Source: a virus. From it: a stretch of 64,000 bases of DNA. The stretch's first letter is position 1, and each line of letters begins with the position of its first letter. The translations under genes and the position numbers were made by a program. Positions 1 through 64,000 of this stretch are shown here, piece by piece. A model generated the notes under the pieces. The model saw only the letters and a program-made list of their open reading frames with translations. It made no database searches and was not told the origin of the DNA. The DNA lies in the IMG/VR virus record IMGVR_UViG_3300030339_000014, positions 32,317 to 96,316 of that record; one strand, given 5' to 3'.

Positions 1-40
1 ATATAAATTTGTCTTTTTTAATTTAATTGTTTTTTAATTA

Positions 41-1702
41 TTAATCCTGTTTACCAATATTTACAATCTGTTTTACTTTTCCATTATCGAATGATATAGG
101 ACATTTTTCTGCTGTTGATAATATTAACGTCCTAGTTTTTACCTTACGAAAATCAAGTGAGTCTGTATAACCATCAGTTAAAATTACTGTATTAAATGCA
201 CTTAGTTTGTTTTTAGGATCTGAAATATAGTCAATTCCTGGAGTAAGGGTAGTCCCTCCAAGCCCCGATATCTTCATTTTTTCAATTTCTTTTTTATCTT
301 TAATGTGAAGAACCTTTTGAATTTGAGCATCACACTGAATTAAATTTATTTGAATGTCATTCTGAAAGATATAAGAAAGAACTTTTTCAAATTCTCCTCC
401 CATTGATCCAGATGTATCAAGAAGAACATTAATTTCGTTCTTGAATTTCTTGTGTCCCTTCATTCCTGGTATGCCTTTACGATTAGGACGTACAATTGTT
501 TTTTCTTTTTTTGAACCAAACACTTGACTACTCATAGCTCTCTTAATTTCTTTCAAATAATCTTTTTTAGATTTTCTAAGTTTATTAAGAATTGCATCTA
601 CATCACCAGACTCCAATCCACGATTTTTAAGTCTTGTCATGATACCTTCAACTATTTCTCTTTTCAGTTCTTGTGGTATATCATCTCCTAAGTGTGCATC
701 AAGAGTATTTTGTTCTTGGCGTTCTTCACCTTCAAAGATTGTTTCAAGAGAATAACATTCAGCATCATTCTTACCATATTTACCATATCTATCTTTTCCA
801 GATGTATCAGATTTACCTTGACGAGATTGATTATTGTTGTGTTCATGTCCACAATTTGGACATTTTTTACCATTTCCTTCACCATCTCCATCTTGACCTT
901 CTTCATCTGATGATCCTCCTTTACCACTACCTTTACCACTACCTTTACCTTCTCCTTGTCCTTCACCTTGTCCTTCACCTTGTCCTTCACCTTCAGAACC
1001 TTCACCTTTACCTTTTTTGTCCTTATCTGATTTTTCTCCTTTTCCTTCACCATCTTGATTACCATCTTCATTTTTTTGCTCTCCATCATCTTTTGGTGTC
1101 ATAGATGAACCACATTTAGGACATTTATTGGCTTGATCCTGCATTTTTTTGATTTTGTCCTTATTTTTTTCTTGCCATTGTCTTTTTTCATTAACATACC
1201 ATTCATACAAATCTTCAAATATTTGCTCTCCTTTGTAATCTTTCGGTACCATAAGAGCACTATTATTTCCTAATTCATCTTTTGGTATGCCAATGAAAGG
1301 CTTCGAACCTGTACCAAGTCCTTGTTTTTTCATTATTTCATCATATATGATTTGGTTGATAATCATATCTTGTACAACATTCGCATCTTTCAAATTGTAA
1401 CCAACACTTCTTTTGATGTGATCAAAAAGAATGTGAAATTCCTCATGAATTAAAAGAAAGTTGATTTCTGGTTGTGGTAATGACTCAATGAATTTTCTAT
1501 CCCAATAAAAATTCATACCAGAAGATGTGACATTCACACCTGCAGTAGGAATATAAGGATTGTTTTTACTTTCAAAGAAATTAATGAACAATGCAAATTC
1601 ACCATAATATGGTAAATTACCAGTTGCCATCATAGCTACGACTGCTTCTGTGAGCTTTTCGTGCATTTGATCAGGAATTACGAATTTATAAAAATCTGTC
1701 AT
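41..1702 (-). CDS. VWA-domain protein with metallopeptidase-like N-terminus
   Basis: 553 residues. The N-terminal part has an HExxH zinc site (HEEFH, residues 86-90), as in the putative metallopeptidase domain often paired with VWA-like domains. The C-terminal part is a von Willebrand A domain with a MIDAS motif DTSGS at 429-433 and TDG near 509. Between them two CxxC knuckles (CPKCG near 194, CPNCG near 279) are separated by about 85 residues of Gly/Glu/Lys/Ser low complexity, so they look like one zinc ribbon split by a linker. Proteins of this build usually work beside a MoxR-type AAA+ ATPase, often encoded next to them; none is seen here, but the gene lies at the window edge. The leader before the ATG is A/T-rich. 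Peptidase activity is inferred from the motif only. Confidence 0.8.
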   Translation of the reverse strand: MTDFYKFVIPDQMHEKLTEAVVAMMATGNLPYYGEFALFINFFESKNNPYIPTAGVNVTSSGMNFYWDRKFIESLPQPEINFLLIHEEFHILFDHIKRSVGYNLKDANVVQDMIINQIIYDEIMKKQGLGTGSKPFIGIPKDELGNNSALMVPKDYKGEQIFEDLYEWYVNEKRQWQEKNKDKIKKMQDQANKCPKCGSSMTPKDDGEQKNEDGNQDGEGKGEKSDKDKKGKGEGSEGEGQGEGQGEGQGEGKGSGKGSGKGGSSDEEGQDGDGEGNGKKCPNCGHEHNNNQSRQGKSDTSGKDRYGKYGKNDAECYSLETIFEGEERQEQNTLDAHLGDDIPQELKREIVEGIMTRLKNRGLESGDVDAILNKLRKSKKDYLKEIKRAMSSQVFGSKKEKTIVRPNRKGIPGMKGHKKFKNEINVLLDTSGSMGGEFEKVLSYIFQNDIQINLIQCDAQIQKVLHIKDKKEIEKMKISGLGGTTLTPGIDYISDPKNKLSAFNTVILTDGYTDSLDFRKVKTRTLILSTAEKCPISFDNGKVKQIVNIGKQD

Positions 1703-1758
1703 ATTTTGTTGTTTTTATTTATTTGATTTACAAAAGTAATACTTTTTTTTCTAATAAC

Positions 1759-2052
1759 CTATTCTTTTCCTCTATTTTTTAAAAAAAGTAAGAAAAAAAC
1801 TATAAAAATGAATAGAGGAACAAATGCAAAAGAATTTGCTTTTATAGTTTTCTTTAAACCATACACACGAACCTCTTCTACTATAATAGAAACTCCTTTT
1901 TTTCCAACATCAATTGTTTCTCCTATAAGTTTTTTCTGCTCATTTATGTCTTTAACTACTTGTTTTGCTTCAAGTTCTTTTTCCTCTGATGACACATTAG
2001 AATAAGAAAACAACGGAATTAATAAAACTAAAATAATTAATATTTTTTTCAT
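1759..2052 (-). CDS. small exported membrane protein
   Basis: 97 residues. Starts with a clear signal or anchor segment (MKKILIILVLLIPLFSYS), followed by a charged middle of about 40 residues and a second hydrophobic helix near residues 72-92 ending in KNRGKE. The layout suggests a periplasmic loop between two membrane segments, or a cleaved signal peptide plus a C-terminal anchor. No family recognised. It lies between the metallopeptidase-like gene and a small cysteine-containing protein on the same strand. Confidence 0.6.
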   Translation of the reverse strand: MKKILIILVLLIPLFSYSNVSSEEKELEAKQVVKDINEQKKLIGETIDVGKKGVSIIVEEVRVYGLKKTIKANSFAFVPLFIFIVFFLLFLKNRGKE

Positions 2053-2063
2053 ATTGAAGATAT

Positions 2064-2330
2064 TTATTTATTGTGAGTTTCTGTGTTTGAACAATTTTTA
2101 TTGTAACCTATTTTACAATTTTGACAACCATGTTTTTGTGTGTTATAATACACACACTTTGAATACCCATTTTCACATCCTATGATTTTTATTATTATGT
2201 GCATCTCAGCATCTAATTCATTTTTGAAATGCTCAATATTGTTTTGAGTTTCTACATTCCAATTAGATGTAAATCCACTTTTAAACTTTATATAATCACC
2301 ATTGGTTTCATAACCTGATTTTGTTTTCAT
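2064..2330 (-). CDS. hypothetical cysteine-containing protein
   Basis: 88 residues, no family recognised. Six cysteines lie in the second half (C53, C58, C69, C72, C80 and nearby), including a CxNC pair, so a small metal-binding or disulfide fold is possible. It starts one base before the end of the upstream rhomboid gene region, consistent with co-transcription. Confidence 0.55.
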   Translation of the reverse strand: MKTKSGYETNGDYIKFKSGFTSNWNVETQNNIEHFKNELDAEMHIIIKIIGCENGYSKCVYYNTQKHGCQNCKIGYNKNCSNTETHNK

Positions 2331-2331
2331 G

Positions 2332-3093
2332 TTAATATGTATGAATTTGTTTTTTTGCTTTCCAATACATCATTATTAAATAGCCTCCTATTAATCCTCC
2401 TAAGTGACCAAAATGAGCAATTCCAAATCCTATATTTGGATTTATTAATGATAATATACCAAATATCAATGAGAATGCTGCAAATCCATACACAAAATTC
2501 TTTATTTTTATTGGAATAACAAAAAATAATAGAATTGATGATTCTGGTGCTAAAAATAAAAGTGCAGCAATTACCCCACTAATTGCTCCTGATGCTCCTA
2601 CAGCAGGAGATGGACTAATGAGCATACACAATACGCTTGATGCAATTCCACTTATGAAATATAATAGTAAGAATTTATTACTGTTGATTGATTTGTCTAT
2701 AAAATTTCCAGCAAACCATAACGCAAGCATATTACCAAGTAAATGCATAAAACTACCATGAAGAAACATTGATGTTATAATTTGATATGGCTGAAAATTA
2801 GGATCAGATATATTATAAATAGCTCCGCTATCAATTAATGATGGCATAAAATAACTAATTATGAATATAATAGTATTTAAAATTATTAGATACTTTACAG
2901 CATCAGTAGAATAACCAATTGACGTGAATTTGTATGCTGTTTCTTTTCTCTTTTGTGTTTTTTTGGTTTTTATTTTATAGTCTCTGAATTCTTGGGTATC
3001 AAGAAGTTCTCTAATTGATTTCATTTTTTCTGAAATTCCATTTCCATTTGTATTTCTCATAATTTTAAAATTTATATTTAAATTGAGATACAA
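2332..3093 (-). CDS. rhomboid-family intramembrane serine protease
   Basis: About 253 residues. The rhomboid signatures are all present: HGSFMHLLGNM near residues 112-122 (the conserved H..H..N of TM2), GASGAISG with catalytic Ser169, and HFGHLGGLIGG with the partner His near 230. Five or more hydrophobic segments span residues 65-245. Rhomboids cleave membrane proteins inside the bilayer. An internal ATG at 3060 (MRNTNGNG) has an A-rich leader and is probably the real start. A TATCTTTG box (minus strand, 3098-3091) resembles a Bacteroidota -7 element, but no matching -33 box is clear. A phage-borne rhomboid is unusual. Confidence 0.9.
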   Translation of the reverse strand: MYLNLNINFKIMRNTNGNGISEKMKSIRELLDTQEFRDYKIKTKKTQKRKETAYKFTSIGYSTDAVKYLIILNTIIFIISYFMPSLIDSGAIYNISDPNFQPYQIITSMFLHGSFMHLLGNMLALWFAGNFIDKSINSNKFLLLYFISGIASSVLCMLISPSPAVGASGAISGVIAALLFLAPESSILLFFVIPIKIKNFVYGFAAFSLIFGILSLINPNIGFGIAHFGHLGGLIGGYLIMMYWKAKKQIHTY

Positions 3094-3182
3094 AGATACT
3101 ATGTTTATTTCAATAATTGATTATAAATATGATATATTTATAATTATAAATTGATATATTATTCAACTTCCTGATTATTAGA

Positions 3183-3443
3183 TTAGTCTTCTCTGTCTAA
3201 TTTTGTGGAAAATTTGTACATTTTGCTTATTTCTACGTGAGCTTTTATTTCTGTCCATCTTTTTCGTAGAATTTTTGTGTCATTGTCTATGTGATGATCC
3301 ATCACCAAATAATCAATCCATAGTTGAACATCAATAAAGTTTTTAAACTGAAGAAATAGGGCATATAAATACCATCTATTTCTCCATAATTTTATATACC
3401 AATTTGATGATTCATAAGAAATTATCTTATTTTTCTCCTTCAT
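3183..3443 (-). CDS. hypothetical protein downstream of the sigma factor
   Basis: 86 residues rich in Trp, Tyr and Lys. No family recognised. Its start overlaps the end of the sigma-factor gene by 17 bases, which suggests translational coupling and possibly a product that acts with the sigma factor, such as an anti-sigma or accessory protein. That role is inferred from position alone. Confidence 0.55.
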   Translation of the reverse strand: MKEKNKIISYESSNWYIKLWRNRWYLYALFLQFKNFIDVQLWIDYLVMDHHIDNDTKILRKRWTEIKAHVEISKMYKFSTKLDRED

Positions 3444-4053
3444 TGTAATCTATATCTTTGAATTTTTTTTCTACTTTTTTCCTGATTATTGTTCTTCCTT
3501 TTTTAATCTGAGATTTTATTGTAGATAGATTTATGTTCAATTCATCTGAAATTTCTTTATATTGCATTCCTTCAATTTCTCTCATTATAAGAACTTTCTT
3601 ATATTTAGAATCTTTTTCCGGTAAATTGTATATTGCATCTTTTATAATAGTTGCTTTTTTTACAAAAATATTATATTCCTCAGTTGGTTTTTTACTGTCA
3701 TCATATGCTATGATATTAGATAAGCTAAAATTTATTGCTAAATCTTTATCAATTGAATCTGTCGGTAATCTTTCACTATCTTTGTGTACTTTTTTGACTA
3801 TATTTTCTGCTATTTTATATATCCAAGTATTTAATTGTGCACCACCTTCATCTGGCCTTTTGTAAGTTTCTATATTCAACAATGCTTGAATGAATGCATC
3901 TTCTACATGATCTTCTGCGATACCAGAGTCTTTAGTATATTTTGCGATATACCATATTAATTTAGGTTTGTGATTTTTATAAAATTCTTGAAAATTTATA
4001 CCTGTGCGAGTTTCGAACTGTGCTTCGAGTTCATTATTTTTAGTTGATATCAT
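3427..4053 (-). CDS. sigma-70 family (ECF-like) RNA polymerase sigma factor
   Basis: 208 residues with the two-domain layout of ECF sigma factors. Region 2 (about residues 20-90) has FYKNHKPKLIWYIAKY, a DAFIQALLNIETY segment and NTWIYKIAENIV. Region 4 (about 145-195) has REIEGMQYKEISDELNI and a recognition helix around STIKSQIKKGR. It would bind host RNA polymerase and direct it to a set of phage promoters. It is distinct from the gp55-like late sigma at 54311. Alternatively it could be a remnant of a host-type sigma taken over by the phage. Confidence 0.85.
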   Translation of the reverse strand: MISTKNNELEAQFETRTGINFQEFYKNHKPKLIWYIAKYTKDSGIAEDHVEDAFIQALLNIETYKRPDEGGAQLNTWIYKIAENIVKKVHKDSERLPTDSIDKDLAINFSLSNIIAYDDSKKPTEEYNIFVKKATIIKDAIYNLPEKDSKYKKVLIMREIEGMQYKEISDELNINLSTIKSQIKKGRTIIRKKVEKKFKDIDYNEGEK

Positions 4054-4477
4054 AAAGTTTATGTTTGATTTATTGTATTAAAAATGTATTCATTTGTTTT
4101 AAAAAATACATTTATTTAACTATTTTTTTGATAATATATAATTCTATCATACAGACTAACATAAGTCTTACTATATTAAATAGTTATGATTGAGTTGAGA
4201 AATTAATTCATTTATGACACATATTAATTTATGTGCTGATAATTTTAATTTGTTCAACATTAGAATATTATATAATTTATACTGTACTGATAATTTTTTA
4301 TAATCAGATTTTAAATATTATAATTTATTTAGTCTTATTTTTTTAGTTTTGTATGATTTGTTTAATTGTTAATATTAATTTAGTTAATTATCTCATTTCT
4401 TATATTAATAACTACTATGAATTTCATCTTTTTTTAATGTGTTATTTTTCAGCTCACGTTTCATAGTCAAATTATAT
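4054..4477. other. AT-rich intergenic stretch without a supported gene
   Basis: About 420 bases with no credible reading frame; the longest ATG frame on the plus strand is 29 codons. It separates two minus-strand genes, so it probably holds the promoter and leader of the sigma-factor gene. A TGATAATTTT word recurs (near 4218 and 4288), but I see no clear inverted repeat or known site. Confidence 0.4.
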
Positions 4478-4999
4478 CTAAGATTCTGTTATGCTTATTA
4501 TGTTATTTAATTTGTTTTTTCTTATTGTTTTTATATTTTCTTCAAACTTAAATTCGTAAATAGGTATGTGCTTATCAGTAAAATGTTCATATTCAACATC
4601 AACATACACAATATCTTCCGATTTTACTATTTTACCTTTTTTCCTATGTGATAATAATACAACAACATCACCAACATTAGGCTTGTATAATATTCTATTT
4701 TTTTCAAAGAAATTAAAAGGATTGAAATAATTTATGAATTTAATAAATTCATCATCCGTTACTTTTATGCATTTTTTATATTCAAAATTGCTTATGCTAT
4801 TTCCTTTTAATATTTTTTTAAAAAATACCCCTAAAATATCATATATATTAATTACCATATCACCTGTAAATATTGGTATGTTATATTTATCATAACCAAC
4901 TAAATAAGATTCTGACTCAGTTGATGTATATTTCATATTTCTATCTGTGTATGTTTTCATTCTTATTTTATTTATTGAACTTGTTGTTATACAAGCCAT
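4478..4999 (-). CDS. hypothetical protein with C-terminal RKNKL motif
   Basis: 173 residues, no family recognised. The middle section (NVGDVVVLLSHRKKGKIV) resembles a small beta-barrel. Near the C-terminus it carries IRKNKLNNI, a version of the RKxKLxx[LI] motif seen at the end of many small proteins of this phage. The leader before the ATG is A-rich. It is transcribed divergently from the sheath gene. Confidence 0.55.
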   Translation of the reverse strand: MACITTSSINKIRMKTYTDRNMKYTSTESESYLVGYDKYNIPIFTGDMVINIYDILGVFFKKILKGNSISNFEYKKCIKVTDDEFIKFINYFNPFNFFEKNRILYKPNVGDVVVLLSHRKKGKIVKSEDIVYVDVEYEHFTDKHIPIYEFKFEENIKTIRKNKLNNIISITES

Positions 5000-5200
5000 A
5001 TGTTTTTTATTGTTTGTTTATATAAAGGTAGTAAAAAAATTGAATAAAACAAATTTTATCATCATTTATTTTGCATCTTTTCCTGCTATTTTTCAATTAA
5101 TCTATTTAATATATATTGTAAGTGAAAAAGTAAAATATCACCAATTAGTATTTTTTTTTATAAAAATATTTAATATATACATAAAAATAATTTTTAAATT

Positions 5201-8200
5201 ATGCCAATAAAAGACGCAGATTTCGGAAAATACAAAAGACCAGGTATTTTCTTTCAGGAAATAGATCAAAGTATTGTTCAACTTCCAGTGCAAAATGTTT
5301 TAATTAATTTAGTTCCTGGATTTTCAAAAAAAGGTCCATTTAATACTCCTATTTATGTTACAAATCCATCTGATTTTAGTACAATATTTGGAGATGATGA
5401 TAGAAGATTAGAAAATAAAGGTTCTTTTTTTCACAAAACAGTTAAACAAATGCTTAAAAGTGGTCCAGTTTGGGCTTTGAACCTTTTAGCAACAGATCCA
5501 AATAGAGATAAAGTGGATTTGCAATCTATAGGTGTTTCAGCAAGCATCAATTCTCAAAATGGTGCAGTTGTTAGATCTGCATATGAGTCATTTTATAATA
5601 GACAAGATTTCTGGGAAAGAGATACAGATTCTTTTTTGAATGTAGTAAAAGCAAATAATTTTGGTGTTCAAGATACTGATAGATTGTTTCACATCACAAA
5701 TATGAGTGATACTGTAATAACAGTATTTATGTTTAAATCATCTGTTTCTGGCTTTGACGTTACTGCTGAAGCATGGTATGGTGATAGAACAAAGGTGCCA
5801 GCTTATCTCGATTATAGAGATTGGATATCAGATTACTTGGTGTCTGTTGTTGTTGTTGCAGGTGATTGGTCAGATTACAAAACATTGTCTAATGATACCA
5901 CATTTAGCAAATATTTTAATAGAAATGGTTTAATTAAAACTAAAATTTCATCATTCCTTAATGAAGGTACTGTATCTATTCTTGCTAGTTATGATTGCTC
6001 ATTAATTCCATATTTTAAAGATTTGAACAATAGAGATATGTATATTAAAAATATTATAAATAATGACACAGATAAAACTGGATTGTTCTGTGCATATAAC
6101 GAAGATGTTCTACTAGAGGCTGATTTTAGAGTGAGTAGTCTTGATATTATAGGTGGTACAATTGTCAATGAAGATGTGAATAATGTTAATTTTATGTCAT
6201 ATAATACAACTCTAAATGAACAAATAAAATATTCTCAAAAATATTTAGATTCTACTAATAATGTTATTACTAATAATTTAGATAGTTATAATACAGATTT
6301 TATTTCAGACGGAGTTGATGTTAGATCAGGCGCTTATGTAAATGGTAATATATTTGGTGTTACATGTAATACAACATCAATAACAGGAACAACAGGAGGA
6401 ACATTATCTACTAGTTTTACATTCAGTCCTAATGCATATTATGTAATAGGCGGCTCAATGATAACAGGAGGAACTTTTGTAGTTAATCATTCATCTAATG
6501 TACCATATCAATATGGTTCTAGATATGATGTTCTTTATCTTACTAATGATAATACCATTAATGTATTAGAAGGAGTTGCATCACCTTCAGTGACTGGTGC
6601 AATTTTACCTGATTATTTATTTAGCTTAACAAATACTATAATTGTTGGATATGTAAGAATAGTAAATTCTGGTTCAACAGCAACATTAACATATAATCCA
6701 ATATCTATTGATTCTAGTGGATATATTGCAGTTGGAACTGTATCAGGTTATAAAACTGTTATAAGTGACGGTTTCGATACTCAAGCTTATATGAATATAG
6801 AATTTGAAGGTACATCTGGGCAAACAGGAATTTATAATAATTATAATTATATTAGAGAATCACAAGCATTTTATGAAATTTATGAAAATGTTAATACAAA
6901 AAGTGTTTTAATTCAACAAAACGTTGGCGATTTTATTGCTGGATTTAAAGACTCAGTATCATCAGTTTCTGCTACAGAAGCAACATCAAATCACAATGCA
7001 AATATTAAAATATATATTAATAGTAATGAACCTAGTAAATGTCATGATGGTAATGTATTCTTAATGTATTATACTGATGATGAATTTTTGTTACATGATA
7101 AAATTGTTGATACAACAACATTAATAACAAGATATGATGTTCTTGGTACATCAGGACAAACAGGAATTGTGTCACAATATTCTAAAATGTATTTGGATTA
7201 TTATAATGGTGTTATTAATAATTATGATTATTTTTATGTTAATAATAATAGCGGATCAACCAAAATATACTTAGAAATGTTTATTGATCAAAATAATATA
7301 TTAACAGTTAATTTCTTATCATCAATTAATCCATCTACATCATATTCTGTTTCCAATGCAAACTGGGTAAATGTTAATGAATATAATAATAGTTTAAATA
7401 TATTTTCTAATAGAAGTAATTGGAAACAATCTGTTGAAATTTTAAAAACTGATGTTGATGATCTTACAATTTGCCAACAAATTTATATTGACAAAAATAG
7501 ATATTCTGAAATAACAATAGGTAGTTTCTTAACAGCATATTATGATGAATCATATTGGGCAGCACCTAATGGTGAAGGCTATTTAGAAGGATCTGTTCCT
7601 AGAAAATTGACCAGAATTATTAATGTTAAAAATGATCCAACAAATGTTGATAGAAAAATAATTTATACTGATGCACCTATTAAAATTGATACATTTAATT
7701 TAAGTGGACAAACACAATCTTTACAAACATTTAGTTATTCTGAAATTGATGTGTATGTTGATGAGTATAAAGCTTTAGTTTTATCTTCATTTAAAGTACA
7801 TGCAGATTCTATTCCTAATGGTACTGATGCAAGACAAAATTCAATACTTGATATTGTAGATATGAATACTAATCTTGGAAAAGCATTAGCAGATAAGAAT
7901 AAAATTTCATGGAGATACCTTGTTGATTCATTTGGATTAGGACTTACTCCAGTTAATGGACTTGGTTCAAAACAACAACTTGTTGACCTTTGTGGATTGA
8001 AACTTAACTGTTTAGGTTTTATTAGTATGCCAAGTGCTAAAATATTTAGAGAATCAAATAATCCATCATTTGTGAATGCTGATTATACACTAAATTTAGA
8101 ATTTGTGAAGGCAGGAGCTGATGATAGTAAAAATCCAGATTATTATTATCAATTTGCTCAACCAAATCAAGGAATTGACGGTAGAAGTTGTGTTGGATAT

Positions 8201-8830
8201 TTCTTTCCATATATTAGAATATATGATAATGGTATACCAAAATGGGTCCCACCAGCAGCTTATGCAGCTACAACTTATATGCAGAAATTTACATCTAATG
8301 TTGCAGGTATGACTCCTTGGACAATATGTGCAGGAATAACAAATGGTAGAGTTCAAACCATCACTAAAACTGAAATGGACTTTAATAATACAGATCTTGA
8401 ATCTTTACATGGAATGAATGCAAATCCAATTGTTTATAAATTGAATAACGGATATTGTATCAATGATGAAACATCAGCACAAGTATTTCCATATTCATCT
8501 CTTAGCTTCTTACATTCAAGAGAAGTTCTTATCGAACTTGAAAATAGAATGTATGATATGTTATTAGGATATCAATGGCAATTTAATACTGCAGAAATTA
8601 GAGCAGAAATTAAATATAGAGCTGATAAAATTTGTAAAGATATGCTAGATAATGATGCATTGTATGATTTCTGGAATGTTTGTGATGAAAGTAATAATAA
8701 TGATTATGTTATTGATTTACAGATGGGTGTAATTGACACATATGTAGAATTGATAAAAGGAATGGGAATTATTGTTAATAATATTACAATAATGAAGAAA
8801 GGTGATATAAAATCAATGGGATTTCATTAA
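5201..8830 (+). CDS. gp18: tail sheath protein, T4 gp18-like, unusually long
   Basis: 1209 residues against about 660 in T4. The N-terminal region (YKRPGIFFQEID, then VPGFSKKGPFNTPIYV) and the C-terminal region (PWTICAGITNGRV, LHGMNANPIVYKL, SSLSFLHSREVLIELENRM, FWNVCDESNNN) match contractile-sheath proteins. Roughly residues 330-800 form a Ser/Thr/Gly/Asn-rich, beta-type insertion containing GTSGQTGI twice, likely surface-exposed domains on the sheath. Sheath subunits polymerise around the gp19 tube and contract at infection. The start follows an A/T-rich leader with a TATATA-type box. A strong hairpin terminator follows. Confidence 0.92.
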   Translation: MPIKDADFGKYKRPGIFFQEIDQSIVQLPVQNVLINLVPGFSKKGPFNTPIYVTNPSDFSTIFGDDDRRLENKGSFFHKTVKQMLKSGPVWALNLLATDPNRDKVDLQSIGVSASINSQNGAVVRSAYESFYNRQDFWERDTDSFLNVVKANNFGVQDTDRLFHITNMSDTVITVFMFKSSVSGFDVTAEAWYGDRTKVPAYLDYRDWISDYLVSVVVVAGDWSDYKTLSNDTTFSKYFNRNGLIKTKISSFLNEGTVSILASYDCSLIPYFKDLNNRDMYIKNIINNDTDKTGLFCAYNEDVLLEADFRVSSLDIIGGTIVNEDVNNVNFMSYNTTLNEQIKYSQKYLDSTNNVITNNLDSYNTDFISDGVDVRSGAYVNGNIFGVTCNTTSITGTTGGTLSTSFTFSPNAYYVIGGSMITGGTFVVNHSSNVPYQYGSRYDVLYLTNDNTINVLEGVASPSVTGAILPDYLFSLTNTIIVGYVRIVNSGSTATLTYNPISIDSSGYIAVGTVSGYKTVISDGFDTQAYMNIEFEGTSGQTGIYNNYNYIRESQAFYEIYENVNTKSVLIQQNVGDFIAGFKDSVSSVSATEATSNHNANIKIYINSNEPSKCHDGNVFLMYYTDDEFLLHDKIVDTTTLITRYDVLGTSGQTGIVSQYSKMYLDYYNGVINNYDYFYVNNNSGSTKIYLEMFIDQNNILTVNFLSSINPSTSYSVSNANWVNVNEYNNSLNIFSNRSNWKQSVEILKTDVDDLTICQQIYIDKNRYSEITIGSFLTAYYDESYWAAPNGEGYLEGSVPRKLTRIINVKNDPTNVDRKIIYTDAPIKIDTFNLSGQTQSLQTFSYSEIDVYVDEYKALVLSSFKVHADSIPNGTDARQNSILDIVDMNTNLGKALADKNKISWRYLVDSFGLGLTPVNGLGSKQQLVDLCGLKLNCLGFISMPSAKIFRESNNPSFVNADYTLNLEFVKAGADDSKNPDYYYQFAQPNQGIDGRSCVGYFFPYIRIYDNGIPKWVPPAAYAATTYMQKFTSNVAGMTPWTICAGITNGRVQTITKTEMDFNNTDLESLHGMNANPIVYKLNNGYCINDETSAQVFPYSSLSFLHSREVLIELENRMYDMLLGYQWQFNTAEIRAEIKYRADKICKDMLDNDALYDFWNVCDESNNNDYVIDLQMGVIDTYVELIKGMGIIVNNITIMKKGDIKSMGFH

Positions 8831-8850
8831 TCAAATATAATAAATAAAAA

Positions 8851-8886
8851 AAAAGAGAAATAATTTAATTATTTCTCTTTTTTTTA
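8851..8886 (+). terminator. hairpin terminator after gp18
   Basis: A near-perfect palindrome (AAAGAGAAATAATT and its complement) runs straight into eight or more T residues. The same hairpin sequence recurs at 11931. Confidence 0.85.
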
Positions 8887-8941
8887 TAAACTTTATATTA
8901 AAAAATTTATTATTAGAGTAATAAAAACATACGTAGAGTTT

Positions 8942-10729
8942 ATGAACAAAAATGAAAATGTAGAAGCAATAAAAAAAGAAAATGGTCCTTCTGGAAGAAT
9001 GTACGCAGAGAAATACGTTAAAAATAATTATCCTGATATTTTTAATGATGTCATAGAATTTTGTAATGATAAATTGATAGATTTACCATTTAAAGAAAAA
9101 GTTTATCATTATGTTAATGATTTAAAAGAAATTATATATTGCTCAAATGAAAATTGTCATAATATAGTAAAATTTAAAAATTCAACATTGGGCTATAGTA
9201 AGCGTTGTTCAAATTCTTGTGTGAGTAGTGATCCTGAAATAAAGAAAGTCAAAGAAGAAAAATCATATGCCAAATACGGAACTAAAGCACCTGGTATGAA
9301 TAAAGATATTAAAGAAAAAATGATAAAAACCAATCAAGAAAGATATGGTAGTAATAGTCCTTTGCAAAACGATGAAATACAAAAAAAATCTAAAGACACA
9401 TTATTTAAAAATTATGGAGTTAATAATCCAAACAAATCTGAAGAAATAAAAAAATTAAGAATTGAGTCTTTCAAAAAAAGTAATTATAAAGAAAATTATA
9501 CAAAAACTATGATGGCTCGTTATGGAGTAAAATATACTTTTCAGAATGAAGAATTTTTCAAAAAATCTAAAGATACATTATTTAAAAATTATGGAGTTAA
9601 TAATCCATATGAAAATAAAGATATATTGAATAAATCTGTGAGTAATAGAAAAAATACAATTAAAAATAATAAAATATTGAATCAAGATAATAATATAATT
9701 GATGTTGATTATGACGCAAGAGAATATTTAATGAATTGTGATTCTGGAAAAAAACACACGTTTAAGATTAGTTTTGAATTATTTAAATCCAGAAAACAAT
9801 TTGCAAATTACATGTGTACTGAATGTTTTCCAGAGCATTTTAATCAAACTTCAATGAGTGAATTCGAATTACTTAATTTTATAAAAGAAAATTATGATGA
9901 TGAAATTATAGTAAATAGTAAGAAAATTATTTCTCCATATGAATTAGATATTTATTTACCAAAAATGAAACTTGCATTTGAATTTAATGGTATTTATTGG
10001 CACAGTGAAGTATATAAAACAAGTGATTATCATTTAAAAAAGACTGAATTATCAGAAAGTAAAGGAATAAAATTAATTCATGTTTATGAAGATGATTGGA
10101 CAAATAAGAATCATATTATTAAATCAAGAATATTAAATTTATTGAATAAAAATGATAGTGTATTATATGCAAGAAAATGCGAAATTAAAGAAATTGCTGA
10201 TAATATTTTATTGAAAGAATTTTTAGATAAAAATCATATACAAGGATTTATTGGCGCACAAATAAAAATAGGATTATTTTTTGAAAATGTTCTAGTTAGT
10301 TTAATGACATTTGGAAATCAAAGAAAAAATATGGGAATAAAAAGTCATGATGGCTCATATGAACTTTTAAGATTTTGCAACAAATTAAATACCAGTGTAG
10401 TTGGAGGAGCATCTAAATTATTTAAATATTTTTTAAAAACATATGAATATAATGAAATTGTTACATATGCAGATAGAAGTTGGAGTCAAGGTGATTTGTA
10501 TTATAAATTAGGTTTTGAATTCGTTCATAAATCTAAATCTAATTATTATTATGTGATAGATGGTATACGTAAAAATAGATTCAATTTCAGAAAAGATATT
10601 CTTATAAAAGATGGATATGATAAAAACAAAACAGAACATGAAATAATGTTGGAAAGAAAAATATATAGAATATATGATTCTGGACAATTGAAATTTATTT
10701 GGAAAATAATTAATATCAATAAACATTAA
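8942..10729 (+). CDS. free-standing homing endonuclease, Vsr/EDxHD-like
   Basis: 595 residues. The N-terminal third has zinc-type cysteine pairs and several KYGxxxP/Q repeats (AKYGTKAPG, RYGSNSPLQ, NYGVNNP) typical of phage homing endonuclease DNA-binding arms. The nuclease core is ELDIYLPKMKLAFEFNGIYW followed by HSE and IHVYEDDW, like Vsr-fold homing enzymes. The C-terminal region (KNHIQGF, GLFFENVLVSLMTFG, GFEF) is shared with the gene at 58130, so the two are paralogues. It sits between gp18 and small tagged genes and is probably mobile. Confidence 0.85.
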   Translation: MNKNENVEAIKKENGPSGRMYAEKYVKNNYPDIFNDVIEFCNDKLIDLPFKEKVYHYVNDLKEIIYCSNENCHNIVKFKNSTLGYSKRCSNSCVSSDPEIKKVKEEKSYAKYGTKAPGMNKDIKEKMIKTNQERYGSNSPLQNDEIQKKSKDTLFKNYGVNNPNKSEEIKKLRIESFKKSNYKENYTKTMMARYGVKYTFQNEEFFKKSKDTLFKNYGVNNPYENKDILNKSVSNRKNTIKNNKILNQDNNIIDVDYDAREYLMNCDSGKKHTFKISFELFKSRKQFANYMCTECFPEHFNQTSMSEFELLNFIKENYDDEIIVNSKKIISPYELDIYLPKMKLAFEFNGIYWHSEVYKTSDYHLKKTELSESKGIKLIHVYEDDWTNKNHIIKSRILNLLNKNDSVLYARKCEIKEIADNILLKEFLDKNHIQGFIGAQIKIGLFFENVLVSLMTFGNQRKNMGIKSHDGSYELLRFCNKLNTSVVGGASKLFKYFLKTYEYNEIVTYADRSWSQGDLYYKLGFEFVHKSKSNYYYVIDGIRKNRFNFRKDILIKDGYDKNKTEHEIMLERKIYRIYDSGQLKFIWKIININKH

Positions 10730-10755
10730 TTAAATATAAACATTAATTAAAAAAA

Positions 10756-10786
10756 TTTAGAATATAGAAAAATAGTAGTATCTTTG
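10756..10786 (+). promoter_or_regulatory. host-type promoter candidate
   Basis: TATCTTTG (TAnnTTTG) at 10779-10786 with TTTA 19 bases upstream, close to the Bacteroidota TTTG-N19-TAnnTTTG consensus. It lies 47 bases before the tagged gene at 10834. Confidence 0.5.
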
Positions 10787-10833
10787 TATATTCAAAAAAA
10801 AATTAATATATACAACAAAAACAAATAAAGATT

Positions 10834-11175
10834 ATGAAAAAAATTAAAACATTTGAAGAACAACAGAATTATTTAGGTGTAGAAGATTATCGAAAAGAAA
10901 TTGTAAAAAGTGATGGTATTAAAAAATCTATTTTTTTTAATGTTATTAAAAGTGGTAAGATTTCTGGTTTGACAGATGAAGAAATAGAAGAATTTAAAAA
11001 ATTTATTTTATCTTTAGAAAAACATGATGCTATTATGATTTTATTAAAATTTATTGATAATAATATTAAAAATAATAGTATTGGATCTAATAATAAGATG
11101 AGCTTATTTTTATCAGATGATAGATTTTGTGAATTATATAATTATGCAATTGAAAGTTTTAATAAGTATAACTAA
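10834..11175 (+). CDS. tagged small protein (MKKIKTFE..., ends NKYN)
   Basis: 113 residues, no family recognised. The N-terminus MKKIKTFEE belongs to the MKxIKxFE signature shared by many proteins here. The C-terminus FNKYN is one residue short of the usual K[FY]N[IVL] ending. Mostly helical, charged sequence. Preceded by a host-type promoter, so it may be expressed early. A role as packaged or injected cargo is inferred only. Confidence 0.6.
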   Translation: MKKIKTFEEQQNYLGVEDYRKEIVKSDGIKKSIFFNVIKSGKISGLTDEEIEEFKKFILSLEKHDAIMILLKFIDNNIKNNSIGSNNKMSLFLSDDRFCELYNYAIESFNKYN

Positions 11176-11191
11176 TTTAAAAATCAAAAAT

Positions 11192-11905
11192 ATGAAAGTA
11201 ACAACAGAAGATTGCATCAAATTAATAGTTGAACATTTAATTGAGAAAGAACACAACTTCACCAATGCTAAAGATTGGAAAAGGATTTCTAAATCAGGCA
11301 CAGGTGATAATATCATCCGTAAGTTTCAAAACAAAGTTTCAAATAGAGAAATCTATGTCAGAGCAAGTGAATCTGAAATATTTGAAGTTAGTGATAAAGA
11401 GTTTGGAATGGTAACTAACTTTAAAAAATTCTCATCGTTAACTTCAGATTTGGAAAAAGATTTTCCATATAAAGAAGTTTTTGATTATGCTACTGTGTAT
11501 TTAAAAGAAAAACCATCATATGGTGATTTATCTGGTAGTATTGATGATGATGAAATGAAAGAAGATGAATATAAAAAATTTGAAATTGAAAAAGGAACAA
11601 GAATAGGGTTTGGTGAACAAGATGGAACTGACAATCAAGGTGAATATAATGATGATTTTGTAATTAAAGGTGTCATAGATTTCACAAAAAAAGGATATTA
11701 TTATAATTATGAAGAAAGATTTATATGTGATGGTATTATTACTTTTGAAGTTGAGAAAGGTAACGGTTATGTACCATCTCAAGAACCTGTTGATTTAATT
11801 GAAACTGATTATGATAATGGAGGTGGTGAAAAAATAAATAATAAATCTAAAATTAAAAAACTGGTTGGTTTGTATAAATTAAATGTTCTTTTGATTGGTG
11901 TATAA
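11192..11905 (+). CDS. hypothetical protein
   Basis: About 237 residues from the ATG at 11192 (MKVTTEDCIKLIVEHL), which has an A-rich leader; the frame stays open upstream into the preceding gene. Acidic, with Asp/Glu-rich segments near SIDDDEMKEDEYKK. No family recognised. Followed by a strong terminator that also serves the opposing gene. Confidence 0.6.
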   Translation: MKVTTEDCIKLIVEHLIEKEHNFTNAKDWKRISKSGTGDNIIRKFQNKVSNREIYVRASESEIFEVSDKEFGMVTNFKKFSSLTSDLEKDFPYKEVFDYATVYLKEKPSYGDLSGSIDDDEMKEDEYKKFEIEKGTRIGFGEQDGTDNQGEYNDDFVIKGVIDFTKKGYYYNYEERFICDGIITFEVEKGNGYVPSQEPVDLIETDYDNGGGEKINNKSKIKKLVGLYKLNVLLIGV

Positions 11906-11930
11906 ATAATTAAAAACAAATAAATAAACA

Positions 11931-11967
11931 AAAAGAGAAATAATTTAATTATTTCTCTCTTTTTTTA
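11931..11967. terminator. bidirectional hairpin terminator
   Basis: Same palindrome as at 8851 (GAGAAATAATT core) with A-run before and T-run after, placed between convergent genes ending at 11905 (plus) and 11965 (minus). Confidence 0.8.
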
Positions 11968-12366
11968 TACATTGTATTTTTTTGTGTGTTTTTCTAATTC
12001 TAATTTTTCCTCCAATTCTCCTTTTTTATGATTGTATAAAGTGAAAGTTTGAGTTTTATTTATCTTTCTATTTGTTAAACCATACCATATATTATTCATA
12101 TTAACTAATATATCGTATTCATAAACTGAAGAATATTCATCAACTAATTTAATGTCTTTACATCTTCCAGTTATATTTTTTGCTGTATATATATAATTAT
12201 CATCTTCATCATAAATTCGATAACATTGAAATGTTATTATATTATTTAATATCATTTCTTTAAGTAAATCAAAAAAATCAATATCATATGTTAGACAATC
12301 ATCCATCAATTCTTTAATTGATATCTCTGTATTTTTTAAGTCTTCAAAAGTTTTTATGTATCTCAT
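11965..12366 (-). CDS. tagged small protein (MRYIKTFE... KKYNV)
   Basis: 133 residues. Carries both shared signatures: N-terminus MRYIKTFEDL and C-terminus HTKKYNV. The body is unlike its neighbours and no family is recognised. It runs against the surrounding plus-strand genes. Divergent from the next tagged gene at 12412, with a TATATATA-type box between them. Confidence 0.6.
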   Translation of the reverse strand: MRYIKTFEDLKNTEISIKELMDDCLTYDIDFFDLLKEMILNNIITFQCYRIYDEDDNYIYTAKNITGRCKDIKLVDEYSSVYEYDILVNMNNIWYGLTNRKINKTQTFTLYNHKKGELEEKLELEKHTKKYNV

Positions 12367-12411
12367 AACAATATATATAAAAATAAAATTATTAAATTAA
12401 TATATAATGAT

Positions 12412-12771
12412 ATGAAACATTTGAAAATATACGAAGACTATGAAGAATCAGATATTAAAATCGGAAATTATGTTGTACTTAATATAAAAAAAGAAGATAT
12501 TATTTGGTACGGTCAGAGTAATGACAAAAAGAAAAAGATAGTAGAATTTACCAATAATACAATAGGAGAGATTGTTAATATAAAAGAAGGCTATTATGAA
12601 AAGGAGATAACAGTTAAATATAATGACATACCATTTGATATAGATTTCTATTTTGGTAAAGAGAAATCTATTGTTGTAAATTCAAAAGAAATTTTTGATG
12701 TTTCTGATGAAAAACAAGAATTAATAGATAGATATAATTTAAGACAAAATGCAAACAAATTTAATGTGTAA
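12412..12771 (+). CDS. tagged small protein (MKHLKIYE... NKFNV)
   Basis: 119 residues with the N-terminal signature MKHLKIYEDYEE and C-terminal RQNANKFNV. The middle has a repeated ITVKYNDIPFDIDFYF-type beta pattern, perhaps a small SH3-like barrel. The next tagged gene follows after 2 bases, so the two are a unit. No family recognised. Confidence 0.6.
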   Translation: MKHLKIYEDYEESDIKIGNYVVLNIKKEDIIWYGQSNDKKKKIVEFTNNTIGEIVNIKEGYYEKEITVKYNDIPFDIDFYFGKEKSIVVNSKEIFDVSDEKQELIDRYNLRQNANKFNV

Positions 12772-12773
12772 AT

Positions 12774-13304
12774 ATGAAGTTGAAAAGATTTAATGAAAGT
12801 ATAGAAGATGATGATAATACCTACTTAGATATACTATATGATAAGATTAAAAATGATAAAAAAACCATTAATGATTTCGAATTTTACGTGGATAGTAGTT
12901 CAGGCTCTTTTGTATGGAGTTCTAATGATTTTGTGATATATGCCACTCCATATTGGGAAGATGGACAATTTCTTCCTATAAATGTAATTAACTTTGATGG
13001 AGATGAAATATACGATAAACAAATAAAAATGAAAATTCTTAATTCTCAAAAATCTATTGATGATACCATAAAATACTATTACGAAATAATAGATTCATTG
13101 ACTTTAGATTTAAATAAAATTTCAGAATTGATAAAAGTATCAGAAATTATATTAAATAAATTACCAAATATAACTGTTGGTGATCTTACTGTGTCATCAG
13201 TTGATAATATAAAAACACTTTCAATTAACAAATCACTTGAAATATATGATTTCTTAATTGATAAATATCCTGAACTATTTATAATATCAAAATATAATGT
13301 ATAA
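12774..13304 (+). CDS. tagged small protein (MKLKRFNESIE... SKYNV)
   Basis: 176 residues, N-terminus MKLKRFNESIEDD and C-terminus ISKYNV. RFNES also opens the tagged protein at 60749. Alpha/beta composition, no family recognised. Probably co-transcribed with the gene at 12412. Confidence 0.6.
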   Translation: MKLKRFNESIEDDDNTYLDILYDKIKNDKKTINDFEFYVDSSSGSFVWSSNDFVIYATPYWEDGQFLPINVINFDGDEIYDKQIKMKILNSQKSIDDTIKYYYEIIDSLTLDLNKISELIKVSEIILNKLPNITVGDLTVSSVDNIKTLSINKSLEIYDFLIDKYPELFIISKYNV

Positions 13305-13481
13305 ACCTATTATATATAAATATTTTTTTTTGATTTTTTTATTTGTATACTAAAAAATCAATATATAAGCAACTATTTAGGTAATTAAAAATATTTGTTT
13401 ATTTTTTTGATTACAGTGTGTTAAATTTAATATATAGAACTGAATTATATATTTAATTTATAAAAAATAATCTAATAAAAA

Positions 13482-14045
13482 ATGGGATTAGCACACTTTA
13501 CAACAGTGGATACGGCAAGAGAAAAATGGGAGCCTATTCACAAAAATTTATATGAAGTAACAATTATTTTACCAACTGTTCTTCAGTCACTACATCCAAA
13601 TGCAACTCACCTTCTTTTGGAAAATACTAAATCAGCAAAATTCCCAACTTATCCTGATTTGTCAACTGGTGTACAAAGATTCAAATACTCTACAAGAGCA
13701 TTTGTTATGATGCCAGAAAAAACTCACATTGATGATTTATCTATCTCTTTTAATCTTAACCAAAATGACGACTATCAAATCTTTTGCTTCAAAATTCTAA
13801 AAGACTGGTACGATTTAGGTTGGAATAATGAAACTGGCACTCTTCATTATAAGAAAAATCTTGTTGGTGATATTATTATTCATGCACACGATAAAGAAGG
13901 TAAAGTTATTCGTAGGGTAACATACCATAACGCCATGATGAAAAGTTTCACTGGATTCGAAGAACTAAGCTGGGAAAGCTCAACTGATATCTTTGATTTG
14001 ACTGCAAACTTTGTAGCCGACTACTGGGAAGATTTTTACTACTAA
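13482..14045 (+). CDS. gp19: tail tube protein, T4 gp19-like
   Basis: 187 residues against 163 in T4. Features of the gp19 tube family include the conserved block GWNNETGTLHYKKNLVGDII followed by HAHDKEGKVIR and a C-terminal SWESSTDIFDLTANFVADYW. It forms the inner tube inside the gp18 sheath. The gene is separated from gp18 by an endonuclease and tagged genes, whereas in T4 the two are adjacent. TATATA-type boxes lie in the 100 bases upstream. Confidence 0.88.
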   Translation: MGLAHFTTVDTAREKWEPIHKNLYEVTIILPTVLQSLHPNATHLLLENTKSAKFPTYPDLSTGVQRFKYSTRAFVMMPEKTHIDDLSISFNLNQNDDYQIFCFKILKDWYDLGWNNETGTLHYKKNLVGDIIIHAHDKEGKVIRRVTYHNAMMKSFTGFEELSWESSTDIFDLTANFVADYWEDFYY

Positions 14046-14162
14046 GTCATTAAAAATCAATGACTTACAACTTAAATATAAATAGTTTAAATTATTGAGA
14101 AGAAAAATTGAACAAAACCTGATTATTTTTATATATAAAGTATAAAATTAATCAGGTTTATT

Positions 14163-14891
14163 ATGTTATATAAAAAATGTAGAGTTTGTGAAGACATCAA
14201 AGAAATTGATGAGTTTCACATGAAAAAAGGTTCACCAGATGGGCATAGAAATGAATGTAAAGAATGTGTTAAAGATATTCAAAAGAAATATAAAGAAGCG
14301 CCAGGGTTTAAAGAAAAAAGAAAATTATACGATGAGAATCGTTATACAGAAAATAGAGAAGCTATTTTAGAACACAAGAAAGATTATCATATTGAAAACA
14401 GAGAAAAGATTTTAGCTGATAAAAAGATTTACAGAAAAGAAAATAAAGATAGTATAAAAAAATATCTTGATAATTATAGAGAAGAACACAGAGAAGAAAT
14501 GAGAGATTATGTTAAAAATAATCCAGATAAGAATTCAAAAAATCAAATAAAGTATAGAGAAAATAATCCTCACATTATTGCATGGAGATCAGTTTTACAT
14601 TCTACAATAAAAAGATTTGGTACAATAAAAGAAGGACATACAATAGACATATTAGGATATTCTGCATTAGAATTTAAGATTAGCATTGAAAGTAAATTCA
14701 CTACTAATATGAGTTGGAATAATTATGGTGATTGGCATATAGACCATATAAAAGGTGTGATAAATTTTTCAAGTGATTCTGACATAAGAGAGGTGTGTTC
14801 ATTAAATAATTTGCAGCCTTTGTGGGCTACAACAAGAGAGATAGATGGTATTATTTATGAAGGAAATTTAAATAAATCAAAGTATATTTGA
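14163..14891 (+). CDS. HNH homing endonuclease
   Basis: 242 residues. Starts with a zinc knuckle set (CRVCEDIKEIDEF, CKECVKD), followed by a helical stretch with repeated YRKEN/YxxENRE motifs, and an HNH core near the end: WHIDHIKGVINF, then NNLQPLWATTREID. Such enzymes spread by cutting alleles that lack them. It lies just after the tail tube gene and is followed by a terminator. Confidence 0.85.
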   Translation: MLYKKCRVCEDIKEIDEFHMKKGSPDGHRNECKECVKDIQKKYKEAPGFKEKRKLYDENRYTENREAILEHKKDYHIENREKILADKKIYRKENKDSIKKYLDNYREEHREEMRDYVKNNPDKNSKNQIKYRENNPHIIAWRSVLHSTIKRFGTIKEGHTIDILGYSALEFKISIESKFTTNMSWNNYGDWHIDHIKGVINFSSDSDIREVCSLNNLQPLWATTREIDGIIYEGNLNKSKYI

Positions 14892-14892
14892 A

Positions 14893-14925
14893 CAAAAAAA
14901 GAATCCATTAGGATTCTTTTTTTAT
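14893..14925. terminator. hairpin terminator
   Basis: AAAGAATCC / GGATTCTTT with a 4-base loop, flanked by A and T runs, between the HNH gene and a convergent small membrane protein gene. Confidence 0.8.
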
Positions 14926-15138
14926 TTCATGCTTGAAGATTTCATGAGGTGTTTTTATACACATGACAATTAATATTATTATAGTTAAATAATCTACAAA
15001 TATTACATCACTTGATGTACATCCTGAAACACCACAAATTAATCCTACACAAAATGCCATCAATATTGGGATTAAAGATTTCCATTTCCATTCTTTTCTC
15101 CATGCGAATATTGTTAGAATAATTTCGATTATGCCCAT
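14908..15138 (-). CDS. small membrane protein
   Basis: 76 residues with two or three hydrophobic helices (IIEIILTIFAW, LIPILMAFCVGLICG, YLTIIILIVMCI) and a charged C-terminus KHEIKKES. No family recognised; holin or membrane-modifying roles are possible but unsupported. Confidence 0.5.
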   Translation of the reverse strand: MGIIEIILTIFAWRKEWKWKSLIPILMAFCVGLICGVSGCTSSDVIFVDYLTIIILIVMCIKTPHEIFKHEIKKES

Positions 15139-15256
15139 ATTTTTATTTTATATAATAAGATATAACATTAAAGTTTATATAATTTGATTTTTGGTTGATA
15201 TTTATTTTATAGGGGGTACAGAATCATTTTATATATAATAGAAAATAATTAAATAT

Positions 15257-16216
15257 ATGAGTAATTTCAATGATAAGAAAGAAGAAGATGCATTATCTTA
15301 TTTAGAAAATAATTTTATTAGTGATGATAAAGATGATGTAATTTCTATAAAAAAACCAGATATGTCATATTTGGATAATAATACGCCGTCAAATGAATAC
15401 ACTATGATTCCATTTGATATTTTACCATGTGGTATATTTTATAAAAATGGGACAAAACTTAGTATTAGAGCGGCTAGAGTTCAGGAAGTTCAAGCATATT
15501 CTGTGGTTGATGATAAAAATTATTTAGACATAACTGAAAAAATGAATCAGATATTAAGTTCTTGTGTAAGATTTTTTCATCCAAATGGTAAACAAGGTTC
15601 TTATAAAGATATTCGTGATGGTGATAGATTGTCATTGATTTTCATGATAAGGGAGTTGACATTTCCAGGAGGTAAGAATTTATCAAAAGAAGTAGTTTGC
15701 GGAAATTGTGGAAAAGAATTTAAGATGGAATTAAGAGCTACTAGTTCTGATACTGTTGAGAAATCTTTCGTTAATCATGATATGCCTGAAAAATTAAAGA
15801 AATTCTATGATCCAATTAACAAAGTTTTTGTTTTTAATATTGATGGAATTGATTATAATTTAGCGCCACCTACAATTGGTATACAAGAGATATTTTTTGG
15901 TGATATTAAAAATAAAATTCAGATTGAAAAAAATCCTAATGTAGCATTTTTGAAATTAGCTTCATTTTTATTGCATGATAGAAATAATATAACTGAAGAT
16001 GGTATAAAAGTAAAAGAACAAGAATTTAAAAGGATGGATATGAAAAATTTTCAGATTTTAAATCAAGCTGTTAATAAGATGTTATTTGGTATAAAAGAGA
16101 TGAAGAATCAATGTCCAGAATGTGGAATGGAGGTCCACACTGATATGAGCTTTCCCACAGGAGCCTCAAATATTTTCGTTATTCCAGATGCCTTTGATGA
16201 CTATTTTGGACAATAA
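15257..16216 (+). CDS. gp26: baseplate hub assembly protein, T4 gp26 family
   Basis: 319 residues against about 208 in T4. The family pattern is clear: LPCGIFYKNGTKLSIRAARV, VQEVQAYS, a central IRDGDRLSLIFMIRELTF, and a zinc-type CGNCG near residue 155 with a second CPECG near 290. This resembles the T4_baseplate/gp26 hub proteins that carry a cysteine-rich module. It would take part in building the central hub of the baseplate. The N-terminal 40 residues are acidic and variable. The next small gene overlaps it in another frame. Confidence 0.78.
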   Translation: MSNFNDKKEEDALSYLENNFISDDKDDVISIKKPDMSYLDNNTPSNEYTMIPFDILPCGIFYKNGTKLSIRAARVQEVQAYSVVDDKNYLDITEKMNQILSSCVRFFHPNGKQGSYKDIRDGDRLSLIFMIRELTFPGGKNLSKEVVCGNCGKEFKMELRATSSDTVEKSFVNHDMPEKLKKFYDPINKVFVFNIDGIDYNLAPPTIGIQEIFFGDIKNKIQIEKNPNVAFLKLASFLLHDRNNITEDGIKVKEQEFKRMDMKNFQILNQAVNKMLFGIKEMKNQCPECGMEVHTDMSFPTGASNIFVIPDAFDDYFGQ

Positions 16217-16436
16217 ATTTGGATTTATGGATGCTGATCATATAGCACCTAGATATATAAATGAATTAGGTTGGTGGGAATATGAGGAATATGTAAAAAG
16301 ATTAAATGCAAGAATTGAAAGAGATAATAAGCAGCAAAAAGAATCATCAAGTGATAATTCAGGAGCATCAAATTACTCAAATAAAATTCCTAACATGAAT
16401 TCTGTAATGAATAATTTGGGTAGATATAAGCCATAA
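16188..16436 (+). CDS. small protein overlapping the gp26-like gene
   Basis: 82 residues from the ATG at 16188; an ATG at 16227 (MDADHIAPRYINELGWWEY) is an equally good start and would remove the 29-base overlap. The compact WWEYEEYVKRLN segment is reminiscent of small baseplate or tail-assembly partners. The frame is +1 relative to the upstream gene, so a frameshift fusion is conceivable, but I see no obvious slippery site. Ends just before a terminator. Confidence 0.6.
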   Translation: MPLMTILDNKFGFMDADHIAPRYINELGWWEYEEYVKRLNARIERDNKQQKESSSDNSGASNYSNKIPNMNSVMNNLGRYKP

Positions 16437-16437
16437 A

Positions 16438-16470
16438 ATAAAATCACTATTTTTAATAGTGATTTTTTAT
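16438..16470 (+). terminator. hairpin terminator
   Basis: AAATCACTATT / AATAGTGATTT hairpin followed by T6, directly after the baseplate-type genes. Confidence 0.8.
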
Positions 16471-16479
16471 ATATAACAT

Positions 16480-16917
16480 ATGTTTAAAAAATTTAAAGAT
16501 TATATATCAAATAATAGTACGGCTTCTTCTAATATCGAAGAATCTCAGGAAGAACTTAATTTTATGTTAAATAATTCAATTCGTACCTGTGATTATTGTG
16601 ACTTCAACTATTCAATAAATAAAGGTGCTGATATTAATAATATTACTATTGGAGGAAAGGATAAAGATGACGATGATTATTATGTATCTCCTTTGATATT
16701 GTGCATTATATATGATAGAATAAAGATGTTTAAAAAACTCATTGATTTGAATGTTGATTTAATTAATGTTATATCTGATGATGATATTTATGATTATATT
16801 ATGAAAATGATGACAGTTGATAATAGAAAAAATATCATAAAATACATTATTGAAAAACATCCAGATTTCATGAAAGATTATGAAATCAGGCAAAACTCAA
16901 AAAAGTATAATATTTAA
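16480..16917 (+). CDS. tagged small protein (MFKKFKDYISN... KKYNI)
   Basis: 145 residues. The N-terminus MFKKFKDYIS is a variant of the shared signature; the C-terminus RQNSKKYNI matches RQNANKFNV of the protein at 12412. The middle (SPLILCIIYDRIKMFKKLID) looks like an ankyrin-type helix pair. No firm family. Confidence 0.6.
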   Translation: MFKKFKDYISNNSTASSNIEESQEELNFMLNNSIRTCDYCDFNYSINKGADINNITIGGKDKDDDDYYVSPLILCIIYDRIKMFKKLIDLNVDLINVISDDDIYDYIMKMMTVDNRKNIIKYIIEKHPDFMKDYEIRQNSKKYNI

Positions 16918-16994
16918 TAAAAATAGTTAATTTATTTAGTTAATTTATTTGATTTTAATTATTTATATATATACCAAAATCAAAAATTATAAAT

Positions 16995-17210
16995 ATGTCA
17001 AAAATAATGAATTTTCAAAAATTTTTAAGTGAAGCACTTGCAATGACATCCGATGAATTATCTGTTATTGATGACATGACAGATAATATTGATTGGAAAG
17101 AAGGAGATAAATTTGCATTTATAGATTTTAATGGTATAAAAGATATACCTATTAGTATTAGTAATAAAAAAAGTAGAAGAGATTTAATTGATATTAAGAA
17201 TAAAAACTAA
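16995..17210 (+). CDS. small protein with capsid-targeting-like N-terminus
   Basis: 71 residues starting MSKIMNFQKFLSEA. FQKFLSE fits the T4 internal-protein tag, with a possible gp21 cleavage after LSE. The remainder is acidic, then basic (NKKSRRDLIDIKNKN). No family recognised. Precedes the NUDIX gene. Confidence 0.55.
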   Translation: MSKIMNFQKFLSEALAMTSDELSVIDDMTDNIDWKEGDKFAFIDFNGIKDIPISISNKKSRRDLIDIKNKN

Positions 17211-17229
17211 ATGTAATTTATAATATTAT

Positions 17230-17712
17230 ATGGTGAAATTTGATGAGTATATAGTTGAATTCAAAAAATATCAAGAAAAAGAGGTAAAATCTCATAAACT
17301 TTCTGGTGTTGTTCTTATATGTAATAATAAGATATTATTAGTAAGACCAAAAAAATTCAAGAAAAAAGAGAAAAAGTGGTCTATTCCAAAGGGACATATT
17401 GAGGATGATATGAGCAAAATAAAAACAGCTATCACGGAATTAAGGGAAGAAGCTGGAATAAAGATCGCAAAGAAACAAATTAATTCTAGTGATAAATTTG
17501 TTATTGAGTATCAAAAATCTGGAGTTAATAAAAATTTAACTTGTTATGTGGTAGATATTGAATATATAGATATCAACATAAAATTAGTTAATGATATGAT
17601 TTTGAAGAATTTTTTAAAAAATGAGATTGTAGAAGCTGGATTTTTTACAAAAAAAGCTGCTGAAGAACTTATAGAAGATAATCAATTAGATATACTAAAA
17701 ATTTTAAAATAA
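17230..17712 (+). CDS. NUDIX hydrolase
   Basis: 160 residues. The Nudix helix begins at GHIEDDMSKIKTAITELREE and ends AGI: the catalytic glutamates (E16, E19, E20 of the box) are kept, but the usual E7 is Met and R15 is Thr. GVVLICNNKILLVRPKKF and WSIPKGH are typical of ApnA/NDP-sugar-type members. The N-terminus MVKFDEYIVEF resembles the capsid-targeting-like tag, so the enzyme might be packaged. It lies 1 base before the HAD gene, suggesting a two-enzyme unit. Substrate unknown. Confidence 0.82.
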   Translation: MVKFDEYIVEFKKYQEKEVKSHKLSGVVLICNNKILLVRPKKFKKKEKKWSIPKGHIEDDMSKIKTAITELREEAGIKIAKKQINSSDKFVIEYQKSGVNKNLTCYVVDIEYIDINIKLVNDMILKNFLKNEIVEAGFFTKKAAEELIEDNQLDILKILK

Positions 17713-17713
17713 T

Positions 17714-18595
17714 ATGGGTAAAGAAATCGCCTTTTTTGATCTGGATAATACACTTTGGTACATAAAGAGTGATATATGGTTAATTGATAAAAATAAACCA
17801 TCTGTGCCTATATTAAAGATTTCTCCCATTGAATTTGCGTTAGTGAAAAGTGGAATTTATTCAAAGGATGAATTACCAGTTGATTATAACGGAGAAACAT
17901 TTTGTATTTCTAAAGATATGTTGGAAAGAGTACAAAGAAAAAATAGAAATATTAGATTATCTAATTTAGGAATATCATATAGTGAATTTTTCAATGAAGA
18001 TATTTTAAATGATAAAAATGTTATACTATTATTAGATAATGTGAAGCATCTTATTGGTAAAGATATCGAAATAGGAGTTTTGACAGCTAGAAGTGATAGA
18101 AAAAAACACTCAAATTTATTAAATAAATTAAGAACCAAATTAAATGAATATGGATTAGAAATAAGTAAAATTTATTTTGTGTCTGAATCAATTAGATCTA
18201 CTGGCTTTATGGATAAAATTATTTATGATAAAAACAAAGTTCTATTGGAACATATGATAGGGTTGACAATTGAGGATAAACGTTTTGTTCCAATTAAAAA
18301 GGAAGCTTATGATAAAGTTTATTTTTATGACGATGTTAAGTCCAATTTTATGAATACTAATAATTTACAGGATTATTTTGATTTTTTGATACGAAATAGC
18401 GATGACGAGTGTATAGAATATATAACAAATAGAATAAAAAATAACAACATATCTTTAATAAATAATTTAGTGAGTAACAATACAGTTAATCCTTTCGAAA
18501 CTAAATTAATAGAATTAAAAACACCTATTAAATATCCAATTAAAGTTTCTGGTGATAAGCTTACTGTCAAATTCGATAATTTTAAAAAAAATTAA
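17714..18595 (+). CDS. HAD-superfamily hydrolase
   Basis: 293 residues. HAD motif I is FFDLDNTLW (nucleophile Asp near residue 9, second Asp near 11), motif II is GVLTARS, and the late acidic motif is FYDDVKSN. The C-terminal 70 residues are extra. Likely a phosphatase on nucleotides or nucleic-acid ends. T4 Pnk fuses such a phosphatase to a kinase; here a kinase of that type is separate at 43827. Ends overlapping by 4 bases with the convergent gene at 18592. Confidence 0.75.
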   Translation: MGKEIAFFDLDNTLWYIKSDIWLIDKNKPSVPILKISPIEFALVKSGIYSKDELPVDYNGETFCISKDMLERVQRKNRNIRLSNLGISYSEFFNEDILNDKNVILLLDNVKHLIGKDIEIGVLTARSDRKKHSNLLNKLRTKLNEYGLEISKIYFVSESIRSTGFMDKIIYDKNKVLLEHMIGLTIEDKRFVPIKKEAYDKVYFYDDVKSNFMNTNNLQDYFDFLIRNSDDECIEYITNRIKNNNISLINNLVSNNTVNPFETKLIELKTPIKYPIKVSGDKLTVKFDNFKKN

Positions 18596-20004
18596 TCCCT
18601 TTTTATCTGAACTGAAGATATAGTAATTCTTCCTGTACCATCAGTCACTTTTACTGAATATTTTGATATTTCTGGAGACGAAATAACAAGAGTTCTATTA
18701 AAAAATGGAATATATGGGGTTAATGTTCTTGTGCCATCATCATAATCTAGATTTTGATCATTATATATTATGTTACCGTATGAATCAGTCCATTCATATG
18801 TGTAATTATAATCTCCTCCATTAGCATTCACACTAAGTATTGATGTTTGACCTATACTAATGTGATCAGGTGTTGCTATTGCAAAAGCTTTGAATTGTAC
18901 ATTATCTGATCTCTTTTTAATTTTACTAAACAATGCCAATATAATGGACAATACGCCAAATATGCTTGTTATAGAGGATGTTATAGTTTTTATAATTGCT
19001 AATATTCCTATTATTGTTGCTAATATTCCTGTCAAAACTGATATTGGTAATAAATATCCTACAAAATCAAATGCGCTTAAAAATGGAAATATTTCACCTA
19101 TTTTAGATTGTAAATTTTTTATAGCGATTATCATAGATTTTACTGCTGTTAAAGCTGTTGGTATTCCAGCACCAAATGGTAAAATTACTAATGATGAGAC
19201 TAATGATGATAGAGACAACGCAATTGTTTCAATGGTGTCAGCTATTAAATCTACAAATTCTCCTAATTTTATTCCTAACTGCTTTAATGAATCTTTTAAT
19301 TCTTTTATCCATTTGTCAATTTGTTTTGATATCGGATGAGTTTCGCTTAAAGATGGATAATATTTATCATCAGTTGGTTTTGATACACAACTTGGATCTA
19401 TTAAATCATTATCATATAATACATCATTTTTATAATACAATTTTCCATATATGAATAATTGAGCATTTTCTTCTGTCATTTCTGGTGTTGATATTAATAA
19501 TATTTTTTTTGCTGTTTGTTTTTTAGTTAATAATAGAGGTTCAATTACATTCCATAGATTAGTAGTTATTTTAGATATAGGAGACAAACCTAATTCTTGA
19601 AGAGTGACAATATCTTCCTTTATTCCATCTATATTCTTTTTTAATTCATCAGTCCCTAATTTTACAATGTTTCCTGATGTAGCTCCTGATGTTGATATCA
19701 GAGCTGATTTTGATGTTGAAATATTTTTTTCTGTATTTATACCACTAATATTTGCTGTGTTTGTTGTAGTGTCTGAAAAACTTGTAAATGGATATAATAT
19801 ATTTGTACTATTAGAATAATATCCTTTTCCAGTTTCAATCCTAGCTTTAATTGAACGTATAGCTCCATCCTCACCTGAATAAGAAACTCCATTGATATAT
19901 GGCTTAAAATAAGTAACAAATTGTTGAGTATCAATTACCTCACCATTATATCTTATTTCAACATAAATTGTACCATCTGATGTATAACTTTTAAATTCAA
20001 ACAT
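18592..20004 (-). CDS. large membrane protein with Ig-like C-terminal domain
   Basis: 470 residues. The N-terminal 120 residues are beta-rich and Ser/Thr-rich. Residues about 250-370 hold four or five hydrophobic helices (IALSLSSLVSSLVILPFGAG, VLTGILATIIGILAIIKTI, IFGVLSIILALFSK). The last 100 residues look like a PKD/Ig-like domain (ISIGQTSILSVNANGGDYNY, YSVKVTDGTG). The build suggests a virion or host-surface protein. It is the only minus-strand gene in the 15-27 kb stretch apart from 14908. Confidence 0.55.
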   Translation of the reverse strand: MFEFKSYTSDGTIYVEIRYNGEVIDTQQFVTYFKPYINGVSYSGEDGAIRSIKARIETGKGYYSNSTNILYPFTSFSDTTTNTANISGINTEKNISTSKSALISTSGATSGNIVKLGTDELKKNIDGIKEDIVTLQELGLSPISKITTNLWNVIEPLLLTKKQTAKKILLISTPEMTEENAQLFIYGKLYYKNDVLYDNDLIDPSCVSKPTDDKYYPSLSETHPISKQIDKWIKELKDSLKQLGIKLGEFVDLIADTIETIALSLSSLVSSLVILPFGAGIPTALTAVKSMIIAIKNLQSKIGEIFPFLSAFDFVGYLLPISVLTGILATIIGILAIIKTITSSITSIFGVLSIILALFSKIKKRSDNVQFKAFAIATPDHISIGQTSILSVNANGGDYNYTYEWTDSYGNIIYNDQNLDYDDGTRTLTPYIPFFNRTLVISSPEISKYSVKVTDGTGRITISSVQIKRD

Positions 20005-20092
20005 ATTATTATTAATTTTTATTATATATAAAAATGTTAATGTTATATTTGAATTTCAAATATTAATATATAATAAAAAATAAAATTTTCAC

Positions 20093-21376
20093 ATGAGAAA
20101 TCTATATTCAAAGACTGAATTTTTAAATATTAAAAATGATATAAATCCAATAAATGAAGGATTATTTAACTTTATAGGTAAACTATTTAGTAATATTTCA
20201 ACTTACATAAAAAAAGTAAAAGGTGGACAAGAAATTCAAGACATATATAATAAATATTTAAAAAAAATTAATGATGATATTAAGAAAAAAGTACAAGTTG
20301 ATTTGAACTTGACTGCTGAGGTACAAATAAATTCTACTACAAAAACAACTACTCCTACTACAACTATTGAACCTGTTGCTTCAAGTACAACCAATGATAC
20401 TAAGCCTGCTGACACTGAAGTAAAAAAAGAAAGTAACACAGTAAGAGTACATTTGAAAAATAAAATAAATGAAGCTGATGTTGCAACAGCAGTTGACAAA
20501 GCAACAAATGCTGTAAATACAGTTAAAAACACAGTTAATCAAGCTAAGGAAGCAATCTCACCAGGCACAGAAGCAAAAGAAGCAGGTACCAATGTTAAAA
20601 TGTCAATCTCTGCATTAAAAGGCAAAGCAAATCTAATTCAGCAAATAATTGATGCTGATGCTGAAGTTGCAAAAAATGAAATGAATAGAGTTTTGGCTAA
20701 ATATGGTGGAGCAGAAAAAAATCCAAAATTGACTACTATAATAGCAAACAAAGTTGACGAATTTAAATTGGCATTTTTAAACGCCAAAATAAAAATATAT
20801 GATGCTGGTGGAGACAAAACATCATCTCTTGCTGTTGCAAAAAATAGAGATGTATTATCTAAACAGTTAGATGAGAAATGGAAAAATTTATCGAAAGAGA
20901 CTCCTGCTGATGCATCATCTGAGCAATCTACTGATTTTAAAATTGGTGATACCGTAAAATATCATTCAGATTCATTGAATAAAAACGTTGAAGAAAAAAT
21001 AATTAAAGTAGAAGGAGATAAATTAACATTTAATGGAGCTAACGGAGAATTTACTAAAAATAAAAGTGAAGTAACTAAAAATAATACTACAGAAACTCCT
21101 GTTGAAAAACCTGTTGAAAAACCTTCTGAAAAACCTGTTGAAAAACCTGTTGAAAAACCTTCTGAACCAATAGTATTTAAAGAAGGAGATAGAATTAGTT
21201 GGACGCCAGAAGGGCAAGATAAAGAAATAATCAGAACTATAACTAAAGTAGAAGGAGATAAATTAACATTCAAAGAAGGAGATAAGACAGAAGGTAAAGA
21301 TATGACTAAAAAATCAAGTGATGTTAAAAAAATAGAAGCAAAAACTGCTGCCTCTCAAGTTCAGCCTGCAAAATAA
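20093..21376 (+). CDS. putative internal head or virion protein with repeat module
   Basis: 427 residues, Lys/Glu/Ala/Thr-rich. The first 70 residues are helical, with NEGLFNFIGKLF. A Thr/Pro linker and a long helical middle follow. A roughly 35-residue module ending KVEGDKLTF occurs twice (residues about 290-325 and 365-400), separated by PVEKP/SEKP repeats. The modules look like small SH3-type barrels. No family recognised; the tag-like N-terminus and neighbours suggest a virion role. A late-type TAATATATAA box is just upstream. Confidence 0.55.
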   Translation: MRNLYSKTEFLNIKNDINPINEGLFNFIGKLFSNISTYIKKVKGGQEIQDIYNKYLKKINDDIKKKVQVDLNLTAEVQINSTTKTTTPTTTIEPVASSTTNDTKPADTEVKKESNTVRVHLKNKINEADVATAVDKATNAVNTVKNTVNQAKEAISPGTEAKEAGTNVKMSISALKGKANLIQQIIDADAEVAKNEMNRVLAKYGGAEKNPKLTTIIANKVDEFKLAFLNAKIKIYDAGGDKTSSLAVAKNRDVLSKQLDEKWKNLSKETPADASSEQSTDFKIGDTVKYHSDSLNKNVEEKIIKVEGDKLTFNGANGEFTKNKSEVTKNNTTETPVEKPVEKPSEKPVEKPVEKPSEPIVFKEGDRISWTPEGQDKEIIRTITKVEGDKLTFKEGDKTEGKDMTKKSSDVKKIEAKTAASQVQPAK

Positions 21377-21387
21377 AAAGAAATGAA

Positions 21388-22230
21388 ATGAATATAATAA
21401 CATACTGTGAATATTTAACAGAAAATTCACAATCTTCTATATCTGAGTTCTTGAAATCTCAATATCATAAAATATTTCCTGAACCTACTGAGTCCCTAAA
21501 TACATTATTCTCATCTTTCATTAAACGATTAGATATTGATAAAAATGTATCTGTTTTATATCAGAGTTATTTGAAAAATAGTCAATCACTTACTCAAAAT
21601 GAGATAAATAATTCTAAAACTATTATTGATGTCGATAAAATATTAACTGAGAGTATTAAATATTTTTATTTTTCTTTAATTCCAATTGTTAATAGATTAC
21701 AAACAGATGAATTTACTGTAAGTGAAATATTTAGTAGATCAAGAGACAAGAGATTGATGACATTAATGAGCTATTCAGAAGATAAATTTTCAAATGCTGT
21801 GTCCACCTATGCTTCTGCTGTTATTGAGGAAATTAAAACTTCAGCAAATATAACAACTGGTACTACAACACCAATAGCTAATACTACTGTTACAGAAGCT
21901 ATAATATATAGAATAAATTATAAAATTGATAAAATACTAGAAGCTGATGATACTTCTACTATAACTAATTTGATAAATTATAAAAAAGCTGTTATAAATT
22001 GGATCAATATAACGTTGTATGATTTAATAAAACCTAAACTTCAATTATTAAGGCAGTTAGGCTTAAATACTAGCGATAGTGTAGATCAATTGGCGAATCA
22101 AATGAAAGGAACTACCAATGAAAATGCAAAAAAAATGATTCTTAATAAAATTTTTAATATGAATAAAGAAGAATTACAAGCATTGACTAATACATTAGGA
22201 TTAACTAAAGAACAATTAGGAGATTTATAA
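21388..22230 (+). CDS. putative virion protein with capsid-targeting-like N-terminus
   Basis: 280 residues. Starts MNIITYCEYLTEN; YCEYLTE fits F/YxxY[LI]xE followed by a possible protease cut after LTE. The rest is mainly helical with a Thr-rich loop near residue 160. The C-terminus MNKEELQALTNTLGLTKEQL looks helical. Likely co-transcribed with the gene at 20093. No family recognised. Confidence 0.55.
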   Translation: MNIITYCEYLTENSQSSISEFLKSQYHKIFPEPTESLNTLFSSFIKRLDIDKNVSVLYQSYLKNSQSLTQNEINNSKTIIDVDKILTESIKYFYFSLIPIVNRLQTDEFTVSEIFSRSRDKRLMTLMSYSEDKFSNAVSTYASAVIEEIKTSANITTGTTTPIANTTVTEAIIYRINYKIDKILEADDTSTITNLINYKKAVINWINITLYDLIKPKLQLLRQLGLNTSDSVDQLANQMKGTTNENAKKMILNKIFNMNKEELQALTNTLGLTKEQLGDL

Positions 22231-22245
22231 AAATAATAAATAAAA

Positions 22246-22623
22246 ATGGAAATACAAAAATTTGAAGCATATCAATATAGAGGCAAAAAATTAGATGTTA
22301 TAAATAGAAAAGAATTTATAAATGAACTCAATGATGTTTTTACTTCTGAAATGTTTGGATATAATAATAATGGTACAACTTATCATCCTAATACAGAAAC
22401 ATTAGATATTTATTTACATGATGATAAAACAGGAGAAGATAAAACAATAAGATTGGATTTATCTGACATGGGAATAGAAATAGGACACACTGATTGGTAT
22501 GATGAAGATGAACAAGAAGACGATGGAGACTTAGGTGTATTTGTACCAGAAAGAAATTTAGATTTGTCAATAACCAAAGCTTATAAGTCTCAAAAAAAGG
22601 ATATGAATAAATTTAACATATAA
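22246..22623 (+). CDS. tagged small protein (MEIQKFE... NKFNI)
   Basis: 125 residues, strongly acidic in the middle (WYDEDEQEDDGDLG). The N-terminus MEIQKFEAYQ is a variant tag; the C-terminus KKDMNKFNI has the shared ending. No family recognised. Confidence 0.6.
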   Translation: MEIQKFEAYQYRGKKLDVINRKEFINELNDVFTSEMFGYNNNGTTYHPNTETLDIYLHDDKTGEDKTIRLDLSDMGIEIGHTDWYDEDEQEDDGDLGVFVPERNLDLSITKAYKSQKKDMNKFNI

Positions 22624-22637
22624 TATACCTGAAATAT

Positions 22638-22668
22638 TTTGATATTTAAAAAGAATTTATTATCTTTG
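22638..22668 (+). promoter_or_regulatory. host-type promoter TTTG-N19-TATCTTTG
   Basis: TTTG at 22638-22641, 19 bases, TATCTTTG at 22661-22668. An exact match to the Bacteroidota housekeeping consensus, 17 bases before the gene at 22686. It marks that gene pair as probably early-expressed. Confidence 0.75.
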
Positions 22669-22685
22669 TGATCTAATATAAAACT

Positions 22686-23027
22686 ATGAAGATAATAAAT
22701 TTTTTGTTTTGTAAATCTGAACAAACTATGCATATAGTTAGTGATGATATTGATAATTGTGTTAAATATAAAGATAAATGGATTCAGCCTTATACAGAAG
22801 GAATTAAGAATAGAATAATTGATGATTCTAATAATTTAATTGACGAAGTTAATTTGAAATATAAAAAAAGAAACAAAAAAGAATTAATCAGTGAAATAAC
22901 ATTATGTTTAAATAGAATAGATATAAACTATGAAGAACATGGTATTAGTGATAAACAATATCAATTTGAATTTGATCATTTCATAAAATCTACAATATTA
23001 ATGTATAAAAAAGAAGATAATAAATGA
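22686..23027 (+). CDS. hypothetical early protein
   Basis: 113 residues, charged and helical. No family recognised. Driven by the promoter just upstream. Its stop overlaps the start of the next gene by 4 bases (ATGA), so the two are translationally coupled. Confidence 0.6.
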   Translation: MKIINFLFCKSEQTMHIVSDDIDNCVKYKDKWIQPYTEGIKNRIIDDSNNLIDEVNLKYKKRNKKELISEITLCLNRIDINYEEHGISDKQYQFEFDHFIKSTILMYKKEDNK

Positions 23028-23422
23028 AAGTAAATAAAATTTATGATAATTTGATTAAGAAAATCGATTTTTCATATGAAGATATGAATGAATTCGAAGG
23101 TTGGAAATCATTATCAAATGCTAACTATTTTATGAGAGATTTTTATAATAGCAGTGATGATAATCGTAAAAACAATAATATACACTGTATCAAATTTGGT
23201 AGACTGAAAAATGTATTTGGAGAACCTAATTTTCAAGATAATTATAATGGCTCATTTTGGTGGATATTAGAATATAAGGGAGATAAATATTCTATAGATA
23301 TTAATACACACGAAGGAAGTGGTGTTTGTAAATATATTACTGATGATATCAATGTTATGTATGATGATAAATTTAACAAAGATGCATCAGAATTTAGCGA
23401 ACAATTATTTAAACAAATATAA
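23024..23422 (+). CDS. hypothetical early protein
   Basis: 132 residues, rich in Asn, Asp and aromatic residues (NGSFWWILEYKGDKYSIDIN). No family recognised. Coupled to the gene at 22686 through an ATGA overlap. Confidence 0.58.
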   Translation: MKVNKIYDNLIKKIDFSYEDMNEFEGWKSLSNANYFMRDFYNSSDDNRKNNNIHCIKFGRLKNVFGEPNFQDNYNGSFWWILEYKGDKYSIDINTHEGSGVCKYITDDINVMYDDKFNKDASEFSEQLFKQI

Positions 23423-23444
23423 ATTAAAAATAATTCAATAAATA

Positions 23445-23476
23445 TTTGGTAGTTTCAAAACTTTATATTACTTTTG
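23445..23476 (+). promoter_or_regulatory. host-type promoter TTTG-N20-TACTTTTG
   Basis: TTTG at 23445-23448 and TACTTTTG at 23469-23476. No coding gene follows for 230 bases; what follows is a structured RNA candidate. Confidence 0.6.
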
Positions 23477-23482
23477 TTCTAT

Positions 23483-23625
23483 AAATAAAAAATAAATTGA
23501 TTGATATAAAAAATGTGTAGTTGAACGTTACAGGAAAGTGTATCAAGATTAAGTAAATGAGTTAATGTCTTTCTATTGCTCTAAATAAATCTTAAAAAAA
23601 GTTCTTCATATCAATCAATTTTTAA
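23483..23625 (+). ncRNA. candidate structured small RNA
   Basis: About 140 nt downstream of a host-type promoter with no reading frame of note. A perfect 14-bp closing stem joins AAATTGATTGATAT (23494-23507) to its complement at 23608-23621, followed by a short T run. Inside, AAGATT pairs with AATCTT. No known RNA family recognised; a regulator such as a 6S-like or antisense RNA is possible. The evidence is structure plus promoter only. Confidence 0.5.
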
Positions 23626-23663
23626 AAATAGAAAAAAATGACATTTTTTATATAATATATAAG
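23624..23663 (+). promoter_or_regulatory. late-type promoter element, copy 1
   Basis: AAAAATAGAAAAAAATGACA followed by TTTTTTATATAATATATAAG. Almost identical to the elements before the protease-scaffold gene (61089) and gp23 (63508). The TATATAA box resembles the T4 late promoter TATAAATA. Drives the 33-codon gene at 23714. Confidence 0.7.
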
Positions 23664-23713
23664 AAAGTAGAAAATAAATTAAACAAAAAATAGATTTTAA
23701 TATATACAATATC

Positions 23714-23815
23714 ATGAACAACATTAGTAGAAATATCACAGCGAACACAACAGCAACTACTCCCGTAACAGGAGGCAGACCAGTGGCGTATTTGGGTGAT
23801 AACAATCTAAGTTGA
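23714..23815 (+). CDS. 33-residue peptide gene
   Basis: Complete short gene (starts MNNISRNITANTTATT, ends YLGDNNLS) between a strong late-type promoter and a strong terminator. An Ala/Thr-rich start is followed by a Gly/Pro stretch. No family recognised. The promoter being shared with the capsid genes suggests high late expression, perhaps as a minor virion peptide. Confidence 0.55.
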   Translation: MNNISRNITANTTATTPVTGGRPVAYLGDNNLS

Positions 23816-23843
23816 TATTTTTATAAAATATTTTAATAGTGTT

Positions 23844-23887
23844 AAAACCCAAAGATGATTATTCAACTTTGGGTTTTTCTTTTTTTA
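23844..23887 (+). terminator. hairpin terminator
   Basis: AACCCAAAG / CTTTGGGTT hairpin with a 12-base loop and a long T-rich tail, just after the 33-codon gene and before the tRNA cluster. Confidence 0.85.
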
Positions 23888-23896
23888 TAATTAATT

Positions 23897-23975
23897 GGTC
23901 CTGTAGTGGCAGAATTTCCTAAATTCTATGTGCATAATGGAATGAAAAATGAGAGTTCGAATCTCTTCTGGATCA
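23897..23975 (+). tRNA. tRNA-like, probably Arg (CCT), D-arm missing
   Basis: 79 nt. Acceptor GGTCCTG/CTGGATC and T-arm GAGAG-TTCGAAT-CTCTT are clear. The best anticodon arm is AGAAT-TTCCTAA-ATTCT (CCT). Only five bases (GTGGC) occupy the place of the D-arm, and a 23-base variable region follows. The gene at 24083 shows a compensatory change in the same anticodon stem, supporting this fold. A competing fold gives loop GTGCATA (anticodon GCA, Cys). Confidence 0.6.
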
Positions 23976-24001
23976 CAAATGAGTTCTTTGAGTAAATAAA
24001 T

Positions 24002-24077
24002 ATAGTAGTATAGGAGTCAGGCTTATCTAGCTATCCTTGGACGATAGAGCACGTGAGTTCAAATCTCACCTACTATA
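24002..24077 (+). tRNA. tRNA, anticodon TGG (Pro) with A37
   Basis: 76 nt. Acceptor ATAGTAG/CTACTAT, anticodon arm CTATC-CTTGGAC-GATAG, T-arm GTGAG-TTCAAAT-CTCAC. Anticodon TGG reads proline codons, but position 37 is A instead of the usual G of proline tRNAs. The loop otherwise looks like a tRNA-Gln loop (CTTTGAC) with one change, so charging identity is uncertain. Confidence 0.75.
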
Positions 24078-24082
24078 CAAAT

Positions 24083-24161
24083 GGTCTTGTAATGGCGGAG
24101 TTTTCTAAACTCTATGTGCATAATGGAATGAAAAATGAGGGTTCGACCCCCTCCTGGACTA
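24083..24161 (+). tRNA. tRNA-like, probably Arg (TCT), D-arm missing
   Basis: 79 nt and a paralogue of the gene at 23897. Anticodon arm GGAGT-TTTCTAA-ACTCT (TCT). The 23-base variable region is identical to that of 23897, while acceptor, anticodon stem and T-arm differ. T-arm GAGGG-TTCGACC-CCCTC. No D-stem can be drawn. Confidence 0.6.
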
Positions 24162-24171
24162 CAATGAATAT

Positions 24172-24232
24172 CAGGTGTATGTGGTAGTGTCTCGGGATCC
24201 GACACAAGAAAGTTCGACTCTTTCTCACCTGA
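24172..24232 (+). tRNA. truncated tRNA-like gene, 61 nt, anticodon unclear
   Basis: Acceptor CAGGTGT/TCACCTG and T-arm GAAAG-TTCGACT-CTTTC are good. One hairpin (GTGTC...GACAC with loop TCGGGATCC) sits where the anticodon arm should be, and the D-arm is reduced to GTGGTA. The anticodon cannot be assigned with a 9-base loop (GGA, GGG or GAT are possible readings). Confidence 0.5.
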
Positions 24233-24240
24233 CAATAAAT

Positions 24241-24316
24241 AGAGTAGTAGACCAATTGGCAGGTCGCTTCATTTGGGATGAAGACATTACTGCGGGTTCG
24301 ATGCCCGTCTACTCTA
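24241..24316 (+). tRNA. tRNA-Pro (TGG)
   Basis: 76 nt, canonical. Acceptor AGAGTAG/CTACTCT, D-arm GACC..GGTC, anticodon arm CTTCA-TTTGGGA-TGAAG with TGG and G37, T-arm GCGGG-TTCGATG-CCCGT. Confidence 0.88.
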
Positions 24317-24367
24317 CTGATTATCAAGTAGTTATACTTGTGTTCTTTGAAATGATGATACAAAAAT

Positions 24368-24442
24368 GGGGGCGCATGTACCATGGCTCGGCGATGAACA
24401 CTTGCAATGTTCGTGTGGTGGATTCAATTTCCATCGTCTCCA
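24368..24442 (+). tRNA. tRNA-Ala (TGC)
   Basis: 75 nt. Acceptor GGGGGCG/CGTCTCC with two G-T pairs, anticodon arm GAACA-CTTGCAA-TGTTC (TGC), T-arm GTGGA-TTCAATT-TCCAT. Confidence 0.82.
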
Positions 24443-24514
24443 CAATTTTTAACGTTCAGTTCAAAATGACTTTTTTCCACTTTTTTATTTTTATATATAA
24501 AAATAAAAATAATT

Positions 24515-25417
24515 ATGAAGTGTAAAAATTGTGGCAATGAAATAGCTGAAAATAGAACATATTGTTCTTTGAGTTGTAGAAATATTTATGTTAATAAAAA
24601 TTTAAGAGATTATACAAAAGTAAAAGATACTGCTGATAAAAAAAGAAAAATTAAAGAAGATTTATATTATGTTAATCCTAAACATTGTAGACAATGTGAC
24701 AATGTTATAAGTTTTGAAAATAAGAGATTAGACTTCTGCAACCATAGTTGTTCTGCTTCTTATACAAATAAGGGAAACAAAGGAAGAAAACATAATTTGA
24801 GTGATGATGGTAGAAAGGCTTTAATTGAATCTGCATATAAGAATTTTAATAATCCTGATATAATAAGAAAAGATTGTTTCTTAAAAGAAAAAGAATATTA
24901 TTATGAAGAACCAAAGAAGTGTTTAAATTGTGAAAAAATATTAGAATTTAAAAAAAGAAATAATATTTTTTGTAATATTAATTGCAAAAAAGAATATTAT
25001 AGTAAAAATTTAGAAGATTTTAAATTATATAAATCATTAACCAAATTTAAATTTCATTTAAAATATTATAGTGATGAGTTTGATTTTATTTTGATTGAGA
25101 ATAATGGTTGGTATAAAGCTAAAAATAATGGAGATAATGTTGATGGTGTTAGTAGAGATCATATGATATCTGTAAAAGATGGATTTAGAAAATTGATAAA
25201 TCCTTTGTTAATTTCTCATCCATCAAATTGTGAATTGATTATTAATAGAAAAAATCAAAGCAAATCTGACAAATGTTCTTTAACAATAGAAGAACTTTTA
25301 AATAGAGTAGAAATTTTTGAAATTAAATATGGTAAATATTATGAAAAAGATATCAAAACATATATAGATTTGAATGAGTTGAAAGATATTTATAATGAAT
25401 ATAAATATTGTAATTAA
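24515..25417 (+). CDS. HNH homing endonuclease inside the tRNA cluster
   Basis: 300 residues. Three zinc-ribbon units open the protein (MKCKNCGNEI...CSLSC, CRQCDNVI...CNHSC, CLNCEKIL...CNINC), followed by an HNH-like core RDHMISVKDGFRKL, NCELIINRKNQSKSDK. It lies between tRNA genes and ends 2 bases before tRNA-Gly(ACC), typical of a mobile endonuclease that invaded the array. A TATATATAAA box precedes it. Confidence 0.78.
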   Translation: MKCKNCGNEIAENRTYCSLSCRNIYVNKNLRDYTKVKDTADKKRKIKEDLYYVNPKHCRQCDNVISFENKRLDFCNHSCSASYTNKGNKGRKHNLSDDGRKALIESAYKNFNNPDIIRKDCFLKEKEYYYEEPKKCLNCEKILEFKKRNNIFCNINCKKEYYSKNLEDFKLYKSLTKFKFHLKYYSDEFDFILIENNGWYKAKNNGDNVDGVSRDHMISVKDGFRKLINPLLISHPSNCELIINRKNQSKSDKCSLTIEELLNRVEIFEIKYGKYYEKDIKTYIDLNELKDIYNEYKYCN

Positions 25418-25419
25418 AT

Positions 25420-25490
25420 GCGAATGTAGCACAATGGTAGTGCATCTGTTTACCAAGCAGAGGATGACAGTTCGATTCTGTTTATTCGCT
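25420..25490 (+). tRNA. tRNA-Gly (ACC)
   Basis: 71 nt. Acceptor GCGAATG/TATTCGC, D-arm GCAC..GTGC, anticodon arm TCTGT-TTACCAA-GCAGA. The anticodon is ACC, with A at position 34, which is very rare in bacterial glycine tRNAs. Confidence 0.85.
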
Positions 25491-25501
25491 CAATAAAAAA
25501 T

Positions 25502-25586
25502 GCGATAGTCGCCTAGTGACCGATGGCGCTGGGTTGCCAATCCAGTAAGCGAAAGCACACCGTGAGTTTGAATCTCATCTATCGCT
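25502..25586 (+). tRNA. tRNA-Gly (GCC) with long variable arm
   Basis: 85 nt. Acceptor GCGATAG/CTATCGC, D-arm GCC..GGC, anticodon arm CTGGG-TTGCCAA-TCCAG (GCC), T-arm GTGAG-TTTGAAT-CTCAT. The variable region TAAGCGAAAGCACACC has an internal hairpin (GC-GAAA-GC). Glycine tRNAs normally have a 4-5 base variable loop. Confidence 0.85.
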
Positions 25587-25597
25587 CAAATTTAAAA

Positions 25598-26059
25598 ATT
25601 AATAAGTATGAAAGAGCTAAAAGCATAACTCCTACTCAAAAGAAGAGTAGGAAATATTCAGATTCATTCAATGAATCATTTAAATTTTATTTAGATTGTT
25701 ACAGAAAAATTGGATTAGATTTTTCTGGTACATACAATCCAATTATAAAAAATGATATCAATGGTGATAGTTGCAAAGAGATTTTCAAAAAATTTGAAAA
25801 TGGAGAATTCAAATTTAAAGAAATATTAACTAAACACCCAAATATAGTATTTGGTGTTATAAAAGGAAAGAAAAGTTGGGGATTACATGTTAAAATGTGG
25901 TCAGAAGGAATTTCAGAAGGTTCATTTAGAAAAATAGAAGTCCTTGAGGAATTTTATGAAAAAAATGTCATAATACCTGATTCTTTTATGAGAGAGTTTA
26001 ATGAATCAGTAATAAGACACACTAAAAAGTATCTAGATAATTATAGAATAAATAAATAA
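25598..26059 (+). CDS. hypothetical protein, start uncertain
   Basis: About 153 residues in a frame that stays open back to 25523, inside tRNA-Gly(GCC). After the tRNA there is no in-frame ATG for over 100 codons; ATT at 25598 is the first plausible non-ATG start. The protein (SITPTQKKSRKYSDSFNESF..., HPNIVFGVIKGKKSWGLHVK) is not recognised. It may have lost its start when tRNA genes were inserted. Confidence 0.45.
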   Translation: MNKYERAKSITPTQKKSRKYSDSFNESFKFYLDCYRKIGLDFSGTYNPIIKNDINGDSCKEIFKKFENGEFKFKEILTKHPNIVFGVIKGKKSWGLHVKMWSEGISEGSFRKIEVLEEFYEKNVIIPDSFMREFNESVIRHTKKYLDNYRINK

Positions 26060-26067
26060 ATTAACAA

Positions 26068-26153
26068 GCGAGTGTCGCATAGCGGTCGATTGCACTAGCC
26101 TTCCAAGCTAGAAAGATAATATCACATCTGGGGTCCGACTCCCCATACTCGCT
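26068..26153 (+). tRNA. tRNA-Gly (TCC) with long variable arm
   Basis: 86 nt. Acceptor GCGAGTG/TACTCGC, D-arm GC..GC, anticodon arm CTAGC-CTTCCAA-GCTAG (TCC), variable region of 17 bases (AAAGATAATATCACATC), T-arm TGGGG-TCCGACT-CCCCA. Confidence 0.82.
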
Positions 26154-26199
26154 CATAATCAGATAGTTATAATAATTATAACTTAGATATTTTAGATTT

Positions 26200-26270
26200 G
26201 GCCCTGTGGCGTAACGGAAGCGTATGACTATTACAAGGTTTGGGAGATGGTTCGATTCCATCTGGGGCTA
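26200..26270 (+). tRNA. tRNA-Val (TAC)
   Basis: 71 nt. T-arm GATGG-TTCGATT-CCATC is canonical. Anticodon arm TGACT-ATTACAA-GGTTT (TAC) has G-T pairs and a T-T mismatch. The acceptor GGCCCTG/TGGGGCT contains several G-T pairs. The weaker pairing lowers confidence. Confidence 0.7.
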
Positions 26271-26284
26271 CTTTTTTTGAATAT

Positions 26285-26359
26285 AGGATTTTAACTCAGT
26301 TGGTTCAGAGTATTTGTTTAACAAGCAAAAAGTCATTGGTTCGATTCCAATAAGTCCTA
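26285..26359 (+). tRNA. tRNA-Val (AAC)
   Basis: 75 nt. Acceptor AGGATTT/AAGTCCT, D-arm ACTC..GAGT, anticodon arm TTTGT-TTAACAA-GCAAA with anticodon AAC (A34), T-arm ATTGG-TTCGATT-CCAAT. Confidence 0.85.
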
Positions 26360-26366
26360 CAATAAT

Positions 26367-26438
26367 GCCGATGTAGCTCAGTGATAGAGCGCCACCTTAG
26401 TAACGTGGATGTCGTGAGTTTAATCCTCACCCTTGGCT
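26367..26438 (+). tRNA. tRNA-Thr (AGT)
   Basis: 72 nt. Acceptor GCCGATG/CCTTGGC with one mismatch, D-arm GCTC..GAGC, anticodon arm CCACC-TTAGTAA-CGTGG with anticodon AGT (A34), T-arm GTGAG-TTTAATC-CTCAC. Confidence 0.8.
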
Positions 26439-26446
26439 CAATAAAA

Positions 26447-26521
26447 CGGGATGCGATCCATAGTGAGAGGTTACTGGTATTGGACACCAGGTTATTGCAA
26501 GTTCGAGTCTTGTCATTCCGA
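26447..26521 (+). tRNA. tRNA, anticodon TGG (Pro) with A37
   Basis: 75 nt. Acceptor CGGGATG/CATTCCG, anticodon arm CTGGT-ATTGGAC-ACCAG (TGG with A37, C38), T-arm GCAAG-TTCGAGT-CTTGT. As at 24002, position 37 is not the G expected in a proline tRNA. Confidence 0.75.
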
Positions 26522-26531
26522 CAATAAAAAT

Positions 26532-26604
26532 GCTTTAGTAGTTCAATTGGTAGAACGTTACCCTTGTAAGGTAAATGTTGAGGGCTCAAGTCCTTTTTAA
26601 AGCT
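26532..26604 (+). tRNA. tRNA-Thr (TGT)
   Basis: 73 nt. Acceptor GCTTTAG/TTAAAGC, D-arm GTTC..GAAC, anticodon arm TTACC-CTTGTAA-GGTAA (TGT), short variable loop ATGTT, T-arm GAGGG-CTCAAGT-CCTTT. Confidence 0.85.
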
Positions 26605-26612
26605 CAAATAAT

Positions 26613-26696
26613 GCACAATTCGCATAGTGGCTATTGCTCTGGCTTTGTAACCCAGCATCCGAAAGGATATCATCAGTTCGAGTCTGATATTGTGCT
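26613..26696 (+). tRNA. second tRNA-Thr (TGT), long variable arm
   Basis: 84 nt. Acceptor GCACAAT/ATTGTGC, D-arm GCA..TGC, anticodon arm CTGGC-TTTGTAA-CCCAG (TGT), variable arm CATCCGAAAGGATATC with a perfect ATCC-GAAA-GGAT hairpin, T-arm ATCAG-TTCGAGT-CTGAT. Same anticodon as the neighbour at 26532 but class II shape. Confidence 0.85.
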
Positions 26697-26801
26697 CAAT
26701 TAAATAAACTTTTATAAAAATTATATCTATATTTATTATAAATAATTTGGTATTATGAGAATAAATAATTACTTTTATAACATAACACAATGAAAAATTA
26801 T

Positions 26802-26873
26802 GCCTTCATAGTTAAAGGGATATAACCAAAAATTTCTAATTTTTAATTCCTGGTTCGAGTCCAGGTGAGGGTA
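26802..26873 (+). tRNA. tRNA-Arg (TCT)
   Basis: 72 nt. Acceptor GCCTTCA/TGAGGGT, D-arm GTTA..TAAC, anticodon arm AAAAA-TTTCTAA-TTTTT (TCT, reads AGA), T-arm CCTGG-TTCGAGT-CCAGG. Canonical, unlike the D-armless Arg-type genes upstream. Directly followed by a terminator. Confidence 0.85.
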
Positions 26874-26874
26874 C

Positions 26875-26911
26875 AAAAAATCAAGAATCTATTTAGGTTC
26901 TTGATTTTTTA
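26875..26911 (+). terminator. hairpin terminator closing the tRNA cluster
   Basis: AAAAATCAAGAA / TTCTTGATTTTTT hairpin with a 9-base loop, 2 bases after tRNA-Arg(TCT). Confidence 0.85.
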
Positions 26912-26933
26912 TATAAAAAATAATAATGTAATA

Positions 26934-27872
26934 TTGTTTAAATGTGATAAGTGTAATATAGATTTTAATAGTAAGATTGGTTTATCAAATCATATGAGAT
27001 TTCATATAAATTTTGATGATGATACTATAAACTCTATTATTGATGATTATTCTAATAATAACTTCACATATAGAGAGCTTATAGTTAAATATAAAGTTAC
27101 TAATACTTCATTAGCTAAAATATTAAAAGCTGAAAATGTTAATATTACTGATAAAAAGAAAAAAAGAGGTACATGTTTTAAAAAACATACTGAAGAGACT
27201 AAGAAAAAAATATCAAAACTTAGAACAGAATGGTTGATAAATAATCCTGATAAACATGTATGGAAGAGAAATACTAAATTTATATCACAGCCATGCGAAC
27301 ACTTAAAAACTATTTTTGAAGAAAATAATATAAAATTCTTGCCTGAGTTTCCATATAATGAAGAAGAATTTGTTAAATATAGTAATTTATTTACAAAATA
27401 TAGAAACTATTCTATTGATATATCATTTCCAGAAAAAAGAATAGGTGTTGAAATTAATGGCAATCAACATTATAATTCAGATAAAACATTAAAACCACAT
27501 TATCAGGAAAAACATGACTATTTTATAAAAAATGATTGGAAAATATATGAAATATACTATTTGAAAGTTTATGATAGTGATTTTGTGTCCAATCTTATTG
27601 AAATAATAAAAAATGATAATGTTGGTGAATTTAATTATGATTTTGAATTAAGAACAAAAAATAAAACAATTTATTATTGTGATAATTGTCATGACAATAA
27701 AGTTTATAGAAAAGGTAATATTTGTCCAGATTGTTCACATTTAAAGCAAAGAAAAGTAAAAAATAGACCAAAAAAAGAGGAACTAAAAAAATTAATTAAT
27801 GAACATGGATTAGAAGGTGTTGGTAGAATATATAATGTTTCTGGTAATGCTGTTAAAAAATGGATAAAATAA
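26934..27872 (+). CDS. homing endonuclease, C2H2 finger plus PD-(D/E)xK
   Basis: About 312 residues if started at TTG 26934 (MFKCDKCNIDF); the frame is open further back, but that would run through the terminator and the end of tRNA-Arg. A C2H2 finger (CDKCNIDFNSKIGLSNHMRFH without its flanks) opens it. A NUMOD-type segment (HTEETKKKISKLR) and a Vsr-like core (DISFPEKRIGVEINGNQHY, then IYEIYYLKVYD) follow. The C-terminus has a CDNC...CPDC ribbon and a KKWIK helix-turn-helix end. Confidence 0.75.
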   Translation: MFKCDKCNIDFNSKIGLSNHMRFHINFDDDTINSIIDDYSNNNFTYRELIVKYKVTNTSLAKILKAENVNITDKKKKRGTCFKKHTEETKKKISKLRTEWLINNPDKHVWKRNTKFISQPCEHLKTIFEENNIKFLPEFPYNEEEFVKYSNLFTKYRNYSIDISFPEKRIGVEINGNQHYNSDKTLKPHYQEKHDYFIKNDWKIYEIYYLKVYDSDFVSNLIEIIKNDNVGEFNYDFELRTKNKTIYYCDNCHDNKVYRKGNICPDCSHLKQRKVKNRPKKEELKKLINEHGLEGVGRIYNVSGNAVKKWIK

Positions 27873-27888
27873 TTTTATAGTAATATTT

Positions 27889-28221
27889 TTACAAATTAAA
27901 TTTATTTCCAGCCTGCAATAATTCGAATTTTTCTGAAAATTCGAATGTTTCCACTTCATATTCTTCGTAATTAAATTCTACAGGTTCCAGATAATATTTA
28001 CCATTCCAATAATTCAGCACATCTTCATAATCTATCATATCTTTGCAATCATAATTTTCATTATGTGATTTATCATAATCGTGTATGAATGTTATCGAAT
28101 ATTTTATGCAACTTTCTTCACTATCAAACAATTTTACTTTCACTGTATCTTCATCAAAATTTTGTATAGTATATACAAAATATTTTTGACTATTATTTTC
28201 GAATAATTTGATATGTTTCAT
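27889..28221 (-). CDS. tagged small protein (MKHIKLFE... NKFNL)
   Basis: 110 residues, acidic. Both signatures are present: MKHIKLFENN at the start and LLQAGNKFNL at the end. Body unrecognised. Its start overlaps the stop of the tagged gene at 28218 by 4 bases. Confidence 0.6.
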   Translation of the reverse strand: MKHIKLFENNSQKYFVYTIQNFDEDTVKVKLFDSEESCIKYSITFIHDYDKSHNENYDCKDMIDYEDVLNYWNGKYYLEPVEFNYEEYEVETFEFSEKFELLQAGNKFNL

Positions 28222-28715
28222 ATATTGAATTTTTTTGTGTTTATATAGAAATCAAACTCTATTTCAATTTCTTTGATAATATTATCTAATATAGACAAAT
28301 CATTTTTGTCTATTATTTTTATATCGTGAACATTTGATCTATCCCAATAAATGTAAGCATCTATTGTTTCATACTTATTAAGTGCTGATGTTATAATATC
28401 ATAAATATCATTATTTTTGCTTTTAAAATCATCATAATTTCTTCTTTCCAAGATCACACATAGTTCCAATCCTTCTGATCTGTGATATGTTAATAATCTT
28501 ATTTTGAATAAATCTGTATATTTATATCTATATGATATAGTAATTTCATTAGAATCATCAAAATATATTTTAACTGATGATCCTTTGAAGTCATCTAATT
28601 CTTTTAGTCTAAATAGAATATCTTTTAATTTTTCTGAAAAATCTTTAAATATATTATTTTTGACTTTTGAACTATCATGTTTTAATAATGTTTCAAACTG
28701 TTTGATATATTTCAT
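28218..28715 (-). CDS. tagged small protein (MKYIKQFE... KKFNI)
   Basis: 165 residues. N-terminus MKYIKQFETLLKHD, C-terminus YINTKKFNI. The middle is alpha/beta with charged helices; no family recognised. Forms a coupled pair with 27889. Divergent from the lysozyme gene, with TATATA-type boxes between them. Confidence 0.6.
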   Translation of the reverse strand: MKYIKQFETLLKHDSSKVKNNIFKDFSEKLKDILFRLKELDDFKGSSVKIYFDDSNEITISYRYKYTDLFKIRLLTYHRSEGLELCVILERRNYDDFKSKNNDIYDIITSALNKYETIDAYIYWDRSNVHDIKIIDKNDLSILDNIIKEIEIEFDFYINTKKFNI

Positions 28716-28762
28716 ATGTTATATATTAAAATTTTTTGTTGTTATTTTTTTATATATAAGAT

Positions 28763-29467
28763 ATGGAATATATAAAAGAATACAACAAATACAATGAGGA
28801 TTTAATCATTGAAAAATTAGACATTAAATCTCTATTAGACACATTTAAATCTTTGGATAGTAGAAAGGTTGCAACCTTTCTTGTTGGTAGCTTATTAACA
28901 GTTATGTCTGTAACACAGACTATAAATTATATAAGCAGTTTGAATGTAAATTCAGCTCAGAAAGCAGTATTAATACAAACTGTCGATAAATTTAAAGATC
29001 CATTGAGTTTTGGTGTAAGTAGATTGGCTTATGAACACATAATGAGTCATGAAAAATTGAAATTAAAAGCTTATACTATTAATGACGGAAAAGTCACAGT
29101 AGGATATGGGCATGCAGAACCAATTAAAAAATCAAAATTTAAAATAGGTCAACAAATAACGCCAGAAAAAGCAAATGAATTATTAAAGCAAGATGTTAAA
29201 GTTGCATATGATGGAGTTAGACGTATATTTGAAGAATGGCACAAAAAGGGAATAAATATAAAATTGACACAAAATCAATTCGATGTTTTGGTATCTTTAG
29301 CATTTAACATGGGAATTGATGGATTAAGAACATCAGAATTTATTCAAGCATTAAAAAATAAAGATATTAAGAATGCATCTGAATTAATAAAAACAACTGG
29401 ATTAAGAGACGGATTTGCAGGACTAGTTGATAGAAGAGAAGAAGAATATAACATATTTATATCATAA
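28763..29467 (+). CDS. T4-type lysozyme (GH24) with tagged, membrane-anchored N-terminus
   Basis: 234 residues. The GH24 domain spans about 85-234: SHEKLKLKAY with candidate catalytic Glu97, YTINDGKVTVGYGH with Asp108 and Thr112, then QFDVLVSLAFNMG. The N-terminus MEYIKEYNKYNEDL resembles the tagged-protein signature, and a hydrophobic segment (VATFLVGSLLTVMSV, about 37-51) follows, like a signal-anchor. It cleaves peptidoglycan; either a lysis enzyme released from the membrane or a virion lysozyme. A TATATATAA box precedes it. Confidence 0.85.
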   Translation: MEYIKEYNKYNEDLIIEKLDIKSLLDTFKSLDSRKVATFLVGSLLTVMSVTQTINYISSLNVNSAQKAVLIQTVDKFKDPLSFGVSRLAYEHIMSHEKLKLKAYTINDGKVTVGYGHAEPIKKSKFKIGQQITPEKANELLKQDVKVAYDGVRRIFEEWHKKGINIKLTQNQFDVLVSLAFNMGIDGLRTSEFIQALKNKDIKNASELIKTTGLRDGFAGLVDRREEEYNIFIS

Positions 29468-29499
29468 AAAAAGAGATTCAAATGAATCTCTTTTTTTTA
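29465..29499. terminator. hairpin terminator
   Basis: AAAAGAGATTC / GAATCTCTTTT hairpin with T8, between the lysozyme gene and a convergent small gene. Confidence 0.85.
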
Positions 29500-29805
29500 T
29501 TTAAGTCCTTTAAGAACATCTATTTGTTCAGTTAACCATTTCATATCAAAGTTTTGATAAACATTCAATTTAACATGTTCTAATGCAAGTATTCTTTCAT
29601 CAAGTCTATTATTTTCAATTAAACTTTTGATTTTTTCAACTAATTCTTCTTTGCCATTGATGGTAATATCTTTGTCAATTGAATCATCATTGGTAATTTT
29701 AATAGAAATTGATTCATCTATTAAATCATAGATTTGATTTCTCAAAATATCTTTTGATTCATACTTTTTTTCAACTACTTCTTCTATTTTACTAAATTTA
29801 ATCAT
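29497..29805 (-). CDS. hypothetical charged protein
   Basis: 102 residues, acidic/basic alternating helices (EEVVEKKYESKDILRNQI). No family recognised. Follows the gene at 29824 by 18 bases. Confidence 0.55.
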   Translation of the reverse strand: MIKFSKIEEVVEKKYESKDILRNQIYDLIDESISIKITNDDSIDKDITINGKEELVEKIKSLIENNRLDERILALEHVKLNVYQNFDMKWLTEQIDVLKGLK

Positions 29806-29823
29806 ATTTATTTTATTTATTTT

Positions 29824-30093
29824 TTATTTGTAAGTATACCCTGATCTATTAGCCCAAACAAGTCCAGAAACTTGAATATATGTAACATCATTCACCATGA
29901 TAGCAGGATATGTATTAGATAGAGTAGTTCCTGTTATATATGGATATTCATATCTCAATACGCTATCCACAGTTGACATTTTTTTAATTGACCATATAGG
30001 ATCTGTGTCTTGAGTACCTGGTGTAGCATAACCATAATATACTGTTGCTCCACTTCCAGTTGCAGGATCAACTCTTAAAAGTTCCATTGCCAT
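29824..30093 (-). CDS. small beta-rich protein, possibly structural
   Basis: 89 residues, Thr/Gly/Tyr-rich, few Lys (MAMELLRVDPATGSGATVYY, YPYITGTTLSNTYPAIMV). Composition is like phage structural proteins and unlike the Lys/Asn-rich small proteins nearby. A TATATAAAAG box lies just upstream. No family recognised. Confidence 0.55.
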   Translation of the reverse strand: MAMELLRVDPATGSGATVYYGYATPGTQDTDPIWSIKKMSTVDSVLRYEYPYITGTTLSNTYPAIMVNDVTYIQVSGLVWANRSGYTYK

Positions 30094-30153
30094 AATAATT
30101 TATATTTTTCTTTTATATATAAAAAAACACATTTCATATTTTATGTATATATA

Positions 30154-30186
30154 AAAAAAACTTGTAATAAATTACAAGTTTTTTAT
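30154..30186 (-). terminator. hairpin terminator after tmRNA
   Basis: AACTTGTAAT / ATTACAAGTT hairpin with T-run on the minus strand, immediately after the tmRNA CCA end. Confidence 0.8.
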
Positions 30187-30553
30187 TGGTGGAGATGTCG
30201 ATATCCGAGAATCGAGTCCAATATTGCCTTTCAGCTTCGTCTACAAGTTTAGTTCATTTTTTCTAAAATAAACAAAAATACATAATTTTTAAGTGGTCAT
30301 CATTAAATCCACCAAACATTTTTACACCTTAAAATAGTTTGCTAACAAGGTTTCTGATTTTAGTCTGTTTAGGCTACTAAAACTTCATTACCAACAACAG
30401 CTTCAGAAACTGCGAAAGTGGAATTAGAAGTTAAAATATGCGTATGTGCGTTGCCATTTAAATTTTACCCATTAATTTATTAATCGCTAACTTAGATAAT
30501 GCGATACTTGCTGATAACCTTATTCTACATTACTGTCAAAACCGTTCATCCCC
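30187..30553 (-). ncRNA. ssrA: tmRNA (transfer-messenger RNA)
   Basis: About 367 nt on the minus strand. The 5' end GGGGATGAACGGTTTTGACA and the 3' end CATCTCC plus A and an encoded CCA form the acceptor (six Watson-Crick pairs and one G-T). TCGAT/ATCGA gives a T-stem with an 8-base loop. The resume codon is probably GGC at 30455, nucleotide 99. The open tag runs 28 codons (begins GNAHTHIL, ends VVGNEVLVA) to TAA at 30371-30369. ATCGC/GCGAT before the tag suits pseudoknot 1. It rescues stalled ribosomes and tags nascent proteins. The other two frames stop after 7 and 9 codons. Confidence 0.85.
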
Positions 30554-30573
30554 TTTTGTTCTTTATATAGTAT

Positions 30574-30876
30574 TTAAAAATTATAAAGTTTTTCTATTTT
30601 TAATAATTTAACCTTTCTGACATCATTATTAAGATATTTTTTAATTTCATTCATAATTTCCAATGTATAGTTATCAAATATTTTATTTTTTAATGCACTA
30701 TCAATCTCTAAGAATAAGTGTTCTAATTTTGAATTATCATTAATATCAATAGATATAAACTTAAGTGCCAGTTCTCTTATACATGATGCTTGACTATAAT
30801 ATTGACTACTTACATAATACATTTTTATAAATTCAAGTTTATTGATTAGAGTTTGTTTTCTACATATTGTTTTCAT
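30574..30876 (-). CDS. hypothetical early protein ending RKVKLLKIEKL
   Basis: About 100 residues from ATG 30876 (MKTICRKQTLINKLEF); a TTG at 30891 is an unlikely alternative because it overlaps the promoter. The C-terminus VRKVKLLKIEKLYNF carries the basic RKxKLxx[LI] motif. The -7 box ends only 4 bases before the ATG, so the message may be leaderless. No family recognised. Confidence 0.58.
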   Translation of the reverse strand: MKTICRKQTLINKLEFIKMYYVSSQYYSQASCIRELALKFISIDINDNSKLEHLFLEIDSALKNKIFDNYTLEIMNEIKKYLNNDVRKVKLLKIEKLYNF

Positions 30877-30880
30877 TTTA

Positions 30881-30912
30881 CAAATATACAATAATTAATT
30901 TGATTTATCAAA
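30881..30912 (-). promoter_or_regulatory. host-type promoter TTTG-N20-TATATTTG (minus strand)
   Basis: On the minus strand TTTTTTG ends at 30909 and TATATTTG lies at 30888-30881, 20 bases apart. Directly upstream of the gene ending at 30574. Confidence 0.6.
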
Positions 30913-30917
30913 AAACA

Positions 30918-31139
30918 TTAGTTTTTATGTAATAAAGTTTCATCATAATTTTCACTATCTAAAAAATTTTCAATTATACTATTTATATAATCTTTATTTT
31001 TTTCGTATCTTGGTAAAACGTCAATAGAGTTATTTACATTTTTTCTAAAAAAAATATCTCCTTTATTTAAATCTATCATTTCAATTGCATATAATGAAAT
31101 AATATTATCTTTTTTTTCTACGCTAAATTTTTCAATCAT
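30918..31139 (-). CDS. hypothetical protein
   Basis: 73 residues (MIEKFSVEKKDNIISL...). No family recognised. Follows the gene at 31144 by 4 bases, probably the last gene of an operon beginning at 32679. Confidence 0.5.
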   Translation of the reverse strand: MIEKFSVEKKDNIISLYAIEMIDLNKGDIFFRKNVNNSIDVLPRYEKNKDYINSIIENFLDSENYDETLLHKN

Positions 31140-31143
31140 ACTA

Positions 31144-31515
31144 TTATTCCGTTATTTTTGAACTTATATCATTTTTAATTTCATCTGTTGTTATATTTGG
31201 ATATTTTTCTTTTATAGATAAATACAATCTATCTCTATCATCTTTCAATTTTTCAATTTTTTCATAATAAGGTTGTATTATACTTTGAATTGATTTTATT
31301 TCTCTTTCCAAATATATCAATTTTTCATTTAGTTCCATTGTTTTTCTAATATCATTTTCATCAGAATAAACTATAATTTTCATTTCATCTTGAATTTTTT
31401 GAAACATTTCTTTTTTCTTCATTATTATTGGCTCTTGTTCTGCAATTTCCTTTAAGTTCTGAAGATAATAGTTTCTTATCCTTACAGCTTCATCAATATA
31501 TTGTTCTGCTATCAT
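31144..31515 (-). CDS. coiled-coil protein
   Basis: 123 residues, long charged helices (ETMELNEKLIYLEREIKSIQ without its flank, and YEKIEKLKDDRDRLYLSIKE). Coiled-coil likely. Its start overlaps the stop of the preceding gene by 4 bases. No family recognised. Confidence 0.55.
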   Translation of the reverse strand: MIAEQYIDEAVRIRNYYLQNLKEIAEQEPIIMKKKEMFQKIQDEMKIIVYSDENDIRKTMELNEKLIYLEREIKSIQSIIQPYYEKIEKLKDDRDRLYLSIKEKYPNITTDEIKNDISSKITE

Positions 31516-31916
31516 TTTTCCGAATTTCTTTTTTCTATTAAATATGAAACATATTCATCATCAGTCATTGACTCAGTTAATTTATACTCATCTTCTGTAT
31601 TAGAAATATCAGAAGAGAAATTATTTTCTATTTCATATTTTATTTTATACCACTCATCAATGTCAAAATCAACATCTTCAATTCTATCATTTAATCCATA
31701 TTCTTTATATTTTGAAATTAAATATCCAACATCAACAGTTTTACCTATTGTACCAGAAAAATAATCAATCAAAAAACTCGATATAGTAGAGAAATCGTCT
31801 AATTCTATAGCTCTATCTATATAATAATCAGAAAGATATCCAGCCATTTTGATGATCTTCATTTCATATTCTTTTAATTTCCTAGCTGAATCTAATTTTT
31901 TGTTAGTTTTTGTCAT
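31512..31916 (-). CDS. hypothetical protein
   Basis: 134 residues, helical and acidic (DVDFDIDEWYKIKYEIENNF). No family recognised. In an operon with 31927 and 31144. Confidence 0.55.
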   Translation of the reverse strand: MTKTNKKLDSARKLKEYEMKIIKMAGYLSDYYIDRAIELDDFSTISSFLIDYFSGTIGKTVDVGYLISKYKEYGLNDRIEDVDFDIDEWYKIKYEIENNFSSDISNTEDEYKLTESMTDDEYVSYLIEKRNSEK

Positions 31917-31926
31917 TTAGTGTAAT

Positions 31927-32679
31927 TTATTTTTTAAGTTCGTCCTCAATAATTGTTTTTAATTGATTATATATCTCATCTTTCAATTTAGTTGGATATT
32001 TTAATATTTTTTCTGATATTAAATTTGCATAATATTCAACAGCATCAGCTTCTACATTTTCTTGAATCATTCCAATAAAACTTGGATTAGGAATTAGTTC
32101 TTCTATTGGAATTATCAATTTTACAGAATAATTACTTTTGAACATTTTAAACATCATTTTAAGAGGATCAACTTTTGGTTCCTCATTTTTAACTATAATT
32201 TGTTTATCACCATTTACTAATTTTTCATCTTCATCATCCCAATTTCTTTCTTGTATACTTGGTATATCAGCTCCTGGCATATTTTTTCTCCATTCTTCTA
32301 GCATAGCTTTCTTTTCTTGTGCTGATAAAACGACAGATCCTTCTACTTGTTCCTGTTTAACAGAAGATTGAGACATTGAATTATCAGAAAGAGTTACAGG
32401 TTTTTCAATAAATTTAACTTGTGCTCCAGCATTTGGAGAGTCCTGTATTTTACTAGTGTCAATATTTTTAAGTTGTTGAGCCATATTTACTAACGGATCA
32501 CTTGATGGTGCTTGAAAAAAAGTATCAGGATTAATTGATTCTTCTACCATATCATATTTTTTTGCTAGTATATCCTTTTTTATACTAACATTATCACTCA
32601 TTACATAGAAATTGACATCTTCTTTAATGATGTTAACTCTTTCTCCTGTTTGTTTATTCACGAAAACACTATTTGTCAT
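31927..32679 (-). CDS. hypothetical protein, first gene of a minus-strand operon
   Basis: 250 residues. N-terminal MTNSVFVNKQTGERVNI, a Gln/Ser-rich disordered middle, then a helical C-terminal domain (KMMFKMFKSNYSVKLIIPIE, NVEADAVEYYANLISEKIL). The disordered linker plus folded end resembles a baseplate or neck assembly protein, but no family is recognised. Confidence 0.55.
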   Translation of the reverse strand: MTNSVFVNKQTGERVNIIKEDVNFYVMSDNVSIKKDILAKKYDMVEESINPDTFFQAPSSDPLVNMAQQLKNIDTSKIQDSPNAGAQVKFIEKPVTLSDNSMSQSSVKQEQVEGSVVLSAQEKKAMLEEWRKNMPGADIPSIQERNWDDEDEKLVNGDKQIIVKNEEPKVDPLKMMFKMFKSNYSVKLIIPIEELIPNPSFIGMIQENVEADAVEYYANLISEKILKYPTKLKDEIYNQLKTIIEDELKK

Positions 32680-32748
32680 AAAAATTATTTATTTTTTATT
32701 ATATATAATGAATTATAGTACCGATTAAAAAAAAGTTTTAAACAAATA

Positions 32749-33069
32749 ATGAAATATTTAAAAACATTTGAAGAAGGAATATACAGCAGCAGAGAAAAAA
32801 TGTATGTTGATGCTTATGGTAAAATACACAGAAATCTTAAAAAAATATTGTGTATTGATAATCATATTGGAGAGTTAGAAGATACATATAAATTAACAAT
32901 AGGGCAAGTTTACAATATAAGAATAAAGGAGTTACATACTATATCAGTTATTGACGATAACGGAACTGAACTGTTTTTTAATCCTTCAGAAATTTCTAAG
33001 AATTTCTCAACTTCTCAAAGTTTAGAAGAATATGAAATAAAAAAAAATACTGAAAAATTTAATTTATGA
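32749..33069 (+). CDS. tagged small protein (MKYLKTFEEG... EKFNL)
   Basis: 106 residues. MKYLKTFEEGIY at the start, KKNTEKFNL at the end. The middle looks like a small beta-barrel (YKLTIGQVYNIRIKEL). Its stop overlaps the start of the next tagged gene (ATGA). No family recognised. Confidence 0.6.
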   Translation: MKYLKTFEEGIYSSREKMYVDAYGKIHRNLKKILCIDNHIGELEDTYKLTIGQVYNIRIKELHTISVIDDNGTELFFNPSEISKNFSTSQSLEEYEIKKNTEKFNL

Positions 33070-33506
33070 AATATATAAAAAAATTTAAGAATAATAAAGA
33101 ATCTGATTATGTTGGTAAGTTTTGTGTTACACAAACAGAAGATGACAATGATGTAAAAATGTCAATATTGCAATGTAATCGTGTAGACTTTCCTATCAAA
33201 TCTGATATTAATGTGTTTGTATCATTTGAATGTTTTGATATAGATAATAATAATATTTCTTATCCAGTAGGTGATAATGAATCATTATCAATAGAAGATT
33301 TTAACAAAATTAATTTTATGAACGCAACTGAATTTTATAATAGTTATAAAGATATATGTGAGAAACTATATTATAAAATTATTGAAGATTTAAAAAATGT
33401 AGAACTAGAATATTGGCGTCGTATGATTTTAAAAAATTACAAAAAAGAATTAGATAAAATACCTGAGTTTAAATTTTTTGTTGATTCTGATAAATTCAAT
33501 ATATAA
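33066..33506 (+). CDS. tagged small protein (MKYIKKFKNN... DKFNI)
   Basis: 146 residues, N-terminus MKYIKKFKNNKES, C-terminus VDSDKFNI. No family recognised. Coupled to the gene at 32749. Confidence 0.6.
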   Translation: MKYIKKFKNNKESDYVGKFCVTQTEDDNDVKMSILQCNRVDFPIKSDINVFVSFECFDIDNNNISYPVGDNESLSIEDFNKINFMNATEFYNSYKDICEKLYYKIIEDLKNVELEYWRRMILKNYKKELDKIPEFKFFVDSDKFNI

Positions 33507-33541
33507 TTTTTATATATACGACATAGAAAAAAAATCAAAAA

Positions 33542-34165
33542 ATGATAAGTAAGGAACTCAGATATTCTGAATTGAAATATAATGGTGAAATTTTTACTGA
33601 ACAGTGGAAAATTGATGAGATTTTAATTGATAATAAATTCAATTGGATGGTTAATGCTGAAATAAAAAATGCTAGACTAGAAATTTTTCAAAATACATTA
33701 GTTTGGAATGCTGGTATTTGGTATAATGGAGATTGGTATTTTGGTGTTTGGAGAGATGGTGAGTGGAGATATGGAAATTGGCAAAACGGTGTGTGGTACA
33801 ATGGAGTATGGAGAAATGGTACATTTAAATCAGGTATTATTTATAAAGGTAATTTTTTCAAAGGAAAAATAGATGGAGGAGAAATAAGAGGAGGAAATTT
33901 TATTGATGTTGAAATATCTCCAAATGTAGTTGAATATACTGGAGAAGAATATCAAGTAAAAAAACAAGAAGAGCAATCTCAGTCTAATACTCAAGTTGTA
34001 ACAGCACAAGCTCAACCTAATACACAAGCTCAACCTAATGCGCCAGATAAAGTCAAAGTTCACAGTTCACAATCAGAAGTGAATCAAGTGATTCAACCAA
34101 AAAAAGAAAATGTAAAATATAATATGTATAGAATGAAAAATTTCGAATCATTCTCAAAAAAATAA
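33542..34165 (+). CDS. W-x-x-G repeat protein
   Basis: 207 residues. Residues about 55-110 are a run of short repeats WxxGxW (GIWYNGDWYFGVWRDGEW, GNWQNGVWYNGVWRNG), a regular beta-solenoid or MORN-like pattern seen in phage surface proteins. A Gln/Ala/Pro-rich linker follows, and the end is MKNFESFSKK, which looks like the N-terminal tag placed at the C-terminus. Probably a virion protein. No exact family. Confidence 0.6.
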   Translation: MISKELRYSELKYNGEIFTEQWKIDEILIDNKFNWMVNAEIKNARLEIFQNTLVWNAGIWYNGDWYFGVWRDGEWRYGNWQNGVWYNGVWRNGTFKSGIIYKGNFFKGKIDGGEIRGGNFIDVEISPNVVEYTGEEYQVKKQEEQSQSNTQVVTAQAQPNTQAQPNAPDKVKVHSSQSEVNQVIQPKKENVKYNMYRMKNFESFSKK

Positions 34166-34174
34166 TTAAACCCA

Positions 34175-34555
34175 ATGGATAAAAAAACTTTAAATTTTGA
34201 TGATTTCATAACAGAGAAACATCATGACAGTGACGACAGTATTGATACAATCACAATGGATGTACCATTGTTCATTCGTATGTTGGAATTTGCAAAGGAA
34301 GACGCTAAAACTGATATGGATTTACATAAAGCAACAGAAATAGCACTTAAAATATCAAAAAAAGAAGGTAAATTGTCTATGGATAATTACTATAAAATTG
34401 TAAGTGAGTGCGGACAAGGCGAATGTGAAGAAGATGATAAGAAAGATGATAAGAAAGATGATAAGAAAGATGATAAGAAAGAAGATAAAAAAGAAGATAA
34501 AAAAGAAGATAAAAAAGAAGATAAAAAAGAAGATAAAAAAGAAGACAAAAAATGA
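34175..34555 (+). CDS. cargo candidate with capsid-targeting-like tag and KKDD repeats
   Basis: 126 residues. Starts MDKKTLNFDDFITEKHH; FDDFITE fits the T4-type tag with cleavage after ITE. A helical core (VPLFIRMLEFAKEDAKTDMD) follows. The last 40 residues are DKK-DDKK-EDKK repeats encoded by a 12-15 bp tandem repeat. Overlaps the next gene by 4 bases. The next two genes open with related tags, forming a three-gene cargo cluster. Confidence 0.6.
   Translation: MDKKTLNFDDFITEKHHDSDDSIDTITMDVPLFIRMLEFAKEDAKTDMDLHKATEIALKISKKEGKLSMDNYYKIVSECGQGECEEDDKKDDKKDDKKDDKKEDKKEDKKEDKKEDKKEDKKEDKK
34434..34551 (+). repeat. tandem repeat coding DDKK/EDKK
   Basis: Twelve-base units, GATGATAAGAAA then GAAGATAAAAAA, about nine copies, inside the 3' end of the gene at 34175. 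Likely varies in length between relatives. Confidence 0.85.
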
Positions 34556-34866
34556 AAAAAACTTTAAATTTTGATGATTTTCTAAATGAAACATTATCGA
34601 CTATACCAGGTTCAAAAAATTCATCATCAGATAAACAGATTCTAAGAGCTGCAATTTTATCTGAGTTAGATACTATCAATTTATATGAGCAATTGGCTGA
34701 CGAAGCTAACGATAGCAAAATTAAAGATATTTTGTTAGATGTAGCTAGAGAAGAAAAAACTCACATTGGAGAATTTCAAGCTTTACTTAAAGAAATTGAT
34801 GAGGAATATGCAGAAGAATTAAAAAATGGTAAAAGAGAAGTAGAAAAAGAAGATAAAAACAAATAA
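34552..34866 (+). CDS. ferritin-like protein with capsid-targeting-like N-terminus
   Basis: 104 residues. Residues 1-13 are the tag (MKKTLNFDDFLNE). Residues 29-80 form two helices like encapsulated ferritin: Glu38 in AAILSELDTINLYEQLAD, then Glu68 and His71 in REEKTHIGEF, an E-30-E-x-x-H spacing equal to that family's metal site. Encapsulated ferritins oxidise and store iron inside encapsulin shells, which share the phage capsid fold. Here the tag would place the protein inside the phage head. Activity and packaging are inferences. Confidence 0.75.
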   Translation: MKKTLNFDDFLNETLSTIPGSKNSSSDKQILRAAILSELDTINLYEQLADEANDSKIKDILLDVAREEKTHIGEFQALLKEIDEEYAEELKNGKREVEKEDKNK

Positions 34867-34870
34867 TAAC

Positions 34871-35146
34871 ATGAAAAGAACAAAAGATTTCGATACATTC
34901 ACTGAATCAGTAGGAGATTTAGAAGATAGCTTCGTTAAAATTAATATAGATGAAACTGAATTAGAAGTTTCGGATAGACCAAAAGTAGGTAAATTAAATC
35001 AAATACCTGGTACAATAATAATTGAAACTCCAAGTAAGACTGATGAATATAATGCTAAAATGAGATTAGGAGGAGAAGTTATTGTTGATCCTAAATTTCC
35101 TGAAAAATCTATACACCACGTCAAAAAATTTAATGATTTTCATTAA
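34871..35146 (+). CDS. cargo candidate with capsid-targeting-like tag
   Basis: 91 residues. Starts MKRTKDFDTFTESVGDL, matching the neighbours' tags, and ends IHHVKKFNDFH. Beta-type middle (GTIIIETPSKTDEY). Third gene of the tagged cluster 34175-35146. No family recognised. Confidence 0.58.
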   Translation: MKRTKDFDTFTESVGDLEDSFVKINIDETELEVSDRPKVGKLNQIPGTIIIETPSKTDEYNAKMRLGGEVIVDPKFPEKSIHHVKKFNDFH

Positions 35147-35176
35147 TAGAACCATGTAAATGATATATATAACATC

Positions 35177-35500
35177 ATGGGATATATTTATTTATTAGAA
35201 TCATCTAACGACGATGGTACAATTTACAAAATTGGTTATACAAAAAATTCAGTTCAAAAAAGAATTGACTCATTACAAACAGGAAATCCTTATTTGATAA
35301 AGGAATTGTGCTGTTATAAAACTAAGTACAATCAAAGATTAGAAAAAAGTCTACACAACTTCTATTCTCATTGTAGATTAACTGGTGAATGGTTCTCATT
35401 ATCTCTAAATGACATAACTAATTTCATAACTTTATGCGATAAATTAGAAAATAACTTTGATAATTTAAAAAATAATCATTTTATTTCAAAAATGTTTTGA
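35177..35500 (+). CDS. GIY-YIG nuclease-like protein (T5orf172/MUG113 type)
   Basis: 107 residues covering just the domain: GYIYLLESSNDDGTIYKIGY (GIY and YIG strands), KRIDSLQTGNPYLI, and the late LEKSLHNFYSHCRLTGEWF with its conserved Glu/His. Such single-domain proteins act as homing or restriction nucleases. It lies just before tRNA-Asn. Confidence 0.82.
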   Translation: MGYIYLLESSNDDGTIYKIGYTKNSVQKRIDSLQTGNPYLIKELCCYKTKYNQRLEKSLHNFYSHCRLTGEWFSLSLNDITNFITLCDKLENNFDNLKNNHFISKMF

Positions 35501-35526
35501 TATATCAAATATTAATACTATCTTTG
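35496..35526 (+). promoter_or_regulatory. host-type promoter before tRNA-Asn
   Basis: TTTG at 35496-35499, 19 bases, TATCTTTG at 35519-35526; an exact consensus match 53 bases before the tRNA. Confidence 0.75.
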
Positions 35527-35578
35527 TACTCAATAATAAACAAAACATGTTTTTAAACATATAACACTCAAATCATAT

Positions 35579-35651
35579 TCTTCCTTAGCTCAGTCGGTAG
35601 AGCATTGCACTGTTAATGCAAGTGTCCTTGGTTCAAGCCCAAGAGGGAGAG
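35579..35651 (+). tRNA. tRNA-Asn (GTT)
   Basis: 73 nt. Acceptor TCTTCCT/AGGGAGA, D-arm GCTC..GAGC, anticodon arm TTGCA-CTGTTAA-TGCAA (GTT), T-arm CTTGG-TTCAAGC-CCAAG. Discriminator base G. Canonical. Confidence 0.9.
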
Positions 35652-35731
35652 CAAAAAAAATAGTCAAGAGGTTAATAGCGAATAACTCTCATTTTCAATT
35701 TTAATTATTTATATATACAATAAAATATCAT

Positions 35732-36532
35732 ATGCACAAATGCGAAAAGTGTGAAAAAGAATTTAAAACACATCAAGGATTATGTAATCATATGAGTTGG
35801 CATAATAATCCAAACAGAAAATTTAATTTGTCTATATACAATGAACAATTAAAAACTGAATGCAATGACACTTCATATGATTGTACAATTTGTGATAAGA
35901 AATTCAAATCTAAACAGGCACTAAATTCTCACATAGGTTGGCACAATAATCCAAGTAGAAAAATTAATACTATAGACAATTTAGAAATATATAGAAATTC
36001 AATTAGAAATGGTGAAATAACAGGAGAAAATCAGCACACAAAAGCTAAGAAAATAGGAGAGATTATAATTGTTTCAGAAGAAACAAGAAAAAAAATTTCA
36101 AATAAAAATAAAAATAGAATAGTTTCGGATGATACAAGATTAAAAACCTCAAAATCTATGAAATTGGCAGTTTTAAAATATCCTGAAAGCTATTCAATAA
36201 ATAATGTAAGTGGCAGAGTAAAAACATTGGAATATAATGGAACTAAATTAAAGGGCAAATGGGAATTATTAGTAGCCAAATATTTAGATGACAATAACAT
36301 AAAATGGACAAATAAAATAAACGGTATTTCATATATATGGCAAGAGTCTGAACATTTATATTTTCCAGATTTTTATTTAACTGATTATAATATGTATGTA
36401 GAAGTTAAAGGTTATCAAAGAGATAGAGATTTATATAAATGGAAAGTTGTTGACAATTTAATATTAATTAAAAAAAATGAAATAAATAACATAAACAAAA
36501 ACAAATATAATATATTTGAATATTTAAAATAA
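35732..36532 (+). CDS. homing endonuclease with two C2H2 fingers and PD-(D/E)xK core
   Basis: 266 residues. Two near-identical zinc fingers (CEKCEKEFKTHQGLCNHMSW and CTICDKKFKSKQALNSHIGW, each followed by HNNP) open it. A NUMOD-type SEETRKKISNKNKNR segment follows, then a nuclease core YFPDFYLTDYNMYVEVKGY. Related to the gene at 26934. It lies between tRNA-Asn and the CAT tRNA. Confidence 0.78.
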   Translation: MHKCEKCEKEFKTHQGLCNHMSWHNNPNRKFNLSIYNEQLKTECNDTSYDCTICDKKFKSKQALNSHIGWHNNPSRKINTIDNLEIYRNSIRNGEITGENQHTKAKKIGEIIIVSEETRKKISNKNKNRIVSDDTRLKTSKSMKLAVLKYPESYSINNVSGRVKTLEYNGTKLKGKWELLVAKYLDDNNIKWTNKINGISYIWQESEHLYFPDFYLTDYNMYVEVKGYQRDRDLYKWKVVDNLILIKKNEINNINKNKYNIFEYLK

Positions 36533-36540
36533 TGATTAAC

Positions 36541-36614
36541 GGACCTATAACTCAATTGGTCAGAGTATCTGACTCATAATCAGAAGGTTATCAGTTCAAG
36601 GCTGGTTAGGTCCA
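36541..36614 (+). tRNA. tRNA with CAT anticodon (Met or Ile2)
   Basis: 74 nt. Acceptor GGACCTA/TAGGTCC perfectly paired, D-arm ACTC..GAGT, anticodon arm TCTGA-CTCATAA-TCAGA, T-arm ATCAG-TTCAAGG-CTGGT. Whether it is elongator Met or lysidine-modified Ile cannot be told from this. Confidence 0.88.
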
Positions 36615-36656
36615 CAACCATAAATAGTTATGGTTATAATAAATAAATAAATAAAG

Positions 36657-36818
36657 ATGAAAAAAGTAATTTTATTGATTGCAGTTATTTCTGCATTGAC
36701 ATTTGCTTCTTGCACACCAAAAAGTGCAAACTCTACATCTACTGGTAATGATTCAGTTACAACTGTAGATACAGTTAGTGTTGATTCGGTATCAGTTGAT
36801 ACTACAGTAGCAAAGTAA
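36657..36818 (+). CDS. small lipoprotein
   Basis: 53 residues. A signal peptide MKKVILLIAVISALTFASC ends in a lipobox (TFAS-C, Cys19), then TPKSANSTST and a Ser/Thr/Asp/Val-rich tail (DTVSVDSVSVDTTVAK). It would be lipid-anchored on the outer or inner membrane. Roles known for phage lipoproteins are o-spanin or superinfection exclusion. A terminator follows, so it is a single-gene unit. Confidence 0.75.
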   Translation: MKKVILLIAVISALTFASCTPKSANSTSTGNDSVTTVDTVSVDSVSVDTTVAK

Positions 36819-36844
36819 CAAACTGTAATTAGCTTGTAAAAAAT

Positions 36845-36876
36845 AAAATCTGTATTTTTAATGCAGATTTTTTTAT
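36845..36876 (+). terminator. hairpin terminator
   Basis: AAAATCTG / CAGATTTT hairpin with a T7 tail, after the lipoprotein gene. Confidence 0.8.
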
Positions 36877-36950
36877 TTATATAAACTTATGCTCATATAT
36901 ATACTATGCATTAATAACTCAGTTATTGAATATATAGGAGAAAAATATAT

Positions 36951-37466
36951 ATGAGTACAACAATAGCATTTATTTTAGGAATAATGTTGGTTATATTTCT
37001 TGCAGCGATTGTAATGGGATTAATTGCATTTTTTAAGGTAATAAAATTAAACAAGAAAGTAGTTGAATTAGAAACATCAACAGCGAATAATATTGAAGAA
37101 GTATACAACAATATTACAATACAATCAAATGATTTTGGTAACATAGTTTCTAATTTACAAAAATCTTTAGATAACAATTTAAATGAAATTCAACAAAGTA
37201 TTTCAAATAATGATGAACAATGTAATAGAATGATGAATAATTCAGTTGATGATATTCACAGAACTACTGATTCAAGATTTAATAAATTTGAAAATAAAGT
37301 TGATAGTTTAAATAATGGCATTCTTAATGAAATGAATTTAAGATTTAATGAATTTGATAAAAGAATAACTAATCAAAACACAGAGATTTATAGAACTATT
37401 GATTTTAATAGAAATGAATTTGATAAAAAAACAAAAGAATCTACATTAGGTTCAAAAGGTGTATAA
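36951..37466 (+). CDS. membrane-anchored coiled-coil protein
   Basis: 171 residues. One N-terminal transmembrane helix (IAFILGIMLVIFLAAIVMGL and on to residue 29) and then about 130 residues of coiled coil with Asn/Glu heptads and no Pro. Matches an inner-membrane spanin or a host-membrane tether. With the lipoprotein 130 bases upstream it could form an i-spanin/o-spanin pair, though they are separated by a terminator. Confidence 0.6.
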   Translation: MSTTIAFILGIMLVIFLAAIVMGLIAFFKVIKLNKKVVELETSTANNIEEVYNNITIQSNDFGNIVSNLQKSLDNNLNEIQQSISNNDEQCNRMMNNSVDDIHRTTDSRFNKFENKVDSLNNGILNEMNLRFNEFDKRITNQNTEIYRTIDFNRNEFDKKTKESTLGSKGV

Positions 37467-37503
37467 CCTTTATAAAAATTAATAAAATTCAATAACTGAG
37501 AAT

Positions 37504-37542
37504 AAAAAAGCCATCAATTAAAAATTGATGGCTTTTTTTGTT
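37504..37542. terminator. bidirectional hairpin terminator
   Basis: AAAAAAGCCATCAATT / AATTGATGGCTTTTTT between convergent genes ending at 37466 and 37514. Confidence 0.85.
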
Positions 37543-37930
37543 TTTTATATTTTTTATAATAATTGATTTTTTTATTTCTATTTTTTAAAAATGTTAAATA
37601 TATAGGAATTTTTTGATATTTATTTCTTGATATGCCAAATTTTTCAATAATATCAGAAAATATACACTTATTCATTTCTTTTGAGATTTCTGAACTAAGC
37701 TGGCAACTCATCATATCTGAAATATCAACAGTGGTTGATTTATCAATTATGTTTTTTAAATTTTTATATAATTTTACATTATCAATAGATAATATTTTTA
37801 ATTTGCGTATAATCTTATCAGTAGTAGAATAAAATATTCTCGGTTCATCCTTAAAATATATACTAAAATGACTTTCTATAAATCTAATTTCTGACTTTGA
37901 TTTAGATTTATATTCATATAAAATATTCAT
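37514..37930 (-). CDS. hypothetical protein
   Basis: 138 residues, Lys/Ile-rich, ending in a very basic tail (NRNKKINYYKKYKKQKKPSI). No family recognised. Last gene of the minus-strand block that begins near 43660; start overlaps the stop of the next gene upstream by one base. Confidence 0.55.
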   Translation of the reverse strand: MNILYEYKSKSKSEIRFIESHFSIYFKDEPRIFYSTTDKIIRKLKILSIDNVKLYKNLKNIIDKSTTVDISDMMSCQLSSEISKEMNKCIFSDIIEKFGISRNKYQKIPIYLTFLKNRNKKINYYKKYKKQKKPSIFN

Positions 37931-38121
37931 TATTTTTCCAATTCTTTTCCAATTATATCAACTAATATATTCATATCAATTAATAATTTTTCATATTTTT
38001 CATTAATTTCAGTCAAATCATTAAAATTTTCAGATTTGCTATTATATTCACCATCTATCAAATCTTCTGAATTATAAATTACGTTTTGTAATTCTGATAA
38101 TATTTGTTTTCTTTCTGTCAT
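37930..38121 (-). CDS. hypothetical small protein
   Basis: 63 residues, acidic and helical (MTERKQILSELQNVIYN...LVDIIGKELEK). No family recognised. Lies directly downstream of the dUTPase gene. Confidence 0.5.
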   Translation of the reverse strand: MTERKQILSELQNVIYNSEDLIDGEYNSKSENFNDLTEINEKYEKLLIDMNILVDIIGKELEK

Positions 38122-38126
38122 AATAT

Positions 38127-38564
38127 TTATTTTAAGCCTGTTGATGAGAATCCTCCTTCTCCACGTACTGTTTTTTCTAGAGCTTCCACTTCATTCCACT
38201 TATCACACTTCTCGAAGTTATTAATAACCATTTGAGCTATTCTATCACCACTACTAATTGTGAAATCATCTTTTGATAAATTTACAAGCAATATACAAAT
38301 TTCGCCTATGTAGTCAGCATCAATTGTACCAGGTGTGTTAATAATAGTAATACCGAATTTAATAGCCAATCCACTTCTTGGTCTAATTTGAGCTTCATAT
38401 CCTTCTGGCAATTTAATGAATAGTCCAGTTGGTATCATTTTTCTTTCAAGAGAACCTAATACAATATCATTTGGTATAAAAGCTCTTAAATCCATTCCTG
38501 CTGCTAATATGGACTCATATTTTGGTAATTCGTTATCTGATTTATTTATAATATCTATTTTCAT
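38127..38564 (-). CDS. dut: dUTP diphosphatase (trimeric dUTPase)
   Basis: 145 residues, standard length. All five motifs are visible: AGMDLRAF (1), [11 protein letters not shown] (2), [11 protein letters not shown] (3), GDRIAQMVI (4) and the C-terminal [10 protein letters not shown] (5). It hydrolyses dUTP to dUMP, keeping uracil out of phage DNA and feeding dTMP synthesis. It is part of the minus-strand early-type operon. Confidence 0.95.
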
Positions 38565-38822
38565 TTATTTATAATTTTTTATTTTTTTTAATTTATTTTT
38601 TCTATTGTATTCATAATCATATTTGAAATTTACGCAACTAGTTATTACCATATTATCATTGTGATATATTAAATAATAATCATCTTCAAGTATAAGTTGG
38701 CATTCATCAAAAAAACTAATATCTGAACCTTTTTCGTAAATGGACATTATTTTATATCTTCTATCTATTTTACATTGTCCTCTTATAGTTTTTGTTGCAA
38801 TAATATAATCACCTTTAATCAT
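38565..38822 (-). CDS. small protein ending RKNKLKKIKNYK
   Basis: 85 residues with a KGDYIIATKTIRGQCKIDRRY start that suggests a small beta-barrel. Ends NRKNKLKKIKNYK, the RKxKLxx[LI] motif. Directly abuts dut; overlaps the upstream gene by 8 bases. No family recognised. Confidence 0.55.
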   Translation of the reverse strand: MIKGDYIIATKTIRGQCKIDRRYKIMSIYEKGSDISFFDECQLILEDDYYLIYHNDNMVITSCVNFKYDYEYNRKNKLKKIKNYK

Positions 38823-39132
38823 TAATTTCTCTTAATCTTTTTAGTTTTGATTTTCTTATCAATTTTTTATTATTGATATAATAAAAAATTGATTCTGTTT
38901 TTATGACGTTGTTAATCATATCATCAAAATCATATCTTAATGCACACATATCTTGAAGAAATTCAGCAGAAATTTTAAATGAATAAGAAAATTCACAGCC
39001 ATTTATTGATACATCTATTGATTTATAACCAGAATATGAATATTCTTCGTGATCATGATTTTTCAACAATTTAAAATTGAAATCATCTTCAGTAAGATTT
39101 AAGCTTTCTAATGTTACAATTTCTCTATACAT
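38815..39132 (-). CDS. small protein ending RKSKLKRLREIND
   Basis: 105 residues, acidic body and basic tail IRKSKLKRLREIND. Overlaps both neighbours. No family recognised. Confidence 0.55.
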   Translation of the reverse strand: MYREIVTLESLNLTEDDFNFKLLKNHDHEEYSYSGYKSIDVSINGCEFSYSFKISAEFLQDMCALRYDFDDMINNVIKTESIFYYINNKKLIRKSKLKRLREIND

Positions 39133-39404
39133 TTTAATTTCATTTTTCTAATAGTTTGATTTGATAGTAAAGTACCATGTAATATCAATTCTCTAACTTG
39201 AATAGTAGTTATTGTAATATTGTTCAATTCAAATTCTTTTATGAATTTTTTCTTTCTTATCTCTACATATTTTAGTATATTATATTCATAATGAAGTTCA
39301 TAATAAACATCAAATATACTAACATATGAAATATTGTAATTTTTTCTATACTGCCAATCGTATTCTTTATTATTAACAACAATTTTTCTAAAACATTTCT
39401 TCAT
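39114..39404 (-). CDS. small protein ending RKMKLKCIEKL
   Basis: 96 residues. The C-terminus TIRKMKLKCIEKL has the shared motif. Overlaps its neighbours by 17-19 bases, so the three genes are tightly coupled. No family recognised. Confidence 0.55.
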   Translation of the reverse strand: MKKCFRKIVVNNKEYDWQYRKNYNISYVSIFDVYYELHYEYNILKYVEIRKKKFIKEFELNNITITTIQVRELILHGTLLSNQTIRKMKLKCIEKL

Positions 39405-39843
39405 TTATTATTTTTAATTTAATCATTCTTTCGATTTTATTTTTATTGCCTTGATGAAGAATATTTACTAATCCCCAAACATAGTTATTACAAAATAATA
39501 ATGTTAATTCTGCTTGAGAATCAAGATTTGATAAATAATTATGTGCAATAGTAATAAATTGTGAACTATATGTTATAAATTCTTTTGTTATATTTTCAAC
39601 ATTGATCATTCTAATAAGTAAATTAAAATACTCATCGATAAAAGGATTGTCTCTTTTTACTATTTCTCTAACTACACAAGTAACTATAGGAGCAATACAT
39701 TGTAATGCAACATCTTCTGTATTGTCGATATCAACATCATTTTTATATGTTATTTTATCTAGATAATACTTGATGTATTTTTTTTCATTTTCTGGATATT
39801 TTGTCAATTGACAATCCAGATATATTTCATATTCTTTTCTCAT
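39388..39843 (-). CDS. hypothetical helical protein
   Basis: 151 residues, ends NKNKIERMIKLKIINEEMF, a looser form of the basic motif. Helical body (LNTIL... replaced by YSSQFITIAHNYLSNLDSQA). No family recognised. Two bases downstream of the methylase gene. Confidence 0.52.
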   Translation of the reverse strand: MRKEYEIYLDCQLTKYPENEKKYIKYYLDKITYKNDVDIDNTEDVALQCIAPIVTCVVREIVKRDNPFIDEYFNLLIRMINVENITKEFITYSSQFITIAHNYLSNLDSQAELTLLFCNNYVWGLVNILHQGNKNKIERMIKLKIINEEMF

Positions 39844-39845
39844 AT

Positions 39846-40928
39846 TTATGAATTCCAGTAATCTTCAGGTTCAACATTTTCTTCATTTTTTGATTCAACA
39901 ATTTCTATTTTTTTGATTTCTGGTTTTTCTGTAACTTCTGCAACTTCTGTAATAGTTTTTTCATCAATTATCATATCATCAGATATTACTTCTGATTCAG
40001 GAACAATAATATGTCCAACTGGAAATTTTATAAACGTTTTTGGATCATAATTCAAAATTAGTAATTCTGTACCTTTTGTTTCTTTTGTTTCTGAAAAACT
40101 TGCAGATGAACGAAAGAAGTCTTTTTGTAACCAAACATACTCATTTTTAGGCATCATATACTCGAGTTCATCAAAGTAATAATATGAAAGTGCCCAACGT
40201 GATTTTGTTGTTTTTAATAGTTCTAATAGCTTAGTGTGGTCTGATTGTCCAAATTCATCTTTGGTTCCGTACCAACCAGACCTTGCATCATCATTAGAGC
40301 CTTTTTTCTCTACTGTGTTATAAGGTGGATCTAAATATATGAATGTATCTTCTGAATCATATTTTTTTATTACTTGTTCAAAATCAATAGTTTCAAAAGA
40401 TGTAATATTTATTAACTTTTTTTGTAGTTCAACATTTTTTAATTTGTTAAGATATGTTTTCAATTTAAATCCACTGAATCCTGCTGCTGTATAAGAACAA
40501 CTCGAAAATGCAGATGTCAAAAGAAAAGCATATTGTGATGCTCTTTTCATATCTGGAATATTAAATTCTTCATTTCTAAAATTTGATTTCTTCAATGAAT
40601 AATATAATTCTTTATAATGAGTTTTAATCAGTTCTGCTTCAGTTTCTTTGCAATATAAGCAGCCATTTATATCATCAATTTCATTTTTTAAATAGTCATG
40701 AAAAACTTCATAATCTTTTGAGCAGCAAACCAAATTTGCTTGGTCTCTGTTGATGTCATTGTATCTGACTATTGAATTTGGTACAATATCTAAGAAAAAA
40801 TATACTCCGAAACTACCTGAAAATGGCTCTAAATAATTTTTATAATCATTAGGTATATATGGTTTAATAAAAGTCTCGAATCTGTTTTTTCCTCCAAAAT
40901 ATGAGTGTAGTGCTGGTGTTTTTGCCAT
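39846..40928 (-). CDS. DNA adenine N6-methyltransferase, Dam/D12 class
   Basis: 360 residues. SAM-binding FGGK (11-14) and EPFSGSFG (34-41), catalytic DPPY (200-203), order as in D12-class Dam enzymes. The C-terminal 60 residues are Glu/Val-rich and extra. It would methylate adenine in phage DNA, as T4 Dam does, probably against host restriction. Target site unknown (GATC is usual). First gene after a terminator in the operon. Confidence 0.88.
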   Translation of the reverse strand: MAKTPALHSYFGGKNRFETFIKPYIPNDYKNYLEPFSGSFGVYFFLDIVPNSIVRYNDINRDQANLVCCSKDYEVFHDYLKNEIDDINGCLYCKETEAELIKTHYKELYYSLKKSNFRNEEFNIPDMKRASQYAFLLTSAFSSCSYTAAGFSGFKLKTYLNKLKNVELQKKLINITSFETIDFEQVIKKYDSEDTFIYLDPPYNTVEKKGSNDDARSGWYGTKDEFGQSDHTKLLELLKTTKSRWALSYYYFDELEYMMPKNEYVWLQKDFFRSSASFSETKETKGTELLILNYDPKTFIKFPVGHIIVPESEVISDDMIIDEKTITEVAEVTEKPEIKKIEIVESKNEENVEPEDYWNS

Positions 40929-41042
40929 GTTATAATTTATTTTTATTTATTTAGTAGATTTTTTATCCTTTGTTTAATATTATTATTCAAAAATAATAAC
41001 CAAGTTAAATATCACTACTAATATAAATTATATAACAAAAAA

Positions 41043-41076
41043 CAAAAAAAGCTGATTAAATATCAGCTTTTTTGTT
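41043..41076 (-). terminator. hairpin terminator (minus strand)
   Basis: AAAAAAGCTGATA-type stem (AAAAGCTGAT / ATCAGCTTTT) just after the stop at 41056, upstream of the methylase gene. Also functional in the plus direction by sequence. Confidence 0.75.
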
Positions 41077-41301
41077 AAGATTTTCTAGTTTTTTCTTTCT
41101 AGTGAAAATATTGATATATCTTTGATGCTCTTGTGAACCATACCATTCATTAAATGATAATTTATCAAAATCTATGACATAAATAGTATCATCACTATCT
41201 TCTTCGTTATACTGTGAATCGCTGAAATATTTACGATAAGCTTTAATATCAACATCAATTTGTTCTTTCACTGATAATGTTATTCCGTAGTTTATTGTCA
41301 T
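41056..41301 (-). CDS. small protein ending RKKKLENLNKKADI
   Basis: 81 residues, acidic (QYNEEDSDDTIYVIDFDKL) with basic tail FTRKKKLENLNKKADI. Overlaps the upstream stop by 4 bases. No family recognised. Confidence 0.55.
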   Translation of the reverse strand: MTINYGITLSVKEQIDVDIKAYRKYFSDSQYNEEDSDDTIYVIDFDKLSFNEWYGSQEHQRYINIFTRKKKLENLNKKADI

Positions 41302-41762
41302 ACAGCATCAGATATTACTTCCTCTTTACCCCATTCGCTTTCAAATTCAGTTCTCATTTTTTCGTATTTTTCATACATTTCAAGAAACCTATTTTTATCT
41401 TCAATTGAAACTATATTACAACTAAAAAAACAAGGATATCCATTTATACTTCTTGGTGATGCTTCACTATATCTTTCATAAAACATACCAATTGTGTTCA
41501 TGAATTCTAAACGTTTAGGCGTGTCATTTTCATACTCTATACATTGATCAAGATAATTGAGTTTATTTTTTCTATCAGTTTTTATTTTACCTGTTAATAC
41601 AGGTTCTGTTGGAGAAGAGCCAATAAATAATGACGCCATAAAAACCATCATAATATCACTTTGCCTACATTGAAGTGACGTAAACACTTTACAATCAAAT
41701 ACATCTTTAACTAGTGATTTAAGTTCATCATTAGTCATTTTGCGGTGTTCCCAGTTCTTCAT
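41298..41762 (-). CDS. hypothetical protein with internal RKNKL motif
   Basis: 154 residues. DRKNKLNYLDQC lies near residue 70 instead of the end. Helical, with conserved-looking WEHRKMTNDELKSLVKDVFD at the start. No family recognised. Confidence 0.52.
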   Translation of the reverse strand: MKNWEHRKMTNDELKSLVKDVFDCKVFTSLQCRQSDIMMVFMASLFIGSSPTEPVLTGKIKTDRKNKLNYLDQCIEYENDTPKRLEFMNTIGMFYERYSEASPRSINGYPCFFSCNIVSIEDKNRFLEMYEKYEKMRTEFESEWGKEEVISDAV

Positions 41763-41766
41763 AATT

Positions 41767-42072
41767 TTAATTTCTTGTTATGTTATTTTTTACTTTAAGA
41801 ATAGATTTTTTGTCTACTTCCCAACATTCATCATATGAATCATCATTTCTAATATGTAAATTATCTGTACCTGAAGTAAATAATAATTCAAATGTATCAT
41901 AATTAGTTCCTAATAATACTGCTTCTTCTGATCCACAATCAATAAATTCTTCACAAGCTTCTTGCATAGCATCTAAAATAGAATCTATGCTACAATTATT
42001 AATAACTCCATTTTTTAAATTTTTTGAATTTATATGTTTTTCAAGTATTGTTCTTAAATTAATTTTTTCCAT
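41767..42072 (-). CDS. hypothetical protein
   Basis: 101 residues, acidic (MQEACEEFIDCGSEEAVLLG), ends SILKVKNNITRN. No family recognised. In the minus-strand operon. Confidence 0.52.
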   Translation of the reverse strand: MEKINLRTILEKHINSKNLKNGVINNCSIDSILDAMQEACEEFIDCGSEEAVLLGTNYDTFELLFTSGTDNLHIRNDDSYDECWEVDKKSILKVKNNITRN

Positions 42073-42082
42073 TTTTATAATT

Positions 42083-42319
42083 TTAAAATAGTTCTTCTGA
42101 ATCTTCGTTATTTAATCTATTTAATTTTCTGTATCTTATTTCTTGATTGAAGTTATAAATATATTCATCTATTAGTTTTTTACCATGCTGTCTTATAAAT
42201 GTACTTTTATAACGTTCAATATGTTTCAGTGTGTTATAGATATGAGAAGTTTCCATATCTATTATTTTTATATCTCGACCATCTGATGTTTGCCACATCA
42301 ATTTTGTTCTACCTGGCAT
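42083..42319 (-). CDS. small protein with RYRKLNRLN motif
   Basis: 78 residues. EIRYRKLNRLNNEDSEELF at the end is a variant of the basic motif with an acidic tail. Starts PGRTKLMWQTSDGRDIKIID. Overlaps the upstream gene by 11 bases. No family recognised. Confidence 0.52.
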   Translation of the reverse strand: MPGRTKLMWQTSDGRDIKIIDMETSHIYNTLKHIERYKSTFIRQHGKKLIDEYIYNFNQEIRYRKLNRLNNEDSEELF

Positions 42320-42758
42320 TGTAAACAGAAATTATCTTTATCAATTCATCTAAAACGTCAGTGACATCTTTAAATTTATAAATCCAATCATTCAAATTAC
42401 AATTGTGATATACTATACTACAAGTTGCTGTTAATACAATTTGATCAATGAACACCTTTTTATATCTATCATTTTTCTGTATATCATCAGAAAAATAATT
42501 ATCATATGTTCTGTCTATTGTTGTTTTATTTTCAGATTCTAGATAATCTTTTAATTTTATATCCATTCTTTTTAATTTTTCTAGTTTTTCTTTTCTTTTT
42601 ACTGATATATAATCACACGTAAATGAATTAATATTATTTTCAAAAGTTTTATTTTTACAATATTCACAATTTTGTGTACAATAGTAACTATTAATCTTAG
42701 CATCTTTTATATTATCACAAAAACCTAATACATCATCTGAACAAACACTATATTTCAT
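42309..42758 (-). CDS. hypothetical cysteine-rich protein
   Basis: 149 residues with CSDDVLGFC, CTQNCEYC and a later C-x4-C in the first 50 residues, a possible zinc site. KRKEKLEKLKRMDI follows at about residue 55, the shared basic motif in internal position. No family recognised. Confidence 0.52.
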   Translation of the reverse strand: MKYSVCSDDVLGFCDNIKDAKINSYYCTQNCEYCKNKTFENNINSFTCDYISVKRKEKLEKLKRMDIKLKDYLESENKTTIDRTYDNYFSDDIQKNDRYKKVFIDQIVLTATCSIVYHNCNLNDWIYKFKDVTDVLDELIKIISVYNAR

Positions 42759-42777
42759 AATTTAAATATTCTAAATT

Positions 42778-42996
42778 TTAATCATTGAGTTTTTTTAGTT
42801 TTAGTTTTCTTTTTTCTTTTAAAGATATTTTATAAGATGATTTATAGAAGAATATAACAACAATAGAATCAGTAAACTCTTTTGCAATTATTCTAATAAA
42901 TAGCAAGAATAAAAAAGTTCTAAAAATATGAATTAGTGTAAATCCTGATTCAATATAGCCAAAAAATATGATATATAGTAGAGGTATTAATAACAA
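42778..42996 (-). CDS. small membrane protein ending KRKLKLKKLND
   Basis: 72 residues from a TTG start; the frame is open about 38 codons further upstream but without ATG, so the true start is uncertain. Two hydrophobic segments (LLIPLLYIIFFGYI, FRTFLFLLFIRII) and the tail EKRKLKLKKLND with the basic motif. It shows that the motif also occurs on a membrane protein. Confidence 0.5.
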   Translation of the reverse strand: MLLIPLLYIIFFGYIESGFTLIHIFRTFLFLLFIRIIAKEFTDSIVVIFFYKSSYKISLKEKRKLKLKKLND

Positions 42997-43130
42997 AAAT
43001 AGATATAATCTACTTTTAATGTGTTCTTTCTTGCTATTTTCATTTTTACAACTATTTATAGTATTTTTATCTACTGTAAAAATTATAGTATAAAAATATT
43101 AATCAGACGTTTAAATAATATAATTGTTAA

Positions 43131-43325
43131 TTAAATATGAATTTTATTATTTTTAATCAAGTCATAAATTATTTCATCCATATTAGAAATTAAATATTCT
43201 TGAACTTCATTCTTAATGTATTCATTTTTTTCCTCTTCTGATGCATTGTTCCAATTATTCAAATCTGTTGATGTTTTTATTTCAATCTTATCAATTTCTA
43301 CTATAATATTCAGTTCTTTTATCAT
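43131..43325 (-). CDS. hypothetical small acidic protein
   Basis: 64 residues (MIKELNIIVEIDKIEIKTST). No family recognised. Near the beginning of the minus-strand operon. Confidence 0.5.
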   Translation of the reverse strand: MIKELNIIVEIDKIEIKTSTDLNNWNNASEEEKNEYIKNEVQEYLISNMDEIIYDLIKNNKIHI

Positions 43326-43333
43326 ATTCTAAA

Positions 43334-43660
43334 TTAATATTTATAACAGTATGGAGGATTTAATCCTTGATTTTCATATTCTTTCTCTTTAACTAAATCT
43401 TTTAGTATTGATTGATTTTCTGCTTTTCCTTCCCTAAGAATTGCTTTATACCATATAACAATATCACTATCTGGTGGAAAATGTTCTTTATCCATACTGG
43501 CTTCTTTCAATAGTTCCTTATATGATGCTACTCTATCCTCATAACTGCGTATAAGTCCTGATAGAGAATACTCTACTAATACTCTTTCTTCTAATACTGT
43601 TATACCATCTACATCAAAATAGAAATTGGATGTTTCTATCATATCCTTTTTATCATTCAT
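43334..43660 (-). CDS. hypothetical early protein
   Basis: About 108 residues from ATG 43660 (MNDKKDMIETSNFYF), which has an A-rich leader. An upstream ATG at 43696 lies over a TATCTTTG promoter box (minus, 43690-43683) and is unlikely to be used. No family recognised. First gene of the minus-strand early-type block. Confidence 0.58.
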   Translation of the reverse strand: MNDKKDMIETSNFYFDVDGITVLEERVLVEYSLSGLIRSYEDRVASYKELLKEASMDKEHFPPDSDIVIWYKAILREGKAENQSILKDLVKEKEYENQGLNPPYCYKY

Positions 43661-43772
43661 AATTCTTATTTTAATTATTATACAAAGATAATACATTATT
43701 TTAAATAAAAATCTATATCATCAAAAAATGAAGTTAATTTTCATTAATTTTCAAAAAGTTTATATTTATTTC

Positions 43773-43803
43773 ATTGATTTGTTATGAATTATCGTTACTT
43801 TTG
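43773..43803 (+). promoter_or_regulatory. host-type promoter ATTG-N19-TACTTTTG
   Basis: ATTG at 43773-43776, 19 bases, TACTTTTG at 43796-43803; 23 bases before the kinase gene at 43827. Confidence 0.65.
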
Positions 43804-43826
43804 TATATTAAATAAATTATTGAAAA

Positions 43827-44306
43827 ATGAATCCAACAATAACATTTTTAATTGGCCCTCCTGCATCAGGCAAAAGTACATATAGAGATAAATATGCTAC
43901 AAATGAGGTTATAATATCAAGGGATGATATAATAGACAATCTTAGAGTAGATATTGGTATATCATATCAAGATACTTTCTATGATAAAGAATTTGAGAAA
44001 AAAGTAAATTCTATACTTCAAAATAATATAGCAGAAGCTATAAAACACAGAAAGAATATAATCGTTGATATGTCAAACATCAGTGTATCAGCAAGAAGAA
44101 AAACAATGAGTAGAATACCAGGAATATACGACAGGAAAGCTGTAGTTTTTCAGGTAAATTATGATGAATTGGTTATCAGAATTAAGAATCGTGAAGTAGA
44201 AACTGGAAAATCTATACCAATTGAAATATTAGATTGGATGATAGAACAATATGAAGAACCATCAGAAGAAGAGAATTTTTCAGATATTCAATATATTAAA
44301 TTGTGA
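43827..44306 (+). CDS. P-loop kinase, T4 Pnk kinase-domain type
   Basis: 159 residues. Walker A GPPASGKST (10-18), then a SRDDI segment, DMSNIS, a lid-like RRKTMSRIPG, and PIEILDWMIEQYEEP, in the order of the T4 polynucleotide kinase N-terminal domain. The phosphatase domain of T4 Pnk is absent; a separate HAD enzyme is at 17714. Likely phosphorylates 5'-hydroxyl nucleic-acid ends. Overlaps the next gene's GTG start by 4 bases. Confidence 0.78.
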   Translation: MNPTITFLIGPPASGKSTYRDKYATNEVIISRDDIIDNLRVDIGISYQDTFYDKEFEKKVNSILQNNIAEAIKHRKNIIVDMSNISVSARRKTMSRIPGIYDRKAVVFQVNYDELVIRIKNREVETGKSIPIEILDWMIEQYEEPSEEENFSDIQYIKL

Positions 44307-44515
44307 AAGCTGTTTGTATTAAAATGCCAAAATATCCAAGAGATGATTATATGTTGGGTCGTAGTTATGAATATTATCACTCTGGTAATAACGAGTTCTT
44401 TTATGTCGTAAATAATTATAATTTAGGTTGTTCTTTTGAATATGAAGAATTTTCAACATATTTTATAAATGAAAGAAAATTAAAATTATCAAAAATAGAT
44501 AAAAAATTAGAATAA
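44303..44515 (+). CDS. small protein ending ERKLKLSKIDKKLE
   Basis: 70 residues from GTG. The C-terminus NERKLKLSKIDKKLE has the basic motif; this is the one clear plus-strand example. GRSYEYYHSGNNEFFYVVNN suggests a small beta-barrel. No family recognised. Confidence 0.55.
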   Translation: MKAVCIKMPKYPRDDYMLGRSYEYYHSGNNEFFYVVNNYNLGCSFEYEEFSTYFINERKLKLSKIDKKLE

Positions 44516-44547
44516 TTAATTATTAATATATAACTAAAAAATTAATA

Positions 44548-44862
44548 ATGAAACATATAAAATCATTTGAAAAGTTGACTTGGGATAATATGATAGAATT
44601 AAAAATATCTGATATTGAATCATATAAAAAAATAATGGATTTATTTATAAATAATGAAGATGTTATAGAATTAATAGCGAAAGTTGACAATAAATATGCA
44701 GATAAAGGGGAAACTATACAATTAAGTAATTATAATGCACAATATGTAAAAAATAAATATCCTGATGATGTAGAAGAAAATTTATCAAGAGCCTGTAGTC
44801 TACCATTTTTAAATGATCGACGTTGGATTAGTATTGGTGATATTTTAACATATTTCTTATAA
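44548..44862 (+). CDS. tagged small protein (MKHIKSFE...)
   Basis: 104 residues. N-terminus MKHIKSFEKLTWDNM has the shared signature; the C-terminus (WISIGDILTYFL) lacks the KFN ending. Helical. No family recognised. Confidence 0.58.
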   Translation: MKHIKSFEKLTWDNMIELKISDIESYKKIMDLFINNEDVIELIAKVDNKYADKGETIQLSNYNAQYVKNKYPDDVEENLSRACSLPFLNDRRWISIGDILTYFL

Positions 44863-44878
44863 AAATAAATATTTTTAA

Positions 44879-45367
44879 ATGACTAATCTTGATTATATAA
44901 AAAATAAATTTTATGATAAAACAACAATTATCAATCAGTTGAATATTTGGAGATCAGAGAATAAAAAAATAGTATTCACAAATGGCTGTTTTGATATTTT
45001 ACATAAAGGACATATAGAATATTTATCCAAATCAAAAGATTTTGGTGATATTTTGATTGTTGGACTAAATTCTGATAACTCAGTTAAGAGATTGAAAGGA
45101 GAAGAAAGACCAATAAATCATCAAAATTCTAGATCATTCATTTTATCAGCATTATTATTTGTAGATGCCGTAATATATTTTGATGAAGACACTCCATTGA
45201 ATCTAATAGAGATAATAAACCCTGATGTACTAGTAAAAGGAGGAGATTACAAAAAAGAAGACATTGTTGGTTATGATTTTATTATAGAAAGAGGAGGAAT
45301 AGTAAAAACAATAGATTTAGTAAAAGGATATTCCACAACTAATATTATTAAAAAAAGCAGAAATTAA
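44879..45367 (+). CDS. nucleotidyltransferase, HldE/RfaE2 C-domain type
   Basis: 162 residues. FTNGCFDILHKGHIEYL carries the HxGH signature (42-45), and LVKGGDYKKEDI and GYSTTNIIKK near the end match the ADP-heptose synthase adenylyltransferase domain. That family attaches AMP to heptose-1-phosphate for LPS core. In a phage it could alter host LPS or make another activated sugar. A related enzyme, glycerol-3-phosphate cytidylyltransferase, is the main alternative. Confidence 0.82.
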   Translation: MTNLDYIKNKFYDKTTIINQLNIWRSENKKIVFTNGCFDILHKGHIEYLSKSKDFGDILIVGLNSDNSVKRLKGEERPINHQNSRSFILSALLFVDAVIYFDEDTPLNLIEIINPDVLVKGGDYKKEDIVGYDFIIERGGIVKTIDLVKGYSTTNIIKKSRN

Positions 45368-45384
45368 ATTTCTGCTTTTTTATT
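45351..45384. terminator. bidirectional hairpin terminator
   Basis: AAAAAAGCAGAAATT / AATTTCTGCTTTTTT between convergent genes ending at 45367 and 45395. Confidence 0.8.
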
Positions 45385-45394
45385 TTAAATTTTT

Positions 45395-45952
45395 TTATAC
45401 TGTTGGTGACACTGTTGTTTGTTGTGTAGTAGTTGTTGGTGCTACTGTTGTTTGTTGAGTTGTGGTTGTTGGTGCTACTGTTGTGGTTTCTGTTGATACA
45501 GTATTTTCAACACCATCATCATAAATCACTAAACTAGGAACAGGTTTATTTGTTTCATAGTAAAATGCCTTGTCTCCCATTTTAACAAATGGATGATCAA
45601 GATTTTTTACAATTTCTTGCAAAGATGTTAAATTATTTTTACTGACATAAACGTGAATTCCTCCTGATCTATTTTTACCGTCCCATCCTGCACTAAAATT
45701 TGTAGTTATTAAAGCCAATTTATCTGTAGATGTTGAAATTTTATCCAAATTAGGATTTTGATCTTTTCCACTCATATCAACATTCACTTTAAATCCCCCT
45801 TTATTTAATGCTGGGTGTATTGCATTAATTATATTAGTAGCAATTTTTTTATTTTCTTCTGGAGATTGATATCCTTCTACATCTGGTGATGTACTACCTT
45901 GGTACAAAGATGATTCTATCACAAAATCACCAAAATCTTTTAATTTTTTCAT
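45395..45952 (-). CDS. cargo candidate with capsid-targeting-like tag, Thr-rich end
   Basis: 185 residues. Starts MKKLKDFGDFVIESSLYQG (FGDFVIE, cut possible after VIE). A mixed alpha/beta core (AGWDGKNRSGGIHVYVSKNN) follows, and the end has repeats VAPTTTTQQTT. No family recognised. A TATATA-type box is upstream. Confidence 0.58.
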   Translation of the reverse strand: MKKLKDFGDFVIESSLYQGSTSPDVEGYQSPEENKKIATNIINAIHPALNKGGFKVNVDMSGKDQNPNLDKISTSTDKLALITTNFSAGWDGKNRSGGIHVYVSKNNLTSLQEIVKNLDHPFVKMGDKAFYYETNKPVPSLVIYDDGVENTVSTETTTVAPTTTTQQTTVAPTTTTQQTTVSPTV

Positions 45953-45989
45953 ATTTTTTATTTTTTTTATGTTTTTATGTTATTATATA

Positions 45990-46295
45990 TTAATAATATA
46001 CTTTTATTTTTTTTATCCCATTTTCGAAATTTTTATTCCAGACAAATCTTGTTTTGTTATCTTGAAAATCATCAAATTCTGTCCATGCAGTTTTAGGCTT
46101 ACCCTCAGTATAACCGTTCAATGTAGATTTAGTATAACCTCTTGCTTTTATTTCTAATTTTTTATCTTCAGATTTAACTATCTTAAAATCTGTTATTAGA
46201 GTAGTTGGATTATCTTTCATATCACTGATTATGATTTTATAATCTACATTTACATATTTACCTGTTCCTTCTAAAAATTCTTTGAAATTTTTCAT
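45990..46295 (-). CDS. cargo candidate with capsid-targeting-like tag
   Basis: 101 residues starting MKNFKEFLEGTGKYVN; FKEFLEG is close to the T4-type tag. Beta-type body (DYKIIISDMKDNPTTLITDF). No family recognised. Paired with 45395 on the minus strand. Confidence 0.56.
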   Translation of the reverse strand: MKNFKEFLEGTGKYVNVDYKIIISDMKDNPTTLITDFKIVKSEDKKLEIKARGYTKSTLNGYTEGKPKTAWTEFDDFQDNKTRFVWNKNFENGIKKIKVYY

Positions 46296-46311
46296 ATGCT
46301 ATATATAAAAA

Positions 46312-46345
46312 ATAAAAACCTTGAATTTACATTCAAGGTTTCTAC
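46312..46345 (-). terminator. hairpin terminator after rnh (minus strand)
   Basis: AAACCTTGAAT / ATTCAAGGTTT hairpin with T-rich tail on the minus strand, downstream of the stop at 46359. Confidence 0.75.
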
Positions 46346-46358
46346 ATAACGAATATTT

Positions 46359-47333
46359 TTAAATTTTAATATTATTAAGTAATATTTGTTCAAACCCATC
46401 TGGTAAATAATTACTACTCAACCTTGTTAATTTTCTTGAGAAAATTATATTTTCATTAACTCTTTCTTTAAAATCAACTTCTTTGTTTTTTCTATAAATA
46501 TAAAGAATATCACAAAGTTTTTCTATGAAATCATCAGTATCAAAATCAATATCATCAGGATATTTTTGTTTGAACATAGCATAAACTGTTTTAGAACCAG
46601 CATCACCTATTCCTCTTGAATCTTCTTTGAATTTGACAACACTTAATATATTATCTCCACCATCTCCTGCTACTAATTTCTTAAAGTATGACTCTTCTTT
46701 ATTTACTTCTGTGATTTTAGCTTTATAAGTTATTTTATCAAAATAATTTATGAAATCCATATCATCATTAAGATCAAAAATATCACCTTCTGTTGTATCT
46801 TCAAGATTTTTCATAAATATATTATAATTTATTGGTACATACAATCTTTCATCTTGAAATTTGTGATTATACATCATATTTATATAATTGTCAGTAGTAC
46901 TAAATTTTAATAATTGATGAAGGTCACCATCATTAGAAACCATCAAACTTGATATTCCCTTTTTGTTTCCTTCTGTGACAATGTGAGCCACCAAATCATC
47001 ACCTTCAAATGGATCTATTTGATATAAAAGACAATTGTGTCTATTTTTTATACTCTCTTTAAATTTATCAAATGTATCAAATACAAATTCCCAATCAATA
47101 TCAAGATCTTTCTTTCTTTTACCTTTATACTCAGGATAAACATTTTTTCTCCAACTTCTTTTACTATCAGATAAAAAATATATTTTATTGAAATGATAAG
47201 CATTAGTCAAATTGTTAAAATCATTTAATAACAGTGTTTCTAAATCTCCGTAAAGTGTTTTCAATTTATGTAGGATGAAAACCGCACGATAAAGTAGGTA
47301 ATTTCCATCTATAACGCATGAAATTTTAATCAT
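46359..47333 (-). CDS. rnh: FEN-family 5'-3' exonuclease / RNase H, T4 Rnh type
   Basis: 324 residues against 305 in T4. The metal-binding acidic positions of FEN nucleases are visible: VIDGNYLLYRA (Asp9), YPEYKGKRKK, DPFEGDDLVAHIV, VSNDGDLHQLL, KLVAGDGGDNI, and the helix-hairpin-helix GIGDAGSKTV. In T4 this enzyme removes Okazaki RNA primers. Clamp loader gp44 is encoded 2.5 kb away on the same strand. Confidence 0.88.
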   Translation of the reverse strand: MIKISCVIDGNYLLYRAVFILHKLKTLYGDLETLLLNDFNNLTNAYHFNKIYFLSDSKRSWRKNVYPEYKGKRKKDLDIDWEFVFDTFDKFKESIKNRHNCLLYQIDPFEGDDLVAHIVTEGNKKGISSLMVSNDGDLHQLLKFSTTDNYINMMYNHKFQDERLYVPINYNIFMKNLEDTTEGDIFDLNDDMDFINYFDKITYKAKITEVNKEESYFKKLVAGDGGDNILSVVKFKEDSRGIGDAGSKTVYAMFKQKYPDDIDFDTDDFIEKLCDILYIYRKNKEVDFKERVNENIIFSRKLTRLSSNYLPDGFEQILLNNIKI

Positions 47334-47381
47334 ATTTTTATTTTATTTTATCTTATATATTCTTTTTATAATGATTTGTTT

Positions 47382-47422
47382 AAAAATAGAAATATATGAC
47401 ATTTTATTATTTATATATAAAC
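47382..47422 (+). promoter_or_regulatory. late-type promoter element, divergent copy
   Basis: AAAAATAGAAATATATGACA, then TTTTATTATTTATATATAA. A looser version of the element before the capsid genes, here 40 bases before the endonuclease gene at 47464. Confidence 0.5.
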
Positions 47423-47463
47423 TAAACCTGATAATTGACGGTAACTAAAAAACAATTAAGAAT

Positions 47464-48591
47464 ATGATAATTAATAAGAAAACAGAAGTTAAAATATATA
47501 AATGGAACATAGATTATTATAGTACATTTGTATCTGATATTAAGATGAAAGATACTATAGAGATAGAAACAGAAAAATTACAAAGAGGTAGTAACATAAA
47601 AATACAAGTGAAATGCGATAAATGCGGAGATGAAAAAACTGTAAAATTTTATTGTTATATACTAAATGTAGAGAATTGGAATTGTTTTTCATGTAGCAAA
47701 TGTAGCAATAAAAATAAGATTGAAAAATCTAAAAAAACGAAAAAGGATAGATATGGAGATGAGAATTATTACAATTTAGAAAAATCTAAAAAAACAAATT
47801 TAGAAAAATATGGAGTAGAGAATGTTTCTCAGTTGAAAGAAATAAAAGACAAAAAGACAAAAACAAATTTAAAAAATTGGGGAGTAGAAAATGTTTTTCA
47901 ATCAGTTGAAATAAAAAAAGTTTCTAATAAAACTAAAAAAGAAAAATATGGTGATGAACATTTTACAAATAGAGAAAAATCCAAAAAAACTTGTTTAATT
48001 AATAATGGAGTGGAGTGGCCAACTCAATCAAATGAAGTTTTAAAAACAAGAAATTTAAACAATAAAACAAAATGGGGAGTTGAACATTATAATCAAACTG
48101 AAGAATGCCAAGATAGAATAAAAAATACTTGTTTAGAAAAATATGGTAAAGAATCTTATTTAGCAACAGATATTTGTCAAATAAAATCAAGAAAAACTTG
48201 CAACGAAAAATATGGTGTTGATTATCCTTCTCAAAATTTAGAAATTCACAAAAAGCAATTTCCAAAAATGAAAACTCATGAAATTGGTATAAAATATCAG
48301 GGTTCTTATGAAAAAGATTTTTTAGAGTTATGCCAAAAACTAAACTTAAATGTTAGTAGAGGGAAAACAATAAATTTCACATTTAAAAACAAAAATAAAA
48401 TTTATTTTTCTGATTATTATTTAGAAGATTATAATTTAATAATTGAAATTAAATCAATGTACATATATGAGTTAAATGAAGAGTTAAATATAGTCAAAAA
48501 AACATCAGTATTAGAACAAGGATATAATTTTATGTTCATTATTGATAAAAAATATGATGATTTTTTATTAATAATGAACATAAAATTGTGA
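47464..48591 (+). CDS. homing endonuclease with KYGV repeats and PD-(D/E)xK end
   Basis: 375 residues. A zinc knuckle pair (CDKCGDEK, CSKC) is followed by about eight 20-24 residue repeats of the type SKKTxLEKYGVENVxQ, then a nuclease-like end with YFSDYYLEDYNLIIEIKS. Repeat arms of this kind also open the endonucleases at 8942 and 58130. Followed by a small GTGAG/CTCAC hairpin. Confidence 0.75.
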   Translation: MIINKKTEVKIYKWNIDYYSTFVSDIKMKDTIEIETEKLQRGSNIKIQVKCDKCGDEKTVKFYCYILNVENWNCFSCSKCSNKNKIEKSKKTKKDRYGDENYYNLEKSKKTNLEKYGVENVSQLKEIKDKKTKTNLKNWGVENVFQSVEIKKVSNKTKKEKYGDEHFTNREKSKKTCLINNGVEWPTQSNEVLKTRNLNNKTKWGVEHYNQTEECQDRIKNTCLEKYGKESYLATDICQIKSRKTCNEKYGVDYPSQNLEIHKKQFPKMKTHEIGIKYQGSYEKDFLELCQKLNLNVSRGKTINFTFKNKNKIYFSDYYLEDYNLIIEIKSMYIYELNEELNIVKKTSVLEQGYNFMFIIDKKYDDFLLIMNIKL

Positions 48592-48606
48592 GACATCTCA
48601 CTTTTA
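48589..48606 (+). terminator. short hairpin, possible terminator
   Basis: GTGAG-ACAT-CTCAC followed by T4, overlapping the end of the endonuclease gene. Confidence 0.5.
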
Positions 48607-48888
48607 ATTGACAATATACTTCATGTGTCCTGCATGTGGATTATTATCAGAGCCAATATAAGTATAATATATTTCAATTGATTCTAATTCATTTGGAAGT
48701 CTTTCAACTTTTCCACTATCTTCATTAATTAGCATATTTTCTTTATATACAAATTTGACAGCAGGTTCTTCTCCTAATACAGTTCTTAGTCCAAATTTTA
48801 TATCTTTGGATCCTGCATGAGTTAAATCTATATTATTATAAATATAGTCATTAATTATTTTTTCTTTGAAAATTTTTATATCATCCAT
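48604..48888 (-). CDS. hypothetical protein
   Basis: 94 residues (MDDIKIFKEKIINDYIYNNI, ... SIEIYYTYIGSDNNPHAGHM). The start overlaps the upstream stop by 8 bases. No family recognised. Confidence 0.52.
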   Translation of the reverse strand: MDDIKIFKEKIINDYIYNNIDLTHAGSKDIKFGLRTVLGEEPAVKFVYKENMLINEDSGKVERLPNELESIEIYYTYIGSDNNPHAGHMKYIVN

Positions 48889-49381
48889 TTTTTTTAATTA
48901 TTTTTTCTATATATTCCAATTTATCTTTTCTAAATGAAATATTTATTTTATCTAACTTAGATTTTCTATCTCTTTTAATTATTATTGTTGATTCATACTT
49001 AAAATCCATATAAAATAGCTGTACACTTGGCATAGACATTGGAGTAACAGAAACTAATCCACCATATTGCTCATCATCTGGTAATAAAACATTCGGTTCT
49101 TTTCCTTCAAATAATCTAAGTTTATTTATTCTATCTTCCTTTAATTGTTGATGTTTTGATTTCCGCATACCTACACCACCAAGAGTAGATGCGAACACTC
49201 TTCTAACCATAGGAAACATAAGATCACTAAAATCAGATTTAATAGATTCACTAGGTTCACCCAATTCATCTTGAATAGTATTATTATAATTATAACCTGA
49301 TAAACAATCAGTGTTATTATCATTATTTAATCCTTCTATCACAGAACTCCATTTTTCTTTAATTTTTTGTTTATCTACCAT
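48881..49381 (-). CDS. protein with a capsid-like segment and RKSKL motif
   Basis: 166 residues. DLMFPMVRRVFASTLGGVG and, after a 37-residue insertion, LVSVTPMSMPSVQLFYMDFK recall the conserved gp23-family stretch (PMVKRAFP..., VGVQPMSGP...IF); gp23 here has LDLVAVKPASSPKVDMLFVD. The C-terminus has RDRKSKLDKIN and then RKDKLEYIEKI, two copies of the basic motif. It is too short to be a capsid protein. Similarity is by eye only. Confidence 0.55.
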   Translation of the reverse strand: MVDKQKIKEKWSSVIEGLNNDNNTDCLSGYNYNNTIQDELGEPSESIKSDFSDLMFPMVRRVFASTLGGVGMRKSKHQQLKEDRINKLRLFEGKEPNVLLPDDEQYGGLVSVTPMSMPSVQLFYMDFKYESTIIIKRDRKSKLDKINISFRKDKLEYIEKIIKKNG

Positions 49382-49394
49382 TCAAATCATTTTT

Positions 49395-49865
49395 TTAATA
49401 ACTAATATTTTCAGTGAAAATTTTAATATAACTATCAGATTTTGCACATTTTAAATTTGATACAATTTTAGCACCATTATCCATCATAAGTTTAATTTGT
49501 TTACCCTGATGTGTATCTAAAATTCTTATTTTAATGATCACATTAAAAGGATTAATTAATTCTTCTCCTTTTATTTTTCTCAATTTATTTTTTCGTTCCA
49601 TAATAATATTTATATTAATATTTTCAATAATATGGGATACATTTCTCAAATCAACTGAAAATTCATTATTATCATATACATCCACTTCACCATAAACGTA
49701 AACACGGTTGTCTAATTTGTTTGTTAAATAAGACAAAGATTTCAATGATTTACAATCCAAGTAATATTTAGATTCTAAGTAATATTTAGGTTCTGAATCA
49801 TATTCATCATAAATTATAATATTCTTAGATGATATTTCATATATTTTATGAGTTAATATACTCAT
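49395..49865 (-). CDS. hypothetical protein with internal RKNKL motif
   Basis: 156 residues; MERKNKLRKIKGEEL lies near residue 90, just after a beta-rich half (VYVYGEVDVYDNNEF) and before a second (IRILDTHQGKQIKLMM). Overlaps the clamp loader stop by 4 bases. T4 has gp62 in this position, but I see no similarity to it. Confidence 0.55.
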   Translation of the reverse strand: MSILTHKIYEISSKNIIIYDEYDSEPKYYLESKYYLDCKSLKSLSYLTNKLDNRVYVYGEVDVYDNNEFSVDLRNVSHIIENININIIMERKNKLRKIKGEELINPFNVIIKIRILDTHQGKQIKLMMDNGAKIVSNLKCAKSDSYIKIFTENISY

Positions 49866-50806
49866 TTCTTTAAATTCTCTTTTATATCAGAAACATACGA
49901 AATCAAATGAATAATAGGATCAATAGTTTCTGTATATCTCTCGTTATAAGAACGCTGAACATTTATAAGTGTTGCTCCTATCTTTATAATATTTGAATTG
50001 TCCATTGACATTAATCTATTAAACAGAGGTCGCCCTAGAGCTTTCATCAATTCTAATGGATTATCTTGAAAATTATTTAGCACAAAATTATAATTATCTT
50101 CAATATTATTTCTGCCATCGAACATAAACTCAAAAATAGCGTCATAGCTGGACGAACTTATTGATTTAAATTGATCAGTATTTTTAGTAATAAATACTTC
50201 CTGAAGTTTTTGTGTAGCACTTCTCAAATCAGGAAAACTAATCATAATGATTTTCTTTATTTCATCATCAGTAATAGTCATTTTATTTTTTTGAGATATT
50301 GCTTTAAGATATTTAAGATACATAGACTGTAAATATTCTTCTTCTTCTTTATTTTTAGGATTAAAATCCACTTTCATGAATCTTGATAATATTTTATCAT
50401 CAATATCTTGAATATAATTAGTTGTAAGTATGAATCTTACATGTTGAAATGTATCTGAAAAACCTTTCATGGCTTTTTTATATTCAGTAGATACTCCATC
50501 AAACTCATCCAAAAATATAGATTTTTGAGCATCTTTAACCATAAATGGATTCAAACTTTTACAATGATTTTGTAATTGTTCTCTTAGAATATTAACACTT
50601 GTATCTTTTGACGCGTTAAATTCAATATTATCTGTTTCTTTACATAATATTCTAGCTAATGTTGTTTTACCTGTTCCTGGTGTATCACTATAAAATATCA
50701 TATTAGCTGTTAAACCATTCTTAATTAAATCTCTAACTCTTGGTAATAATATAATTGTTTTTAAGCTTTTAGGTTGGTACTTATACCAAAACATATCATT
50801 TTTCAT
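49862..50806 (-). CDS. gp44: sliding-clamp loader AAA+ subunit, T4 gp44 type
   Basis: 314 residues against 319 in T4. Walker A PGTGKTT (43-49), Walker B FLDEFD (98-103), sensor 1 TTN (128-130) and the SRF arginine-finger motif (141-143). It loads the sliding clamp on primed DNA. Neither clamp gp45 nor a gp62 partner is recognised in the window. Start: ATG 50806 with a T/A-rich leader. Confidence 0.9.
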   Translation of the reverse strand: MKNDMFWYKYQPKSLKTIILLPRVRDLIKNGLTANMIFYSDTPGTGKTTLARILCKETDNIEFNASKDTSVNILREQLQNHCKSLNPFMVKDAQKSIFLDEFDGVSTEYKKAMKGFSDTFQHVRFILTTNYIQDIDDKILSRFMKVDFNPKNKEEEEYLQSMYLKYLKAISQKNKMTITDDEIKKIIMISFPDLRSATQKLQEVFITKNTDQFKSISSSSYDAIFEFMFDGRNNIEDNYNFVLNNFQDNPLELMKALGRPLFNRLMSMDNSNIIKIGATLINVQRSYNERYTETIDPIIHLISYVSDIKENLKK

Positions 50807-50911
50807 ATATTTATAATTTATAATTTATGAAGATTATAGAATTAAATATACTGAAGGTTTAATTATATCTTGATTATTTTTATATATAATGAAATAAAAA
50901 TAATATTACAT

Positions 50912-51748
50912 ATGAATATAGATGACACGTACAATTATGATGATAATTTTGTTAGAATGTCTACAATAGCATTAGCAAAAGCATTAGAAACTAAAATTAG
51001 ATGGATAAATCGTTATAGTGATGGTAGAAAAATTAGAGTATTGATTCCTTTTTATACATCATTTGCAGGACAAGAAAGATTTATGCTAGATGCATTTGTA
51101 GATGATGTTGTAGGAGATAGAGTAGAGTTAAATACAGATCAAAAACAAAGGGGTACAATAACATTTAAAGGTGGATCTCAAAGAGATGATGAATATGCCA
51201 ATCCTAATCAATTTTTAGCTAAAGAAAGCAAAATTAATGATGAATTTAGAAGTGTAATTAGTAGAGTAAAGGCTATTCCTATTTCTCTAAATTACGAAAT
51301 AAGTATCACTCTAGATAATGAATGGGAAATAGATACATGCTACACTAGAATGCTAGATGCATTATACAATTATAGATTTTTTAGTATAAGTTATTTTGGT
51401 ATGAAAATAGATTCATTTTTTAAATTACCATCAGATGGAGGTATTGATATTCCAAGAAACGGTGGAATTGGTATTGACGGTAGTACAATTACAATAAAAT
51501 TTACTTTAGAAGTAGTAACTTTTTATCCATCATTCACTGTCAACACAGAAGATTATGAAATGTGTGATAATGATGATTCTATAGATTGGGAATTTCTTGG
51601 TGTAGAAAAACCAAATGTAAATAGTAAATCAAAAGAAGAAGTCAAAAGAGCATATTGGTATAATAATTTACTTGACAATAGAACAAAAGAAGAAATAATC
51701 AAAGAAAAGGAAGACAATAGAGACAATGAAATAAATAATATGGAATAA
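50912..51748 (+). CDS. gp15: tail sheath stabiliser and completion protein, T4 gp15-like
   Basis: About 278 residues from ATG 50912 (MNIDDTYNYDDNF), close to T4 gp15 (272). The pattern of the family is present: a DGRKIRVLIPFYTSFAGQER block early, AIPISLNYEISITLDNEW in the middle, a YFGMKIDSFFKLPSD segment and TITIKFTLEVVTFYPSF late. It caps the tail at the neck end. The frame is open to 50870, but that start lies over the TATATAATG box. Confidence 0.72.
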   Translation: MNIDDTYNYDDNFVRMSTIALAKALETKIRWINRYSDGRKIRVLIPFYTSFAGQERFMLDAFVDDVVGDRVELNTDQKQRGTITFKGGSQRDDEYANPNQFLAKESKINDEFRSVISRVKAIPISLNYEISITLDNEWEIDTCYTRMLDALYNYRFFSISYFGMKIDSFFKLPSDGGIDIPRNGGIGIDGSTITIKFTLEVVTFYPSFTVNTEDYEMCDNDDSIDWEFLGVEKPNVNSKSKEEVKRAYWYNNLLDNRTKEEIIKEKEDNRDNEINNME

Positions 51749-51749
51749 A

Positions 51750-51785
51750 TAAAAAGCATAACTTATAAGTTATGCTTTTTTTGTC
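51750..51785. terminator. bidirectional hairpin terminator
   Basis: AAAAAGCATAACTT / AAGTTATGCTTTTTT between convergent genes ending at 51748 and 51770. Confidence 0.85.
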
Positions 51786-51982
51786 TTTCTCATTTTTATA
51801 AAAGGTTTATTGTTAATAGTTATATCACCTTTAGGATTTATTTTTATAGATTTAACTTTAATTTTCTTATTTTTAAATTTACCACTCAATATATCATCTC
51901 CGACTTTTATTTTCATTTTAGATTTACCATCAAGAGAAATATTCAAGCTTGAATAATCCTCATATGTCTTTATAAATTTCAT
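51770..51982 (-). CDS. tagged small basic protein (MKFIKTYED...)
   Basis: 70 residues. N-terminus MKFIKTYEDYSS, body a compact beta-type KVGDDILSGKFKNKKIKVKS, very basic end (MRKTKKA). No KFN ending. No family recognised. Confidence 0.58.
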   Translation of the reverse strand: MKFIKTYEDYSSLNISLDGKSKMKIKVGDDILSGKFKNKKIKVKSIKINPKGDITINNKPFIKMRKTKKA

Positions 51983-52039
51983 AAGAAATATTTATTTTTT
52001 ATTATATATAAAATAATATTAACAAAAAACATTTTTATC

Positions 52040-52072
52040 AAAAAATGAGTTTTTTTAATTAATATATAATCT
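52040..52072 (+). promoter_or_regulatory. late-type promoter element, divergent copy
   Basis: AAAAAATGAG, T7, AATTAATATATAATC; the same arrangement as the elements before the capsid genes. It precedes the start-less reading frame at 52114. Confidence 0.5.
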
Positions 52073-52113
52073 CAGAGAACATCATAAAACGAGTAAAACA
52101 TGCAACATAAAAT

Positions 52114-52317
52114 ATAAAAAAGTTCGAAAATTATAATGGTGATAATTGTAATACAAATTTAACAATTTTGCATTGGAAGTCTGGAACATATAGACTTTTG
52201 ATAAAATTGATTTCATTATCTGGTGATGAATACTATGCAGATGGTGTTCAATTAAAGGAATCAGATGCTAAAAAATTAATTAATGAATTTGGAGCAAAGG
52301 TTGAAGAAAGAAATTAA
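52114..52317 (+). pseudogene. tagged reading frame without a normal start codon
   Basis: 67 codons in an open frame from ATA 52114: IKKFENYNGDNCNTN ... SDAKKLINEFGAKVEERN. IKKFENYN matches the shared tag, but the frame has a stop six bases before (TAA) and no ATG, GTG or TTG. The nearby ATG at 52100 is in another frame and stops after five codons. Either it starts at ATA, or one base was lost or gained in the A-rich stretch. A promoter-like element lies upstream. Confidence 0.5.
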
Positions 52318-52331
52318 AAAAAAATAAAAAA

Positions 52332-52748
52332 ATGACAAAATTAAAAAAATTTGAAATTTTCATAAAAGAAGGGTTAAAACCAGAAGAAGGCTTCGATGAT
52401 GTCGCTAATTATTCAGGTTTCGGTACAAAAAATATTGATTTCGTTGATGGCTCAATATTCACATTTTATGATTTTGCATTTGAAAATGATAACATTGTTT
52501 TGATTGGTAAACTTGAATTAAGTGAAAACTATAGAGTATCAAATAGAATTATCGAAAACTATAATATATTACTAGTCAATCATAATGGTAATGTTGAATT
52601 ACAAGATAAATCAAATAAGATAAAGTCCTTACCAACTAGAGACACTATGGAACAGTTAAAATATATTTATAAACATGCATATGAAACATTGATAGAAAAA
52701 GGTGATGATGCACAATATGATAATGTTAGAAAAAAATATTATAAATGA
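52332..52748 (+). CDS. cargo candidate with capsid-targeting-like tag
   Basis: 138 residues. Starts MTKLKKFEIFIKEGLKPEEG; FEIFIKE fits the T4-type tag with a cut after IKE. Body beta-type then helical. No family recognised. Followed by the gene at 52796. Confidence 0.57.
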   Translation: MTKLKKFEIFIKEGLKPEEGFDDVANYSGFGTKNIDFVDGSIFTFYDFAFENDNIVLIGKLELSENYRVSNRIIENYNILLVNHNGNVELQDKSNKIKSLPTRDTMEQLKYIYKHAYETLIEKGDDAQYDNVRKKYYK

Positions 52749-52795
52749 TAAATACTAATATCAAAAATAAAAAAAAATAAAAAAAAATAAAAAAT

Positions 52796-54082
52796 ATGAA
52801 AAATTTAAAGTATGATTTGTTTAATTTCAAAAAGGATTTACCTATTGAAGATTATGAATTAAATGTAATCGTTGAGAGATATATTCGCGATTATGACAAA
52901 TTTTCAGAAAAAGAACTTGTAAGTTCTTTAAAAGAAAATTTAGCAGGATATGCTTGGGACACAAAAGTAAAAAGATTGGTAGAAAATTTACAAGATGAGA
53001 TCAAGAGTGAACCTATAAATTACAATTTGAAAGATTTGTACAAAAAAATTGAAAGAAAAAATTACGGTCAAATGTATCGTCCAGCTTTGAATTCTATTCT
53101 TAATATCATAAATATTCAAGATAATGATTCAAAAATGAGTACAATATTAAATGAATTGGTTATTCATGATTGGATTCCTGAAGTAAAAATGTTTTTATCT
53201 GGATATATGAATAATCCTATTCAAAGACAAAATCTAGTAAACTCAGGTAACGCATCAAAAGTATTCACTTTAGTCGAAAAAACAAATGAAGGTAATTTAG
53301 TATTTATGAAAGATCGTTGGTTTTTGATTGGACAAGATGAAATAAAACAAACACTTTTAGAAAACCACATCACAGACATTGAAAAATTAAGAGAATTTAG
53401 AATCTTGGAAAAAGTTATGACAATTGGTGACATCAATGAAGATAAGATTTCTTTCAGATTAGACGAAAACTTGGTTTTGAGTATTTCAACAAAATCAGAT
53501 AAAGATGTGTTTTTAAATGAAGAAAAATTAGATAAAGAAACTACATTAGAAAATTTATTTAATTCTAAAATTATTCCTTGGTTGAAAAAAGATTTTTATG
53601 TATTATCAACAACAACAGCACAAAATTTGGACAAATTTGTTGACTTAGATATTGCATTAAAAGTAGAAAATGTATTGCACCCATGTTTGGAAACTTATGT
53701 TGTAAACTACAAAGATAAATTATATGTTTATAACAATGACACTAGAACAGGTTCTGCTTTTTATGAATATAATTCACCAAATGATTTAATTAATGATATT
53801 CAGAGAGAATTGGATTATGATTTGACAGGATTTTTAGAAAATAAACTTTCAAAAGAAGTAAAACATTTAAGAACATTGGAAGACAAAGAAATGGAAATCA
53901 AAGAATCTATCAAACAAATAGACAAAGGATTAGAATTGTTAAAAGAAAATGAAGAATTAGTAAATGAAGATAAGGCATTGAAAGAAACTTTTAATCAATT
54001 ATTAGTATCTAAACATGATTTATATGAAAACTTAAAAGCTATCAAGGATGATAAAATAAAAGCAAAAAGAATGATTATATAA
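52796..54082 (+). CDS. hypothetical large protein, possibly virion-associated
   Basis: 428 residues. N-terminus MKNLKYDLFNFKKDLPIEDY. Helical first half, a central DRWFLIGQDEIKQTLLENHI segment, and a long C-terminal coiled coil (about 365-420). No family recognised. The base composition and length suggest a conserved gene; its place before gp55 and gp4 suggests head-related work. A terminator follows. Confidence 0.55.
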   Translation: MKNLKYDLFNFKKDLPIEDYELNVIVERYIRDYDKFSEKELVSSLKENLAGYAWDTKVKRLVENLQDEIKSEPINYNLKDLYKKIERKNYGQMYRPALNSILNIINIQDNDSKMSTILNELVIHDWIPEVKMFLSGYMNNPIQRQNLVNSGNASKVFTLVEKTNEGNLVFMKDRWFLIGQDEIKQTLLENHITDIEKLREFRILEKVMTIGDINEDKISFRLDENLVLSISTKSDKDVFLNEEKLDKETTLENLFNSKIIPWLKKDFYVLSTTTAQNLDKFVDLDIALKVENVLHPCLETYVVNYKDKLYVYNNDTRTGSAFYEYNSPNDLINDIQRELDYDLTGFLENKLSKEVKHLRTLEDKEMEIKESIKQIDKGLELLKENEELVNEDKALKETFNQLLVSKHDLYENLKAIKDDKIKAKRMII

Positions 54083-54101
54083 TCTTTTAAATGATAAAAT
54101 T

Positions 54102-54135
54102 AAAAAGATATCACAATTTGTGATATCTTTTTTAA
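54102..54135 (+). terminator. hairpin terminator
   Basis: AAAAAGATATCACAA / TTGTGATATCTTTTTT after the 428-residue gene. Confidence 0.82.
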
Positions 54136-54310
54136 TAAAAATCAATTTTTATTAAACTTATATTAAACTTTTCATTATTAGAAATCTATAAAAATTAACT
54201 TATATATACATTAGATTTCAAGGCATTAAAAAAAATTTATACATCAACATACCATATATTTTTATAGGCAATATAGAATAAAAACAAATAAAAAAAAACA
54301 AATAAAAAAT

Positions 54311-54685
54311 ATGGCAAGATATATAGATGACACAACTTTCTACTATGAAATTATTTTATCAAAAGGCAAGGGAAAATTAACAAGAAAGTCCGAGAAAATG
54401 ATAATTCTTATTGGAGAAGAAATGATAAAAAAATTTGAAAGAAAATATAAAACATCAGATGACAAATATGATTGTATGCAGCAGGGCATTCTGATGATGC
54501 TATCAAACTGGAAAGGATTCAATGAGAAAAAATATTCATCAGCCTTTCCTTATTTCTCAGAAATTTGTAAGCGTGGAATCGCAGGTGGACTAAATGTAAT
54601 TTACCAAAAGAAAAATAATCAAGATATACCAAAAATGATAAGCTTAAGCAGCGCAAATGATGGTAAAGGACTTCATAACATTTAA
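54311..54685 (+). CDS. gp55: late-transcription sigma factor, T4 gp55-like
   Basis: 124 residues, shorter than T4 gp55 (185). The core ILIGEEMIKKFERKYKTSDD, DCMQQGILMMLSNWKGFNE and KKYSSAFPYFSEICKRGIAG followed by YQKKNN aligns with the gp55 region 2-like domain. It would direct host polymerase to TATATA-type late promoters, with the clamp as activator in T4. The C-terminal clamp-binding tail of T4 gp55 is not evident. Confidence 0.7.
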   Translation: MARYIDDTTFYYEIILSKGKGKLTRKSEKMIILIGEEMIKKFERKYKTSDDKYDCMQQGILMMLSNWKGFNEKKYSSAFPYFSEICKRGIAGGLNVIYQKKNNQDIPKMISLSSANDGKGLHNI

Positions 54686-54702
54686 AAAATAATATATATA
54701 AT

Positions 54703-54966
54703 ATGGCACTAAGAGATTGGGTCAGAAATGACGGATTTATTAATTCAATACCAGGACCCTCAAATTCATATAGAGGTGATGAAGAGTTTATAGTTTTGGT
54801 TAGAGATATTCAATTCCAAGATATTCAAACTGGAGCTCACAATAGATTTCCAACACTATATGATGTTGCTAAGGCTAACGGAGGTAGAAATTACATAAAT
54901 GTAACAGACAACACCAAACTTGTTCAAGATCCACCTAATTTAAATTCTTTACGAAACAAATATTGA
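54703..54966 (+). CDS. hypothetical protein in head-gene block
   Basis: 87 residues (MALRDWVRNDGFINSIPGPS..., FPTLYDVAKANGGRNYINVT). No family recognised. Lies between gp55 and gp4 with 3-17 base gaps, so it is likely a conserved structural or assembly protein. Confidence 0.55.
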   Translation: MALRDWVRNDGFINSIPGPSNSYRGDEEFIVLVRDIQFQDIQTGAHNRFPTLYDVAKANGGRNYINVTDNTKLVQDPPNLNSLRNKY

Positions 54967-54969
54967 TTT

Positions 54970-55497
54970 ATGGGAGCAAATAAAGCATCATTTGGTAGCA
55001 GGAAAGATAAAAAAGGTAGAAATAAATATAAACAAGGTTTTTATAATCTTGAAAATGAAGAAAAATATATTGGAATCTTACCTATAAAATATTTTTCTTC
55101 TTGGGAGTTAGGATTTTGCAGATTTTGTGATTTGAATGATAAAGTTTTAAAATGGAGTTCTGAAAGTTTAGAAATTCCATATCAATTTAAAAATAAATTA
55201 GGTCAAATTGAAACTCATCGTTATTATCCAGATTTTTATTTAGAAATGATAGATAATAGTGATCCAGAAAAATATGATAGACTAGTAATTGAGGTAAAAC
55301 CTAAACATGAAACTGAACAACCTAAACCACCCCAACGAAAAACATTAAAAATGTTAGAAAATTATGAATATTCATTAAACACATATAAAAAAAATATGCA
55401 CAAATGGTATTTCACAAAAGAATGGTGTGAAAGACATCATTTAAAATTTATAATAATATCTGAAGATGATTTGAAAAAATATGGTATAATAAAATGA
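54970..55497 (+). CDS. gp4: head completion protein, T4 gp4-like
   Basis: 175 residues against about 150 in T4. FSSWELGFCRFCDLNDKVLK with WSSE, then HRYYPDFYLEM and LVIEVKPKHE follow the gp4 pattern (SMWELKFMKYLD, WSSE, HRYFPDFYVE, IEIKPK). The D...ExK arrangement is that of a PD-(D/E)xK nuclease fold. gp4 finishes packaged heads before tail joining. Its stop overlaps the next start (ATGA). Confidence 0.83.
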   Translation: MGANKASFGSRKDKKGRNKYKQGFYNLENEEKYIGILPIKYFSSWELGFCRFCDLNDKVLKWSSESLEIPYQFKNKLGQIETHRYYPDFYLEMIDNSDPEKYDRLVIEVKPKHETEQPKPPQRKTLKMLENYEYSLNTYKKNMHKWYFTKEWCERHHLKFIIISEDDLKKYGIIK

Positions 55498-56264
55498 GTA
55501 ATGTATCATTCACTGAAGAACTTGAATCTTTATTTGGACAATATAACAAAAACATCAACTTGATTAGAAAAGAATCTACAGAAGAGTTGTTTGGTTACAT
55601 CACTAGAAATCCAAATAAGCAAATAAGACCTACGACATTAGCAAATATACAAATAGGCAAATTTTATATAATCAAATATAATTACAACGGAAACAAATTA
55701 TGGTGTCCAATATTAACTATACCTCCAATAAAAAATTCTAATGAACTTGGTGTTTTAGAGAGTCAGCTAAAAATTGTAAATATCAAGAAAATATTATATG
55801 CAGTAAATTTTGATTATTTACCAATATTATATAAAGCAAAATTAATAGATTCTATAATACAAACAAATCCTGATAGATATGAAAAAAACTCAGATAAAAT
55901 ATCCAAAGGCGATATAGTAAACAATGAATTTTATTTTAATGTGAATTGGATTTATCAATATTTAAAAATAAATGGTAAAAAAAATTATTCTATAACTGCA
56001 TATGATATATCTAAAATAGAACATGTATATCAAGTATCTTCCACCATTCTTCATAGATTTGTTTTCTTAGATACATATAAAATAAATAATAGTTTAATGT
56101 ATGAAACATTAAATAATATTGTTAACAATAAACTCAAAGGAGAATTCTCTGATAAAATAATAATGTATGAGGAAATATTAAAATTATACGAAAAAGATAT
56201 TGAAAATTTTTATACATCATTGAAAAATTTTGAAAAAAATTTAAAATTAATTGAAAAATTATAA
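55494..56264 (+). CDS. hypothetical protein between gp4 and gp20
   Basis: 256 residues. The first half is alpha/beta (IQIGKFYIIKYNYNGNKLW), the C-terminal half helical. No family recognised. Coupled to gp4; a neck, baseplate-wedge or assembly role is plausible from position. Confidence 0.55.
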   Translation: MSNVSFTEELESLFGQYNKNINLIRKESTEELFGYITRNPNKQIRPTTLANIQIGKFYIIKYNYNGNKLWCPILTIPPIKNSNELGVLESQLKIVNIKKILYAVNFDYLPILYKAKLIDSIIQTNPDRYEKNSDKISKGDIVNNEFYFNVNWIYQYLKINGKKNYSITAYDISKIEHVYQVSSTILHRFVFLDTYKINNSLMYETLNNIVNNKLKGEFSDKIIMYEEILKLYEKDIENFYTSLKNFEKNLKLIEKL

Positions 56265-56341
56265 TATAGATATTAATTGAAGTGAAATGATTTAAATGAG
56301 CACAAGTATTTTAATATATAATAAAAATTAATAGATAAACA

Positions 56342-58114
56342 GTGGCAACATATAATAGATACAATCAGCCAAATTCCATGTATGATTTTGGTAGAGGTAA
56401 TGTAGGAAAAAGTTTCGGTAATAAAATATTAAGAAAATTAAGCAATTTTGGAATGGACGAACAAGAAATGGTCGTTAGAAATAGTCAGGCTATTGGAGCA
56501 TTTCAAGATACTAGTAATTTACTATATGAGCCTGGTACAAATATGTACGATTTATTTACAAAAAAAATAATTTCTAAAATATTAGAAAAAAAATCTATTG
56601 CATATTTAGACCGTAGATATTTAGATAAAAGAAAAATTTTACATCAATATGCAATAAAAGAAGAAATTAAAGATTATGTAACTAGAATAGCAGAAGAAGC
56701 AATTAATTATGATGATGATAATTATTTTTGTACTGTTACAGATTTACCAGATAATTATGACCAATCAATTAGAGTGAAATATCAGGAAAATTTCAAGAAA
56801 ATTTATAATGCTTTCAATTTTAATGATGGATTAACTGCTTGGAATTATATGAAAACTTTTTTAATTGATGGATTTTTATCATTTGAAATCGTTTACGATG
56901 ATGATCAAAAAAACATAATTGAACTAAATTTATTGGACCCATTAACATTAATTGTTGCTGCTGAACCAGGAACTGGTACAGTTGTTTGGATTCAAAACCC
57001 AGATATTCCTCAATTGAGGAGAGTTTTGTTGGATGCTAATATTATTTACATTTCATATTCAAATAATTTGGATTATGATGAAACAAGTTATGTAGAAGGA
57101 TTAATCAAACCTTATAATCAATTAAAATTATTGGAATTTACTAAATTGATGTATAATTTAAATCAAGCATCAATATACAAAAAATTTGTAATCCCTGTTA
57201 ATGGACTAACTAGACAACAAGCTGAACAACAAATAAGTCAACTAATGAGTGAATATCATGAAGACATAGAATGGGACGACACCACAGGAGTACCATACAT
57301 AAATGGTTCTACTAAAATTCCTCATTCAAAAGATTATTGGTTTCCTACATCAGAACTTGGAACACCAGAAATGGATATTATTCAACCACAACAAGCAGAA
57401 TTAAATGAAGATATAGTTTTACAGTGGTTTTATAAATCGTTCAAACGAGCATCAAAAATGCCATTCTCTAGATTGGATGAAGACCAGGGTGGAGGTAATT
57501 TTTATGATGACACTGCATCTATAACTATGGACGAAATAAGATTTAAAAATTTTGTTGGTAGATTACGAACATTGTTCAAAGAAGTATTAGTTAAGCCATT
57601 AAAAATACAGATGATTTTAGAATTTCCCGAATTGAGCAGTGATAAAATATTTGAAAGTTATATTAAATTAAATTTCAATTCAAATGATTTATTCGAAGAA
57701 TGGAAATATTTGAATAATTTAGCAAAAAGAGCAGAAATTTCATCTACGTTATCAAGTAATTTACAAGATGGTGATGGGAAGCCCTACCTTTCGATTGAGT
57801 GGATTGTGAGAAATATTATGAAATTTACTGATAAAGATATTGAATCTAACAACAAATATAAAATGATGAGTGGAACAGCAGGAGAAGGAGCAGGAGCATC
57901 TGGAGGTGGAGGCGGCTTTGGAGGAGAAGGCGGATTTCCAGGTGGTGAACCAGGATTTCCTGGTGCACAAGGTGATGCACAAGGTGGTGGACAGGCACAA
58001 GGTGGAGCACAAGGTGGAGCACAAGGTGGAGCACAAGGTGGAGCACAAGGTGGAGCACAAGGTGGAGCACAAGGTGGAGCACAAGGTGGAGCACAAGGAG
58101 AAGCAGAATTTTAA
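56342..58114 (+). CDS. gp20: portal protein, T4 gp20-like
   Basis: 590 residues against 524 in T4, from a GTG start. Conserved portal segments include LEKKSIAYLDRRYLD, FLIDGFLSFEIVYDD, VWIQNPD, DYWFPTSELGTPEMDIIQPQ and FVGRLRTLFKEVLVKPLKIQ. It forms the 12-mer gate at the head vertex for packaging and tail attachment. The C-terminal 75 residues are Gly/Ala/Gln-rich, including eight GGAQ repeats, an extension not present in T4. A terminator follows. Confidence 0.92.
   Translation: MATYNRYNQPNSMYDFGRGNVGKSFGNKILRKLSNFGMDEQEMVVRNSQAIGAFQDTSNLLYEPGTNMYDLFTKKIISKILEKKSIAYLDRRYLDKRKILHQYAIKEEIKDYVTRIAEEAINYDDDNYFCTVTDLPDNYDQSIRVKYQENFKKIYNAFNFNDGLTAWNYMKTFLIDGFLSFEIVYDDDQKNIIELNLLDPLTLIVAAEPGTGTVVWIQNPDIPQLRRVLLDANIIYISYSNNLDYDETSYVEGLIKPYNQLKLLEFTKLMYNLNQASIYKKFVIPVNGLTRQQAEQQISQLMSEYHEDIEWDDTTGVPYINGSTKIPHSKDYWFPTSELGTPEMDIIQPQQAELNEDIVLQWFYKSFKRASKMPFSRLDEDQGGGNFYDDTASITMDEIRFKNFVGRLRTLFKEVLVKPLKIQMILEFPELSSDKIFESYIKLNFNSNDLFEEWKYLNNLAKRAEISSTLSSNLQDGDGKPYLSIEWIVRNIMKFTDKDIESNNKYKMMSGTAGEGAGASGGGGGFGGEGGFPGGEPGFPGAQGDAQGGGQAQGGAQGGAQGGAQGGAQGGAQGGAQGGAQGGAQGEAEF
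58001..58096 (+). repeat. twelve-base tandem repeat coding GGAQ
   Basis: Eight exact copies of GGTGGAGCACAA at the 3' end of the portal gene. Exact identity at DNA level points to recent expansion by slippage. Confidence 0.95.
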
Positions 58115-58115
58115 A

Positions 58116-58149
58116 CAAAAAAGTGAGAATTAATTCTCACTTTTTTTAT
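58116..58149. terminator. bidirectional hairpin terminator
   Basis: AAAAAAGTGAGAATT / AATTCTCACTTTTTT between gp20 and the convergent endonuclease gene. Confidence 0.85.
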
Positions 58150-59719
58150 AAATAAATTTTAGGTTACCAGAATCATATATTCTGTATATTTTTCTATCAA
58201 TCATAATTTCGTGTTCACTTTTATTTGGATCAAAACCTTTCTTAACTAATAAATCTTTTCTGAAGTTAAATCTGTGATGTCTAATTCCGTCAATTATATA
58301 GTAATAATTTGGTTCAGTTTTTCCGTTATAATTAAATCCAAGAGTTTCATACAATTTACCTTGACTAAAACTTCTATCTGCGTATGTAGTCATTTCACTT
58401 GGAGTATAATTGTTTATAAAATATTTAAACAATCTTGATGCACCACCTACAATATTAGTATTTAATTTATTACAAAATCTTAGTAATTCATATTCACCTT
58501 TATTTGTTGATTTTTTACCCATTGCTATACGTCTATTACCGAAAGTCATCAAGCTTACTAATTCATCATTATAAAATAATCCTATTTTAACTTTTGATCC
58601 GACAAATCCTTGTATATGATTTTTATTTAAAAAATCTCTAAGTAATTTATTATCATACATCTCTTTAATTATACATTTTCTAGCATAAATTTTATTAGTA
58701 TTTTTACCTAATTTATTTAATATTATAGATTTTACAATTTCTTGTCTATATAGCCAATCATCTTCCCATATATGAATTAATTGTATTCCTTGCTTTTCAC
58801 ATTCTTCAGTCTTATTTAAATGATAATTATTTTCCTTATTTACTTCACTGTGCCAATATAATCCATTAAATTCAAATGCTAATTTCAAATCAGGAATATA
58901 AATATCCAATTCTAATGGTGAAATTATCTTTCTATTATTTTCTATTATTTCGTTATTATAATTATTTTTTATAAATTCACATAATTTAATTTCATAACCA
59001 GATGAAAATGAACCAATTGGATTACAAACAGTGCAGATTGTTGTATTTAATTTTATTCTATTTTTTAATAATTCTCTTGATATTTCATAATTGTGTTTTT
59101 TCTCACATAAAAAAATATAATTTTTATTATCAGTAAAAACTAAGTTATTGTATTTTTCTAATAATTTTTTAGTTATTGTATTTTTATATTTTTCAACAAT
59201 TAAGTGTTTTTTGTTTTTAAAGTTTTCTGATTGATGATAATTCTCATTCCCATATTTTATCAGCACTGATTTTTTTACCTTTTTAATCATATCAGAATAA
59301 TCACGATTTTTATTAGTAATTTTAATTCTATTCTTATAATCTTCTGTTTGGGTATAATAATCTACTCCAAATTTATCAAAACTTGTTTGTTTTACCTTTT
59401 CAATAAATTCATCTGTTTTAGAATAATGATCAACACCATATTTTTCTAATGATGTTTTTTTGTTTTTTATTGTAGAACATTTATTTGAGCAACAAAAAAT
59501 ATTATATTTAGATGTGTTTCTACAATATTCTTTATAAGTCACCAATTTTTCATCACCACAAACATCACACACTGCTACAATTTCAGATTTACTACCTTTG
59601 GTCAAATCTAATACTTTTATATCATATATATTATTAACATCTACAATATAGTTCATTTTTCTATAATGTGATATTGTTTTGCTATTCATTTTTAATTTAA
59701 CAAATTCTGTTTTTATCAT
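58130..59719 (-). CDS. free-standing homing endonuclease, paralogue of 8942
   Basis: 529 residues. CxxC knuckles (CDVCGDEK), LEKYGVDHYSKTDEF-type repeats, a core ELDIYIPDLKLAFEFNGLYW followed by HSE and IHIWEDDW, and the same C-terminal half as the gene at 8942 (KNHIQGFVGSKVKIGLFYND, LLRFCNKLN, YRIYDSG). Located directly after the portal gene on the opposite strand; a TATATA-type box is upstream of its start. Confidence 0.85.
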   Translation of the reverse strand: MIKTEFVKLKMNSKTISHYRKMNYIVDVNNIYDIKVLDLTKGSKSEIVAVCDVCGDEKLVTYKEYCRNTSKYNIFCCSNKCSTIKNKKTSLEKYGVDHYSKTDEFIEKVKQTSFDKFGVDYYTQTEDYKNRIKITNKNRDYSDMIKKVKKSVLIKYGNENYHQSENFKNKKHLIVEKYKNTITKKLLEKYNNLVFTDNKNYIFLCEKKHNYEISRELLKNRIKLNTTICTVCNPIGSFSSGYEIKLCEFIKNNYNNEIIENNRKIISPLELDIYIPDLKLAFEFNGLYWHSEVNKENNYHLNKTEECEKQGIQLIHIWEDDWLYRQEIVKSIILNKLGKNTNKIYARKCIIKEMYDNKLLRDFLNKNHIQGFVGSKVKIGLFYNDELVSLMTFGNRRIAMGKKSTNKGEYELLRFCNKLNTNIVGGASRLFKYFINNYTPSEMTTYADRSFSQGKLYETLGFNYNGKTEPNYYYIIDGIRHHRFNFRKDLLVKKGFDPNKSEHEIMIDRKIYRIYDSGNLKFIYKKSEN

Positions 59720-59859
59720 AATATATTTTTGTTATTATATATAAATAAATATGGTTTGTTTTCTGAATAAGTATTATTTATTCAAATTAATAAAATTTGA
59801 TATTAAATTTAAAAATTCAACCATAATTATTTAATATATAAACAAAAACAAAAATAAAT

Positions 59860-60663
59860 ATGCCAGTAGATAGAGGAATAATTGCAATATTGTATTATAA
59901 TAATATAACTGATATTGATAAAGTAGAAGATTTCATAGGAGAAAAAAACGGTTATTATGAAATTAAAATAAATGGAAAAATTGAAAAATTAAAAATACCA
60001 GATATATCATATGTTGAACATATAGAAGATGTAGAAGATGTAGAAGATGTGATAAAAGTAATATATAAAGAAGATACGTATGAAAAAGAATTAGAATATG
60101 AATTAGAAAAAATTAAAATAAGTTCAAATAAAATTGAAGAAGAAAGTAAAAGAATAAATAATAATATAATTGAATCACAAAAAAAAACAAAATTAGATTC
60201 AGAAGAAAAAAGAATAGCTTCAATTGAAGAACTAAAAAAACGTGAAATTGAGTTGGGTATTGTTAAAGAACCAATATCAAAATTTTTAGCTAATTCATCT
60301 GGAACAACATTCAATGAAGAATCTATAATAGAAAGCACAACAGAAAAAACAATAGAAAACTCACAAGTTAGTACAGATAACAAATTAAATTTGAGATATT
60401 CGAATGTTCCTAATATTAACACAGAATTAATTAATGAATCTATTGTTGATACAATTGAAAATAATCAAGATGAATCAAAAGATAAATCAAACAATGACAA
60501 CTCAAAAAAAAATAGTTCTGCTATTACTAAAACTGTAAAAACAGAAACATATTTCTCGTCAGATACTGATAAAAATGATGATTCTAAAAAAAATAAAAAT
60601 AAAAAAAATACTTCAACCAAATCTAAAAAGTCAGATGATAATGAATACATAAATGCGATTTAG
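59860..60663 (+). CDS. hypothetical acidic coiled-coil protein
   Basis: 267 residues. The first 60 residues resemble a small globular domain (RGIIAILYYNNITDIDKVED), then HIEDVEDVEDVI and a long coiled coil, then a Ser/Lys/Asn-rich disordered end. Position between gp20 and gp21/22 is where T4 has gp67 and gp68, small core proteins; an internal core role is possible but unproven. Confidence 0.57.
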   Translation: MPVDRGIIAILYYNNITDIDKVEDFIGEKNGYYEIKINGKIEKLKIPDISYVEHIEDVEDVEDVIKVIYKEDTYEKELEYELEKIKISSNKIEEESKRINNNIIESQKKTKLDSEEKRIASIEELKKREIELGIVKEPISKFLANSSGTTFNEESIIESTTEKTIENSQVSTDNKLNLRYSNVPNINTELINESIVDTIENNQDESKDKSNNDNSKKNSSAITKTVKTETYFSSDTDKNDDSKKNKNKKNTSTKSKKSDDNEYINAI

Positions 60664-60682
60664 TATACTTTAAATTAAAATA

Positions 60683-60721
60683 ATAAAGCCCAGATATTAT
60701 AAAAAATATCTGGGCTTTATT
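60683..60721 (+). terminator. hairpin terminator
   Basis: AAAGCCCAGATATT / AATATCTGGGCTTT hairpin after the gene at 59860, one of the most GC-rich stems in the window. Confidence 0.8.
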
Positions 60722-60748
60722 TATATATAAAAGAAATATGAAAGAAAT

Positions 60749-61057
60749 ATGAAAGTTAATAGATTTAATGAAAGTGTTGGTTTTTTAGATAGAAGGTACA
60801 AAATTGACATGATGATAGTTTTTAAACGATACAAAAGATTTAAAAATTCTCAACATAGATTAGCCTCAATATCTAATATGATAGATAATGGAGGAGGAGA
60901 TGTTTATTTATATTCTATATCAGAAGATTTAAAAGATGCACTCATAAAAAGTGATAAATTCGGGCATACATTGCAAACTGTACCAATAGAATCATTAATA
61001 AATTTTGATTTGGATGAATATATAATATTTAAAAAAACTGATAAATATAATTTATAA
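60749..61057 (+). CDS. tagged small protein (MKVNRFNESVG... DKYNL)
   Basis: 102 residues. N-terminus MKVNRFNESVGFLD, like the protein at 12774, and C-terminus KKTDKYNL. Short basic middle (FKRYKRFKNSQHRLASI). It sits inside the head-gene block, directly before the prohead protease gene, which supports a link of the tags with head assembly. Confidence 0.6.
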   Translation: MKVNRFNESVGFLDRRYKIDMMIVFKRYKRFKNSQHRLASISNMIDNGGGDVYLYSISEDLKDALIKSDKFGHTLQTVPIESLINFDLDEYIIFKKTDKYNL

Positions 61058-61088
61058 TAATATTAAAAAATAATATTAACTAAATTAT

Positions 61089-61130
61089 AAAAATAGAAAA
61101 AAATGACATTTTTTAAGTAATATATAAAAG
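61089..61130 (+). promoter_or_regulatory. late-type promoter element, copy 2
   Basis: AAAAATAGAAAAAAATGACA, then TTTTTTAAGTAATATATAA. The first 26 bases are identical to copies at 23624 and 63508. About 15 bases before the protease-scaffold ATG. Confidence 0.72.
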
Positions 61131-61145
61131 AAAAATAAAAGAAAT

Positions 61146-63491
61146 ATGAAACCAGTTCTTATTGTAGAACATTGTATGGACGGTCTTAAACCAATAAATG
61201 AACAAGCTGATCAAAAGAAAGGTAATTACATTTTAGGGGGTACTTTTACTGAATTTAATATTAAGAATAGAAACGATAGAATCTATACTGCAGAAAAATT
61301 CTTACCTCACTTAGATGAATTATTGAGTCGTAAACAACAGCTTGGCGTAGTCTATGGTGAATTTGATCACCCTGATGTGTTCGACACATCGTTAGGAAGA
61401 GTTTCGCACACAATCGAAAATGCTGTATTTGATAAAGTATCAAATTCCGTAAAAGGAGAAATTAGATTGTTAAATACCCATTGGGGTAAAGAAGCGAAAG
61501 CACTTGTTGATGATGGTTGTCCTATTTTCGTATCATCTAGAGCCGCGGGCATCACCGAATCAGATGGTACAGTTACTGTTAAAAAATTATTTACATATGA
61601 TGCAGTTGCAGATCCAGGCTTCAGTTCAGCTAGAATGGAAGTCAAATCATTAAATGAAAGTTATGGATTTAGTGACAAAGATTACTTTAGGATATATGAT
61701 TTATCCGACGAGTCAAAAATAAATGAATTATTCCAAATGAACGAAGACTTTGTAACAAAAAAACAAATGACAGAGTATTCTAATTATTTAACAGAAGAAA
61801 TTGAAACCTTTAAATTGAAAATTAATGACATGGTTAAAGGTAAAAATGTCGATTTTGATCCTGCCAAATTAGAAAGTGTACTTGATTATTACGAACAATT
61901 ACATGAACAACAATCAAAAATGGTAAAATATTTAGATTATCTTGCAGAAAGTATGCAATTTGTTGTAAATGAAAATGTTCAATTGAAAAAAACAACAACA
62001 GATTTAATTAAACACAATGATTATCTTGCTGAAAACATTGAAAAAATAGGAAACTATTCAGAATATTTAGCTGAAAATCTTGACAAATCTATTGATTATG
62101 GTAAATATATTGCAGAAACTTTAGATAAAAATATTGATTTCTCAGAATATATAGCCGAACATGTAGATAAAAATATCAAATATTCAGAATACATTGCTGA
62201 AAATCTTGACAAATCTATTGACTATTCAGAATACATTGCTGAAAATCTTGACAGTTCTATTGTTTATTCAGAATATTTAGCTGAAAATCTAGATAATTCT
62301 ATTGTTTATTCAGAATATGTAGCTGAAAATCTTGACAATAATATTGCATATTCAGAATACATTGCTGAACACGTAGATAACAACATATCTTATTCAGAAT
62401 ATATAGCTGAAAATCTTGATGATTCTATGGCTTATACAAATTACATCGCTGAAAGTTTGGATAAAACTATCGAAAAATCAAAACTTCTTACAGAAAAATT
62501 AAAAACTGGTAAAGTACTTGAAAATTTTGAATTCATAACAGAAGATGAAAATACTAAAGATATTGACATTAATGGATATTATGAAGATCAAGCTCCTACA
62601 ATGGAAGGTCCAGCAGCAGAACCTGCTCAACCAACGACAGATCAGCCTATTACTCGACCAGTACAAGGTGAAGAAGTAGAAGGAGAAGGAGAAGAAGTTG
62701 AAGCTCAACCAGCTGTAGAAGGTGAACTACCAACAGAAGAACCAATTGAACCAACAGTTGAAGAACCAGTTCAAGGTGAAACTGAAGAAGGCGGATTACC
62801 AACACCAGGAGAAACAATTGCAGTAGGTGACAAAACAGGTGAAGTACTTGCAACTAATCCACAAAATGGTATGGTTGTTATACAATTGGACACTGAAGAA
62901 GAACCAGTTGAAGTACATGAATCTAAAATCACAAGACTAGGAAGCAAAGTACAAAAAATCGGAAACTCATTAAACGAAAGTATAAATAATTTGATCAATG
63001 AAACTAAAAAAAGAAAAGCTTCAGAAAATGATCAACCAAATTTTATGATGTTCTTAACAGAAAAAAGAAAAGCTGCTTATTATTCACTATCTAACGAAGA
63101 CAAAATTAAAGTAAAAATGATGTTGAAAGAAAGTGAAGGTAAATATACAAGTGAAGTTCAAGTTATATCACTTATGAATGAAGCTCTTTCTCCAAAAAGA
63201 AAATCATTTAATGATTTATTAATTGAATCAATGCCATCTGAATTAACCATTATATGGGAAAAATTAGATGTAACTATTAAAAACCAAGTGTTGGCAACAG
63301 CAAGATTATTTCCCTCTTTAGATACAGTACAAAAATTTGAGAGTTTTTGGTATAGTAGAGACTTAGCACGTTACACAAACGAAAAACCTGCAAAACAATT
63401 AATTACAGAAAATCATATCGTAGATGGCTCAAAATTGAGTGAATCACAGATTGATTATTTCAAATCAGCCTTTGATAAATTGAATTCTTAA
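61146..63491 (+). CDS. gp21/gp22: prohead protease-scaffold fusion (T4 gp21 plus gp22)
   Basis: 781 residues. Residues 1-185 are the serine protease: FNIKNRNDRIYTAE, YGEFDHPDV with candidate catalytic His75, and FVSSRAAGITESDG with Ser130. Residues about 190-300 are helical. Residues 304-443 are ten 14-residue repeats of type YSEYIAENLDKSID. An acidic Pro/Glu/Gly linker (500-620) follows, then a gp22-like helical C-terminus. In T4 gp21 and gp22 are separate; gp21 cuts after [LI]xE in gp22, gp23 and internal proteins. Nearly every repeat here contains IAE or LAE, so the protein should digest its own scaffold. Confidence 0.85.
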   Translation: MKPVLIVEHCMDGLKPINEQADQKKGNYILGGTFTEFNIKNRNDRIYTAEKFLPHLDELLSRKQQLGVVYGEFDHPDVFDTSLGRVSHTIENAVFDKVSNSVKGEIRLLNTHWGKEAKALVDDGCPIFVSSRAAGITESDGTVTVKKLFTYDAVADPGFSSARMEVKSLNESYGFSDKDYFRIYDLSDESKINELFQMNEDFVTKKQMTEYSNYLTEEIETFKLKINDMVKGKNVDFDPAKLESVLDYYEQLHEQQSKMVKYLDYLAESMQFVVNENVQLKKTTTDLIKHNDYLAENIEKIGNYSEYLAENLDKSIDYGKYIAETLDKNIDFSEYIAEHVDKNIKYSEYIAENLDKSIDYSEYIAENLDSSIVYSEYLAENLDNSIVYSEYVAENLDNNIAYSEYIAEHVDNNISYSEYIAENLDDSMAYTNYIAESLDKTIEKSKLLTEKLKTGKVLENFEFITEDENTKDIDINGYYEDQAPTMEGPAAEPAQPTTDQPITRPVQGEEVEGEGEEVEAQPAVEGELPTEEPIEPTVEEPVQGETEEGGLPTPGETIAVGDKTGEVLATNPQNGMVVIQLDTEEEPVEVHESKITRLGSKVQKIGNSLNESINNLINETKKRKASENDQPNFMMFLTEKRKAAYYSLSNEDKIKVKMMLKESEGKYTSEVQVISLMNEALSPKRKSFNDLLIESMPSELTIIWEKLDVTIKNQVLATARLFPSLDTVQKFESFWYSRDLARYTNEKPAKQLITENHIVDGSKLSESQIDYFKSAFDKLNS
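62055..62474 (+). repeat. ten 42-bp coding repeats in the scaffold region
   Basis: Ten in-frame units starting TATTCAGAATA(C/T) and coding YSEYIAENLDxSIx. Units differ at synonymous and some amino-acid positions, so this is an older array than the GGAQ repeat. Confidence 0.92.
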
Positions 63492-63507
63492 AAATAGAAA
63501 ATTTTTC

Positions 63508-63546
63508 AAAAATAGAAAAAAATGACATTTTTTATAGAATATATAT
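63508..63546 (+). promoter_or_regulatory. late-type promoter element, copy 3
   Basis: AAAAATAGAAAAAAATGACA, then TTTTTTATAGAATATATAT, 48 bases before gp23. The leader contains a small AAGAC/GTCTT hairpin and then an A-rich run up to the ATG. Confidence 0.72.
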
Positions 63547-63594
63547 CATTACTGAAAACAAAGACTTTAATGTCTTAAAAAAATAATAAAAAAA

Positions 63595-64000
63595 ATGAAT
63601 TTAATAATTGACAATCAAAAAGCAGTAGCTAAATGGAAACCAGTTTTAGAAAACTTGGGAGTTGCTGACAATTACAAACAGAGATGGATGGCAGAGTATG
63701 CTGAAATGCATTCAATGAATGAAAACGTTGCTTATAGTACATTAGGTAACATGAATGGTATGGGTGCTGTACAAGCAGCTCAACCAGCAGGAACTCCAGG
63801 TTTAGTATGGGGTGATTATGGAGCAGGAACTCCAGGTGGAATTGGTTCTGGTGATATAGGACAAAATTTACTTCCAGTTTCTATGAAAATCGCTGCTCAA
63901 ACTATTGGTTTGGACTTAGTTGCTGTTAAACCAGCTTCTTCTCCAAAAGTTGATATGTTGTTCGTAGATTTTAAATATGATAACTTAGCTGATTCTACAT
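63595..64000 (+). CDS. gp23: major capsid protein, T4 gp23-like (N-terminal part)
   Basis: First 135 codons only; the gene runs off the window. WMAEYAEMHSMNENVAYSTL is the N-terminal region that is cut off in T4 gp23, and the segment LLPVSMKIAAQTIGLDLVAV then KPASSPKVDMLFVDFKY corresponds to the conserved gp23 stretch. Gly/Pro-rich part between. It forms the HK97-fold shell. Strong late-type promoter upstream; position after gp21/22 as in T4. Confidence 0.9.
   Translation, partial: MNLIIDNQKAVAKWKPVLENLGVADNYKQRWMAEYAEMHSMNENVAYSTLGNMNGMGAVQAAQPAGTPGLVWGDYGAGTPGGIGSGDIGQNLLPVSMKIAAQTIGLDLVAVKPASSPKVDMLFVDFKYDNLADST

Follow-up and report, generated by a model that had tools for sequence, protein, structure and literature searches.

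A genome fragment from a T4-like phage, probably a giant one, was found to encode an EncFtn-type ferritin-like protein whose packaging into the phage head is very probable, as judged from a T4-style N-terminal tag together with a cut site predicted exactly where the untagged cellular relatives begin. The gene lies in the window, the 64,000-nucleotide stretch analyzed here, which represents the final 64 kb of the 96-kb virus record IMGVR_UViG_3300030339_000014. The portal protein of this phage, which is of the T4 type (56378–58114, plus strand; Portal_T4 1e-62; phrog_213), is 64% identical to its counterpart in an uncultured huge phage of 735 kb; the record therefore probably covers just part of a large genome. 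Elsewhere in the window, a tail sheath protein of very large size (1209 aa, phrog_34521) was noted at positions 5201–8830.

The ferritin gene occupies positions 34552–34866 on the plus strand, starts with ATG and encodes a precursor of 104 aa, reading MKKTLNFDDFLNE-TLSTIPGSKNSSSDKQILRAAILSELDTINLYEQLADEANDSKIKDILLDVAREEKTHIGEFQALLKEIDEEYAEELKNGKREVEKEDKNK, which was characterized using Pfam, NCBIfam, phmmer, and AlphaFold. The open reading frame and its tag were found as given in the preliminary description. The tag, MKKTLNFDDFLNE, comprises 13 residues of the capsid-targeting type (34552–34590, plus strand), and cleavage is predicted after LNE, based on IPIII-like spacing and on the boundary with the start of cellular homologues. 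The predicted mature ferritin (34591–34866, plus strand) would begin TLSTIPGSK and carry the ferroxidase residues E38, Y45, E68, and H71 (precursor numbering). The gene starts 4 nt inside the 3′ end of a gene for a 126-aa protein (34175–34555, plus strand), a sister cargo candidate with the tag MDKKTLNFDDFITE and a D/E/K-rich repeat tail. Order and tags of this pair are conserved in the close relatives L001 to L005, and the core of the sister protein makes up the C-terminal end of a protein of 293 aa in the 735-kb LR756501 (L183:6848-7729). The next gene of the cluster (34871–35146, plus strand) encodes a protein of 91 aa, the N-terminus of which resembles the tag more loosely (MKRTKDFDTFTES). 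For the ferritin and its tagged neighbors, a PHROGs search returned no informative family. Upstream, a 207-aa protein (33542–34165) contains W/G-rich repeated segments (WYNGVWRNG-like) and ends in MKNFESFSKK, a tag-like string.

By its residues and its predicted fold, the product of 34552–34866 belongs with the EncFtn-like proteins. Both the encapsulated-ferritin and the rubrerythrin families, proposed earlier as targets of a profile search, were matched: Pfam returned Rubrerythrin (2e-8) and EncFtn-like PF22277 (2e-6; 27.9 bits for a cut-off of 27), each exceeding its cut-off. The NCBIfam model EncB_fam (NF058679) scored 4e-18 and 65.7 bits, under its full-protein cut-off of 90, as likewise did the two cellular stand-alone homologues tested. 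Following phmmer comparison with the PDB, the best sequence matches were 5n5e, the EncFtn domain of Pyrococcus furiosus (2e-20), and 2e0z, its encapsulin fusion (2e-19); together with the Pfam scores, these matches establish the ferritin-like core as true homology.

Glu38, Glu68, and His71, which had been read as the residues of encapsulated ferritins, align with Glu32, Glu62, and His65 of Rhodospirillum rubrum EncFtn, which are the ferroxidase ligands of that protein (PMC5012862). Similarly, Tyr45 is the counterpart of its Tyr39; the correspondence was taken from aligned ranges of equal length (phage 28–91, R. rubrum EncFtn 22–85). All four positions are invariant across 52 divergent homologues and, given these ligands, ferroxidase activity of the phage protein is likely. 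An AlphaFold monomer, modeled with a homologue alignment, reached a pLDDT of 95–99 in the core. It contains the two long helices of the "two-helix" core described earlier, and that description has to be extended by a third, C-terminal helix at 84–102. Top fold matches in the PDB were 5n5e (0.7–1.1 Å), followed by EncB, EncC, Rru_A0973, and 3k6c. The viral fold library gave weak matches, the best (E 0.03) being to a rubrerythrin-type protein from a filamentous virus of archaea.

The tag MKKTLNFDDFLNE fits the T4-type N-terminal pattern aromatic-xx-aromatic-[LI]-x-E, its segment FDDFLNE having the spacing of T4 IPIII. The first 10 residues of IPIII are enough for packaging, residues 4 and 7 governing targeting and residues 8 and 10 processing, and the protease gp21 cleaves after L/I-x-E (PMC9026906). 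By analogy, the tag of the ferritin is taken to work like that of a T4 internal protein. The motif [FY]xx[FY][LIV]xE, starting within the first 15 residues, was found in nine predicted proteins of the genome versus 0.3–1.35 expected from its frequency elsewhere. Motif scanning thus yielded, on the plus strand, a 71-aa protein with FQKFLSE (16995–17210), a protein with FDEYIVE and a Nudix-like motif (17230–17712), a 280-aa protein with YCEYLTE (21388–22230), and a 138-aa protein with FEIFIKE (52332–52748); on the minus strand, a 185-aa protein carries FGDFVIE (45395–45952). The tagged protein with the Nudix-like motif may be a second packaged enzyme. As a tool, the motif makes it simple to draw up lists of proteins that may be packaged into the heads of uncultured huge phages.

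The same motif recurs in the protein that would process such tags. Positions 61146–63491 (plus strand) encode a 781-aa protein in which a gp21-like prohead protease (residues ∼2–247; phrog_207 8e-31, Peptidase_S77 1e-4, S80 4e-6) is followed by a long scaffold-like C-terminal part. By motif scan, ten tandem 14-residue repeats (xxYSEYIAENLDxS; 62046–62465, plus strand) were located in this part, each containing the cargo-tag motif and a gp21-type site. About twelve copies of YSEYIAE are present in all, ten within the array and the others outside. Repeat copy number varies among relatives, and the layout of protease, scaffold, and repeats is common to the 735-kb huge phage (L183:13914-16337); in this huge relative, LR756501, the head module and the repeats are present and EncFtn was not detectable. 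From these shared motifs, we infer that the ferritin tag may imitate the scaffold repeats and be recognized through them. The AlphaFold model of the protease-scaffold protein was of low quality (mean pLDDT 38.7); values of 70–78 were confined to a portion of the repeat region, modeled as a long helix, and no argument is therefore based on its fold. Major capsid proteins of relatives contain a comparable candidate cleavage site (SMNE/QMNE, FLME).

Cellular relatives were found at 80 loci, many of them in archaeal assemblies and others in bacterial ones. The proteins sampled are untagged, typically comprise about 95 residues and mostly begin like MLSKIPIDL; no recurrent neighbor gene family was detected among the 80 loci. 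For comparison of the boundary, 26 viral clusters were aligned with 13 cellular sequences. In 19 of the 26 clusters, the last residue of an [LI]-x-E stands immediately ahead of the column that holds the cellular start methionine, compared with 76 of 2481 background positions (3.1%), a count that depends on predicted start codons, can be favored by alignment gaps and concerns a short motif. One of the clusters, L058, was scored as site-bearing solely via a minimal IKE, and the exact site is absent from the other seven. The binomial probability of the coincidence is about 1e-23, which overstates its strength since the viral clusters are related and the motif is short. Although the N-terminal parts of the viral proteins range in length between a few and about 50 residues, the site is kept. 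As it coincides with the cellular start, the cut would restore the cellular form of the ferritin.

These data also bear on the reading that the protein is an unpackaged metabolic protein of the infected cell, handling iron or peroxide during replication, and that the tag is there by accident, as a conserved N-terminus. The nearest cellular homologues are indeed stand-alone proteins with no shell partner, and viral versions without a tag exist (L020 and L022). However, the enrichment of the tag in the genome, the repeats of the identical motif in the protease-scaffold protein, and the exact match, across diverse phages, between the site and the start of the cellular proteins would all be left unexplained, making this reading very improbable. 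Packaging into the head is preferred.

In a tree of the family, a single clade holds most of the tagged viral proteins, and two cellular sequences branch within or close to it. L020, L022, and L058 sit among the cellular proteins, where untagged viral copies mostly group, and L060 and L092/L093 are placed on a distant branch; because the tree is based on 76 columns, many forks are unresolved. Some tagged ferritins occur in records having both a T4-type portal and a gp21-like protease. For several other tagged copies, neither a T4-type portal nor a gp21-type protease was detected in the record, many of these records being fragments. When six stand-alone viral EncFtn sequences were used as queries against 50,697 catalogued phage records, no matches were obtained. 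A portal-fused domain used as query gave Eggerthella phage LE2-3 as its sole match among catalogued phage records; here the EncFtn domain lies inside a 948-aa protein whose gene is located between the portal and capsid genes. In the paper library searched, none was found on phage-packaged EncFtn or on phage LE2-3.

Fusions of the domain were found to portal proteins (L021, L053, and L054) and to a DUF2213 protein (L023), and EncFtn domains follow Nudix domains in large phage open reading frames (L024:6837-9626 and L057:4171-6249). In L021, a phage portal is joined in a single open reading frame (5929–8637) to an EncFtn and a topoisomerase IB domain. Since the domain is fused to portal or protease-type proteins in some phages, a structural role is conceivable, and the ferritin could be head cargo that is structural or inert, its fold serving as filler or core-former and not as an enzyme. 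The head tag on the ferritin and the sister tagged proteins without a recognized enzyme domain are in agreement with this. Invariance of the four ferroxidase residues is not expected of an inert filler, and this alternative is considered unlikely.

Packaging of an enzyme remains the favored reading. The phage would handle a di-iron ferroxidase of the EncFtn class like one of its internal head proteins. The 13-residue tag would recruit the ferritin into the prohead core, probably via its likeness to the YSEYIAE segments of the scaffold. The prohead protease would then cut after L-N-E, by which the tag is lost and a ferritin starting like the cellular forms is locked in the capsid. On the T4 precedent and the sequence evidence, it is highly likely that the tag recruits the protein, that the cut falls after LNE, and that the ferritin is packaged. 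In a further, weaker step, favored here among the possible roles, metal-free subunits would leave the head with the DNA, and Fe(II) would assemble them as a ferroxidase ring once they are in the new host, so that phage DNA suffers less Fenton damage. EncFtn assembly is triggered by iron binding (PMC5012862), and passage as monomers would thus be possible; by this analogy, release as monomers followed by assembly in the host is plausible, if somewhat doubtful. Because EncFtn by itself does not store iron (PMC5012862), a protective benefit without encapsulin is uncertain. As the leading alternative, the ferritin may protect the packaged DNA already inside the virion. Taken as a whole, from recruitment and cleavage to packaging, the explanation as an EncFtn-class head protein is held with good confidence.

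An iron-oxidizing enzyme may, as these results suggest, be present in the virions of large phages. Encapsulins are regarded as phage capsids that were domesticated (PMC8346489). Ferritin-like proteins are among the main encapsulin cargoes, and a member of their family whose different tag would direct it to a genuine phage capsid connects the two systems. It becomes testable whether the pairing of capsid and ferritin is older than, or parallel to, encapsulins. Tentatively, the phage-specific EncFtn clade could represent a widespread metal-handling head cargo, with capsids serving as compartments for ferritin while they are assembled and delivering the ferroxidase at infection, parallel to or as a precursor of the encapsulin-ferritin partnership.

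The preliminary description suggested that the phage applies the cargo principle of encapsulated ferritins, its tag sitting at the opposite end, and comparison with known systems supports this. The encapsulin C-terminal targeting peptide [LF]-x-[VI]-x-x-[LI] is absent from the phage ferritin, and an encapsulin shell gene (PF04454) was found in none of 18 viral records (the window's own, a fragment, and 17 related) and in none of five cellular genomes, which argues against encapsulin cargo; a T4-type tag and a gp21-like protease are present instead. The EncFtn of P. furiosus (PFC_05175; 5n5e) resembles the phage ferritin in core identity (55–59%), predicted fold (rmsd 0.7–1.1 Å), and ferroxidase ligands; its domain, however, is fused to the encapsulin shell, whereas the phage ferritin is separate, with an N-terminal tag of the cleavable type. 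R. rubrum EncFtn and Myxococcus xanthus EncB/EncC share the fold and the E/Y/E/H ferroxidase set and differ in having a C-terminal targeting peptide where the phage ferritin has an N-terminal tag. The archaeal and bacterial stand-alone ferritin-like proteins (L096 to L175) are about 50–60% identical and their MLSxIP-like start matches the predicted mature phage form, but they are untagged and without a recurrent neighbor gene. Finally, T4 IPI to IPIII share the short N-terminal tag with equal spacing and L/I-x-E end, and a gp21-like protease is encoded in this genome; in contrast to T4, the phage cargo here is of the ferroxidase type, and the protease continues into a scaffold that contains tag-like repeats. 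The EncFtn-type ferritin with a T4-type head tag is thus a new combination of known kinds.
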